This document shows, in pieces, positions 1 to 64,000 of a stretch of DNA of 64,000 nt. The notes under the pieces are model-generated. The model was given only the letters and a program-made list of their open reading frames with translations, was not told the DNA's origin and made no database searches. Each line of letters begins with the position of its first letter. The stretch's first letter is position 1. The stretch comes from Rosa chinensis. Taxonomy: Eukaryota > Streptophyta > Magnoliopsida > Rosales > Rosaceae. The DNA is taken from NCBI RefSeq assembly GCF_002994745.2, contig NC_037091.1, forward strand, positions 3,341,501-3,405,500, in the 5' to 3' direction. Position numbers and translations under genes: made by a program.

Positions 1-389
1 AAGGTCCTTCATGAAGAGTGTACTTGTCCCATGAGAAATCAGCAGTGTATCTATTGCGCAATGGTCAAAGACTTCACTACTTGTTTTCTGCTTCCCTTCT
101 GCAGACTACGTATCGTCTCTACTTCCTAACCATTTCTGCCCTGATAGATCTCTGCTTCCTAAGTGAGGACTACTTTTCTGTGACAACATCAACCAACATT
201 AGTTTAGTTACCATTGGGCTAAACACATGAAATATAAGTCAAACTTTTATAGTCAAATTGCTTGATTAACAGTATCAAGCAGAAAACTCATTTGCAAAAC
301 TCAATCGAGATGCAAATGTATAGTTGACTATACTTCATGAATAGAGGTAACAAAAAAATGAACAGGGAAAGGTAGTAGTGAGTATATAC
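1..389. other. No further gene recognised at window edge
   Basis: This is AT-rich sequence downstream, on the minus strand, of the last visible Rab-like exon. The next Rab exon, which would carry the ETSAK guanine-specificity motif, is not recognisable here. It may lie beyond the window edge or have been lost. Confidence 0.4.
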
Positions 390-1175
390 CTCAGTCCCTA
401 CTTTTCTCTTCTCTTCCAACTCGGCCTTGTTTCCAGCCAAGAACATTATTAAAGTTGGATTTGCTAATATCAAATGAGAAGTAAAATAAACTTGAGTGAG
501 TTAGTAGTCTTTAAGAATATTAGTTACTCAAGTTATATCAATCCAAAAAGTGGTCACTCCAAAACTTTTCAAATGTACCTTGTCTTTGCAATTCAAAAAC
601 CCACTTCTTAGCTCGCTAAAAACAAATGACTCCTGCAGCCAAAAACAATATGCATCAAACTGATTACACTTAAACAGTGCATAACTCATATTACAAATCA
701 CCAAAGAGTCTCATATCATTTGACAGATAAAGTCTAAGCAACTCATATTGCAGATCATTAATGACATAGTCTTCGATCATTTGATAGATAAAATTTTAAG
801 GCTTACAATGAGCACACAAGTGGCTCATTCTGCTTTCAAAAGTTATATATCAAAGATGCTATAGTCTTTGCTTCAAGAGTATCAAAAACAGAAAAACTTC
901 AAGTCGATTACATATAATCTGCAGATACTTATAATGGAACCATTGCAAGGACTGTATAATGTTGAAACTTGAAAGTCTAATGTTCCGTGAAATTACAAAC
1001 ACGAACTTGCAAAAACCAGCAACACATAAGGACATCTGAACCTAAATTGGAGAGTTGAATGATTACCATGCTTGTGATATCATAGACCAACAGCTGCAGT
1101 TGCACCGCTGTAATACATGGGAGCCAGGCGATGGTAACGTTCCTGACCTGCAGTGTCCCATATAATAGAGTGAAT
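390..1175 (-). pseudogene. Rab5-type small GTPase (RABF-like) pseudogene, partial
   Basis: Three exon-like blocks with splice signals are visible in order on the minus strand. The first (about 1175-1067) encodes switch [19 protein letters not shown], and ends before a GT donor at 1066. The second (632-579) encodes RAKKWVFELQRQ. The third (463-390) encodes NPTLIMFLAGNKAELEEKRK, including the NKxD-like guanine-binding motif written NKAE. These segments are diagnostic of plant Rab5/RABF proteins, which act in endosome and vacuole trafficking. The frame breaks twice: in block one the VYDIT segment is shifted relative to the preceding GATAAV, and in block two ESFV and RAKKW are in different frames. 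The P-loop exon and the 3' exons are missing. I therefore call it a decayed fragment, either an old duplicate or a transposon-borne copy. Confidence 0.8.
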
Positions 1176-1614
1176 CAACCAACATATATTCCTCTTGCTA
1201 TAAAACAAGTAGACTACTATGGACTACAGGAATTTATTACTACTACATCAATTTATCATTACAACATGTAAATGCTCCTACATGCTTCAAATGAAAATGT
1301 TCAAGACCTTTTTTTGTTAGTCATATTTGAATTAATGATCATGTCACTACAACAAATAAACCACGTAGCGAGCATGAATCTAGTAAGCACCAGTGCAGCA
1401 AAATCTGTACTAAACCAAAATAAACTAATAACATTAATAATTTACCACAACAGAGCATCCGAGGAAGAGTCATCATGGGGGCAATTGTCCACTAAGTACA
1501 CAGAATCATTTGATTGTACTGCTGAGAAGATAAAAATAAATTGTTTCATATCCAGATAAGCATACATATACACTATGCTCGAAAGTAATCTTGAGAACCA
1601 AGACTTACAATTAC

Positions 1615-1706
1615 CAACCCCAGCCTTTGTTGATAATGCCTCTTTGTCCAGTAATTTTCAGAGCTTGAAGAATAATATTGGTCATCTTCTCTAGTTCTTG
1701 AAGAGG
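1615..1706 (-). pseudogene. Sterol 3-beta-glucosyltransferase (UGT80-like) exon fragment
   Basis: A single exon-like block, bounded by a CAG acceptor (1709-1707) and a GT donor (1614-1613), encodes PLQELEKMTNIILQAL followed by GQRGIINKGWG. Plant UGT80 enzymes transfer glucose from UDP-glucose to membrane sterols and carry this stretch just before the conserved GL-N-L segment of the sugar-donor domain. No neighbouring UGT80 exons were recognised in the next few hundred bases on either side. The following recognisable exon on the same strand belongs to a Rab GTPase. This is most likely an orphan gene fragment, possibly carried here together with the Rab relic. Confidence 0.7.
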
Positions 1707-3287
1707 CTGATACAAGGCACAATAAAAGAAAGAAAAATGGCTGGGGTTGAAAGTAGTGTGAGGACTAGATACTAGTTTATAAAGAAACTAATCTGTTAAT
1801 CCTAGCACATGCTTTCTTTCATCTATACAAAAGTGTGAGGACTAGATACGTACTAGTTTCAAACAAAAAGCTGATGGAGTTGAAAGTAGATAACATAAAA
1901 CCATCCTTATCCCGTAAGCCACCAAGCCTCATTGCAAAGTTATATTGAATAGATATACAGCAAGCTGAGTTCTACGATACACAATACACAACAGACACCC
2001 TTAGTTAAAAATCACAACAAAGACCTGAGCTAGTAAGGAATTGAAAGCAAATGGTAATGCACAATTAAAATTCAAACTACATTAAATAATAATGCATCTG
2101 AATGTCTGCAGACTATAGGACACCTTTATGGATAAAACAATGTACATAAAGTCATTAAAGGAAAAAACTGACAAGTATAAAATGGAGAAATTAATCAAAC
2201 CTGGAAGTGGGGAAGAATTCTATGCTCCTTATAGTAGGAACCCATCCTTCCACCTGTAGCAGAAACCAGACAGTATTATGGAGAATATATAACAGTAACG
2301 TCAAAAAGTAACTGATAATATGAATAATAAAAAGGAGTATTATCATACATATATTTCATGTAGAAAGGGACAACCTATCCTTCCAATCCAAGTTAAATAT
2401 CATCAATAATCTAGAAGATCTGAGCAACATTGATTTTGAAAGTACAACACAAAAGATTAGTGATAATGTATGTAGAGCCCTAGAAGCTTGAGTAGTAAAT
2501 TTATAAGGAAGAAATAATAGATATTATGGGGCTTCTGGCCTTGGGAAATACCATATCGTGATTAAACTGATTCTTATTTTTCTCACTTTCACTCATTCAA
2601 TTACAGCCACAGCAGACCCTAGTAATACTCCAACTTACACTGCCTCTTGAGAAAAGAATTATTAATTCCAAGACTCCACGGGTTACTTTAGATTAAGCCT
2701 ATAGCCAAAATGCTTTCAAACTAATGAGAAGACCAAGATCTCAGCTTTCAACCAAGCTTTCAACCAAATAAAAATATTAACTACATCAAATAACAACAGA
2801 ATTATTTCAAAGTTAAAGTGGTTCCACTTGATTATTGGATATTCAGAAGATTAACAACATAAAGAAGTGGTTCAAAAGGATCTGCTTTTGAGAATAAGAA
2901 AAGGAGGCATCTACCAAGCTAGTAGGGTTGTAGTTGTAGAGTCACAGTGGCAATCAGAATATCAGTATGCTGACCATATGTAACCTTGACAAAAGAATTA
3001 CAGATCGAAAAGAACAATAACCAATAAAAAGAAATACTAGATGCACTTGAATTGCAAATGCCCAATAAAAAGAGTTTATATCAGCACACAAGACTATCCA
3101 AAATAAAGGGAATCATGCCAATCAATACCAAATAGTGATTGCAGCAGGATACAAATATACACGTATCAGACCTTGCAAACAACAAGCATGAAACTGAAAC
3201 TTAACAAAGATAGTTAAGCAAAACAAAGTTTAGATAGGTAATGACCCAAAAAGTGCAAATGCAAATGGAAATAAAATGCTAACTAAC
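1707..3287. other. Stretch without a recognisable gene
   Basis: AT-rich sequence. One short minus-strand block around 2252-2200 (acceptor CTACAG, donor after CTTCCAG) could be an exon encoding VEGWVPTIRSIEFFP, which I cannot assign. Nothing else stands out. It may be introns of a decayed minus-strand gene starting near 3.6 kb. Confidence 0.35.
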
Positions 3288-3700
3288 CTATCATCTCCTT
3301 CTTCGATTCACGAACACCCCGCAATTCGAATCCAAGGGATTGGTTAAGCTCCTTCACCGATTTCAGAGACGAATCGTACCTTCGAAAAGAAAATTTGAAC
3401 ATAACCCAGACAAAAGATAACCTTGTATCCCCAATTCGAATATAACCCAGCAAACACAAATCAAATTTGAATAGATATTTTCAATTAAAACCCTAAAACC
3501 CAATCCAAAAGAAACTCTAAATAAATTGATTAACAGTGAATCGAAAGGCTTACCCAACAATAGTGAAACAATACGGATTGAAAGCGTTGAAATCTTCTCA
3601 ACACCAACAAGAAGAACTCGTGAGAGGGATTGAGATGGTTTGGCTGTATGGTTTGAAAAAGTGATTGAGATGGGTTCTATGTTTGTCGAAGAGAGATGGG
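3288..3700 (-). other. 5' leader and one exon of an unidentified minus-strand gene
   Basis: On the minus strand a leader-like exon (about 3640-3554) ends in TTGG followed by GTAAGC. After an intron, a 92-base block (3379-3288) runs open between a TTCGAAG acceptor and a GTTAGT donor, encoding SLKSVKELNQSLGFELRG. The composition suggests a helical segment, but I do not recognise the family. It may be the true start of a gene whose downstream part is now replaced by the UGT80 and Rab fragments. Confidence 0.3.
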
Positions 3701-3899
3701 GGAGATTGAGTTTTCAGTTTTGATTAGAGGAGAGTTTAATGGGGGAGATCTGCCAAGAAATTTGTGTTGAGCTGGGTTCTTTTGTGCCTAAGGGAGAGCA
3801 AGATAGATAGGGTTTCTCAGATGTGGAAGAGAAAATTTTTCAAAGGGTTAAATTTGTCGGGGAGAGAGAAATAGCTTTAAAATTTGGCATATATCCCTT

Positions 3900-4213
3900 C
3901 ATGTTGTGCCAAAAAAACAAACAGCTATGACAAAAAAAAATTATCTCCTTTGACGAGACGACAGATAAATGTCGTCTGAACAAAAAAAAAAAAAACAGAT
4001 ACAACACGAACCGAAATCAAATTTATCTCCTTTGATTAGACAACAGATAACTGTTGTGTGAAGACAAACCTAATTCTCAAAGCTAACTTACCATGGTATG
4101 TTGCTATATTCAGACGACAGTTTTTACACTGTCTGTCGTTAAAATATATCAGACGACAGAAACCAACCTGTCTGTGGTCTGATCTCTGTCGTCTGATGAG
4201 GTTATTGGCATAG
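3900..4213 (-). mobile_element. CACTA-like (En/Spm) non-autonomous element end
   Basis: Read on the minus strand from 4213 the sequence begins CACTATGCCAATAACC and then carries several copies of the subterminal motif TCAGACGACAG or its complement (for example near 4188, 4149, 4110 and 3955). CACTA ends and clustered subterminal repeats are the family hallmark. The gag homology of the adjacent copia element stops exactly at this CACTA. The other end, near 3900, is degenerate, so the length is uncertain. Confidence 0.55.
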
Positions 4214-4646
4214 TGATTAGCTCTTGCTCTGTGACAAGTTGTCCACAGAATCTCAACATGGATTGTAAGCGAAGAGCCTCTGAATTATATTCAGCAACAG
4301 ACTTGAAGTCAGCAAAGTGCAGATTGTTCCATTGAACCTTCAAGTCAGGGAGGAGGGAATCTTGGACATTGCCAAAGCGCTCTTCTAGCGCTACCCATAG
4401 CTCTCTTGCATCCTTGATCGACATATACTCCAATCTGAGTGCCTTATCCATATGGCGTCGCATCAAGATAACTGCTTGAGCATGCTTTGTAGATGTTCGG
4501 TTGAACACAAGATCCGGGTTAGGTGCCTGGATTATGGGTAATATTCCCTTGGAAGTGAGATGATTCTCAACATCGGTTACCCAACTGTGGTAATCCGAGC
4601 CTGTTGAGTCAAGCATGGGAAAGTCGAGTCTAGGTTCATTCGACAT
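4213..4646 (-). pseudogene. Ty1/copia retrotransposon gag fragment (UBN2-like), truncated
   Basis: This ATG-started minus-strand frame begins MSNEPRLDFPMLDSTG and shows the plant copia gag pattern: LDFPMLD...YHSWVTDVENHL, MRRHMDKALRLEYM, ELWVALEERFG and LRLQSMLRFCGQ. Gag forms the virus-like particle that packages the element RNA. About 145 residues are gag-like. The remaining residues, down to a stop at 4149, derive from the inserted CACTA-like element. No protease, integrase or reverse transcriptase follows, so the element is dead. Its probable LTR and proline/lysine-rich leader lie upstream at 4.7-5.95 kb. Confidence 0.8.
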
Positions 4647-5797
4647 CTTGACAATAAGAAGAGAAGATATATTAGTTTCGGAGTTAAACTTCCACGAAAA
4701 CTAAAACAATAAGATTTCCGAGCTATGCTACAAAGAAATCAATTTCCAAGAATCTCTTTTGGATTAGACCAAACAATAATGTTTTAATATGGTCACAATT
4801 TGATACTTACGGACGCTCTTAGTCCAAGCATTGTGAACACTCTTGGTTCACACGAACACTCTTAGTTCGTTTAATTATGAACACTCTTAGTTCATACGAA
4901 CACTCTTAGTTCGTTAAGTGTGAATCCCCACAATTCCGCTTTGTTAAATATCAAAATCATTTGGCAACATATATTCCAATATTATGCAGAAAATAAAAGG
5001 AATTTAAAGTACAAAAAGCAGCAACTTTAATTACAAAAACTTACTTGAGAATTCGGGGCTTGAGAACACGCGCATGTTGATGCAGGCGTGCGTAAAGATT
5101 TTTTTTCGGGTTTCTGCTGATTTGTTAGGCTGATTTGCGGCTCACCCTTTTTTTTCTCTTTTTTTTTTCTCTCTCCCCCCTTTTTTTTTTTTCTTCTGGG
5201 CCGGCTGGGTCCCTTTTCTTTTCTTCTCTTTTTTTCTTTTTTTCTTGGGCCGGGTCCCTTCTTTTTTCTGTTTTTTTTTTCGGTCTTCTTCTTCTTCGTT
5301 TCTTCCCTCTGTTCTTCTTCGTTCGGTGCTGCGCGGGCTGTGCAGCAGGAAGTTGCAGAGCGGAGGGCTGCTGGGCAGTGTTGGCTGGCAGGGGTGTGTC
5401 GCTGGTGGGATGGCAGGAGCGCAGGGGCTTTGCGGCAGGTTGTGCAGGCAGGAGGGATGGAAGATGCGCGGGTGTGTGGGCTGCTGCGGGGAGCTGGGTG
5501 CGTGGGCTGTTGCGGAGCTGATGCGTGGGTTGCTGCAGGCTGGTGTGCAGCAGGAAGATGCAGGGGAACGTGCGGCTGTGCAGTAGGAAGTAGCGGGGGC
5601 TGCTGTGCAGGTTGGCAGGGACTTGTGGTTTGCGGCAGAAGGATGGGGTAGAGCGTAGGGCTGCTGTGGGAGGCTGGCAGGAGCGGGTGTGGCAGGGGAT
5701 GTGCAGTGTGCAGCAAGGGTTGAAGGCTGCGGCAGGGTTTTTTGTGTTTATGGTTTTTTTTTTTCGGCTAGAGTTAGAACTCGTGCTGATAACGTGT
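4647..5797 (-). mobile_element. Internal leader region of the copia-like element
   Basis: This lies between the putative primer-binding region and gag. It contains a strongly strand-asymmetric tract (about 5130-5330, pyrimidine-rich on plus) and a GC-rich segment open in several frames. The longest minus-strand frames give low-complexity Pro/Ser/Lys-rich proteins, which I do not regard as genuine products. Confidence 0.4.
4826..4917. repeat. Short direct repeats around CACTCTTAGTTC
   Basis: The motif GAACACTCTTAGTTC, with minor variants, recurs about four times, alternating with complementary GAAC/GTTC ends so that each unit is partly self-complementary. It lies upstream of gag within the copia-like element. 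Confidence 0.6.
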
Positions 5798-5951
5798 TGT
5801 AGGAGAATAGAATTGTGTGTTATCATTGATAATAGGAGCCCTTTAAATAGGGAGTTACAAGGTACCCAAAAGGTAATAGAATCCGATTACAATTAAATAC
5901 CTAAAACACATTCTTATTACAACTCTAAACCCTAGTTTGTAGAGGCACACA
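5798..5951 (-). mobile_element. Probable short LTR of the copia-like element
   Basis: On the minus strand a segment starting TGTGTGCCTC and ending CTCCTACA contains a TATA-like CTATTTAAAGG. It is followed directly by ACACGTTATCAGCACGAG, which resembles the region after the LTR in a class of plant copia elements. The 154-base length and the exact ends are inferred, because the second LTR is not in the window. Confidence 0.4.
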
Positions 5952-6450
5952 TTATGTCGATATCCTTCAACTATACGTGTATTATTCATACATTTTATCA
6001 ATAGTTCGTTGAAAAGTTCGACAAAATATTTTAATTAATTAATTATTATTTTTAAATTTAATTATTAATTTATATTCATTTTTGTTCAATAATATGTGTA
6101 AAATATGAAAAAAAAAAATGTAAAAGTCATGTATAATACTTTTGGCTTTAAAAAGATGGAAAATTTAACTAGCTAGTCCATTTCAAAAGTACGAAGGATG
6201 GAAATATTTTTAATAAAAATATAACTACGTGTTTTATTCGCATATAGTACGAAAAATTACTAAGTATGTTTGCCACCATTATGCAGTATAGGTGATGAAG
6301 CAAGAGACTATGTCCCCTCTCGAAGCTTAACCATGGAAGAATATCTCTTTGCCAGTTCTTTTGTAATAAAGAGAAACGCACTTTTATAGCTCAAGATGAA
6401 GTAAATCTACGACGTTTGAGACATTCAGTATTTTGAACAATTATATATAT
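5952..6450. other. AT-rich spacer
   Basis: Low-complexity AT-rich DNA ending in a short TA run near 6440-6458. I see no gene or clear repeat boundary. Confidence 0.5.
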
Positions 6451-6469
6451 ATATATATAGCTAGTGGGT

Positions 6470-7532
6470 CATGTTTCTGACCGGTTAAAACTATCATATG
6501 GGTTTTCTCGGCCGGTGACTTCTGGTCCGGGAGAGGATGATAACAGGGGCTAGCGGTGTGGCTCTATGGCGGAGGCTTGGTCAGGGATGGAAGTCGATGG
6601 CTTTAGCATGGATCGTGGTGGAGATAACCGATCTGGTTCCTTTCTTCGTCGATCGTGGGTGAGAGCTGGCAAGGACTTCCGATGTGGTGCGATTTGCCAG
6701 CGTGGCTCTATTTGCAGGTTGTTGTAGGTGTCTCGGCTAAGGATGGATGCTGGGCGGTGGCTGGGTTCTTGATTTCATGGAAGAGATGAGCCCAATGGGG
6801 TTCCGATTCTTCTCGGGGTTCGATCTTGGACGCCAGCTAGGTTCTGGTGTGGTTGGCTTTGTGGTGTGATGGTGCTGTGGCGTTGGGATGATTTGCGGGG
6901 GCGGGGCAGTGCAAGTGGAGGGACGGCGGAGCGTGCAGGCACTGGCGGCAGCCTTAGTGGATCGCGTTGATGCCTTGGTGGATTGCAGCGCTGGAGTCTT
7001 ATGGGGAGTGGTGGTTGGGCCGGACCTTTGTGTTAGGGCCTAGCTATTTGGGCCTCTATTTGTTTTTAGTTTTGTTTGGTTTGTGTTTTTCAGTTTTTTG
7101 CAGTGTTAATAAGTCCCTACTTGTTAGGGTTAGTGTCATGGATTCTGACGAATGGTTTGAGTTGGATGGTTGGTTTAGGGTTAATAGGATACAGTCTTTT
7201 GCAGGCTTTTGGCCGTGCATTTTATTATCAGCCTGTGCTGAGGTTTCTGGGATATCCTGGGATGGCCCACCCAATAGTTATCTATTGTGGCTTGACCCTA
7301 TCCCAGTCAATGTGACTTATTTTGGCCTAGCTAATTCGATTAGCCATGCAATTTAGTATTCGTCGTTGGATTCATTGACATACCAGTTTAGTGTCATTAG
7401 AGTAAGTATGCGTAGTACTAGTCAGTTGCTGCTTCACTCGATTGTAAGCCCGTGTTTGGGAGCTGTAATTGTGGCAACGTTGTAATTGCAGTTTTAATGA
7501 ATGATATTTCACCTGATAAAAAAAAATAAAAA
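6470..7532 (+). mobile_element. PolyA-tailed retroposon-like insertion
   Basis: A GC- and G-rich block unlike its AT-rich flanks ends with ATTTCACCTGAT followed by an A-rich tail at about 7518-7535. This is the profile of a non-LTR retroposon or 5'-truncated LINE inserted in plus orientation. A 129-residue frame at 6967-7356 is tryptophan-rich, and I cannot match it to a known domain. No reverse transcriptase motif is visible and no convincing target duplication was found; AGCTAGT occurs on both sides but is too short to rely on. Confidence 0.35.
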
Positions 7533-7671
7533 ATTGAAGAGCTAGTTTGAGAGAGCCACAAAATCATGATCCAACTATGCTCAAATTTAGGAGTTGGTAG
7601 CCATTTCACTATTTTAGCAACGTACTTAGGGGCATGGTTGGAGAATTATACACACACACACACACACACAT

Positions 7672-8120
7672 ATCCTATCCAGAGTGAGACCTCGCTCTGA
7701 AATTAACGTGTGAGGTTGGAGTTTAGAGTCACTTTTCGGTTTCATATCCACATCTCGACCGTTCAGTTTTTAGGTACTAATGTATAGATCATCTCTACAA
7801 AATTTCAGCCAAATTGATGATCTTTAAGGTATCAAACTCACTTAAACCAATGGACGAACTGAATCTGTCCACCTTGAACCATAGTAGCTTTAAGGCAGTT
7901 ATCAACGCCTTAACGGCCATCAATTTGGCTGAAATTTTGCAGAGATGATCTATACATTAATTAGTATCTCAAAACTGAACGGTCGAGATGTGGATATGAG
8001 ACAGAAAAGTGACCCTAAACTCCAACCTCACACTTTAATTTCAGAGTGAGGCCTCACTCTGGATAGGATCTGATACCTCACACGTTAATTTCAGAGTGAG
8101 GCACCACTCTGGATAGGATC

Positions 8121-8121
<1 letters not shown>
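7672..8121. mobile_element. Palindromic (foldback) MITE, hairpin type
   Basis: The two halves are inverted copies. ATCCTATCCAGAGTG at the left is complemented by CACTCTGGATAGGAT at the right. Internally the left segment around CTAATGTATAGATCATCTC is complemented near 7945-7965. The right terminus is itself duplicated (8026-8069 and 8075-8120). It is flanked by CA and TA runs. It has no coding capacity. Confidence 0.8.

Positions 8122-8160
<39 letters not shown>
8122..8160. repeat. (TA)n microsatellite
   Basis: A simple TA repeat of about 35 bases immediately follows the hairpin MITE. Confidence 0.9.
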
Positions 8161-8162
<2 letters not shown>

Positions 8163-8357
8163 TTTCTCTCTAAATTTCAATTACAAGATAGAAGTAAAAC
8201 AAATAAGCCGAATCTCCTTAAGTTGATGACTACGACGGTATGACCAATACAAACACAAATTAACAATTTGATCTCACAACGAACTTGAAAGATTACGACC
8301 TAACTCGAAGTACTCAACTAAATCTCTTCACAAAGATGCAGAGAATGAGCACTTTAA

Positions 8358-8367
<10 letters not shown>

Positions 8368-8415
<48 letters not shown>
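8368..8415. repeat. (TG)n-(AG)n compound microsatellite
   Basis: About 15 TG units are followed directly by about 8 AG units. Confidence 0.9.
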
Positions 8416-8496
8416 AGCAATTATTCGCACTCAACACTGCAATAACACAATGAGAATCCAAGACAGCTGCATAATATTTTAAAAGACCCATTTAAA

Positions 8497-9272
8497 AAGA
8501 GTAATACTAGGTGAACACCTTGTCGCCTTGTTGGGTACAACTTGCATTGATCACTAGGGTTGTCAATGGGTCGTGTCGGGTTGGATTCATGTCGGGTTAA
8601 GATATTTATCATGTCGCAAGATACAAATCCAAACCCAACCCATTTAATAATCGTGTCAAAAATTTAAATCCAAACCCAACCTATTTATTAAACAGGTCAC
8701 CCATTTAATAAATAAATAGGTCGTGTCGTGTCGTGTTAGATAAAATAACCCATTTAAGGGTTAACAGTGTGACCCATTTAACTAAAAAAATGCATAAATT
8801 TATTAAATTCACTAAAAACTCCACAAGACAAAGAATATAAATAATTATATGGAATTCATAACTAACTAAATCCAATAATTATAAAGCAAAATATTTTAAA
8901 TTGTTTAATCCTATGATCAAATACTTCTAACGTCCAATATTTCAAAAAGAAATATAGCATAATCGGGTCATACAGGTTCACTTCGTGTTGGCTGGTTGAC
9001 CTGTGGCCGACCCATTTATTAAATGGGTCATGACGGGTTGACCCACGACTGACCCGCTTTTTAATCGTGCGGGTTCAACCCGCTTTATTTCGTGCCGGTT
9101 TCGAGTCGTGTCGGAATTGACAGCCCTATTGATCCCACCTTATGTGGCAGATGATAGCAGAAAGTCCAACATATCATAGAATTTCATGAACTAACATTAC
9201 TGTGTCATATCAGCTGCACATAAGGTGAGATACAGGTGGTACCCAAAAAAGTGGTTTACTTAGCATTATTCA
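8497..9272. mobile_element. Outer foldback MITE interrupted by a hAT MITE
   Basis: The left flank (AGTAATACTAGGTGAACACC, then GGGTACAACTTG) is approximately complementary to the right flank (GGTGGTACCC, then GTTTACTTAGCATTATT). Next to the interruption CACCTTATGTGGCAGATGATA pairs with the later TATCAGCTGCACATAAGGTG. The two halves are separated by the inserted element at 8555-9128. The ends are approximate. Confidence 0.5.
8555..9128. mobile_element. hAT-superfamily non-autonomous element with 8-bp target duplication
   Basis: The ends are near-perfect inverted repeats, TAGGGTTGTCAAT at the left and ATTGACAGCCCTA at the right. Flanking 8-mers TTGATCAC (8547-8554) and TTGATCCC (9129-9136) match at seven of eight bases, as expected for a hAT target-site duplication. 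The interior is rich in GGGTCGTGTCGGGTT-type repeats in both orientations. It has no transposase. Confidence 0.8.
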
Positions 9273-9332
9273 TTTAAACAAGCATCCTCCCACACAAAAG
9301 TTTCCAAAATAATAGAGATGCGAGGAAGAATA

Positions 9333-10130
9333 TATTTAGACTAGATAAGCTTACATGGGGAAGAAGAAATTCAAAAGCTTCGTTAGCTACTGGAACCAGA
9401 AGAATCAACTCAAACAAAGAAGAATAATGAAGCCGTCAAACAAAAAAGGACAATTTTTTTTTCTTTTGACCAAAAAAAAAATATATCTATAATTTTCTAA
9501 TTTGATTAGTAATTTACTTTTACACTAATGCATGATAATCTAATCTATAATCGCTATCAAGTATATAGCAAATGTGCCCAGTACCATTTGGTCTAGTGGC
9601 ATAAGTCTCCCCTTTGAAAGTGGGAGGTCGTGAGTTCGATTCATAAAAAACTAGTTGTTGATATGATAAAAAAAAAGAAAAGTATATAGCATATGCAGGT
9701 TCATTTAATTCATTTCATTTTGTAGGTACGTTCCTTCAATTTGGTTCAAATGAGTCAATAATAGGATATGTGAAATTGTGGAAAGTTTTGGGAAATTAAA
9801 ATACAAGGAATTGATGTGTGATTCTATTCTGGCATCATTCTTCAAACGAAGCGTCTTATTTTAGTTCTAACTGAACAACAAGTGTGGTTTGGGCTAGACC
9901 TGTTAAGGGTCGAATTTTATTTCAACTTTAATTTAGAAAAGTTTTTATTGGATGAGTTTAGATTTGATAATTCAATCCACTAGATAAGCTTTGGTTGGGG
10001 AATAGAAATTCAAAAGCCTCCTTAGCCATGAAATCCATATTAATTTGTAGTCAATCATATTCGAAAAATTAGCGGTTAGAATTAGAAGAATCAGCTCAAA
10101 CAAAGGAGAATAATGAAGCTAAAGCAAGAC
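9333..10130 (+). repeat. Diverged direct-repeat pair
   Basis: A segment at about 9333-9455 (CTAGATAAGCTT..GAAATTCAAAAGC..AGAAGAATCA.CTCAAACAAAG..GAATAATGAAGC) recurs at about 9980-10125 with substitutions and an insertion. It is an old duplication or the long repeats of a small decayed element. The SINE at 9575 lies between the copies. Confidence 0.6.
9575..9680 (+). mobile_element. tRNA-derived SINE with target-site duplication
   Basis: The body has a tRNA-like 5' part: a box-A-like TGGTCTAGTGGC and a box-B-like AGTTCGATTC. It ends in an A-rich tail. It is flanked by AGTATATAGCAAATG (9560-9574) and AGTATATAGCATATG (9681-9695), which match at 14 of 15 positions. RNA polymerase III transcription and LINE-driven insertion are the known behaviour of such elements. 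It is short for a plant SINE, so it may be internally deleted. Confidence 0.8.
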
Positions 10131-10740
10131 AAGAAAAATTCCAAGCCCCAGTTTGAAAATATGCAGGAACCAACATCCCGTATATGCTTGGATAACAGGA
10201 AAAAAAAAAAAAAAAAAACGCTTGCTAAGATAAACATTTGGTTTATTCAAAAAAAAGAAGAAAACATTTGATTGGGTTTCGTTAGTATTTGTCATGAGTT
10301 AAGGCCATACTCCTAAGGTAAAAAATGTAGCAACTTTGCCGCAAAGACTATCTGAAAAGGAATCTCGGAGATGTGAGGAAATGAAGGAGAGAATAAGGAA
10401 CCGAAACTGAGATCGAGCCAAATTCAATTCATTTTGGCTATGACAAGGTACTTTTTCGTGTTTTGATTTGGCAAGCCCACGCACTGCGTTTTTTTATTTT
10501 CTTTCTCTTCGGTTTGGTGTTTGAATTTTTTTTTTTTTTAAATTTGATAAAAAAAAAATTTAAAGAAAAAAAAAAGTGCGGTAAAAACTTATATTCAAAA
10601 AGTTTAAATAGGTTTTTAACTTTCTATGGGTCCCACGCAATTTTGCATGGAGAAACGAATCAATACAGACAATGTGCTTTAGGAACGATAGGTTATATAT
10701 ATACAGGTGCGAGTAACAAATTTTCTCATTTGCTAAACCA
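10131..10740. other. Spacer with A-rich tracts
   Basis: Contains an A run at about 10199-10218 and further A/T runs at 10530-10575. No gene is recognised. The stretch just before 10746 has a TATA-like run (10694-10703) that could serve the following gene-like block. Confidence 0.4.
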
Positions 10741-10745
10741 AGAAA

Positions 10746-11235
10746 ATGGGGAGTTCGAGGAAAAACTGGGATCAAAACATGAAGTTTCAACAAAAGTAGT
10801 CTGAGAAGGCCAAGGCGGCCAAGACGCGGCAGGCACCACCATCGCCCCCACCTGCCGTTGAGCCACCAACTGCAACTCTCCGCCGCACACGTGCAACCTG
10901 CCACAGCCGTCCTCAAGGTCGTGGCAACACTAATGCCCGACATCCAGTGATTTTGACCGTTGCCGCAGACTCGGAGACTGAAAGCGGCTCATCGTCCTCC
11001 AACACATCTCTCTCTGACGCGACCGACAAGGAAGACAAACCTCTGGACGACACTGTCGACGGGTAAGTTCATTTCCGGTCAATTTCATGTGCACCGAGTG
11101 AGCTAGGGTTTGAATATTATCTGAATCAGTTCTTGTTTGGATTTGCAGGGAATGGAGGACCGGGTTGGATGATTTCCTTGAGGCTTTTATAGAGGGCCAA
11201 GAAGGCGAAGGAGGAGGTCGGTACCGTGGGTTATT
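10746..11235 (+). pseudogene. Unidentified two-exon gene fragment with in-frame stop
   Basis: From an ATG at 10746 the frame reads MGSSRKNWDQNMKFQQK and then meets TAG (10797-10799). It continues open as a basic, Pro/Ala-rich, then acidic, Ser-rich segment to GACGG before a consensus GTAAGT donor at 11063. After an intron ending TTTGCAG (11148), the frame joins in phase and reads EWRTGLDDFLEAFIEGQEGEG. The high GC content and correct splice signals argue for a genuine former gene. I do not recognise the family. The early amber codon and the lack of further exons before the LTR at 11.4 kb suggest it is broken, unless translation starts downstream of the stop. Confidence 0.4.
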
Positions 11236-11384
11236 TCTATCTCCCGTTTCATTATGATTATGATATGGTTTATTCATTCTTGGTGGTTTGTGGCAGCCTC
11301 TATTGTGTTTCATGCTACTGATAAGTTGCTTGGCATACCGCTTCAATCTTCTTGCCCAAAGATTCAACCCGTAGCTGTGCAAAA

Positions 11385-12007
11385 TGTAGGTGTAGCTTGC
11401 TTGATAGTGATAGAATTAATACTTTCATGCTCCATCCGTGAATGTTCGCTAAAGTGCGTTCGCGAGATGAGGTCACTGCGGAGAAAAGTTCGCGAAGTAA
11501 GTTGGTCGGGAATGTTCGCTAAACGTGTGTTCGCGTGATGATGTCACTGAGGGGAAAAGTAATAAGCGAGTTTGCTGAGAAGTACGTAGTGTTCGCGAAT
11601 AACAGTTCGCTGAATAACTAAGTCTATTCGCTAAAGGTTGAGTTCGTTCGCTATCGCGAAATATGCTGCGGTGAAAGATATTTTACAGCAACTTGCATTA
11701 CTATTTGCTCCACTCAAATTAAGCTAGATATTTTGTATCTAAAGTACTTTTAATCTAGTTTAATATACTTTTATCTTAGATATTTTGTAGGTTAATCTTG
11801 TACCCTATATAAGGGAAGAGATGGTTGATGTAAAAGTGTGAACAAGTTCAGAAACTCAAGTACACAAGTTTGCTGGGTTAAGTTGATTTGTTCTTGCTTC
11901 ATTTGCTACTGCAAATTAATCAAATTAACAAGTTGTGGTTTCGATTATATTTTGTTCAAATACAAAGTAGAAGCAATCAAAATTATATTTACAAATCAAT
12001 ATCAACA
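11385..12007 (+). mobile_element. Copia-type LTR (5' LTR or remnant)
   Basis: The segment ends CAATATCAACA directly before a classic initiator-Met primer-binding site. It holds a TATATAA box at about 11806 and a U3 region with a 70-bp imperfect tandem repeat (11441 and 11511) rich in TTCGC. These are the normal parts of an LTR promoter. The start is uncertain. No gag or pol follows, so only the 5' end of the element survives. Confidence 0.65.
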
Positions 12008-12021
12008 TGGTATCAGAGCTC
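12008..12021 (+). other. Retrotransposon primer-binding site
   Basis: TGGTATCAGAGCTC matches the common plant primer-binding site complementary to the 3' end of initiator methionine tRNA. It abuts the LTR end. Confidence 0.8.
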
Positions 12022-12059
12022 TGTTGATCAATATCAACTGGGTAGTATCAACTGTTGAA

Positions 12060-13273
12060 TAAAAAAAAACCAAACACAAGTTACTGATGGGATAGTGGCA
12101 TATCTCTCTCTCTCTCTCTCTCATAGCACACAATTAAACCCTGCAAGCTCAATTGGTTAGCCGATTCTTCTAAAAAAAATTTGGTTAGCCGATATAGTAT
12201 AAGTGAATAGGGCAATCTCGCATAAGATTGTATCTAAAAGCTAACCTAATGACTCGATTTTATACAAAACAACTAATTTGTCCACCTCTATAGATGCAAT
12301 TGGCAGACGACTCTATATTACTCAAAATGCTATGGGTGGACTTGGTGCGCGCCATCGATTTGGTTTAAGGGCATTAGCCTCTAAAGGAACCGATGGTTTT
12401 GGTTTCCTATTTTCTACAATCAAAACCAATCACAAAATTTAAAAACCGACACTATCGGTTCTGTTTCAGTTCAAATTTGGTTAATATCATACTATCCGTA
12501 TTAACTTTTCGCAAATTACCAAAGAACAAAAAAAAGAACAAACAAAATTGTAGTTCAATAGTAAAAGTAGAATAGAAAGATTACAAGAATAGCTTAGCAA
12601 AGTAATTAGTTCGATGCAACGAAACTTGATCAATCTGCAGCAAAAATTAAACGACAAAACACTTCGCTAGAAATGTTGAGTACAATGGTGAATGATATGA
12701 AACATTTTTTTATCAATTTGTATTCCTTGTTAACGTGTAGTAAAGAACTATAGAGTAGATACTATGACATCAGCTAAAGTTTTCATAAGAACAACAGATT
12801 TATGCAATATATATGCATATTCCAGTTTTGGATTTTTGGGTTGGGGGGACCAAATCCAGTAAATAAACAACTATTACCACGTTGTTAAGTAATATTCATT
12901 CACATGAGGAACACTAGATTCTATATTAGCAAATAAATCAGACTTTAAATCATCTTACCATAAAATTATTGAAGCGTACTTGAATTTGGCCAACTCCTGC
13001 AAGTTCATTATTGGCTTTGTTGATCTATCAAGTGAAGTTTCTCCACTTCTAAAATGCATAAAACAGTAAACAAGATTCACCTTAATAATTTAACATACTA
13101 AACCACTGACAAAAAAACTATTAAAAGAACTATGAAGCTTAATTAAAATTTCTTACTGGCCTCGACTTCCTCCAACTCCTTATAAAACCCAAGAGTCCCT
13201 TCACTTGGCTCTTTGAAAATACCTAGTACTGAATGCCCTGCAATCTTATAACTTGAGCTATATATATATATAG
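12060..13273. other. Intergenic, no gene seen
   Basis: AT-rich sequence with a CT run at about 12103-12122. No open frame with coding character and no repeat boundary were recognised. Confidence 0.5.
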
Positions 13274-13676
13274 AGGGCTTCCACTAAGGGATCCCTTTTT
13301 TTGGTCTTTTATAGGGATAGGCATTATACCAACTTTTAGATCATATTTTCACATCTTAACCGTTCAATTTTTAGGTCCTAATGTATAGATCACTTCTGCA
13401 AATTTTCAGCCAAATTGGTGATTGTTAAGGTATCCAAAACTGCAATTTACACGAACGGACCGAATCTGTCGAACCGGAACCGTTCGTGTTTATAATGGTA
13501 AATTGCAGTTTTGGATGCCTTAACAATCATCAAATTGGCTGAAAATTTGCAGAAGTGATCTATACATTAGGACCTAAAAACTGAACGGTTAAGATGTGAA
13601 AATATGATCTAAAAATTGGTCTAATGTCTATCCCTATAAAAGACTAAAAATAGGGATCCCTCACTAGAAGGGCCCT
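13274..13676. mobile_element. Palindromic (foldback) MITE, related to the 7.7-kb copy
   Basis: The ends are AGGGCTTCCACTAAGGGATC and its near complement GGGATCCCTCACTAGAAGG. The arms are almost perfect inverted copies meeting near 13475 (GTTCGTGT..ACACGAAC). The internal motif CTAATGTATAGATCAC is shared with the MITE at 7672-8121, so both belong to one family. It is flanked by TA runs, which hide any target duplication. Confidence 0.85.
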
Positions 13677-14049
13677 ATATATATATATATATATATCTTT
13701 TGTAAGTCAAGAACAAAAAATTGAATTTTCCCTGACAAGTAATGAGTACATTCCCACATATATTTTGATTACGAAAGGACTAGCCAGCAAGCTAACAAGT
13801 TTTTTTTTTTTTTTTTTTTATGGTCGAAGAGAAAGTTTTTTATTTTATTTTTTATCAAAGAAGAACTTCAAAGAAGCTATACATATACAGTACGTGGGAG
13901 AAATACAGAAATATACATAATAGTAGACGAGGAGGAGTTTCTAATACATATATAATCTAATACATAACAGTAATTCTACTAATACATACATACGTGGGAG
14001 AAATACAGAACTATACATATACAGTAGAAAATTTCCCAAAAAAAAAGAA
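13677..14049. other. Spacer upstream of the LRR kinase gene
   Basis: Contains TA and T runs and an approximate direct repeat of ACGTGGGAGAAATACAGAA (about 13892 and 13992). No gene. Confidence 0.5.
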
Positions 14050-14273
14050 AAAAGTATAAATACAGTAGAAAGGGCTAAATTCTAGGGTTTCTCTTAACCA
14101 GGACATTATTATTCACAAAGGAGCGGTCGGTCCTCCACCTCGGCGCTCCTCTTTCGATTCCATTCTTCCCTCCAATGCTAATTTATCCCATCTCTTCTCT
14201 CCTCCCAAAACCCTAGACAGATCTCCGATCCAAAGTCCGCTCCTTTTTCCCAAATTCCGGCCCCTAATCTCCA
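14050..14273 (+). promoter_or_regulatory. Probable 5' leader of the LRR-EDR1 kinase gene
   Basis: The 220 bases before the ATG are C/T-rich and contain two CCCTAG/CTAGGG-type motifs common in plant leaders. A TATA-like TATAAATAC lies at about 14054. The transcription start is not determined. Confidence 0.4.
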
Positions 14274-17200
14274 ATGCAAGTCCCCAATTCTGAAGAAACC
14301 GCCCCGGTAAACCCCCAAACCCCTAAAGACCCCGAAACCTCCGATTCCAGTTCGGCAGTTGATGATGACGACAGTTCCGCTGCCGACGACGAGTCGTCCG
14401 TTCTCGATGTCTCCGGCAAAAGCTTGGATTTTTCAATTGGGGAGAATTCCGGCGACGGCGTCGGCGTCGGGGCTTTGTATTTGTACAAAAATGTGTATAA
14501 TTTATTGCCCAAGTCCGTCGGGAGGCTGAAGCGGCTGAGGACGTTGAAGTTTTTCGGGAATGAGATTAATTTGTTCTCTTCGTCGGAGTTTGGGAACTTG
14601 GTGGGATTGGAATGCTTGCAGCTCCGGCTATCGTCGCCGGCGTTTGATGGTCTGCCATTGCATAAATTTAAAGGCTTGAAGGAGCTGGAGCTTTCGAAAG
14701 TGCCTTCTCGGTCCTCGGCTATACCGATACTGAGTGAGATTGCTAGGCTCAACTGTCTCACCAAGCTCTCTGTTTGTTACTTTTCTATAAGGTAAGTTCA
14801 TTTTCTGCTACATTTGCTGCTGGAGATATTTGGATTGCAATTTTATTAGTTAGTGTACAAGTGGGTTCTAAATTGGTAGAGCTTATGGTCCTAGGAACAC
14901 TTATAAAGTTGTGGTGTTTAAAAAACTAAGCGCCGTAGAGGGAGGCTTAGGTAGGCTTAGCGAAGAGCAGGATGACTTCAAAGTGTGCTTGCTTTAGGTG
15001 GGTTTAGTTCTTGGAAGGATATCAATTTAGGATTTTCTTAATGATCTTTGCCATTGATGCCGGTGCTATACGTGGATACTATACATCAATTTAGGAAGAT
15101 GCCATCTTTGCATGCCATTAATTATATATTCCTGGATGGTATGATGCTCAGCTGCTAACAAACAGTAGTTACAGAAAGGAGAATCGGAAGTAATGGGATC
15201 AGGCATTGGGACCTTAATATGGAGGAGTTAAAACAGTGATGCACATCCTGGGCTATAATGTAGGTGCTGCTTGGCCAATTTAATATACTACAAAGACAGT
15301 ATATCTTAGAATAGTTATTGCATTGATGATTAATTGATTTGAAACGTGTCAACGGTGATTTGGGATCATTTGAGAGGTTCAATCCCATAAAGTGTTGTGT
15401 TATTCGCACATCAGAGTTGTGTTGGTGGTCTGGATTTTTGGGATCTGAAAGTAGTGTTTCATGATTATTACGTGGTTAGCTGTTTGTGGATTTTTTGTTT
15501 CAAATAATACAAAACAATCATTTTTTTTTTTGATAGAACAAAACAATCAATTTAGATTAACAATGTTTGAATGTCAGGCAATTAGGTCTCTATTACATGG
15601 TGACCATTGTTTTTCTCAGTTTATTATGTTGGGAAAAAGTTACCTTTCTTAACTTGGTTTATTTTGTGGTGTACTTCCTGCAGATACCTTCCTCCTGAAA
15701 TTGGCTGCTTAAGCAAGTTGGAATACCTAGATCTTTCATTCAATAAGATGAAGAGTTTGCCAGCTGAAATTAGTAATTTAAATGCCTTGGTATCGTTAAA
15801 AGTTGCCAATAATAAATTATCAGAACTACCTTTGGCTTTGTCCTCGTTGAAAATGTTGGAGAACTTGGACCTGTCGCACAACAGGTTGACATCATTGGGG
15901 TCCCTTGATCTTAGCTTGATGCGAAGCCTCCAGAATTTAAATCTTCAGGTGCTTGCTAAGAACCATGAACTAGGAGCATTATAATCAAGTATTCCTTTCA
16001 GGTTTTATACTCTTTTTAAAGTACATTAATTCCATTCCAGATTTTAATTCCTTGGATTGAGATTGCTCAACTACTTGAAAATCATATCTGTTGCTCTCTT
16101 CCGGGTGTTATTACTTTATCTCTGTTGTGCCCAGCCACCTAAACTCTTTATAAAGGAGTAAAGAAGCAATGTCTGGTACTCTGGTCAACATATAGGCTAT
16201 TATGTTACTTACTTGTGAGCACACACTTGATCAACTCCTGTTAATATCTCTGCATTACATTCTACATACATCTGTCAAATCATGTTGCAGTTCTCTCTCT
16301 CTCTCTCTCTCTCTCTCTAACACACAGACAGCTTAGTTTGTTTCATTTTACCTAATTTCCTTTCATGGAGAAAAAAAAGATGGTGAATTGGCTGGGCTTT
16401 CAGGTGAAGTCAAGTGGTAGGTTGCTAGGTTGTGCGGGAAATTAGCTGGTTGTGGGTTACTGGTTGTTAGGTGTAGTAGGGTGGTGGAGGGTTGCTGTAC
16501 GTTTTTTAAAACTGTTTTTTAATTTTTAGCAAGGGAAAAAATGAGAAAATTTAGGGAAAAAATGTGGGATGTCAGGTAAGGAAACTTGGATGTCTTATAT
16601 TCTATGCATTTTATTGACTTCCTTATAGAATTATTATTACTTAGCTGATATTTTAAGTTGGTATTTGATATGTGAACTTAGCATGGTTTTGATGGTTCTT
16701 TTTTTATGGTTCAGCACAACATGCTTCCCATCTACTGTCAAATACCTTCATGGATATGTTGCAATTTGGAAGGTAATGGAAAAGATATGTCCAACGACGA
16801 TTTTAGCAGTACCTCAGTTGAAATGGATGTATATGAAACCACCATTCAGAAGAATGATGAAAATCGTTTTCACACAGGTAAGGCTCTCTCTGTCTCTCTC
16901 TCTCTCTAATGTGTCTTGTATATTTAGAACCATTCTCATATTGCTTTTATTTGTGACAGGCTTTCATCATAGCTCATCGAGTATAGTTGGGCCTTCATCT
17001 AACAGTAGGTGTTTCACAACTCGGAGATCAGCTGGCCGGTGGAAGCGACAGTTCTTGCAGAGGAGAGCTCGTCAAGAACGCTTAAATAACAGCAGGAAGT
17101 CAAAAGGTCTGGATCTTCCTAAGCTGCACATGAAGGAGGATGAAGACTGCAAACCAGGCAATATAGATGCTACTTTTGAATCATATCGTGAAAGTGCACT

Positions 17201-20200
17201 GGACGTTATAAATTTGGATGATGATAATGATAAAAGTTTACTTTCTGGAGAAGATGAAGGTGTAAACGTCTCCCATGCTGCACATCATGACATGTGTTCG
17301 AAGGAGGAGCTTTCTGTAAGAAGTTGCTCATCTCTCAGGGTTAACTCTACTCTAGTAGATAATGGTGATAAAAAGGATTGTTACGAGAGTGATGCATCGT
17401 CAACTTGCAATCAAGAGGTTACTGGTGAGCATGATGACGTGCCATATTCAGGAAAATCCAAATGCAGTTCAAAGTCCAAGAGGCCACGAGATGGGGATCT
17501 TGATAATAGGAATCTTCAGGATCCCAAACGTTGGAAGTGTGGAGATTGTAGTTCAAGCCTATCTTGCAGAAACATGTCTTGCAAATATAGTAATATGTCA
17601 TTTTGCAGTGCTGAGGACCATCTTCCAGATGGCTTTTATGATGCAGGACGTGACAGGCCCTTCATGCCACTAGAGAGTTATGAGCAAATTTTCCATCTCG
17701 ACTCACGTGAAGTTATTCTTGTGGACAGGTTATTTTATGCAAGTTTTTATGTTGATGCAGATACATGTTACCCCTTTTGGTTCCTGGGTGGAATGCTAGC
17801 TTAACATAATGGCTCTTAACTCTAAATGCTGTAATTTTTATTTTGCCTTCAGGCTAAGGGATAAAGAGTTGGATGGAATTTTGTGCTCTGCCCGAGATAT
17901 GGTGTCTCAATTGAAGCAGTTAAATGGTTTAAATACAGATAGAGATCGGGATGATGAGCTACAGATTGCATTATATCTTGCTCTATTTGTATCAGATCAT
18001 TTTGGAGGGACTGATAGGGCGGCTCTTGTTGAAAGGAGACGAAGAGCTGGTGGTGGTTCAATATCCAGGAAGCCTTTTGTATGCACCTGCTCAATTAGGA
18101 ACTCTGAATCTATTAGTTTGAACCCCAAACAGTCTCCGGAGACTGTTGAAGATATTGCCTTTTCTGATATCTGTGAGAAATCTCTCCGTTCTATCAAAGC
18201 CAGACGAAAATCCGTTGTAGTACCTATAGGAACATTGCAGTTTGGTGTTTGTAGGCATAGAGCATTACTACTGAAGGTGATTCTTGTACTGACTTATTCT
18301 TTAATATCTATTTATTAGTATGTCTGTTGTATGCCTAAACATCTAGTTTGGTATTACTTTGTTGGCATAGTACCTATGTGATCGGATGGAACCTCCAGTC
18401 CCTTGTGAGCTTGTCAGAGGATACCTGGATTTCATGCCACATGCTTGGAATATTATATCAGTCAAGAAAAATGACTCAGCCAAGAGAGGTGACTCAATTA
18501 AGGGAGGTGACTTGGTTGAGAGAGATGACTCACGGATTCGCATGGTTGTTGATGCATGTCGTCCGCATGATGTAAGAGAGGAGACAGATCCTGAATATTA
18601 TTGCAGGTCAGCATCTTACTTATGTATGATTTCTTGGTAATTTCTTCAGTGCTGAATATGAAATGTTGGTTTTGTGTCACTATATTTTACTTCCTTACTG
18701 ACTTTGATTTGTCTTTGTAATGCTGAGTCTCTCTCATCTCTTTTTCTATTTCTGTTAAATTGACTAGGTCACTTCTAGTCTGATTATCAACTTGGCTTTA
18801 TTCAGAATCTTATCTCCTTTTGAGCACAAAACTTTGTATTACTCCGTTTGTTGTGGTTCGGTTATAATAAGTAGAAACGCCCAGGTTTTTGCTCTGTTTA
18901 CTGTATTCTGAACTTGTACATGTCTAGGTGTGTTTTTTGACTTTTTTTTCTTCGTCTTCTTCTTCCTTTTTTTTTTTTTTTTTTTTGAAGTTTTTATTAC
19001 ACATTAACCCTCGCCTCTCTTGGCTGTCTTCAGAATCTTAAGTTTTTTCTATTCCGAATTTCAAGTTTCTATTACCTACCTTCCCTGCTTCCGCTTTTTC
19101 TCTATTCAATTGATAATGGGCGCTGGTTTGAGCATCAACTTAGCTGTCCTCAGAATCTTATCTTCTTTTGTTCATTCTTCTTTCTTCTAAACTGTGGTGT
19201 GGTGTGGTGTTGTTTTCTTTTTCAATTCAAGTTCCTATTACTGATCAAAAGTAGCAGTGTGTGTCTTTAGTTATATTTATTTCTAGATATTCACTTGTAT
19301 GAGTTGTATAATATATTTTATGATGGTAGGTATATTCCTCTCAGTCGGGCCAAGGTTTCTTTCTCTGGAAGCAGCCCTGCTGATGTTTGTTTGTTTCCTT
19401 CATTGTCCTCTTCGGATGAAACTCAAACTGAATCCGGTAGTTCTCTTATTCGGTGTAAATATGGGTCGGCTGATGCAGCAGCAAAGGTATGCCTTTTGAA
19501 ATCTAACCAGGCTTATGCAGTTGTATAATTATTTTCTGGCCTTAATGACCCCTAGGCTTCTTAGAAGGTTTCATGATAGATCACATATTCTCAATTTAGT
19601 CTCTTGCTTGCATAGTTTTTTATCCAAGTGATTCTTGAAAGTCTATGTTTACGATTCTTACCAGGCTTGAACAAAATTTCATTGTTTAGGTTGTAGCTTA
19701 TGAAGTTTTCGTTTTATCTTGGTTAGGATTCTGTATGATGTTTCGTTGTCCTTTATTTCATTGTTGCTCTAAATTATAACCGTCATTTTGCTGGGGGATG
19801 CTGCAGATGCGTACTCTGGAGGTATATGGGACCTCAATGGATGATATTAGGAACTTTGAATACAGCTGCTTGGGTGAAGTTAGAATTTTAGGTGCTTTGC
19901 AACACCCCTGCATAGTAGAGATGTATGGACACAGTATATCATCCAAGTGGGCTCCTTCTATGGATGATAATTCTGGGCACCGTATATTGCAATCTGTAAT
20001 TTTCATGGAGTATATAAACGGGGGTTCCTTAAAGGTGAAAATTACTTGAGCTGGTTAAAAATTCCATTTTCTTGGTATTTATTTTCATCTTGTTTTAGTT
20101 ATGTTTTAAAGATTTTCGTTTCCATCATATGACAGGGTTACATAGAAAAGCTATCTAAAGCAGGTGAGAAGCATGTCCCTGTGGAGTTAGCTTTAAGCAT

Positions 20201-22031
20201 TGCTAAGAATGTTGCATGTGCACTGGTGGAGTTGCACTCAAAACACATTATTCATCGTGACATAAAAAGTGCAAACATTTTGATTGATATCGATAGGAAG
20301 ACAGCTGATGGAACACCTGTTGTGAAGCTCTGTGATTTTGATAGGGCAGTGCCTCTTAGCTCGTACTTGCATACATGCTGTATTGCCCATGTTGGGATAC
20401 CTCCTCCTGATGTTTGTGTTGGAACACCTCGCTGGATGGCTCCAGAGGTTCTGCGGGCAATGCATAAACAAAATATTTATGGATTGGTAAGTTCTCTGTG
20501 CGGTCAGTTTACTGGGAATCTCCTAGATAATTGTGCCTGCTGTATCTTTTTGCACTCAGTATAGTGATGCACTATCCGTGTACATCATGGACACATGTGC
20601 CTATAACTGTCCATTTACTACTGTAATTCTACGAGATTTAGTTTGGTTAATTACAAAGCAATAGATGTTTGTTGAAGAAGCATTTATTTGAGTTAGGAGG
20701 CTGACGTTATCAGAAATAGGTTATTCTATTTTACTGACAGCTTTTATGACTAAAAGTGAGACAAGTATTTGGTAACTTGGAGGAAGTCTTATAGTTTATT
20801 ACGCAAAGCTAGAACATGGAACTAGTTTCTGTTACAACTTTCAAGAATCCAGTTAGAGTCTAGTGCTACTTAGCTTTCTGATTGATGCATTATTATCGGA
20901 ATGAGGTTCTCTGTCTGGTGAGATTGATGAGTTGTCAAACATGTAGCAAGTTCAGCAATTCTCCTGTCACTGCTAATTGGTACAATAAAACTTGATGTTT
21001 AAATAACAATCTTCTGCAACAGCATTGATTTGAAATTTTAAGATTGTCTTTGACTTGTTGATATGTTGATGGCCTAGTATATGCCAAGATTGTTTGTGCC
21101 TAAATTTTGTGGCAAATACTTGGTTTCCCCTCCAGGTGTTAGTAAACTATTTGTATCAATCAAAAGTACATTACGCTGTTCTTGTGAATTTGGCATGTGA
21201 AGCATTTCAGTCTTCTTTTATAAAATATCCTTAAACAGCCGATGAAGTTCCACATGGTCCCTAAGGGTTCCAACCTTGTGTTATAGCTTTCTTCTTTCCC
21301 AAGTTGGTGAAGCTTTGCTTCTTCAAAGTGCTAAGTTTCTTTTCTTTCTGTTTACAGGAAGTTGATATCTGGTCGTTTGGATGCCTTCTTTTGGAGATGT
21401 TGACTTTGCAGATTCCTTACTTGGGATTATCTGAATTAGAGATTCATGACTGCCTATCGGTATTTCTCTCCCTCTCTCTCTGGCTGGCGAGTAGAATGTT
21501 TGAGGGGTCCATCTTGGACCAGTTTGACTTTATAAACTTTGTATACCTGACTAGTTGGTGAAAATAAGTTTTGAGTTATCCAGTCAGTGATTGGAGAAAG
21601 TGTGAATATGTTACTTTGAAAAGATATTGCGGCCTTATTCTAGTGCTCCCTTAGTTTGTTGGCTCAGTCGAGCCCTTGTGTGGACATACATTTGTGTTTC
21701 TAGGGTTAGCTAATTGGTTTATGTCAAATGCATAATTATTTGTGCTGTCAATATTTGCTTATTTTGTTAACTTCTAACTAGTCTGCTTATTGCTTGTCAT
21801 ATGTAGATGGGAAAACGACCCAAGTTAACAGATAACTTGGAGGCACTCCGGCCATTGGAGAAGCCTGCAATGGCTCAATCTGCTGAAGAGCTTGAGCAAA
21901 CAGAAGCTGACTTAGATGTACTAAGATTTCTGGTTGACTTGTTCTGCCAATGTACTGAGGAGAATCCGCAAAGTCGTCCAACGGCTGACAGCCTGTACAA
22001 ATTGTTGCTCGAACGCAGCACCCAGTTATAA
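14274..22031 (+). CDS. LRR, EDR1-type domain and protein kinase (At1g04210-like)
   Basis: Eleven coding exons join in phase: 14274-14791, 15684-15948, 16715-16877, 16960-17728, 17853-18276, 18371-18606, 19330-19486, 19807-20034, 20136-20486, 21358-21459 and 21807-22031. They give 1145 residues, close to the Arabidopsis relative as I recall it. Order: an acidic Ser/Asp-rich N-terminus; leucine-rich repeats (about 65-265); a basic patch (RRSAGRWKRQ) and a low-complexity linker; a region near 570-790 matching the EDR1/CTR1-type regulatory domain (GTLQFGVCRHRALLLKYLCD, GYLDFMPHAWN); and a kinase domain (about 800-1140). Kinase residues seen are K844 (last codon of exon 7), E868, HRD 960-962, N967 and APE 1022-1024. 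DFG is replaced by DFD (987-989), and the glycine-rich loop is degenerate. There is no signal peptide or membrane segment, so a cytosolic signalling kinase or pseudokinase is likely. The substrate is unknown. Confidence 0.9.
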
Positions 22032-22375
22032 GTTCAAGAAGTTAGAAATGCTAGGTTGAGCATCAGGTGTTAATCTATGAACTGCAGATTATGTAGTCTG
22101 AGTAATGTACTTTTGCATTAAATTTATTGATTTGGCCAGAGGTTCTGGCATTGTAGTTGCTCTGTTAGGTTAGGCAGCTATGTTGTATCATGTCTTCTGT
22201 ATGGGAGATTAGGTTTAGGGGGATTGCAGGCTCATTTTCTGTAATCCAATTGAGATTTGTGATTTTTGTAGGTAGGTTCTGGGACATATGCGAGGCTTGG
22301 TCATCCTTGTACTATTCCAGACTGTAAGCAGACCAGAATAAACTATAAATGGTCTACAAATTTTAATAAAGCAGA
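22032..22375 (+). terminator. 3' UTR and poly(A) region of the kinase gene
   Basis: T- and TG-rich sequence after the TAA, with AATAAA-like signals at about 22336 and 22363. The cleavage site is not determined. Confidence 0.45.
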
Positions 22376-23742
22376 TTTTGTGTTGGATATCATTTGGTTT
22401 TACATAATTGGATATCAGGCTACAGATTTATAGTTTATACTGATGTTGTCTTGATAACTATGCCAGTTGTGGTAATGCAAAACTGCAATGAATCAACGCA
22501 AAGCATACCCTAAACCCGAGGTTAATTGTTTCCTAGAGCCCCCTTCTGCAATGATTATCAACGCGAAGACATCAATAGATGCTGTGGCAGCAAGGTTTCC
22601 CTAGTTGATGGACAACGCCCTGTTGATCTTGGACCTTCAATTCTGAAGGACAAGGTTTTGCGGCAATTCATGCTTTTTAACTGGCTAAACTACTGACAAC
22701 AAAGAATGAAAGTTCATGAAGCACTTCCGACGGGCACGGCCATTGGATGGTACCCATCTTGCGAAGATGCATGAGCGTGCACGCTTCCTGATTACTTTGA
22801 CAGTGCCATCTAATCGGAACCGGATTAATAACAGTACCTTGGTAAAGCACTGCCGATGATGGCCTCAGTTTGACGGTGTGCAAGAGGCGAGCATGATGCC
22901 ATTGCAAACCTTATGCTTCTAGGTTCAGTTAGGGATTTCGCCTGTGTTTTAGATCACATTGCTTGATCCAGCTGGGAGGTATTTTGTGTCGATACGTTGA
23001 AACTGATCAGGCTGCGGGTTATTGTTGATCTTGGTTAGCATTTCCTTTTCAAACGTAGCTTCACAGTGGAGGATGGGTGGGTGCTTCATTTGTCTTTCAA
23101 GTTCAAGAATCTTATGGGAGGTGTTCAAGTTGTGGCTTTATCACATGTGAGCTTGCCAGTAGAAGAGCCTTATGGTCCGGTGTTTAAGGCAATTCAGGCG
23201 ATACACAATCAAGGGTTCCCAGACCTTATATTGGCCGATGGAACCATGACGTCGTCTATGGTGTTCCACCACTTATGACTACAAGTCTACAATACTAGCC
23301 TCTATTAGCCTTGATGACTTTCTCCTTTTGGGGCTGCGCTGTCATGTTCCAATTAGACAACTGGACGAGGTCTCTTCTAGAGTGGAGGCTGCTGCTATAT
23401 CAGGATAGCGACGAAAGCGAGATGATGGGTAGTTTGGTGGTGAGGAAGCCGGTTATTGATGCCACTAACCTGGGCTTGGTCCTAGTGGCTAAGCAAGGAT
23501 TTGATGGTCTTGTTGTTGTCAAGCATAAACCAGGTGCAAATTATCAGGTTCGTTCTGCTAGGGAGCTTGCAGCTACTGTAGCACCAAAACAATCTCCTAA
23601 CAAACAGTCTCTGAGGAAGACTAAGCCAAGAAAGAATTCCAAGGTGAAAGGTGGTAAAGCTACTATCTCTGACCCTAGGGAAGGAGTTGGTAGATGTTTG
23701 ATTTTTTTATGGTTGGTGTCAGCAAGGCTAAGCTCTGTGTAG
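22376..23742 (+). pseudogene. Degenerate coding-like region, unidentified
   Basis: Base composition rises here compared with the flanks. Short open frames occur in succession (23066-23278 and 23311-23742), the latter reading KPVIDATNLGLVLVAKQGFD and ending in a Lys/Ser-rich stretch. I cannot match either to a family. The broken frames and the lack of splice logic suggest a decayed mobile element or old gene copy. Confidence 0.3.
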
Positions 23743-24700
23743 GTACGTAAAAAATGATTTTGCCTTGGGGGGAGAGCTGTTACATTGATATTAGGCTCAC
23801 TTAAAAGCGAGTTTCAATAAGTTTCTAATGAGACTCGTCTTAGAATAGGATTTGCCTGAGTTTGATTACAAGTTCTGTTTTCTAATATATTACAAAAAAA
23901 TGTCACTTTGAGACTTATATGACTCAAAGAGAAAAAACTACTGAAATGGTTATTAAAAAATATATATATATGATTATTTTTCTTGTGCTGTATCAAATAT
24001 AAAATAAAAGAAACATATGGTTATTTTTATTTTTATCAAATATAAAAATATGGTTATTTTTTTTTATTAAAATAACCATATTTAAGGTCATTTCTAACCT
24101 AATGGCCTTATGAGAACAAGAAATATTTGGTGGCCTTAAAGCTAAAGAAACATTGAAATATGCACTTATCTGTAATTTTCTCTATTATATTGTATTATTC
24201 TGGAATTTATGCTTGGATTAATATATAATTTTGCATTTTAAAAAAGAAAATATAAAATCAAATTCATAAGAAAAATACAGTACAGCAATATAATTACCTA
24301 TAAAGAAACTTCAAACTTCAATATCACCTAAGAAAATCGGACCCAAAAAAAAAAAAAAAAACTACTAAAAGAAGCGAAGAGGATTGAAGAAGTTAGAGTA
24401 GTTATATGGCTTCTAATCCTTGTCTTCTATTTATGAATTTATGCTACTTAGTGGGCGAGCGAAATAAAAGTAGCCTAAATCGTGAATATAGGATTATAGG
24501 AGAGCAATACAAGCGTTGTGCTCACGCGAAGTGGTGGAATGCTACAAGCTTGATGGTGAGAGTTTGTTCCGTTCCTTTTATTTTATTAGAGATTTTCCAA
24601 AGATTATTCAAGGGGAAATGTGCATTCTTTTTATTTTATTTTGTTTACTGGAGTTTTATCAACGAAAAGATTTCCGACTATTATAGTAATACTAGCCTTT
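23743..24700. other. AT-rich intergenic stretch
   Basis: Contains TA runs and several copies of TATGGTTATTTTT between about 23950 and 24060. An A run lies at 24344-24360. A 110-residue frame at 24406-24738 has no recognisable domain and is probably chance. Confidence 0.5.
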
Positions 24701-24888
24701 TTTTTTTGGGAAAATTTTGCAAACTGTACACCAAGTAAAGGCCACTAACAATTTTTATACATCAAGTTTCAAACCGAGCATTTCGGTACACGAAATCTAA
24801 AGTCCTACCCACTATCCGCACACGCTGTTAATGACGTCGTTAATTTGAGGGGTAATATGGTCTCTTCATATTTTCACTTTGAGCACCG

Positions 24889-24930
<42 letters not shown>

Positions 24931-25347
24931 ACTATGGGCACCCATCTCTCTTCCCCCCCTCTCAATCCCGATCACCTCTGCAATTCCAAGCATTACCATC
25001 AATCCACAGTTTTTCACTTCTGCTGAATCAACAACCATTATCATAATTCTCCCAATCTCAATCCAATTGAAGCTCAGATCCAACAAAAAGGTCCAAAATC
25101 AGAGCCACCCTTCCTAAATCTCCAGCTGAACCCTCTAATCCCAATCCCGGTGTTCAACAATAACTCCAGGTTCTCAAGTCAAGCTAATTATCCCATTCAT
25201 CACAAACACCTCCCTCCTCTTCCACACATTCACACTCCCAATCTCTCCTTTCTCCTTCACCTTACTCCTCACAAAGTCCAAGAGCACGTACTGCCAGTCC
25301 AACCCATCCTATCGCCGGCCCAATTTGATGGGCATTAACTCATAAAG

Positions 25348-25590
25348 TCACCGCAGCGAGAACTGCACCATAGACGCGACCCGGTTCGGGTACACATTTG
25401 GATACCCCTCGTAACGGTGCCGAGAGCTGTTGAGGTCTTCTAGGGAATTGATCTCGGACGGGGCTTCGGTGAAACAACGCAGTTTGGTCAAGGCGAGGAC
25501 GTTGTAGGTGAAGTAGATGAGGTGGTCGTGGGGCTTGTTGAGGAGGGACTGGGCTCGCGCGACGGCGACCTTGTCAGAGCTGCGAGGTGG
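25348..25590 (-). pseudogene. Coding fragment captured inside the Mutator-like element
   Basis: An 80-codon open stretch on the minus strand ends in TGA at 25350-25348. It is GC-rich, unlike the surroundings, and reads through KVAVARAQSLLNKP, NVLALTKLRCFTEAP and EINSLEDLNSS. The composition and continuity look like host coding sequence, but I do not recognise the source gene. This makes the enclosing element a candidate Pack-MULE. Confidence 0.45.
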
Positions 25591-25683
25591 AGGATATGTG
25601 GGCGAGTTTGGTGGGTGTGGATTTGGAAGGTGGAGGAGATGCGGTGGTCGTCGGGGTCATAGAGAGTTTTCTGGGTTTGGGTA

Positions 25684-25686
<3 letters not shown>

Positions 25687-25737
<51 letters not shown>
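25687..25737. repeat. (GA)n microsatellite
   Basis: About 25 GA units inside the Mutator-like element. Frames through it are artefacts. Confidence 0.95.
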
Positions 25738-25739
<2 letters not shown>

Positions 25740-25966
25740 CCGGTTTTTTGGACCAAAAAAAGGCAGAGTGAGAGAGTACTAAATTACCCTTTGATAAATG
25801 AATTATTACATAAGAGTTAACGGCGTCATTAACGGTGTGTATGGATAGTGGGTAGGACTTTAGATTTCGTGTACTGAAATGCTTGGTTTGGAACTTTATG
25901 TATAAGAATTATTAGCGGCCTTTACTTGGTGTACTGTTTGCAAATTTTTTTTTTTTTTTTGTTCCC

Positions 25967-26861
25967 TTCTATGAGTTCCATCCCATATGTGCAGTAACAT
26001 CGGTGGAAGTTATACGTTATGACACGGAAAATAAAAAGTGGTTGTCATGATATCAAACCATATATGTCGTGACATATCAATACATGTCAAATCTTGTCAA
26101 CATCATTTTCTATTATAAAAACTATTGTGTCATAATCTTACCACTAAAATATCGAACATTTTAGGACATCTTTCAAGTGAGAGCTCGCTAAAATATCAAA
26201 CTTTCTATTTTTTATGATTTTTCAAAGTCGTACACTAGGAAAATCAGTAACAAAAATTTGATATTTTTGAGTGTCTACACTTGCAACAAGTCCTAGAAAT
26301 CATGCTTTATCAATATTGAAATTATGGCAAAAGACAATTTATATAAAAAGTTGTCTTGACATGATTTGACACTCATAGCATTCTAGAGCGTCAAAATATG
26401 TCAAACCTTAATTATTAACACTATTCTTTTAATTAAAATTATCTTATGTCATAACCTCACAATTGGTAGAATATGATTTGTTTAACATGTTCCCACTTAT
26501 AGCAATCAAAATTATCGAATATTTATTATTTTCTTGGTTTTTTGACTTCATAAAATCAAAAAAAAAAATAATAATAAGATCTAAATTTTTGAGTTCTATT
26601 AGTTTGTGAATTGCTTAAAAATCATCATTTTTGGGTGAGAAGATTTTAGTGAGAAAATTAGAAGATGCAATTTTGACAAAACAAAAATAGCGTGCATACG
26701 TAGTCCACTTTTTTTTTTGTAGAAATCATGATTTTGGAGAAGAAAAAAAAATTCGCAAAATTTATGGAATCCAGTTTTCACGGAGTTTGAGAATGAACAT
26801 TTAAATTTTTGTTTCGTTTTCAATTTGAAGTTTTGTATTTAATATTATAAATTAAATTATA
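25967..26861. other. AT-rich spacer
   Basis: Repeated words such as CATATGTCGTGACATATCAA and TGTCAAACC-type motifs suggest an old repetitive element. No boundaries or gene could be set. Confidence 0.4.
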
Positions 26862-28245
<1,384 letters not shown>

Positions 28246-28832
28246 ATTTAGATTAAAGCTTAGTAACAAGTTAGAAAATTAGGATTTTTTTTTTTGGGGC
28301 AACGAAAGACAGATCCATGGATACTCTAATGGTTAAAATGATGTCATTAGTGTTAGGATGAAAGGTTAAAGCCTAGTAACATGTTAGAAAATTAGTCTTT
28401 AGGAGATTCTTTATCTTGGCTCATTAGCTATATTGGAGAACATATTTAGTTTTCTTTTTTTAAATTAATTTTACCAGCTGCACCAGACTCCTAAATGGCT
28501 CTTCATTTTAACTTTTAGCAATCTCTCTCTTTAATATAGAAAGCAAGATGAGGCTCTATTATTTTTGTTAATTTAAAACATTCCTTCTAAGTTATTCTAT
28601 GTAATCTACAAATTCATTCAAATTATTTTTTCTTCATTCAATAAACAATATAAATTCAAATTGAGCTAAAATATAGAGAACTGATCATGCATACGTATTT
28701 TAAAAATTGCTAGCCAAAATGACTTTTTTGGCTATTTTAGCTAAAATTTGATTAAAAAATGCTAGCATTGCTAAAGATGCGGATGACACTAATGGCTAAA
28801 ATGATGTCATGTAACATGAATCACTAATACAT
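28246..28832. other. AT-rich spacer
   Basis: No gene. A phrase around TAATGGCTAAAATGATGTCAT recurs near 28327 and 28790, suggesting remains of a small repeat. Confidence 0.4.
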
Positions 28833-29016
28833 GAGCAACTCCAACAGCTTCTCTATAATTTTTGTATTATAGGGAAGCAAAAGTCAAAACTTTAAGCAAT
28901 TTTTCTTCTTCAACTCCAACAGATTCCCTAGTTTACAGCAATCTCTAAAATCTCCAAATTCTTCCTTAAAATTTTAGAGATTGCTGTAAATTTAGGAAAT
29001 TTTGTTGGAGTTGCTC
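28833..29016. mobile_element. Small MITE with 14-bp perfect terminal inverted repeats
   Basis: It starts GAGCAACTCCAACA and ends TGTTGGAGTTGCTC, an exact complement. The interior also folds (AATCTCTAAAAT against ATTTTAGAGATT). At 184 bp with no coding capacity it is a typical plant MITE. The superfamily is not determinable because the target duplication is unclear. Confidence 0.75.
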
Positions 29017-32000
29017 AGGTAGGTGTACTATAGAATTTTCGGTTCATTCAGCCGTGTAATAAATAAAAAAAATAAAGTTTTTTTTTCCTTTTTAAGTTCG
29101 GATTTTCAACATTCATGAATAACGATTAGCCGATCGTATCAATTCCAGTTGAATTTAATTTATTTCCTAATACTGACCGCAAATCTGGATCAGAATGATT
29201 CAATTCATTAATAGGCCTTTGGCTTTAATTTGCAATAAGCAATTAATATATAGACCGACTAACTAGCTAGCTGCAGGTTAATTTGTGTTGCTGTCCGATG
29301 TTTAAATGGGCTGCACTTCGGCTTAGTTAACCTTTTGTGTAATTAGCCGTCTAAATAGGTGACAGACAAGAGAGTAAATGAAGGTTTGCCTCGGTCCTCT
29401 GCAACACATAGCTCAGCTCAGCTCAGCTCAGTCTCACTGGGTTTATATATATTGCTGACCTAAACCTAAAGGACCACTCTACACGGTATATATATTGTCC
29501 ACTGGTCCTGATCATCATCTTCCATCTCTGCCATCCTACAACACCATCACACAGGCATGCAGCATGGACCATATATTCTTAATAACCTAGGCTTTACTAG
29601 CCTTCTGATATATACTGCCTCTTTCGCTAGGTAGCTAGGAAACACACAACCCAAAGCCAAAGCCATCTCTTTCTCTCTTCTCAATTAGTTCAAGTTTGGC
29701 AGTTCATGACACGCATCAGTGGTGGTAAGAGAAGCAGCGGTTAGCAAGTCAGTAACCCTAACACGCGTGTTTTGACATATAATCTTTGTATCCTAATGTT
29801 AACTAGAATCCTCTCTTATTTCATATGATTTCAACCCCATATGCAGATCGATATGGAAACTTATTTTTAAATGAGGCTTTGCATAATATATAGTAATGAG
29901 TAACCTTTTCTTTTGAAAAACTTTCATATATCTGCTAAGTGTACAAACCGATGGTCACCCACCTATTGCATGCGTTTTAAGGTAAAGCGAAATTGAAAGG
30001 TTGACAGAGACCCCCAGATAGAGGATTTTACTTGAATATATATATATATAAGAGGTAGGTGACTGGGTGGATTTCTAGCTAGTACACATAGTTTTACTGT
30101 TCTGGTGAACCCTAGCTTTTACCTACTCTTTCCTGTTTTTGGGGTCAAGTTCATTTACAGTACTAGTACTAGTAGCCAGTGGAAGTGACAAAATTGAGCT
30201 CACTTCTTTTGTAGCAATACTGGACCACTTACTGCTAGAACTAGCTAGAGCTCATATTGGCAATGTATTTTTACCGTAAGGGGGGTCCTGCATAAGTTTC
30301 TTATTAAGGACATAGTTTCATATATTTAGGGTTTGGTAAATTTTTCTGACCAAACCTCAGCAAATCGGTAGCTAGGGGTTGCCTCATCTACATTTTGAAA
30401 ATTGAACTCCGGTTTTGGTCCTAAAACATATATATGCATTTATAACAATTAATCATAATCATTTTGTTGGATCCAATAACGCAAGAGGTGGATGGTGTAG
30501 GCTTAATAAATCGTAATTATCCAATGATTAAGGGCCTAGCTAAATAATATACTGACAATTCATAATTAAAGAAGCATATTATTAATTGTTGTCACTTAAA
30601 TTAGTTGCAAATTAACTACATTCGCATGGACCAAATAATGACTTGTTCATCTAGTCATGCTCTAACCAGAAACATCCTCAACATGACGCGATGAGTGGAA
30701 ATTGGCGGTGACTTTTAACAGTGGTATTATAGCTATTATCCGCATCCACAAGTATAATGGATGAGTTAACTTTTTTGTATATATAGTTATATATATAAAC
30801 AACATAAAGCTAACTAGTCTAGCTTAGCTGCTCCATAGTAAATGGGTATATTAACTAGCTACACCATCTAAAAGGTTATGTTGGCCTTGTCCATAGTAAA
30901 TGGGTATGTTGGCCTTGTCCTTCTTTGCACATAAGTTGAGCTTTATCCCGTTAAAATCGTCCACACAAAAATAAACAAAAAAGACAAAAACAAAAATTTC
31001 TTCCCGACGAAGTTATTTAACATGTAGTAAAGTTGTTTTAATGCATAACAATACATTTTTACTCAAATAAGAAACCTATTTACTTTATGTGCATGCAGTT
31101 TCAAGATTTTGAGGCTTGTGGTATGAACTAAGCAAACTAATAGTACAACAAATTCACTCGGGCGAGACATGAGGTACAACAAAAGAGATGTTATTAGTGA
31201 GAAGAAAAAAATGATTACTATGGATCAGTAACTTTATAGCAGACTTAGTTCAAATGTTATTGATCTGCAGTTGGTTTGACCACATTATCGATACAAGGAT
31301 AGAGCTAGAAAGTTACAACTTGTAAGATTTTGGATGTTTGAGAAGATGCTTAAATGACTTGATATATAGGATCCTTCAAGTTGAACTCTAATCAAGAGCA
31401 TTTAGTCAATATATATATATATATAATCTGACTTTGATTATAATTGTGATGCAATATGCTTTGTTCTACCTATGCCCTCTTTTACAAGTAGACGTTCTCT
31501 TGTAGCATTAGGTAAAGACACTTTCTAAGGAGTGCGTAAAAAATGGAAGGGAATATATTCCCTGATGAAAAATCTCAAAACCAAATTGTGTATGCTATCT
31601 TGTTTGTTTGTTTAGAAAAGAAATTTATCCCACATGAGTTTCTAAATCAAAAAAGAAGAAAGATATGTATATGAAATCTCCGAAAGCATCATACATTTTT
31701 TATATTACCAGTTGACATCCGATTCCAAAGGTTGGTTGCACTTGATGGTATATATTGCTATCATCATCACCCCAAGCTAGTGTGTCTTGAAAACAAAAGC
31801 CAAAAAGGGTTTCGAAGGAAACCATTACAATTACACTTGCTTTCTCAACAAATACAAGTCATTTTCCTGTATGCTATATGTCAGTATCATATTTCTTTTC
31901 TCTCGTATCTTCGTTTTTCACCTTCCTTAACTTGAAGAGCATCAAAATTTTCCAATAAATGGTATATTATGCAGCAGCTGGCATCAATCAAGTTGCATCA

Positions 32001-32500
32001 CTACCAAGAATTCACCAAATGGAAAACTTTGCAAAGGAAAAGCTATTATCAATGTGTTGATAAAAGAAGCTTAAATAGAAATGAATTGAATGCATACTGC
32101 AGCTATAAACATTTGGAATTAGATAGAGAGAGATGCTCTTTTTTTTTCCCTTTTTTTTTTTTTTCCTGCTTCATGTTTATGTGTGAAGCATTATATATGC
32201 AAACACATAGGTGTATGTAAACATGCAAAATGGTCCCAAAGTTTAAAGGGTCCCCTACTAGTTAATTAGTCCCCAACCTAGAAGTGAATTTTGATTCATA
32301 TAAATTGAAACACAAACTCATTGTTCACTAATGTGTCTGCAAAAACTGCATGGGGTAGTAGTCTTGGCGTGATAATATTCAATTTAATTTCATCATTTAA
32401 TTGGGACCACGTAGACCCTCAGCTCTTACATCATTTTGCTTAGCTTTTCAGCCCACCAACAAAAAAAGAAAAAAGAAAAAAAAAATGATAATTCCCAGTT
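29017..32500. other. Long intergenic stretch upstream of MIR167
   Basis: No protein gene is recognised. Noted: four AGCTC units near 29408-29430, TA runs near 30036 and 31411, and a pyrimidine run at 32135-32165. The region could include distal regulatory sequence of MIR167, but nothing specific supports that. Confidence 0.4.
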
Positions 32501-32525
32501 TCCCACAAGCCTCGGCCTTAGCCTC

Positions 32526-32538
32526 TCTATTTATACCC
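32526..32538 (+). promoter_or_regulatory. Candidate TATA box of the MIR167 gene
   Basis: CTATTTATACCC lies about 150 bases upstream of the miRNA hairpin and is followed by a C/T-rich leader, the usual arrangement of a plant RNA polymerase II miRNA promoter. The start site is inferred to be near 32560. Confidence 0.5.
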
Positions 32539-32670
32539 TCCTCATCTCCTCTATCTTTTGCATCCATCTAACCCTAAAAGCCTCTACCCCATTCCAGAGT
32601 CTAAAGCTTCCTCTCCAAATTCGTAGAGGAGAGTCAATTGGGGCAATGCTTTCTTATATAATCATGCACA

Positions 32671-32760
32671 GGTAATAGTTGAAGCTGCCAGCATGATCTC
32701 AACCTCTCTCAGCTTTCTGAGGGAAGATCAGATCATGCGGTAGTTTCACCTGTTCTTTGG
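32671..32760 (+). ncRNA. MIR167: miR167 precursor hairpin
   Basis: The 5' arm holds TGAAGCTGCCAGCATGATCT (32680-32699), identical to the core of plant miR167. After a short loop region, the 3' arm (about 32730-32750) reads AGATCATGCGG followed by TAGTTTCACC. The two pair along the whole mature length with G:U pairs and a single bulged A opposite the GG. The 3' arm is the miR167-star type. In plants miR167 directs cleavage of ARF6 and ARF8 transcripts and so tunes auxin responses in flowers and roots. A TATA-like box lies about 150 bases upstream. A GTATGT donor-like site at 32845 suggests a spliced primary transcript. Confidence 0.93.
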
Positions 32761-34550
32761 AGCATGAGACCAATCAAAACCCTAATTCAAAACCCATATA
32801 TCCCTATCTAGATTTTAATTCCCTACTCAAAACCCTAGAAAAAGGTATGTCATGAATCACGATCTCTTGTGTCAATAATCGTGGGAATATGTATGTGGGT
32901 TTTATGTTTTGTGGCCTGTGTTAATTACTCGGCGTCTTGGTTTTATGTTTTCTTCTTGGTGAAAATTTCTAACTAGACGGAAATGTCAACTGGTTTGGGA
33001 TTTGTTAGGGTTTCGAAGGATAAAATTTGTGTGTCTCCTTCACGCAGTTCGAGGATTTCAGGATCCCCTGAAGTGTACTGGTGCTTTGGTGATTGAGCCA
33101 GCTGCTAGCTATGGCTATCACTGATCAAAACTCAGTAGTGACTAACTACTCTTTTTGATAATTAACCTGGTGCAATCAGTGGTATGTCTCAATTTGACAT
33201 ATATGTTCTGTTATAATCATAGATTTCCAGCAAGCTGCAGTTTATCTATGGTTGAGATTTATAATACCTGTGGTACATATGGTCTGCAGGCCTAAAATCT
33301 TTACCTCTTAGTTTGGAAATTATTGTCCTAACTTACACATCTTAGTTTGATATGGTGAGATGAAGACCTTACTAGGGGTGTGTGCAGATAGAGTCAATTT
33401 TATTGGATGATTCTGTTGGGTTTTTACATGTGTTGGTTACTCAACTCTTTTGGTTCTCCTGAGAAAGAGATCCAATTAGAAGAGCTTAGTGGCACAATAT
33501 GGTAATTGAGACCATAGAATGCTTCAGTTGAAATATGATCCAAAATTATAGCTCTCTGCCTCTTTTTTCTAATCTCAATTTATGAAATTGTTGGTGCAAC
33601 ATTCAAGGCAGTGAATCTGATTTAGCCTAGAGACTGCATGATTTTAGAAGAGAGTACAGTGGATGAGCGGATCCTTTGGGTCATTAAAGACGGAGCCAAC
33701 AAAAGAAAAAATTGCCAAATTTATTAGCACTCTTTGGCCTTTCTGATCATATTTGCAGGTAGGATATGCTCCCTTTCGGCTGATAGAAAGTTGGATGGGA
33801 GAATGTAGCATTACATGTAGATTGTATTTCTGTTGATATATATCTCAAGTAACTCATCTTGTTCTTCCTCCAAATCTTATGCATGCATATGGAAAGCAAG
33901 ATGAAAGATCTTGAATAAATGTTTTGGAGTGATTAAACCATAATTTTAATTCGCTGTAATATGAGACGAGTTGCTCTTGCCCTACTTTCTGAATGCAAGT
34001 AGACCACATTTCAACAAAATCTGAAAAGTTTGAGTTAGAAAGATTTCTGTGCAGTTGATGTAATTTCTGGACTGTGAACCCATGTGAAACACTTCAAATT
34101 TTACAAGGAAAAATTTACAACCTCTCTTTCCAATTTCCATTAAGAGTTGTTGGACCTTTGGAACTCTCACCATCTTTTGGCACATTGTAATGTATAAATG
34201 AAAAAGATTCTATATATGGAGTTTTCTGATTTTGTTTCTAACATCTAGTGTTTGATTCTCCCAATTCTTTCCCAGCGCTTTCATCTGTCAATATCTTTCA
34301 GGAAGGACCTTCAAATTTATTAGATAGTACGTCATGAATAAAACAAACAAGATTGATCTTCTTGTAACCAGGTCATAAGTTTTCTCTTTTTCCGAAGTAT
34401 GTGTAATTTGGATGGATTACTTTATAAAGAACTAATCCAAAGGTCATTATTGTACTCGTTAATAGAAGGTGGCGAAAGAACTGAGATTGGATATATACAT
34501 AGGAAGAGAGATGTTTAATTGGTTACCTACTTACCGTGATTATACACATT
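32761..34550 (+). other. Downstream of miR167; possible primary-transcript remainder
   Basis: No protein gene is recognised. Plant miR167 transcripts are often long and intron-containing, so part of this stretch may be primary transcript. No motif proves it. Confidence 0.35.
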
Positions 34551-34554
34551 AATG

Positions 34555-34945
34555 TGTATTTTTTGTGCAAATTAGTCAAATTATCCCTAACTTTTCAATT
34601 TCAATCAATTGCATCTTCATTTTTCCAATTTCTACCAATTTACCCTCCATCGTCAATTTGAGGCCAAGTTTTTGTAATTTCGTCCAAATTTTTCATCCAA
34701 ATTTATAATGCATTTTGATGTGTTTTTTACTTCTAACAAGTTACTTGGAATATTTTATCAATAATGTAAAAGTGTAAAATAACAAAATTTATCATCTTGC
34801 GGTGTAAATTATGAAAAGATTAATGATAAATTGATGGTAGGGGGTAAACTAGCAAGAATTAAAAGGTGCAATTATCCAAATCAAAAGTCATGGGGTAAAT
34901 TGACGTGTGTAGGAAATGTTAGGGGTAATATGACTACTCTGCCTA
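34555..34945. mobile_element. Foldback element with long imperfect inverted arms
   Basis: The left arm (AATTATCCCTAACTTTTCAATT, then AATTGCATCTT, then CAATTTACCCTCC) is complemented in order by the right arm (GGTAGGGGGTAAACT, GGTGCAATTAT, GTTAGGGGTAATATG). It is AT-rich with no coding capacity. Confidence 0.6.
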
Positions 34946-35127
34946 ATAATTTTGTTTAACATCTATTTCATAGAGGTATATTGAATTCACTCGATCCAAT
35001 CAAATTATAATTAGATTGTTTTGGATTAAATTTGAACACTTAGCATGAAAATTGTGGTCTATTTTTTTTTTCTTGAAAAGGGATTTGGGTTCCAAAACTG
35101 AAAGGCTCAGCCCCGTGCCCTATAATA

Positions 35128-35412
35128 TCTATACTATTATTAAGTGAAGAGGTTTTGTTAGCCAAAATCTAGAATTTTGACAAAAATGACCCTAAAAGAT
35201 TAATAAACTTTGAGAATTAATTAAATCAAAAGAATAATTAAGACATTTACAAAATATATTTTTATTAAAAAAATGAACAAAAAAAGTATCCACTATCCAC
35301 TTTTCTCTCCCCATTATATTTTCTCTACAATAACTAACTCTTTTCTCTTTCATTTTCTGAAAAAATACTAATAACTTGCACATGAAGAGCATATATGAGG
35401 AAATGCTAGTTA
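35128..35412 (+). mobile_element. Possible small Helitron
   Basis: It begins TCTATACTATTATTAAG..GAGG, a start typical of plant non-autonomous Helitrons, inserted after an A. A candidate 3' end is CTAGT at about 35406-35410, preceded by a weak GCAT/ATGC hairpin. Helitrons lack inverted repeats and target duplications, so the call rests on the 5' end only. Confidence 0.35.
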
Positions 35413-35721
35413 TTAATAATTAAAGGATAAATGTACAACGAGGGGGGCATATATTACCTACACCTCAAGTACTAGTACAAGCATCCTCATATATATAGTG
35501 CATCCTGGATAATCACAAGAGCCTCATCTAACTAAGAATCGTCTAAGAAATCAATGCTAGCAAGGTGTGTCAATCTATGGGCTACACATCTGCTTCACGA
35601 TAGATAGAGCATAAATTAAAAGACGGAATTGCACGCAAATATGCTACACAATCCTCCACAATACATCCAACCTCAGAGAAGTCTACTATACCTCCTTTAA
35701 GTGCAGTAATCACCATAGCAG
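35413..35721. other. Spacer
   Basis: No gene or repeat recognised. Confidence 0.5.
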
Positions 35722-36010
35722 AATCATTTAGAGAAATGAAAGGGTCATTTATTTTGAAGAATAAGTAAGATTGTTAGTAGTTGATTCCGAAACTTTGAGT
35801 TACATCATTATTGTTTTTCAACCTTTAAAGAATTATGTTTCTTTCTTCTTTCATTTCAAATGTAAGTATTTTGCTCTGAGAGAAGAAAGAAACATAATCC
35901 TTTAAAGGTTGATAAACAATGATGATGTAACTTTAGGTTTTGAAGTCAACCACCAACAATTTTACTTACTTTTTGAAATCAATGGATTCTTTCATTTCTC
36001 TAGATATGAT
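35722..36010. repeat. Near-perfect long inverted repeat (hairpin)
   Basis: The left arm, 35722-35850, is complemented by 35878-36010. Examples are AGAATCATTTAGAGAAATGA against TCATTTCTCTAGATATGATT, and AACCTTTAAAGAATTATGTT against AACATAATCCTTTAAAGGTT. The loop is short. A transcript would fold into a hairpin of about 130 paired positions. It could be a MITE or an inverted duplication that yields small RNAs. Confidence 0.8.
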
Positions 36011-36404
36011 TCCATATCTAAGTCCATTAAAAATAACAACATATTGATTCTCTTCATTCTAATTATATATATATATTTTTTGTTTATTAGAATAAAAAAA
36101 CAATATATTGATTCTCTTGTTTGTTTCTTGTTTATTTGTGTGTTTTTTTTTATGTGTAATTAAGGTTAGAATTCAAAGTTGGTTATGAATCCCCAATTAA
36201 ACTACATCGTACTTGTACACCATATTAACGACAATTCCTATACTTACGAGTTCAATTGGAATTTCACAACATGGTGTGCAACCAACCAAGTCCTTACAAG
36301 ATCATATTGGAGGTTCTCAACTCAAATCCAGCATCCAGCCACACGGCACCAACCGATTGCTCAAACTTCGAAACCACCTGTGCCGCCAACTCAGTTTGGC
36401 ATTG

Positions 36405-36560
36405 ATTCCTGACCTGCTTTTAGAACTGCTTCTGCTTTTGGGTCTACCCTAGAGTGTTTGGTAAAATTTTCAAAAGCAGCTTTAGGTCCAAATAGCTTCT
36501 CCCCACAGCTGATTTTGAGAAGCTACCAATTGGTTGCTTTTGGAGCTGCTTTGGGGAAAA
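36405..36560 (+). repeat. hAT-like terminal region (left copy)
   Basis: The sequence is AGTTTGGCATTG, then repeated AGCAGCT/AGAAGC motifs and GTGTTTGGTAAA. The same motif set appears inverted at 40920-41107. Either the two are ends of one large composite element or they are two independent small elements. Confidence 0.4.
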
Positions 36561-36741
36561 ACACGGAGCAACAGTAGAAACTTAATGAAATTTGTTAAAC
36601 TACCAATTTTGTCCTCCTCCTTTCCGGACAATTACATTGAAACAAATAGGGTTCAGCTTTGATCTTCATCCCCTCTTTGCCGTCAAAACTACATTGCAAC
36701 ATCTGTTGCTCATCGAACTTCTCCTCCTTCTCTCTTTGCAA

Positions 36742-36885
36742 ATTGGTGTGCTTGAAATTCCGGGGCAAGACAAGCCTCGCCAACTCCACAGGGTCCCAAA
36801 CCACGAAGCTTCTTCTAGTAGAACCCCACGATATGATCAAATCCAGCGACGGGTCGTCCACCAAATCAAATGTCTTTGCACAAAA
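36742..36885 (-). pseudogene. Heat-shock transcription factor DNA-binding-domain fragment
   Basis: A 48-codon stretch on the minus strand reads KTFDLVDDPSLDLIISWGS, then SFVVWDPVELARLVLPRNF and KHTN. This is the first half of the plant HSF DNA-binding domain, closest by memory to class A3 factors. The recognition helix segment with SSFVRQLN is absent, because homology stops after KHTN. It therefore cannot bind heat-shock elements. It sits in a cluster of broken gene pieces (36.6-40.6 kb) and is probably a captured or retained fragment. Confidence 0.75.
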
Positions 36886-37833
36886 ACGGCGGCACTGGAG
36901 TCTCCTGCAGACACTGAAGCGGCTGCGGCACTCCCACATAATCGCTACTCCCACCACTGAAAGGTTCAATCTTGCTCTCCTCACCATACTCTCAGGTTCG
37001 ATCTTTTTTTTTCCGATTTCATATTCGTGCTCATGTAATTGGTATTGTTTTGTGAGTTGGGTTTGTGCTTTTAAGCATTATTGAAGTTTCTTCCTTTCTT
37101 AATTTAGGATATGAAGTATAAAGGTTTAAACCTCTTTAGTTATGCAGTCACTCCAATTATATGTAGAGTTTGGCAGAGAGTGAACACTGCAAACTCTTGA
37201 AAGGTCACCCATTTCAGGTTCAGGTAAGCTCCTTCCTTTTCATCACTTCGACTTCCAAACTGGTTTTCTCTCTCCAATTCTATTTCATTTATTTTTTATG
37301 CATTTTGGGTTACGAAGAGCTTTCCTCTGTATAAAGATTGTTTTATTGAAACTGTTTGTATGTGCTGTTGTAGGTTGAACTCGCTTAGCACATTTATAAT
37401 GGATTTGGAAGTTTTGGGGCATGAGTTGCAGTTCATTCAGGTTTTGATCGTTTGCTTGTTTTTGGGTTATAAGTATTTACGTTAGGAAGAATTTTAGAAT
37501 CAGAAGTGATGAAGAGCACTTAATGTAGATTCTTCTAATATTTGCAAAGTAGAGAGATATGTATGATTCAGTATATGGTGGTGGTATAATGGACCTAAAA
37601 TTCTTATTAATTTGATATGTTTACCAATCTACCTGTACATGTTTATTGCATTACCATGGCTAATAATAAGGGGCCGTGACCACTTACCCAATTTTAACCT
37701 AAAAAATGTCCACTTGCTCCACTAAGAGTTTTTTGACCTCATTTACCCAATTTAATTGCAAATGACATTTTCACCCCCAAACAAATTATTAAAGTACAAA
37801 ATTCTCTCTCTCCTCCTACCGGACTCTATCTCA

Positions 37834-37835
<2 letters not shown>

Positions 37836-37904
<69 letters not shown>
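37836..37904. repeat. (CT)n-(CA)n microsatellite
   Basis: About 28 CT units followed by about 6 CA units, near the left end of the Mutator-like element. Confidence 0.95.
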
Positions 37905-38250
37905 CTGCTCCTCCTCGTTGGAACGTCGGAGCCCAAGAATCCGATCCAGGGCGGTGAAGACTTCACTGCAGAAGTCGTCGCCCGGCAAGCCGATGACGGT
38001 GACGAAACCTTTCCGGCGGATTTTGGGACATCTCAGATCTGTTTCTTGATCTGAATCTTGGCCGGGTCTTCCTTGGGTAACCCGACGGCGACGAAGACTC
38101 AAGGTGGTTGAGGTTGAGGTCGGCGGAGGTGCGGTGGAGGAAGAAGCCGCAAGAGACGAGCGAGTTGGCCCAAAGCTTGAAGACCTGCCTGTCCGATATC
38201 GAGTTCAAGATTTGCCGGTCCGATTCGTCCCCAGTCATTCTGATCTGGTG
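37905..38250 (-). pseudogene. Coding-like fragment inside the Mutator-like element
   Basis: This GC-rich block has overlapping open frames on the minus strand. One reads DRQVFKLWANSLVSCGFFLH followed by RTSADLNLNHLESS; another reads KGFVTVIGLPGDDFCSEVFT. A frame change between the two would give one longer protein, suggesting a decayed host-gene fragment. I cannot name the source. Confidence 0.4.
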
Positions 38251-39739
38251 CCCAGAGCAATTCTGGGTGCCCAGATCAATTTTTTTTTTTTTTTTGTACA
38301 TTGTGAACCCCGGGAATGAGGAAGGAATTGCAATGTAACTGTGGGATTTGTTTGATGGTCTACTGGGGGGCAGTAGACACATTATTGGCCCCCAATAGAC
38401 TTTGATATGAGGGACAGGGATCACTATAGTGTGGTGTTTTGATAAGTTACCTGTTGTTTTCTGTGTATTAAAGTCAAATTATTTGTGAATCCTACAAAAA
38501 GGTGCATTTTTGGTGATCTATTGGGAGGCAGTAGAAACATTGGACTTTGTATTGGGGGGCAATAATATGATTACTGGGGGGCAGTAATATGATTATAAAT
38601 TGATCAATTGTTCCTGTAGTGTATTCATTTTGGTTTTGGGAGTTCATACAATTCACTGGATGGCAATAATATGATTTTTGGGAGGCAATAATATGATTAC
38701 TGGGGGGCAATAATAGCCGGATTCCGGATTCTAGTCATCGGTCGCCGGATTTCGGTTACCGGTTCCCGGAATCCGGTCACCGTTCGCCGGAGTCCGGTCA
38801 CCGTTCGCAGGATTCCGGTCACCGTTCGCCGGATTCCGGTCGCCGGAGACCGCGCCAGCCACTGGTCACCGGAGCACAGCAAGGTGGAAGGTGACTTCTC
38901 TCTCTAAGTGAGAAAGAAGGAGAGGGCAAAAAAGTCTCAAAAAAAAAGAAAAAAGAATTAATTGGGTAAAGGGGAAATAATCCCTTAGAGTGTTTTGGGT
39001 AAATGGGGTTAAAAAACAGTTGGTGGAGCAAGTGGGAAATTTTTAGCCTAAAATCGGGTAAATGATCATTTTCCCTAATAATAAACTACAGCATACCTAC
39101 TAGGCTAAGTAGGCATCCTGTATCGGTTGCATGAGTTAGCCATTATCAACTTTAGTTTTTCTTTAATCCTATATATTCTAATAGTTTCTTCCCTGACTGT
39201 AGCAAGTTTGTACCATCTTCTGCAGGATCCTAATTCAAAGCATCTAGGAACTACGGTTTGGGATGCATCACTGGTATTCGCCAAGTTTCTGGTAATGACT
39301 GTAACCCTCTAGAGACTCTTGTAAAGTTCCCATGATTTTAGCTTTCACATGTTGCTACGTTCTTCTGGTGTATGATTTGTGTAGGTTTACGGTTTGAGTT
39401 GAAACTTTATGGGTCCATTTGAGTCCAAGATTTGGATGACGAACGAAGAGCAAGATGTACTCATCCTTGAAATAGATCTATTATGCATTGATGACTTTGA
39501 ATGTGATTACCAGAACATAAAAGCTATAAAGTCTTTACAAGTTCGGTCATAAAAGTCTCAGAATTATTGTTCTCATTAGACAATCTACAATTCTTTCTAC
39601 AAGGTTGATGTACTTAATAACAAACATATAGTAACATAAAACAATGACAAACATATTTTGTAAGTAAATAATCAGAAATATTTTGCTTCCTAGGAATTAT
39701 TAAGGTTATTCAGGTCACTAGTTTGGGGGCAAAAGGTAA

Positions 39740-39980
<241 letters not shown>

Positions 39981-40454
39981 TGATTTTGGGTTGATATGGA
40001 TGTTTTGAAGAAATACTTGAGTAATTTAGAGGCTCCAAAGCATTAGTTTTGTAGAGGGCATTGTGAGTGTGTTCTGCTCTACTGCTTCATGTACTCTAAA
40101 TTTTATGAAACTCCATTGGTGAAAGCGTTTAGCCGTTTAGGCATTGGTATTGTTCTCTATGTGCTTTTTACTTTGGTGATTCAATGTAGGATGAGGAACT
40201 GTTTTAGCTTGTAGTGCTCAGAATATGGTGGAGAAGGGAGTCATTTATAAGGCAGCATTGCCAAATTTTGTGTATGAGTTCATTATCATATGAATTTCAC
40301 CACATTTTTCCTTATAACAAGTTTTCTTTAGCTTCCAAGTCTCTACTTGCATTCTGTATACCACAGATTTGTCCCTTTCACATATTTTGCTGTGAATTGC
40401 TTGTTCCTTGCTTTGTTCCGTATCTGATAGTAAGGAGGAGAAAACTTCCGATTG

Positions 40455-40585
40455 CTTCCTTGCTTGCTGGAAGAGCAGTGCAATTGTTAGCCCCTTTGCC
40501 AATGGCAGCTAAGGCCTTGGCAATCAAGGAGGCAATTTACCTAGCAGGATCCTTTTCCAATGTAGACATTGTTCAGGGAGGATAA
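40455..40585 (+). pseudogene. RNase H-like (RVT_3 type) fragment
   Basis: A short frame containing APLPMAAKALAIKEAIYLAG followed by SFSNVDI resembles the A-E-A-L-A-x-R/K-E-A helix of the plant non-LTR RNase H domain. In this copy the family glutamate in AAEAL is lysine (AAKAL). The frame stops soon after, so it is a non-functional remnant. Confidence 0.45.
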
Positions 40586-40919
40586 TAAACATGAAGGAGA
40601 TGGTTCGGGAAGACAAGAAAGAGAGATGTTAAGAAATACAATTGCACTACTTAATTAGCATTTAGTTGCAAATTTCAAGTGAATTTAATGGTTCCCGTTG
40701 AACTATGATCGGGAAATTAATCTAAATATTCTGACTTATTTTGTGTAATAGTAAAACATAATATGCATATTGAAGGGTTTAAAGTAAATCTTTTATTTAG
40801 TCCAAGCAAAGATACAAGGATAATACATGAGAAATTTTTTATTTGGTATGGTTATATAATCAAAAAATAAAATTATGTATTTTAGTAGCATACCGTAGCA
40901 CGTATGACCATTTTGGTAA

Positions 40920-41107
40920 TTATACCCAGCTAAAGCACTTTTGTCTTCAACTTACCAAACACCTAGAAATTGTTTTTCGCTATCACAGCAATTTTAAAAA
41001 CAGTTTACCAAACACCTCAGCTGCTTCCTCTCACAGCAAGTTCGGAAGTGCTTCCTCTCACAGCAACTTCGGAAGTGCTTCTTCTCACAGCACAGCAATC
41101 CCAAACT
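40920..41107 (-). repeat. hAT-like terminal region (right copy)
   Basis: Read on minus: AGTTTGGGATTGCTGTG, then three units of GCTGTGAGAGGAAGCACTTC type and GGTGTTTGGTAAA. This matches the style of the left copy at 36405 in inverted orientation. Confidence 0.4.
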
Positions 41108-42436
41108 AAGCCTAAAACAAAAATGAGACCTTGTGCGGCATAACAGACCGTTGAAACCCAACCAAATCTAACAAAAAAGAAGCCCGTCTGGCCAAACCCA
41201 CTGCACACAAATGAGGCAAGTCACTTATTCAAAAAAATGAGGTAAGTCACCGTCGTATACGCCGAGGCGGCGCCTAACAAGCAAAAACCAGATCTCCAAA
41301 AACCCCATCCCTACTTAGCATGCGTACAACACACTCAATGTATAAACATAAGAGTTTCTTATTAGTGATTTCCTGAATTAAGTTGCATCATCGAAAGGTT
41401 CTCACAGTGTTTTAAAGTACATATTACAATGACAATCCATAGAGATCTTTATCAAATTACGGTTGGAGCTGTTGAAGCTAAACTCTTTCAGGATATACCT
41501 TGTCTTAAAAGAATTTCAGATCATGATTACATGTGACAATTTAATATTAAAGTAATCTAAACTCCTTAGGAACTGAAAAAAAAGATAATGTTCAATCATC
41601 ATTAAATCTAAATTAGTAGAAAAATTTTATTTTAAATTTGAGTTGTTTTATTTACTACAGTTAAATTCAGATTATAAGAGTAATTTGGTATAATTTTTTT
41701 TGCTCAATTTCTCAGGCAGTGATTATCATGTAGTTCTGTGAACGTTACTATTGTTCTCAGTGAAAAACTAATTGTTGACTACCAAATAAAAACAAATAAT
41801 GCATCCCTAAAACCAATTTACTAGTAATCCGAGACTAAATAAATCTGAAGCCAATTTGCACAACCATGGTACTACTTGAGCATGGATTAGCCTACCTTGG
41901 CTATGTTCTGAGCTCATCTTTGGTGCATGCTTGTCCCCATTGAGTTTGTTAACCACTGTCCTTGTAATTTTTTCTTCTTTTCTTGAACAGTCAGCTTTTG
42001 AAAATTTACAACAGTAGTTTACTACTGTATATTTTTAATTCTTTATCGATGCTTTTCAAGAAAGCTGGCAGACTGATGGTTTGACAAGAACCTTTCAAGG
42101 GTGACCCAAATATTTTCTACATAGCTATAAACTTAATTCATTAATTAACATTACTTTACAGAGCCTAGAACTGACAAACATCCCATAATGGTTGGTCTAC
42201 ACTGCAGAGACTAAGGACCTATTGTTACACCTATGATCAAGGAACTCTAGCACTATAATCACTGATCTAAACTGGGAATACCTTTTCCTTTCTTCCCTCC
42301 TGCTAGGTTAAACTGAGAGACCTTGAGCCATGCATACATGGTTTGTCTTACAAAGAAGGAATTTTGACGATGCTGACGAACCTTATTTTCCTGATTGCAG
42401 CATCTTTCTCAGCAACCTAACCAACCTCTCCCACTT
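41108..42436. other. Spacer and probable AGO10 3' UTR
   Basis: No gene is recognised. The part next to 42436, on the minus strand, should contain the AGO10 3' UTR. Its polyadenylation site was not located with confidence. Confidence 0.4.
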
Positions 42437-45400
42437 CTAACAATAAAACATTACTCTCTTCACATTCTCCTTTAAAGCTGGCAATGGCCGGACTCCAGAC
42501 TCTCCTGCAGCCCGTGTGCCCTTAGCAGCATGACCAATAGAGCTATTATCCTGCAGATCTGGCTCCATATAGAATCGGGCACGAAAAGCAGCCAAATGGG
42601 CATAATATGCCGGAGGTACTGCATAAGATTCCACAGAATAGGTCCATTGCAATTAAAACTTTAAGGCAGATAATTTTGAATATAGAAATGATTGTGCGCA
42701 AAAATTACTCAACAGAACATGGAACAATGGCTTACCAACAGACACAGAGCGCGTGCACCTTGCATATGTGTAGCAAAGATTGTTTGTCAACGACTGGATT
42801 CCATCAGGGGTAAAATTATTCTCATCCCAGAGAACATGGTAGTGAGCTGGCCGACTTGTCCCCTGCAATATAACACTCTTAAATCCCATACAGAGAAATA
42901 AAGGAACAGAGAGAGCAACAGATAAATAAACTCTTTACCTGAATACCAGCATGGCTGCAGAGATAGAAATCAAATTCTGTAGGATGGCATATCTTGGTAT
43001 CAACTACAGTGCCTGAAAACAATACAACAATAATATAAAGATGGAGAACACCTCGTATTGTAATTCTCTAAAACATGTGAGATAAAACAAGTTTCCAAAG
43101 ATAGTTTAACCTTCAACCAAAAAAAGAAGAAGAAAAGACAAGTGTAACCTTACCAGGCAATATGTTGCCACTCTTGTCTACACTGCTTCTGTCCCTATGG
43201 TTATTAGCAAATAATCGTGTATGGTGCCGCTTCTGTACTACAATGAAAGTCACCGGCGGTTGATAGTTGGGTTCCAGAGAAGCACACGCCTGTATGCAGA
43301 TTACTACTTATCAATGCGGCAAAAAATCCCACCTTTATCTCTAGTAACTCAATAATGGTGATAAAGAAACAAAATATATGAAGTCTGACCTTCCTAATCG
43401 CATCAAGCTCATAGAGTAAGACCTGATAAAATTGCCCTTCACTTACGCCATCCCTGCTTGGAATTATTTTATATTAGAAAAGGACAAAACCGCAAAAGAA
43501 ACAAAAGACTACTTGAAGCATAACCCAAGTGTCTGTTACATACTTGCAGTTCCAATTTGGAATTTGGTCACTTAAAGTGCCCACTAGGAATACAAATTTT
43601 ACCTGTAAAATATAATCCTGAGAGGCTTCTGCCCTGTTGCTTTCCTAAAGGAAACCAGAAGATCCCTGCACAAAAGAGAACATGACATTAAGATGCATGA
43701 ATTATAATATTTTGGGCAAAATTTTCAGACATAATGTTAACACCTCACAAAAAGAGTAAAAGGCAATATGTTTATAGTACATAGTATATGCAAGCAGAAA
43801 GGAGTTTGGGGGAATATAATATGCTTGTATAGAAGAAAATAAGAGGAGTATAGATTCGGAAAGTTCCAAGGAAGTGAATGTTAAGAGTTCCCATACCGGA
43901 TCATACCGCCACTGACTGTGCCACGAACAGGGTCCTGCCATGTCTTGTACAAATCTTGTATCAGTTCCTGTCTGTGAGCTTGAGCACAAACTAACCCAGC
44001 ATATTTGGTCACTTCCGGCCAATCCTGGGAAGCCACCACCTACAGAAGTAAAATCATCAATTATCCATTAGCATCAAAGGTCTCAACTCTCAACATTGAA
44101 GTTTCATGTGGTAAAGGTAAAGATAATTGAAGTTTCATGTGGTAAAGATATGTACCGCAGCAATCGAGGGACTGGTATCTTCTCCATTCTCCGGGTGAGT
44201 CACGTCTGCTCCGAAAATTATGGTTGGTATATCACTGACTAAAGGTATCCTGCAGCTAATAGCATCCAAAAGAACAGTGTTTCTGCCACCCATCTGCAGC
44301 ATGGATGAGTCCAAGAACCATCAGGATTCAATAATTTATAGAGCCATAACACAGACAAGGTCAAGACTGATTAAATAAACCTTGAGAAATGAATGAAATA
44401 GTCTTCCATGACCACACAACAGCCATTACTTTTTCCATAAAATTGTTAAAGACAAATAATTAAGAATGTATTTTCATCTCAAACTCGTGACTTTATCTTA
44501 AGTAGAATGTCTTAAAATCAGCTCATCCACCTGGCACTCTTTTAGTCTTAAATTGATTATAGACAAATGCAGTAATGAGCTACACAATGCACTGAAACTA
44601 ATTTAGAAACTTGTAAGATTCATGCATGCATAAGATTTGGGGATTGAACAAACCTTAACATTAATCTTAAGAGACACATTAGCCAAATACTGTTTGCTAA
44701 TCTTGAAAACATGCTTTGTAAGACAGCATTGCGAGATTAATCCAAGATCTGTTTCACATATTCGCTTGATATCACCTAAAATAGCAGAATCAGGTTAGAA
44801 CCAAGTATATGATTCAAGTCATTTTTAAGCAAATCAAGCTCAGAGCTCAATGAAAAAAAAAATTAAATGGAATTATGACAAGTACGACCTACCATACAGG
44901 GACCCGTTGTTGTCAGGCAAAATAGCCAATAAGAGCTCTAATTCTTTTCCTTTTGTTTTGTTCATGGATGCATGATATACATGTTTCAAAGCTTTCTCTA
45001 CTTGCTCAGGCCTGGCATTGTAGATTGGAATTACAGGTTCTGGATTAAATTCCTACAAGACAGCATAACAAAGTTATAACCCCATACAATTATAATAAAC
45101 GAGAAGGCATCACATATAAAACAAATAAATACCATGCCAGAGACTTGACACATCTGACCAAGTTCACTACAAAACCCACGAGCAACACTCTCCTGCACAC
45201 TCCGTGAGAAGTTAATACAAGCCCACCGGCTAACTGTCATTCCATTGATCATTTTCTGCAATACATTAAAAGCAGGAAACACAAATATCAGAGGTAGACA
45301 CTAAGACTGATAATCCCCTTCTAATGCCTGAATAACATTAGATGAAATTATGAAATGCAAAAGTTCTATAAAACAACATGTTCAATTGAACTAAAAGGGT

Positions 45401-48400
45401 CTTAAGTGGTGATTAGGATTTGTTTGCTGATTACGCATAAACTGTTACAAGCATTACAAATATGACAAACAATTTTGCCACGAATCAAATACATTAAATA
45501 TAGAGTGCTTAAATTCAGCAAGTATAGTACCTTGTTCATCATATTCCACTGACCTACTTGAGGCAAACAATTCTTTTCTTTTCCTGTCTCATGATATTTC
45601 AGCTGCAGGTGAATTTGACGTTAGATGCTTAACCATGATAATATATTCTTAATCAAACATTAATATGTTATCAGGGAAAACATTACCCAAGGGCCGGAAG
45701 AATTCGAGCCTCAACTGAAGCGAGCTTTTCACTGATTTTGATCCCAAACTCATTAGCATAAGGGTCTTGGTCATAAGCATTCTGTTGAACGGTCTGCTTG
45801 TGTTTGAAAACAATAGAATATATCATTACTTGTATGAGAACAACAACAAAAAGGTCGCATACTATCAACAACATACATCAATAACATTATATCATATATA
45901 CGTAGCTATTCTTTTACTCCCTAGGTAGCATAGATGCTCCAGAGTTTGCATGAAGAAATCTTGAAATGACTCCATTTTCTTTGCATTAACTTCACAACTA
46001 TAGCGAACCAGTTTATTGAAACACTACAATTCATTTTCTCTCTACTCTCAGTCGGTAGTAAACCAACCTAAGAGCCAATTTCTAACCCTTTTTCCCTCAT
46101 ATCCCACCACTGATTATGGAAATAGAATATTTCCTTGTGAGGAATGCAACTAAGCAAGGAAAGCAAAATAAAATTTGGCTATATGACTAAACTATCAAAA
46201 ATTACCTGGAGGATGTCATTTTCACGATCCCTAGGCCTTTGACATGTAACTTTTAAGAGAGCAGTAATTTGTTTTTCATTCAACCTTTTTGTATATCGTT
46301 GCCCCTCAACAATTTTGCAGGCCTGCAAAAATTGAAGTATGTGAATTCACGACAAGACTCGTGAAAAGAAAATTGTGAGTAAATTTTCATTAGGAATGTG
46401 ACATGTTGGGTGGCTAGTTGGGTGACTATGACCGACCTCCATGGGTAAATAATTAGCCTTCTTCTGATTTCCGCCAACTTGAAGGCAAGGAAGATGTCCA
46501 TGTTGAATTGTGAATCCATACATCTCCTGGAAGTATTCAATTACTGACTTCATCGTCGAGTTCTCATCAACAGGAAACCTGACCAAAGATAACATCAGCA
46601 TACAGCATCTAGAACACTAGCACAAGTCGATCAAGAATCAAGAAAAAGAAAAGAACTACAGCTTCTATTCCTTTAAAAAAAAATGCAAGTATCTAAAAGC
46701 CTGAATGAGCATATTTATGCTATTGTCAAACTTACACAAGCTCTCTTGTAGGTTGAGATGTCAGTCCCGATACTCGATACTTTCTTCGAACACTCCCTCT
46801 GTGGGTAACTTCAACTTTCACCCCTCTAAGAGCCTTCTTAATCTGGCACACATATAAAAGTACATACTACATTAAATTAGATACTAAGGATAACACACAC
46901 ACACACACACAGAGTTAGGAAGATCACCTTTACACGGTCAGCATCAGACAATGTCCTAGATAGTACATCTTTTCCCAGAAGCTGGGCTACAAACTCTATT
47001 ACAGGAAGAGGCTCAATAAATGCAGCTGAAGCCATATCTGCAAAATGTGAAGATAGAGGAACGAAATATGAGACAGGTCATCTGAGAATAACCATTAGCA
47101 ACTTTTGAAATACCAATTAACAGCCAATTACTCACCAATATTGAGGGAAAGACCCATTTGGGTAGGCCTTATACTTTGGTAAAACCCACACCATGACTCC
47201 AACCCCTCACCAAGCCGTTGTGGTGTTCGGATATTAGGTGAAAAGAAGGATCTCCCGATGGGACAGTACCTTCACCAGTGAAGTATTCATTAGGTGATTA
47301 ATAAACTTCTATCTCCACACCAGAACAGTGTACCAGTCACAAGTTTTATGAAAAAATTTACCTTTTTGATGAGAGCTCTCTTAAAACAATGTCAAGAATT
47401 TGGAGGGCCTCCTGGGGAGCATCAGCACATTTACCGGCTAGAAACTGGCTCAAATGATACATGTTCGCTCGAGCAACAAATTTAATCACCACTTTATATT
47501 CCCTTTCTCTTCTGAAATATTATACAGAGGTATTGAAAGTTAATCCTACTGGATATACGTTGATAAATCAAATTGCTCATCATACATTCAATCTAATACA
47601 GAATCACGATATATTCTTGGAAGTGCCTTTCACTTTTTATGTTATTTCTCGTTATGTTATAGGGTTCTATGATTTTTCTTACCCATCTTATTTTAATCCA
47701 ACTGATTCTAAGATAAATCCTAAAGGAACAAGGAGGCAATGTCCTTACTTTCGGCCATCGATTCGTTCTTCTTCATCAGTAAGTTTGATGTTAAACTCCT
47801 TCCAAACAAAGGGTAGCTCACCAGCAGTATACAGACTCTTTCTACCATCATAAGCGGGCAGTCTCATTCCTAGGTCAGATTCTCTGTACAATCTCACCAG
47901 TTCGGCCATGATAGCTCTGTTCACAACTCTCGATGTAACTTCGGGGGTAATGCAAACCTGCAAAAGTCAGTCCACTGATGGTGAAAAGGCAAACAAAACA
48001 TTTAGAACAAAATTTAAGGCCAAAACTTAATCTCATAAATGCTAGTTGAAGTAAAGGACACGGTGAAAACAGTAAACTTTTCAAATTTCTTCTGCAATGC
48101 AACAGCAACTGTGAAAATATTAATAGTCAGATTAAGGTAAGGGGGCCCAATTTCTATTACACAACAGAAACACCAAATTAATTTTTGGCTACAGCACATC
48201 AGTAAGCATGTCTGGTAACTCCTTATCCATCAAAATAATTATAAGAAAAAGACCCATCAAAGAAAAAACAACTCACATCATAATGGTTCAAGTCCTTGTC
48301 TGGTAACTCTGCGAAGAAATGGTTGGCCTTTACAACACACTTTATCCCAGCTTGTCCATAGCCAGGCCTAGGTGCAAAGCTCAATGACTTACTGGAAGTG

Positions 48401-48777
48401 GGAAAACCCATCTCCATGGCACACGAATTTCCACCATTTTCCAAGGACTCATTTGTAGTACTACTAACTAAAGCACCTCCTCCAGCCAAGTTTGGTGAGG
48501 CTGGAATATGAGCCACCGTGCAGTGCCTTGAACTTGGCCGCATAAAAACATCACCTTGATCAGACTTCCGACCACCTCTCCCCCTTCTCCTTCCTCTGTT
48601 CTTAGTTGGAGGTGAAGTTTGGTTCTGAGTTTTGGGGTTTTGAGGTTCTGGGGTTGGTGGGCCTTTGCCATTTTGGCCAGTCTTGGGTGCCTTCTGAACT
48701 GGGTTTGCTGTGTTCTGTAAATGGGTTTTGATCACAAGGTGTTGCTCTGAGCTCTCCTTCATTTTCCTGATAGGCAT
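42437..48777 (-). CDS. AGO10: ARGONAUTE10 (PINHEAD/ZWILLE) small-RNA effector
   Basis: There are 21 coding exons: 48777-48277, 47957-47749, 47511-47362, 47269-47136, 47037-46928, 46842-46736, 46578-46437, 46322-46206, 45793-45687, 45602-45531, 45255-45133, 45052-44893, 44775-44654, 44293-44156, 44039-43897, 43665-43603, 43453-43390, 43289-43154, 43012-42939, 42862-42736 and 42618-42437. The start [14 protein letters not shown] and the [15 protein letters not shown] segment are AGO10-specific. N, PAZ, MID and PIWI parts follow in order; the C-terminus is RVMFYC. PIWI residues look intact: GADVTHP, DWPEV, RDGVSEG, HYHVLWD. AGO10 sequesters miR165/166 and maintains the shoot meristem. Exon 9 is 107 bases instead of the in-phase 108 (CCGGCCCTTGG at its end), so the frame breaks near codon 526. 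Otherwise the product would be about 993 residues. This is either a real null allele or a base-call error. Confidence 0.95.
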
Positions 48778-50250
48778 GTTTGGTAACCAGAACTGATATA
48801 CTAGAAAGCACAAGCCTTTGTTCAAAAAGAGACCCAACTTCACCAGATTTCACACTAACAAAGTAGTCTTCCCTTTCAGTCTTACTCAATTCTCCAAAGA
48901 TTCAATACTTCTTACTCTGAAATACCCAAAAACAAACACAGAAAAACTGCACGTCAGCCGAAAGTGACCGATTCTCCAAAGATTCAATACTTCTTACTCT
49001 GAAATACCCAAAAACAAACACAGAAAAACTGCACGTCAGCCGAAAGTGACCGGAAAAAAAATTACCAAAACAGTGAATAACTAGACACAATAATGAGATT
49101 TCATCACTCTTATAAGTAAAAAAGTACGGGTAAATAAATGACCAGACTTTGTTTTCATTGAAGATGAAAAGCATTACTATTCCTTTGCTAAACTGAAAAA
49201 ACCAACTATTCACCTCTATTTCAGCAGATTTACCCTTTTACAAAATACATACAAAACTGAAATCCAAATCTACAGAGAAGCAACAGCTACACTTTCTTCT
49301 TTGACTTGATATTACATAGCCATCCAATAAAAAAAAAATAAAACAAATCAATAATCAATCTCAAAGATTTGCTAAAAAGAAACACAGAACAAGAAAGCCA
49401 AAACAGAACTTGCAGCTCAGTATCAGCTTTGCAACTTGAATAAAAAAAAAATTAAAAATGCAAAGAAAATCCAAGTCATTACCCAAAACCCAAAGTGCTC
49501 CTTCAGATGCTTCTATAAGCAGCCCAATGAGCGTGAATCTTCCAGACAATAACAATAAAAATAAGAGTGAAGAGGAAAAAAAAACGAATAGAAACTAGGA
49601 AAATGGAGAAACCCAGGAGACAAAACCATTGTTTTGAGCCTGTCTGCACCCCAAAACTGAAAATTTGTGATCACCCACAACAAAATGAATAAGCCCAAGC
49701 AGATAAAAACAGAGACAAAAACATAGATGATAAATATCCCAGAGGAAATATAATAATAATATTAACAGTGTAGAAGACAGATTTGAAGCAAAGCTTGTGA
49801 GTTGTGAGTCTGCTATTAGTAAAACAGAGTAAAAACACCCAGAAAAAGCCAAAATTCAAGAACAAAACCAAGGAGAAGGAATAAACTTTGAAAAGGGTAG
49901 TAAAATCACTATCTGAAGGATACCCAAAATTAATGCCAAAGAGAAAAAGCCACCATCATTAAACACCACAGAGTCCCAACACCAACAAAGAAGCTCAAAA
50001 CTCACCAACCAACAGTTAATTTAAGCTTAAGTTGACTCCTTGAGACAAACAATTCAAAGCAACAACAATGTTCTTGAAGACGATCACGAAAAAGAAACCC
50101 GGATAGGATTGAAAGTCTTTGAGCTGACAAAAACAAAGGTGAAGTGATTAAAAGGGTGGCAAAAGGGGGAGGGATTTAAAAGATGGGGGGTTGTGTTGGG
50201 GGGGGGATTCAGATTCAGCTAGAGAGAGAGAGATGGAGTTGGTAGAGAGA
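48778..50250 (-). other. AGO10 5' UTR exons and leader intron
   Basis: A 5' UTR exon (48916-48778) precedes the ATG and has a TTTTTGGGTATTTCAG acceptor. A plausible first exon ends at 50006 before GTGAGT, giving a leader intron of about 1.09 kb. Transcription probably starts near 50250, downstream of a TATA box. The exon limits are inferred from splice consensus only. Confidence 0.5.
48889..49052. repeat. Perfect 82-bp tandem duplication across a splice acceptor
   Basis: The sequences 48889-48970 and 48971-49052 are identical as read. Each contains the pyrimidine tract and CAG acceptor of the AGO10 leader intron (acceptor boundaries at 48916/48917 and 48998/48999). Confidence 0.9.
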
Positions 50251-50279
50251 GAAAGGGGAAGAGGATGGGGATGATGATG

Positions 50280-50335
50280 AATCTTTATACACGCATGCAA
50301 CTGCTTTTGGTGGTTTCTTTATCACGTGTTAAAGG
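50280..50335 (-). promoter_or_regulatory. AGO10 core promoter: TATA box and G-box
   Basis: On the minus strand GTGTATAAAGATT (around 50293-50281) is a good TATA box. ATCACGTGTTAA-type sequence at about 50321-50332 contains the CACGTG G-box core bound by bHLH and bZIP factors. A C/T-rich leader follows towards the gene. Confidence 0.5.
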
Positions 50336-52082
50336 GCTTGGGGGGAGCCCCTCTTTCTTTGGCTTTTTAAAAATGGCTTCCCCTAGCTCACCTCCTCTTT
50401 CTACAAATTTCCTAAATAAAAACCCACCTCTGAAAGCTTGTTTTGTGTTTCCTGGACTCACTCAACAGCCTCGGGGACGACGCTGGCCAAAGCAAACAAA
50501 GACCATTTCTTTCTTTTCTGTAAAAACCAGAGAGAGAGAGAGAGAGAGAGGGGAAATGGGTGTGCGTCCAAAAGAGGCACTGAGTATTTATAAAAGCAAT
50601 CATACACAGAAGAAGAATAATTCGAACTTGCAGTCCTCTATTCTGCAGAGACGACCCCTCTTCCTTCTCACTCCTCAGTCCCCACTTCACTCTGTCTAGT
50701 CCCTTTTCTTTTCTTTTTCCATTTTTCTAAAATTTCAATTTCACTCCAAAAATCGAAAATGTAGTGTACGCGGTACCCGATGTACTCGACCCGGTTTATT
50801 TCTTGGGATGGCGAGACGGGTGGGTCTCGGGTCCCCACCCACCCACCTAAGTTCCTCCTCCTCTTCCTTATTGCTGTCTTGAGCTCATGATTATGTGTAC
50901 TCAGCTCTATCATATCCCATCTGTTGGGTTATTGGGACCAAGGTTTTAGAAACTCGTTGTCACGGATAGTACATTTGTTAGGCAAAGTCGAAAAGATGGT
51001 TATCTACTCTTTAAAAAATATATATATATCGGTGTATCTACAAATATTTAGAATTTTGACTTAGAATCACAAGAGAGTGAACTTTGATTGAGATTGCGAG
51101 AAAGGGAAGAAAATGACATGATTTGATAGTTATCCTCGAGTTAAAGACTCTACCACTCTCTACCATGTCCAAATGTGAAACTCCAGGTTCATGGATCAAG
51201 TTGTTGATGCTCTAAGCATTCGGAGGATGACATACTATATACGACTCTTTTCAACGTTAGTATTGGTGTTGGTTTTTCTTTGGTTTCATTTATATCCAGT
51301 TATATAGAGTTTACTTAAATAATGATCATTTATAGTTCTATAAAGATTGATATTTTGTTTTGTACAAGTGTTTTTGTTACTTGAAAACAATTTCATTAGA
51401 AAAATAGAGTTTTTATAAAAAGACTTAAATATGTTACGTAAAGATGCACAAGCACTTCTTTAGAATGCACTAAAACTACATTTGTCAAATGCTCATGAAA
51501 TATGAAACCTATTTTATCGATTGTGAAATCGATCTCAAATAAGTTATATATTTTTGATAAAACATCCATATATCTATTTTTTTATTACACAACAATTATG
51601 AGGTAAAACTTTTTATGACTTAAACCCAAAAAATAAAATAAAAAATAAAATAAAAATAAAAAGTTCTCTATGGGCAATGCAATGGTTTCAACGTTAAAAT
51701 GATGGGGTGATGTGATGAGTGAAGATGGAGGAAAGTACGGTTTATGGATGCGGCAGTGTTGGATTTGTGGGGCAAATTACTGAATAAGGACAAAACACGA
51801 CTCTGTGGAGTAACTGGGAGGAGTAGTGATTGTCTATGATGACTTCCTGGACTTGGAGGAGAAAATCGGGTCCGCAATATTCATTTTATTTTGGATGGTT
51901 GTGATTTCTCCCATGACCTTCATCATTGATTATCATTACTTGTTGACACCAAAGGTAACAACTCAGATTTGCTTGATCTCAATTCTTACCTCAACCAGAA
52001 AAAATAAATAATGTTTATATCTTGTAACAAAGTAGAACAGCCGGTCATCATCGGTCATGTTGTCATACTTAGTAACTAACAG
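50336..52082. other. Intergenic, upstream of AGO10
   Basis: Contains a GA run at 50531-50550 and C/T-rich stretches that may belong to the AGO10 promoter or to another transcript. No gene is recognised. Confidence 0.4.
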
Positions 52083-52098
52083 TAGTGTTCACCTTGTT

Positions 52099-53222
52099 TT
52101 TTTTTTTTTTTTTTGAGAATAAGAATCCTTTATTGAAAACAACCAATATTACATAATATGGGAATGACCGGTGGTGGACAAGAACTCCCCACTCTCCTCC
52201 CTAAAAACCGAACTAGTTACTGGTCCGTCATCCAGGATGACATCCATGAGCCAAAAGAGCCCAACCCCTAACCACCTATTTCGCCCAACCTCACAGGCTA
52301 CAGATAACCCCGAGAAACTTGATAACACCCCATAGACAACCGCCAGAGAAACCAGCGCCCTCTTCCACACCGCGCCCCAATGAAACCAGACCACGTGCAA
52401 GGATCGCTTGTTAGCACATTGACCATAAGATAAAACCGAAATTACACCATCTCGTCCCCAGGAAAGACACCACATCCATGGCACATCAATTTGACCCAAC
52501 CCTAGCTCAAACGAGTAGGGACCAACTATTGACCAAAGTAAACTAACCAATAACCAAAGTAAACTAAAAAGCAACCTAACTAAAACCAAGACTTTAACCA
52601 AAGGAAAGAAGTCGCCGCCACAGTGCTCCTCACCCTTGTCGTCAGATGACCCGCCGGCAAGCCACCACCGCAGCCTCATGTCTTCAATCTCCCCAAGTCG
52701 AAGGTGCCTGCTAAACCATACAGCAAACCACAGCAAATCTATCAACAAGAAATCGATGAAAGACTCACTGTGCCTTGCCTCTGCCATGCCCACCACCTTG
52801 AAAACCCAGATCCACCACAGCTGCCATCTCCGTCTAGCGACCCACCGTAGATTAGGGGTCAGCGCCATACGATCCATGGTATACCGCCGCCATGATATGG
52901 CCTCTGACCACTTACTCCACGCCGACCACCACCCATCCGACCTCCACACCGACGATGCCATCTCAGAGAAAAGAAGAGAAGTACCAGACCTTGACCAGTA
53001 AAGCAAAGAGCAGAGGAGGACCCCTGAGATCCCAAGATCCCGTCCGGCAACACCCGCCACTCGTCGATGGAGCAGGGAGCCACAGCCGACGCGGGGGCGC
53101 CGCCGGACAGGCTGATAACTTTTGTTAACTCTCTCCAACCCTAGTTCTCTACTCTCTCCAACCCTTAATCCACTCTCTCCAACCCTTGAAGGTGTATGTG
53201 AGTCATTGTTGGCCACACATTA
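52099..53222 (-). mobile_element. PolyA-tailed retroposon with perfect 16-bp target duplication
   Basis: TAGTGTTCACCTTGTT occurs at 52083-52098 and again at 53223-53238. Between them lies a 1.1-kb GC-rich insert ending, on the minus strand, in an AATAAA signal (about 52130) and a polyA tail (the T run at 52099-52114). This is a textbook LINE-mediated insertion of a polyadenylated RNA. Its 5' part carries three copies of GGGTTGGAGAGAGT. No reverse transcriptase is visible, so it is a SINE-like, non-autonomous or processed sequence. Confidence 0.9.
52149..52961 (-). CDS. Long open frame inside the retroposon, unknown product
   Basis: From the first ATG (52961-52959) 270 codons are open to a stop at 52149. 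The frame continues open upstream to near the element 5' end without an ATG. The product is tryptophan- and leucine-rich (SSVWRSDGWWSAWSKW, LLFSLLWLLVSLLW) and matches nothing I know. An open frame spanning almost the whole insert suggests either a captured coding RNA or chance in GC-rich DNA. No introns are present, consistent with retroposition. Confidence 0.3.
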   Translation of the reverse strand: MASSVWRSDGWWSAWSKWSEAISWRRYTMDRMALTPNLRWVARRRWQLWWIWVFKVVGMAEARHSESFIDFLLIDLLWFAVWFSRHLRLGEIEDMRLRWWLAGGSSDDKGEEHCGGDFFPLVKVLVLVRLLFSLLWLLVSLLWSIVGPYSFELGLGQIDVPWMWCLSWGRDGVISVLSYGQCANKRSLHVVWFHWGAVWKRALVSLAVVYGVLSSFSGLSVACEVGRNRWLGVGLFWLMDVILDDGPVTSSVFREESGEFLSTTGHSHIM

Positions 53223-53238
53223 TAGTGTTCACCTTGTT

Positions 53239-55187
53239 ACTAACTAGTAACTGAAAGAATAATATTACAATAGAAAACAAACAATTCAACTTAAAAATAA
53301 TTTTTTCCATCTTTTAATTTTCATTTAATGAAAATTGTGCATAATTTTTTTTATCACTTACTAATCAAAGGAACATTATTGCGGTGACTAAATATAAACA
53401 TACCGAATCGAGGCGTTTTTAATTACATATTCGAGTTAAGAGCATAGACAACTACAATAAATACCTCTGAGACAAATATTTATGTTAGAATCTATTATTA
53501 TGTTCATGGATATATTTTCCATAAGAATATTCAAGGTAAATACACTATTTCAAACAAAAGCACACATGGTTCCTTACTTTAGCTCATTACATCATTTTTT
53601 TCTTTAAAAGAAGAAAAGTGTCGTAGCTTTTTGATTCATAATGCTCAACCTTTTATCACAAGTGCAAGATAAAATTACTGTAATTACGATACAAAGTTTG
53701 ATAACTTACCAACAATACAATGAGAACTGCTATGTTTTCATACAATTTTTTTTTTATAAATAAAATTAAAATCAGGTGCGATATTAACTCCTGTGAGTCA
53801 CAGTAAATTATACTACAAGACAGCTCTCCATTTTAAATCATAATGTGGATTGTCCCTCCCTACACACTCTTGTAAGTTTACACGGACGCCATCTAAACTT
53901 GCAGTCATGTACCAGGAAAAACCCAGCGGATTAGATCAAACAACATTAAAGTCGTATGACTACATGCCTTGGATTTTTGTAATAAAAACTTACTGAATCT
54001 GAATTCGAATCTTGACTCATGAGTCGTGAGAAGATCTTGTGATTTGAGTACTACTAGTAGTAGCAATTCTCTCACTCTATAATTGGATGGTTTTGGTGGC
54101 ATGCTCACAAAAGTCCACAATACTATAAATACACAGAATCATTGCTCCCACTGAGGCATACTAAAAAAGAGATGAGATGGGTATGGAGGAGGAGGAGGAT
54201 GGGCTAGTTTTGTTTTGGTACACAGGGAGGTATTGGAATTTTCCGCCATTTTCATGGTAAAAAATGGGACATGGGCAAGCTTTGTTTTTGTTTTTGTTTT
54301 GGGGTCATAAAGAATAGGAAATAGGAGAAGGGTATGTGACTCAATCTTATAAATAGGTATATTCATCACTAATCACAATGTGGTGTGTTTTGTGTTGTGG
54401 TTGAGGACAAGAAAGAGGGATATTTGATATTGGAGAATAGAAGAGAAGTGGTGGTGGAGGAGGAGGTAAGTTAGTTTCCCAAGTAAGTGTTTTTTTGGGT
54501 TTGCTTTGGCCAATTGAGGAGGAAGAGAGTGCGTGTGGTGGGTCACAAACTCCACATATATAACATAATAGGGATCACATTCCTCAAGGTTGCATATTTT
54601 TGCAACACTGCTCCATTTCCACAGCCTCTCCATCTCAATTCTCTCAATGTTGTTGGGTGCTTGGGTTGGGGACATTGTGTTTCAAAAGTGTGAAAGATTA
54701 GATATATAAAGGCCAAAGGGAGGGGAATTGGTATGTATAAAGTTTATGAGACCCACTGCAACCCCTACCACCACCTTTTACTTTAGTGTGCATCTGCGCA
54801 GCTAGCAGCATATCCACCGTGCACAGATTTGTGTGCTTCTTCATAGCTATCATCATTTGAGTGTGACCCTGTGGCCTCTATGATCAATGATGGTAATTTT
54901 CTAGCTTATTTCAAGTCTATAGAGAAGTGTTCTGAAATTATACAGTGGGCATAAGTTAGGGAAGAAGATTTTTTATTTGCAATGTTAATACAAAAGGATT
55001 TTGAATGAAAAATATAAGCAAAATTACATGACTCATTTCACTGAAGCATAACAAAAAAATTCATTATTTAAGCAATTAATTACATTCAATCAAGCTGTTC
55101 TAAGTGCAAGAAGCATAGAATATTGACTCTACAACTAAACTTCTCTAAATGCAAGATTTTGAGCCCTACTTGGCCTAAGTCTCGTAG
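53239..55187. other. Intergenic, no gene identified
   Basis: AT-rich to about 53.9 kb, then a segment at 54.1-54.9 kb with GGA-rich and TATA-like (54699) sequences. A 100-residue minus-strand frame at 54373-54675 has no recognisable domain. It may be a leader or promoter of an unseen transcript. Confidence 0.35.
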
Positions 55188-55384
55188 GCCCCGTTGCCCA
55201 GAGGTTGCTTTTAGAAGCTGTTGTAGATCAAAACACACTCTGCCGTTGTTTTATGTATTGACAGCACTTTTAAAAATATTATTTACCAAACACGAAACTG
55301 TTTTAATTCACAGTTGATTGTTCTCACAACTCAGCAGCAGCAATTTTTTTTTTTAAAAGTCACAGTAATCCCAAACAAACCCGT
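55188..55384. mobile_element. Small hAT-like MITE
   Basis: It begins GGCCCCGTTGCCCAGAGG and ends TCCCAAACAAACCCG, approximate inverted complements. The interior has AGAAGC/CAGCAGC motifs and ACCAAACAC, the same style as the terminal regions at 36.4 and 41.1 kb. Confidence 0.45.
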
Positions 55385-57288
55385 ATTCTTGTATAAAATT
55401 CATTTGGGTTCCAAATCCAAACCTTAATAACTGCACGGCCAAGAGTCAAATATAACCGGAATCTGATTGGGCCTAGAGCTCAACATAATAGAATCAATTC
55501 AAGTCTCATTTCTCATGGAAAACCTTAGCAGAATTGGTCGCACGCAGCCACGAACAACCACGTAAAAAAATTCAGTAATAAATGTATAACACATCGCATA
55601 TAAGAAATCCAACTTGGGACCTTTAAACATTTTCAACAAACTGCGATCGATACTCATGTTATCATGCGAGTCAAACAAATGTGAATCACTCATATAGGTT
55701 GTCCCATGCCGTGACAAGAGAGAAACCACGCCACCAATCCTAATCCATAGAATAGAGCCAACACCTTACAAAATAGAGCCATGACATTCAGATCGCCACC
55801 ATCAAACTAACTTGAGATTATTTAGTCTCGGTCTCAAAATGTTGTGAGCTACTTAGAACCCTCGAAAAAAACCAATACAAACTATCTTTAAGAATGTTGC
55901 GAGCAAAAGAGAATAGAGGCTGGAAACAGTATTTCGTGAAGCTATAAATCGAACAAAACATGCTCGAAATGCTAACACCGCGTTTGAACTTTGAAGAGAG
56001 TCCAATGCTAACCACAACTCCACAAGTGCTATGTATGAGACTCTAAGACTACGGTTTGCTGCCTTAGTGTGAAGTGTCATAACAGAAGCCCTAAGGTTAG
56101 GGCTTGCTGTCGAGGGGAGAGATACATAGGTCTTGACATGTTAATTACATACCAAGATTAAATTCATTTGTTGTTTCCTCGATGATTTTACTTTTTAAAT
56201 TTATATGTTAATGTTTGCATAGAAAAATGATCAAACTCAAAAGTCCCCGCAATCACTTAGAATTAAACTTATATAGAATAAATTCTCAATAAGTGATCCT
56301 AGATGCATAAAACCTGAGCACAATTTTGAGATACCCGTCAAGAAAAAGTTGGGGTTTCTTTTCTTCTCTTCTCTTTTTTTTCTAGGTATCCATCCCTCAT
56401 GTACCAGATGATAAGTAGAACATTTATGGAGGAACTTGGGATCCTCCCTTTTTCAAATTTAATTTCAGACCCAAAAAGACTTTAAAAAGGAAATCTCTCA
56501 TATTCTTTCTTCATGTGGATAATACATGCATATATATACAAGCCACTTCTTTTTGTTAGAGGATTGTTTATTGGGAAAGTGGGGAGGGAGATGGTTCAGA
56601 CTTTACTGAATAAGTATGGTTCCAGGAATAAAATACAAGTGTTCTGACATCAACATAAACTATGAAACAAGGAAGCTACCATAACAATGACATAATGCCG
56701 AGCACCAAGCATTTATGTTTCTCGATCCTGTTAAGATTTTCTTATCCTGTTAAAAAATTTATGCTCCAGTGCTTTATATTATTCAAGAATTTTCTTGCAA
56801 CACAGGTATTTTATAGTAGTCACTTTAAAAAAGTTACCAGTCACTTGACATATAATTATACGAAAATGGATTATAATCAAACAATAATTAAAAAGTGCAT
56901 TTTCATAGTTTATGAGCAGTCTGTCTTTCCAAATCAAGCTAGGGTTTCTTGGCTCAATTCCTTCTTTAGCTCATTTGCCACGTCTTCCATTGAGGCCGAG
57001 ATGGCGAGCTTGCATTCTCTTTGGTTTTTGCCATGTCTTTGTTGTTGGTTGACTTCTAACTCAATCACCAATATATATGTCGGATTATCACATGGGGCCG
57101 AAGTGTGGTGTGATCGTGCAACAATGACAATTCAAATTGTATCACTTTGAACCTCTTTGATCATATGCAACATTACAACAATTATGGGAACAATTAATTA
57201 CGATTGTTAATAAGGACATTCAAGACAAAAGCAAGAGCGGGAACAACCGAACAAACAGCCAATGTGATCAAACTTAAACTGCTATGGA
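55385..57288. other. Intergenic, no gene identified
   Basis: Mixed composition. Short frames at 55499-56080 (minus) and 56662-57150 (plus) show no known motif. Confidence 0.4.
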
Positions 57289-58319
57289 AAGGTTGTCACG
57301 CCCCTGATTTTATACACAAGAATATATATATATAATCTCATAATTATACATGCGTGAACGTTCAGTCATCAATACAAAATACCTGGAATCATTTTCCCTT
57401 TAAACCAAGTACATATTGATGCTCTGAACCTTCAAAGTTAATATACACTCGCTCCATAGAGTTATATATTACACAAACTTACGAATTAAATTGTCAACAA
57501 CAAAATAAAACGTAAAGGCTGCTCAGAGTAACTATACAACGGAAGTCCTTATCAAAGGTAAAGTCACAAAGATAGCTTCCTACCGAAAGCTGCAAAGGCG
57601 CCACCTCAGCTTCAGCCACGATTTCCCTGACCTGCAGGATTAACCCATACACCATTCCATTGAATAGTGCACCGGGTTGCCACACAACAAACCCGGTAAG
57701 CTTATGAAGCTCGTATGAGTAACTCAAAACCACAAAGCAAAACACATTTCTTAAGTCACCTCAACCTAAATACGATATACACACAGCTCACACCTACGGC
57801 CATCATTTTCATCATCTTTCGTATCATGTCTACATAAGTCAACTGGTGACTACAGCCTCATGTTTAGATTCTCAACTAGCGTCCCATTACACAAATTAAA
57901 TCAAACAAGACTTCCTCAAGAAATGTTTGATGTCATTCTAACGCTCTACGGCGAATCCCAAACCATGCTCATTTCCTCCCCACTAGGAGCCTTTTTGTCA
58001 TCAACATGACATCAAGGTGAAAAACAATGAATCACCTTCCCATCTTCACACAGAGCACAATCATCACCACTAAGGTCTTCAAAATAAATCAAACCATCAA
58101 TCAATCAATCAAGAAGAAAACAAGGCAATCACAATTCAAAACAAACAAAACAATTCATGGTAACCCTGCATATAATTTAGTTCAGGAGGTCACACTAAGT
58201 CAAGAAATTCAAATCATAGTACTCATCGCAATCTCACACTCTGACGTCTGTAGGTAGCCCCGACCATCACAGCAGTCCTCTCGATCTTTGTTAACTTAAT
58301 AACAATTCAACTCCACTAC

Positions 58320-58790
58320 CGAGCTATCATTACACTGATCATCACATATATTTCATCGATCATCACACAGATAGCCATCATCCTACTGATCATCACACAG
58401 ATATCGTCGATCATCACATAGATAGCGATCATCCAACTAATCGTCACACAGATATCGCCAGTCATCCTGCTGATCATCACACAGATAGAGATTATCTAAC
58501 TAATCATCACACAGATATCGCCAGTCATCATACAGATAGCGATCATCTAACTAATCATCATGCAGATAGCGATCCTCCCATATATTCATCACACAAATAT
58601 CGCCGGTCATCACATAGATAGCGATCATCCAACTAATCATCACATAGATATCACTAGTCATCACATAAATAGCGATCATCACATAGATTCACGCAAATAT
58701 CGCCAATCATCACACAGATAGCGATCATCACATAGATTCATGGCTAGTCATCACACCGATATCAATCATCCTACAAATATTCCTACACAA
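58320..58790. repeat. Minisatellite, ATCATCACACAGATA units
   Basis: Degenerate units of roughly 30 bp combine ATCATCACACAGATA with TCGCCAGTC or GCGATCATCCAACTA. They repeat about fifteen times inside the solo LTR. Confidence 0.8.
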
Positions 58791-59044
58791 GCTTTGCATG
58801 ACAATCATCACAAAGATTCATCATACTGATGTCATCAATTCATTACACAAATATTCCTACACAAGCTTTACATGACAATCATCACAAAGATTCACCACGA
58901 AGCCACTAATACATGAATATATATGTACATATATATATATATATATATCCCATAATATATATATACACACACATAGTCATCCACTCAGAATGCCACAATA
59001 GCAACTATAGTCGTAGTTAACCTAATAACTCCAAGACAATAGGG

Positions 59045-59312
59045 AAATCATGCTCATAACAAATATCGACCATCTTCATAACAAATATTGATCCTACTCA
59101 TAACAAATATCGATCCTGCTCATAACACATATTGATCATACTCATAACAAATATCGATCCTGCTCATAACACATATCGATCATACTCATAACAAATATCG
59201 ATCCTGCTCATAACAAATGTCGATCCTGCTCATAACACATATCGATCATACTCATAACAAATATCGATCCTGCTCATAACACATATCGATCATACTCATA
59301 ACAAATATCGTG
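59045..59312. repeat. Minisatellite, 22-bp CTCATAACAAATATCGATC units
   Basis: About twelve tandem copies of a 22-bp unit alternate between two subtypes (CTG and ATA endings), giving a 44-bp higher-order period. Confidence 0.85.
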
Positions 59313-60681
59313 AGATTTACTCAACAACGATAAAGGTAATTCGTTCACTAATGAACCTTGTGAGATTACTCACCTCGAAACTCCCACTGCGTCTTCAATA
59401 CAGAACAAAGCAGCCAAACCACCAAAAATAGCTGTCCAAAGAATACCTCGTCACGTACCTAAGGAATTACAGCCCTCATTCAGTCAACGAATCACATGGA
59501 TTAACCTTCGAAACCCTAAATCGAACCAAAATTCCCAAGGTGACGCCAAATGAGGCGAAACCACATCCGAGACCTCCCAAAGTCCCTGGAATTCGTCCAC
59601 GATCGATGTGGCCAAACCACAAGTCGATTGGATGCTCGAATCCTCACAGATCGAATAAATCGATCGGTATGAAACTGCAAAAATCATAATAATTCCATAC
59701 GAACTCCAAAATTTGCATATTATATATCGAAACGCTCGTATCAACGAGTAGAACATATATAATACCAAAAACAGTTCCTTAAGTGGCCGGAACACCGCCG
59801 GAACGCCATCACAGACGGTGGTGCACCGCCGCAGGCCAAAAACTCATTATTTCACAAAACCCCAACATCAAAAAGCTTCATCTAAGCATGCTTGTGAATT
59901 CTCATAACTAGCTCGAAGTCAGAAAACAAGCATAAGGGGTCGAAAACTACCTCACAAGCCGTGAACAGTAATCCAAACTGAGTTGAACAAGGTTTCACGT
60001 GAATCGATCCAAACAACCACCAATGATCGATCAAGGAGGTTGCTCTGAGCTCAACTAAGAAGACTTGAAGCCTTGCCGACGTCGGAACAAGGATTTCCTA
60101 CTGGCTCCGAAATCCTCAAACTGCACCGCCTTGCAGCGCCGCCGTGGAGGAGAATCGGCGCTAGAGGACACCAGAGGGACGACCAGACAGAGGAGACGAT
60201 CCTATCTGGAAAGTTTCGTCGCCGGAGACCGCTGCAGTTCGCAGGAAAAGTCAGGTCGGGTCAGGCGGATTACTTCGATTCTGAAGGTGTCGACTGAGAG
60301 AGAAGAGAGAGAAATGTGAGCTTCCGGAAATGGAAGAAATGAAAATAGTAAGTTTCCAACTTGGGAAACTTCTATTTATACCAAAATGGAAATTCCTTCC
60401 AATGGCCATAATTTTCTCATACGAACTCCGATTCTTGCGTTCCACATATCCACGAACTCGTATCGGCACGCTCTACAATTTTCGTGAAGGAAGTTTTCAG
60501 AGAATCCCAACGAATAAAAAGTCAACCTTTGGCAACCCCCCTAAAACCATATTCTTCGAATAATTATTCGCCCGAAATACTTCCGCTCCATCCACGAGCC
60601 ACGAAACCGTCCAATAATCAAAATTTAGATTCCGGAAAATCCTCGGAAAATAAATACGAATTTCCGGGGCATCACAAAGGT

Positions 60682-63600
60682 AAAGAACTTAAACTTTGCA
60701 GAGTAAAAACCTTGAAGACTTGCGCACAAAACAAAAGAGCTAGAAGACGTTTTTGAGCAGATTACATTACATATTCGAGTTAGTAGGCGCACAAGGGCAA
60801 GAGCCAGAGAGCTGTCAAAAGAAACCAGATGGAGGCCTTTGCTTAAAGATTTCATCTTTCAAAAATCAAGGTTCTGAACTTTCATATTTGCTGATAAAAA
60901 TTTTCCTTTTGCATATTTTAAGAGAAAGCTAGCTTTGGCTAGAGATGATATATGGAAATGGCAATTGGGTAGTGTCAGATTTTCTTTAAAAACAGCAACA
61001 TAAACTGCAGGAGCTGTCACAAAACCTGGCTTTGTTGCTCATCTCCTTGGGTGAAATGAAAGTGCAATTTCATCCAAAACAAAAATCAACCTTTGAGATG
61101 TGCCATTTCAACTGCACATTCCTCAAAGGTCCCAATCAAATTTGTCTAATATTGAGTTCATGATATAATAATTCTTCAAAGCTTGAAAGATCAGGAAAAG
61201 AAAATCAAATTTGTTTCTGTTGGTGGTGGGGTAAATTACGCAACACTTTGCGTTATGAAGTTCATAATCTACGGATTAATTCATAAGGGAGTAACCCTTA
61301 GCTTGTGGAGGATTTGATTGAGCTCCAACCTAAAAGCTCTTCATTGGGTTTGTCCACATTACATAGCAAAGCACTCAAAGATTCTATTCTACTAATAATT
61401 ATTTCAAAGAATCAAAATGGAGCTGGTCAGCTGGATTAGGTACTTGGACCAACAAGAATGTAGGGAAATAATTCCTAAGAATCCTAATGATTTGTTGGAC
61501 TATTGTAATTATGACATGATATTTTTGCCATTCAGGACGTTCAAATTGAGGAATCAAAGCGCAGGAGAAAAAGAGAGAATCCGAGTTTACTGCAAAAGTT
61601 AAAAGTTTGAGAGTTAAAAAGATAAGTCTAATTACTATTTTTGAAAATACTAGATAAGTAAAGTAAATTCTTATAAGCATGTCCATTCGGGGTAAAGATA
61701 TAATAGCAAGACCTACGAAGACCTTACGCCAATAAGGCTGGTGGATATTAAGATAAAGCTAGATTGGGAAGCTACATTGAAACCCAAAAATCGGTGAAAG
61801 AAAAAAATGAAAATAGTGTCGGTTCAATACTTTTTATCTTTCTTCTTCATTTTTGATTTTTCTGTTTCATCTTTCATTGTCTTTTGTCCATTTTGTGCTA
61901 AACATGAGGCCTAGTGAATTGCTGTCATGTTTCATTTCAATGACACCCTCTCTCGTCTTCTCAGTTGAGTCTTCAGCATTCCAACTTAGAACAAAAACAC
62001 ATATATGTCGGCATCAATAGGCACCACAAAACTTTCTATCATCATCCCCCAACCAAAAGCAAAGCCTGTCAAACACAAACTATTTTCATATCTCCCTCCT
62101 TTAATCATCACCCACCCAGACCCTAAATACCACTTTTCTGTATAAATATACAACTAAAAGCACCAGGGTAATTTCGTGACAGAAAAACCGACAAGTTTAT
62201 TTAAAAATATAGAACAAAAAAAAAAAAAAAACTTTGTCTTTTAGTTGTCTTCTTGGACGCCACAATAGCATCTTCAAGGTCCATGGACAGTGGATTTTCC
62301 GTACAGTGTGATGGGCCAGAGTCGTATATTTTTGACCGTTTTGATGATTATGACTTGCCCAAAACGAATTACAAATAGCATGCAAAATTGAAGGCGAGAT
62401 TACGATTATGACTAAACACAAAAAATTAAGATATGAAAGAAACTATCATTGTGAATGAATGCTCTTTGATGTTGGATGTTTGTTTGTGAAATTCCTTATG
62501 CGTTAATCGTAGAAGAGTTTTATTCCATATTTAATACATCATTGATTACGACATTGTCTTATTTAGTTTGTATATGGTATAAATCACGTGATAATGTGCT
62601 GCATATATATGACATATTGTTGTTTAGTATGTGACTATTTTGTAAACTTTATTTCACTCATCACTTAAAATTTCAAGTTTAGTTTTCATATTTCGCGATC
62701 TGCATATATTCGGTAATTTGATACATAAATACTAATTCTATATTGTAACAATTTTTATACAATGAAAATTATCCATGAAAAATCACATAGGTATTTAGAA
62801 TAAAAATGTGATCAACTCAATATTCCTACTATTTCTTTTTAGTAGTAAATTTTTACTATCCGTCTGAATAATGAACTATACTAAATGAACACACATATCA
62901 CCGACGGCGTGTTGAGCCACATAAATGGCTAAGTACACCTCGGCTACCCCAAGCCTCCATGTTTTCTCTTCAATTCTTCAAAAAGTGGTCAAAAGAACTT
63001 GTAGTAAATTTTGTAAAAACAATAAACATACACATAAGAAAATATTCATTGGCTAGACCAATTGGACGTTGACAGATAGTGTATATGGTAACATAAAAAA
63101 TAAAAAAAATTCGTACCATATGATGGGCCAAAGGTTTGATTGCACTTGCATAAACAAATCGAAAGAGAGAGCTTGTGATCATGACTTGCCAAAAGAAAGA
63201 AATTACCCACAATGACTGAATATTCTTCTAAGATTGAACTTTCAAGTTGTAAATGTAAGTATCAATTTAGGGGTTGCCTAGCCCTCAATCATGGAGGTAG
63301 CAAAAAGATTAGGAGATTGTAACATCATTTTCCTAAAAGTGCATGAGACTTGAAAAGGGTTATTGGCTTTCACTTTATATCTATGATTTTCTTTTATCTT
63401 GAAGATGACAAAAGGGTTTTGTTGTTGGGACCAAGAGAGCATAATAAACATGCACGAGTCGGGTGGTGAAGTGAGATCCTTGTTAGACTGTGACCAGACG
63501 TTTTCTTTTGGGTTTCTTTGACTGGTATCTAGTATCTAAGCATATATGCCTGCTACAGTCGATTTAGCTTACAATTTATTGTAGTTTCTTAAGGAAAAAA

Positions 63601-64000
63601 AAAAATCGAAAAAATGGTTTTCGGAGTAAAGGAGCGATCCCCAGAAGTTGGTAGAAGCTTAAGGAATGATTCTGGAGCTTGAAATCGATCCCAAAGTTGG
63701 CGAGATCCTTACAGGTTGAGAGAAATAGTTTTCTTGTAGATTGTAACCAACGTCGATCTTATAGACCTATAGTGGCTTGAGGGTTAAGAAGAATAAGAAA
63801 TCACAAGGGAAATTAAGATAAAAGATGAGGGAGAGAGAACAATTTTGGGGTTTACAGTTTAGTTTTCCCGACTCATTTTAAGATCATCTCTTAGAAAAAA
63901 AGGGTCAATTTGAAAACCACTTTAGCCTGCCAAGCACACCATTGAACAGTGCAAAACCTGCCATGCAAAAATTTAAGTTGTAACCCGTAACTACAAGTCT
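60682..64000. other. Intergenic to window end
   Basis: No gene is recognised. Two loosely similar segments around GATGGGCCA, then CATGACTTGCC or TATGACTTGCC, occur near 62310-62355 and 63122-63190, suggesting an old duplication. A short frame at 62970-63212 covers one of them and has no known domain. Confidence 0.4.

Follow-up and report, generated by a model that had tools for sequence, protein, structure and literature searches.

The window analysed here, 64,000 nucleotides of Rosa chinensis DNA, corresponds to C4:3341501-3405500 of a 515,083,735-base, 53-contig assembly. The minus strand carries the coding region of an ARGONAUTE10 (AGO10) gene at 42437..48777, with the ATG at 48777 and the TAG at 42437; its 21 exons were obtained from the gene model, the spliced alignment and the match to 7sva. 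All 20 introns were GT-AG in the gene model and in the spliced alignment to three full-length relatives. On the plus strand, an LRR and kinase gene, which we take to resemble Arabidopsis At1g04210, occupies 14274-22031; it has 11 exons totalling 3438 nt, every one of them in frame. Three fold-back-like stretches (7669-8072, 13259-13691 and 35721-36012) matched their own reverse complements at 80-86 percent, and a 165-aa frame at 4149-4646 (minus strand) resembled by eye the beginning of gag in a Copia-type retrotransposon.

The best solved match of the AGO10 protein, taken as its two halves joined by XX, was Arabidopsis AGO10 (7sva), which was covered at full length (residues 1-993). The similarity was to AGO10 rather than AGO1, and the named top matches were largely AGO10 among the 120 listed of 1518. 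Strawberry was the nearest named relative among the matches listed: Fragaria x ananassa AGO10 (P0002) was the same at 964 of 991 aligned residues, with differences at 27 of 990. For the protein P0001, 974 of 991 aligned residues were the same (differences at 17 of 990), so that chance similarity is no issue. The PIWI catalytic motifs of AGO10 were matched at their presumed positions, HRQELIQDL was present in the translation and PF02171 matched exons of the gene.

The 5' leader of the gene contains an exact tandem duplication of 82 bp (48889-48970 and 48971-49052, minus strand; 100 percent, 2.0 copies), which lies 110-275 bp ahead of the AGO10 start codon. It is either very young or an assembly artefact, and is a second oddity of the gene, separate from the frame break described below. 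By eye, each copy contains the 3' end of the presumed 5' leader intron including its AG.

A single open reading frame through all AGO10 exons was absent in the assembled sequence. Exon 9 (45687..45793) is entered in phase 0 and ends with GGCCCTTGG followed by GTAATG; it has 107 nt, one short. It is followed by intron 9 (45603..45686, 84 bp, GTAATG...TGCAG) and by exon 10 (45531..45602, 72 nt), which starts with CTGAAATATCAT, all on the minus strand. Joining the two exon ends gives a frame that reads ...ILPALG and then, after the first base of exon 10, meets a TGA at 45601-45599. The assembled frame is thus 526 residues long and stops ahead of MID and PIWI. The sequence was open on both sides of the break, with 525 codons upstream and 467 residues downstream. 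When P0001, P0002 and P0003 were aligned to the locus with a spliced aligner that permitted frameshifts at any position, exactly one frameshift per query was obtained, at 45695-45693; the break site is given as 45691..45695 (minus strand), with the short CCC run at 45693-45691. A sequence-only reading of this stretch had proposed the same exon 9 length and end at 45687-45697, a base missing from a short C run, all other exons in phase and intact catalytic residues, and the gene model, the spliced alignment and the PIWI motif matches bore it out on each of these. It had also pointed to Pro-Ala-Leu-Gly where the family has Pro-Ala-Pro-Trp; PAPWLKY was indeed found in 115 of the 120 listed homologues and PPPWLKY in 4, with neither in P0116, and the solved Arabidopsis AGO10 (7sva) carries PAPW. 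The exon 9 pattern was absent from the prokaryote genome contigs searched, as expected.

Apart from the break, the gene was well preserved. None of the 335 testable near-invariant columns was violated by the window AGO10, the 207 homologues used for comparison (those longer than 840 residues among 239 fetched) having a median of 0 violations, a 90th percentile of 4 and a maximum of 23. Nine private residues, one of them inserted, were found against five relatives; eight mapped to the variable segment at the N terminus or to the C-terminal tail, and the ninth was C169. The intact conserved columns and the few private residues indicate that selection on both halves of AGO10 lasted until very recently, and the lack of other decay implies that the break is either very recent or absent from the plant.

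It was considered that the locus might be a decaying duplicate, with an intact AGO10 elsewhere in the genome. Tandem Argonaute genes do exist here, among them two of AGO1 type on C7, and such a copy could be missing from the assembly. When the DNA of exons 8-10 was searched against the whole assembly, however, the gene's own copy was recovered at 100 percent and the only other matches were three on C7 at 68-75 percent; a second copy at the AGO10 level was not found in the 515 Mb, and those C7 matches were rejected as one. We regard a decaying duplicate as very improbable. A named rose AGO10 model was also sought, but no Rosa name appeared among the 120 matches listed of 1518 for the joined protein or, for its first half, among 120 listed out of 494, both weak negatives because the matches are 90 percent-identity clusters with shortened or missing names. 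A literature search on AGO10 or the argonaute gene family of Rosa chinensis gave no study of rose AGO10; one of the papers, PMC6747050, refers to RcAGO7 and to 12 genes of small-RNA pathways in a supplement.

The deletion could also be real and be bypassed by splicing. For splicing between exon 9 and exon 10, pairs of a GT or GC donor with an AG acceptor that restored an open frame were ranked. A weak upstream donor, for example, might serve at the cost of a few residues. Several combinations gave frames that stayed open over 940 to 990 residues, but the donors of the 20 best combinations scored -0.5 or less. The normal donor scored 6.3, and 30 true donors from two genes of the window scored between 4.2 and 11.7; the donor matrix was made from these same 30 sites and is thus biased in their favour. 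No frame-restoring splice site among these 20 was credible, and the use of a different donor, named in the sequence-only reading as a way out, was rejected. With exon 9 skipped, the frame would run on to the normal stop (957 residues), but a conserved stretch ahead of MID, the end of which is nearly invariant, would be lost. Retention of intron 9 led to an immediate stop (GGG TAA). A bypass by either route is considered improbable, if slightly less so than the duplicate.

Other Argonautes of the same assembly served as control genes. Two AGO1-type genes lie in tandem on C7. The first aligned unbroken with two of four queries; with P0002 a break fell in low-complexity sequence near the N terminus, and with P0176 one fell at residue 827. 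The latter break was found at a matching position in both AGO1-type genes and was therefore ascribed to the query P0176 and rejected as a clean break. The translation of this first gene contained two stops within an apparent short unspliced intron. The second AGO1-like gene (L010 and L030, C7:416805-422115) was otherwise open and well conserved but showed two clean single-base losses, at GGG (C7:418272) and at CCCCC (C7:417008). It had no in-frame stop and violated 3 of the 335 near-invariant columns; R replaces W in its PAPW motif, a change it shares with 4 of the 201 homologues that have a residue at this position. Three further loci might, as a guess, be AGO5-like: L011 and L014 aligned unbroken with both queries, and L015 did so with P0198; with P0002, L015 showed one break, located in the variable tail. 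Breaks at low-identity Argonaute loci were left uncounted; of three such stretches read (L002, L003), the first and third look like introns.

The remaining controls were large-exon families of the same assembly, with domains matched nearly full length in one frame, and their tables were screened for adjacent rows continuing each other in another frame. The full-length rows counted were 16 of 38 for KCS and 52 of 78 for GRAS, 16 of the latter lying in a tandem cluster at C5:71.3-71.8 Mb; 13 of 30 Exo70 rows and the best 10 of 57 HSP70 rows were also counted, and the LRR and kinase gene of the window was included in the total. With the GRAS cluster excluded, no clean one-base break was found in the 88.5 kb of conserved coding sequence in the counted rows, some genes of which sit in small tandem groups. 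From this, the expected number of breaks in AGO10 is at most about 0.10 (95 percent bound, counted rows). Because full-length rows were used and the others were mostly unread, the count is favourable and able to miss breaks. Left unread were, for KCS, 21 of the 38 rows in addition to parts of the copy on C7 (the 16 full-length rows being counted); for GRAS, the rows beyond the 52 and two clean pairs (C5:71690, with a stop, and C2:30985 among them); for Exo70, 17 of 30; and for HSP70, 47 of 57. Split rows with a spacing of about 360-730 bp were treated, unread, as introns. Some of the unread rows overlap in different frames and may contain additional breaks.

Within the C5 cluster, two pairs of GRAS rows each represented a clean break, and the 1.5 kb around each fitted a single missing base (L031, C5:71460800-71462300; L032, C5:71632900-71634400). 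Together with those of the AGO1-like gene, this makes four clean single-base losses outside AGO10, all in tandem-group genes. The strongest broken KCS copy, at C7:43370316-43371181, was rejected as a clean break, because on reading it proved to be a pseudogene carrying an 8-bp duplication and a stop early in the frame. HSP70 matches were crowded at C1:57.1-57.45 Mb (G000); most ended near domain position 500, and some contained stops.

AGO10 of Arabidopsis binds miR165/166 and maintains shoot stem cells (PMC4565019, PMC5322904); some accessions need it for these cells, while in others it is dispensable (PMC4046819, PMC4565019). A real deletion would leave a product of 526 residues comprising N, L1, PAZ and part of L2, without MID or PIWI, which by established knowledge of Argonautes would be unable to load or hold miR165/166. 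Furthermore, 11 junctions lie downstream of the stop in exon 10, so the mRNA should undergo nonsense-mediated decay. The sequenced line would then be a natural AGO10 null and a ready test of the extent to which AGO1 can stand in for AGO10. If the deletion is an error, the assembly shows a conserved meristem regulator as broken, gene models and knock-out lists derived from it would be wrong, and the AGO1-like gene on C7 may likewise be miscalled.

The sequence-only reading had left open the choice between a loss-of-function allele and an assembly error; the evidence now leans to the error, which is unproven. We consider it probable that AGO10 is intact in the plant and that the missing base is an assembly error. 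The one-base deletion in the short C run would then be a consensus error left unrepaired by polishing. This is favoured by the occurrence of a single break across a 21-exon gene, by the unviolated near-invariant columns, by the finding of no second copy that might relax selection, and by the similar losses in the AGO1-like gene on C7 (two) and in two GRAS genes (one each). The clean breaks elsewhere and that of AGO10 would on this view reflect base calling or consensus rather than mutation. Against this, breaks were uncommon, with none in the counted 88.5 kb; AGO10 has many other C and G runs, three to five bases long, that are in frame; and the AGO1-like gene and both GRAS genes belong to tandem groups and could be truly decaying. 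The controls therefore cut both ways: errors per 3-kb gene were uncommon, yet a few well-preserved genes showed unexplained single-base losses. A 2019 review (PMC6499834) describes the homozygous Rosa chinensis 'Old Blush' assembly as 515 Mb in 82 contigs from Illumina and PacBio data, and we infer that the present assembly was sequenced in the same way. If it is this homozygous assembly, as seems likely, the comparison with the other haplotype proposed in the sequence-only reading may be inapplicable, there being no second haplotype in it. PMC6786968 describes an independent PacBio assembly, probably of the same rose cultivar, for which short reads were needed to correct 307,700 indels in 512 Mb, a count that illustrates how common indel errors can be before polishing.

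The main competitor of the assembly error is a real, very recent loss-of-function allele, which we hold to be unlikely but well ahead of the other alternatives. The assembled sequence itself shows it, breaks were uncommon among the control genes, and a null line could live, given that loss of AGO10 is dispensable in some Arabidopsis accessions (PMC4046819). However, there was no further sign of decay in AGO10 and no replacement copy was found, and fresh nulls in such a conserved single-copy gene should be rare, rarer than assembly errors, which is a general prior rather than a measurement. Since loss of AGO10 is tolerated in some Arabidopsis accessions, viability cannot decide between an error and a real null. 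It is unlikely that the sequenced line, probably a homozygous rose, has truly lost full-length AGO10 by a fresh one-base deletion in the sole copy and survives with the AGO1-type genes covering.

Compared with known systems, the window gene is like plant ARGONAUTE10 (PNH/ZLL), such as 7sva and P0002, in its full-length match to 7sva and its catalytic motifs. It departs from this group at the end of exon 9, where PAPW or PPPW stands in 119 of the 120 listed homologues and the window frame is broken. With regard to the residual single-base indel errors of long-read assemblies, most of the conserved domains counted here were clean, and such an error is unproven at the AGO10 site; what AGO10 has in common with them is the loss of one base at a short run while the rest of the gene is intact, a pattern also seen at the other clean breaks in this assembly.
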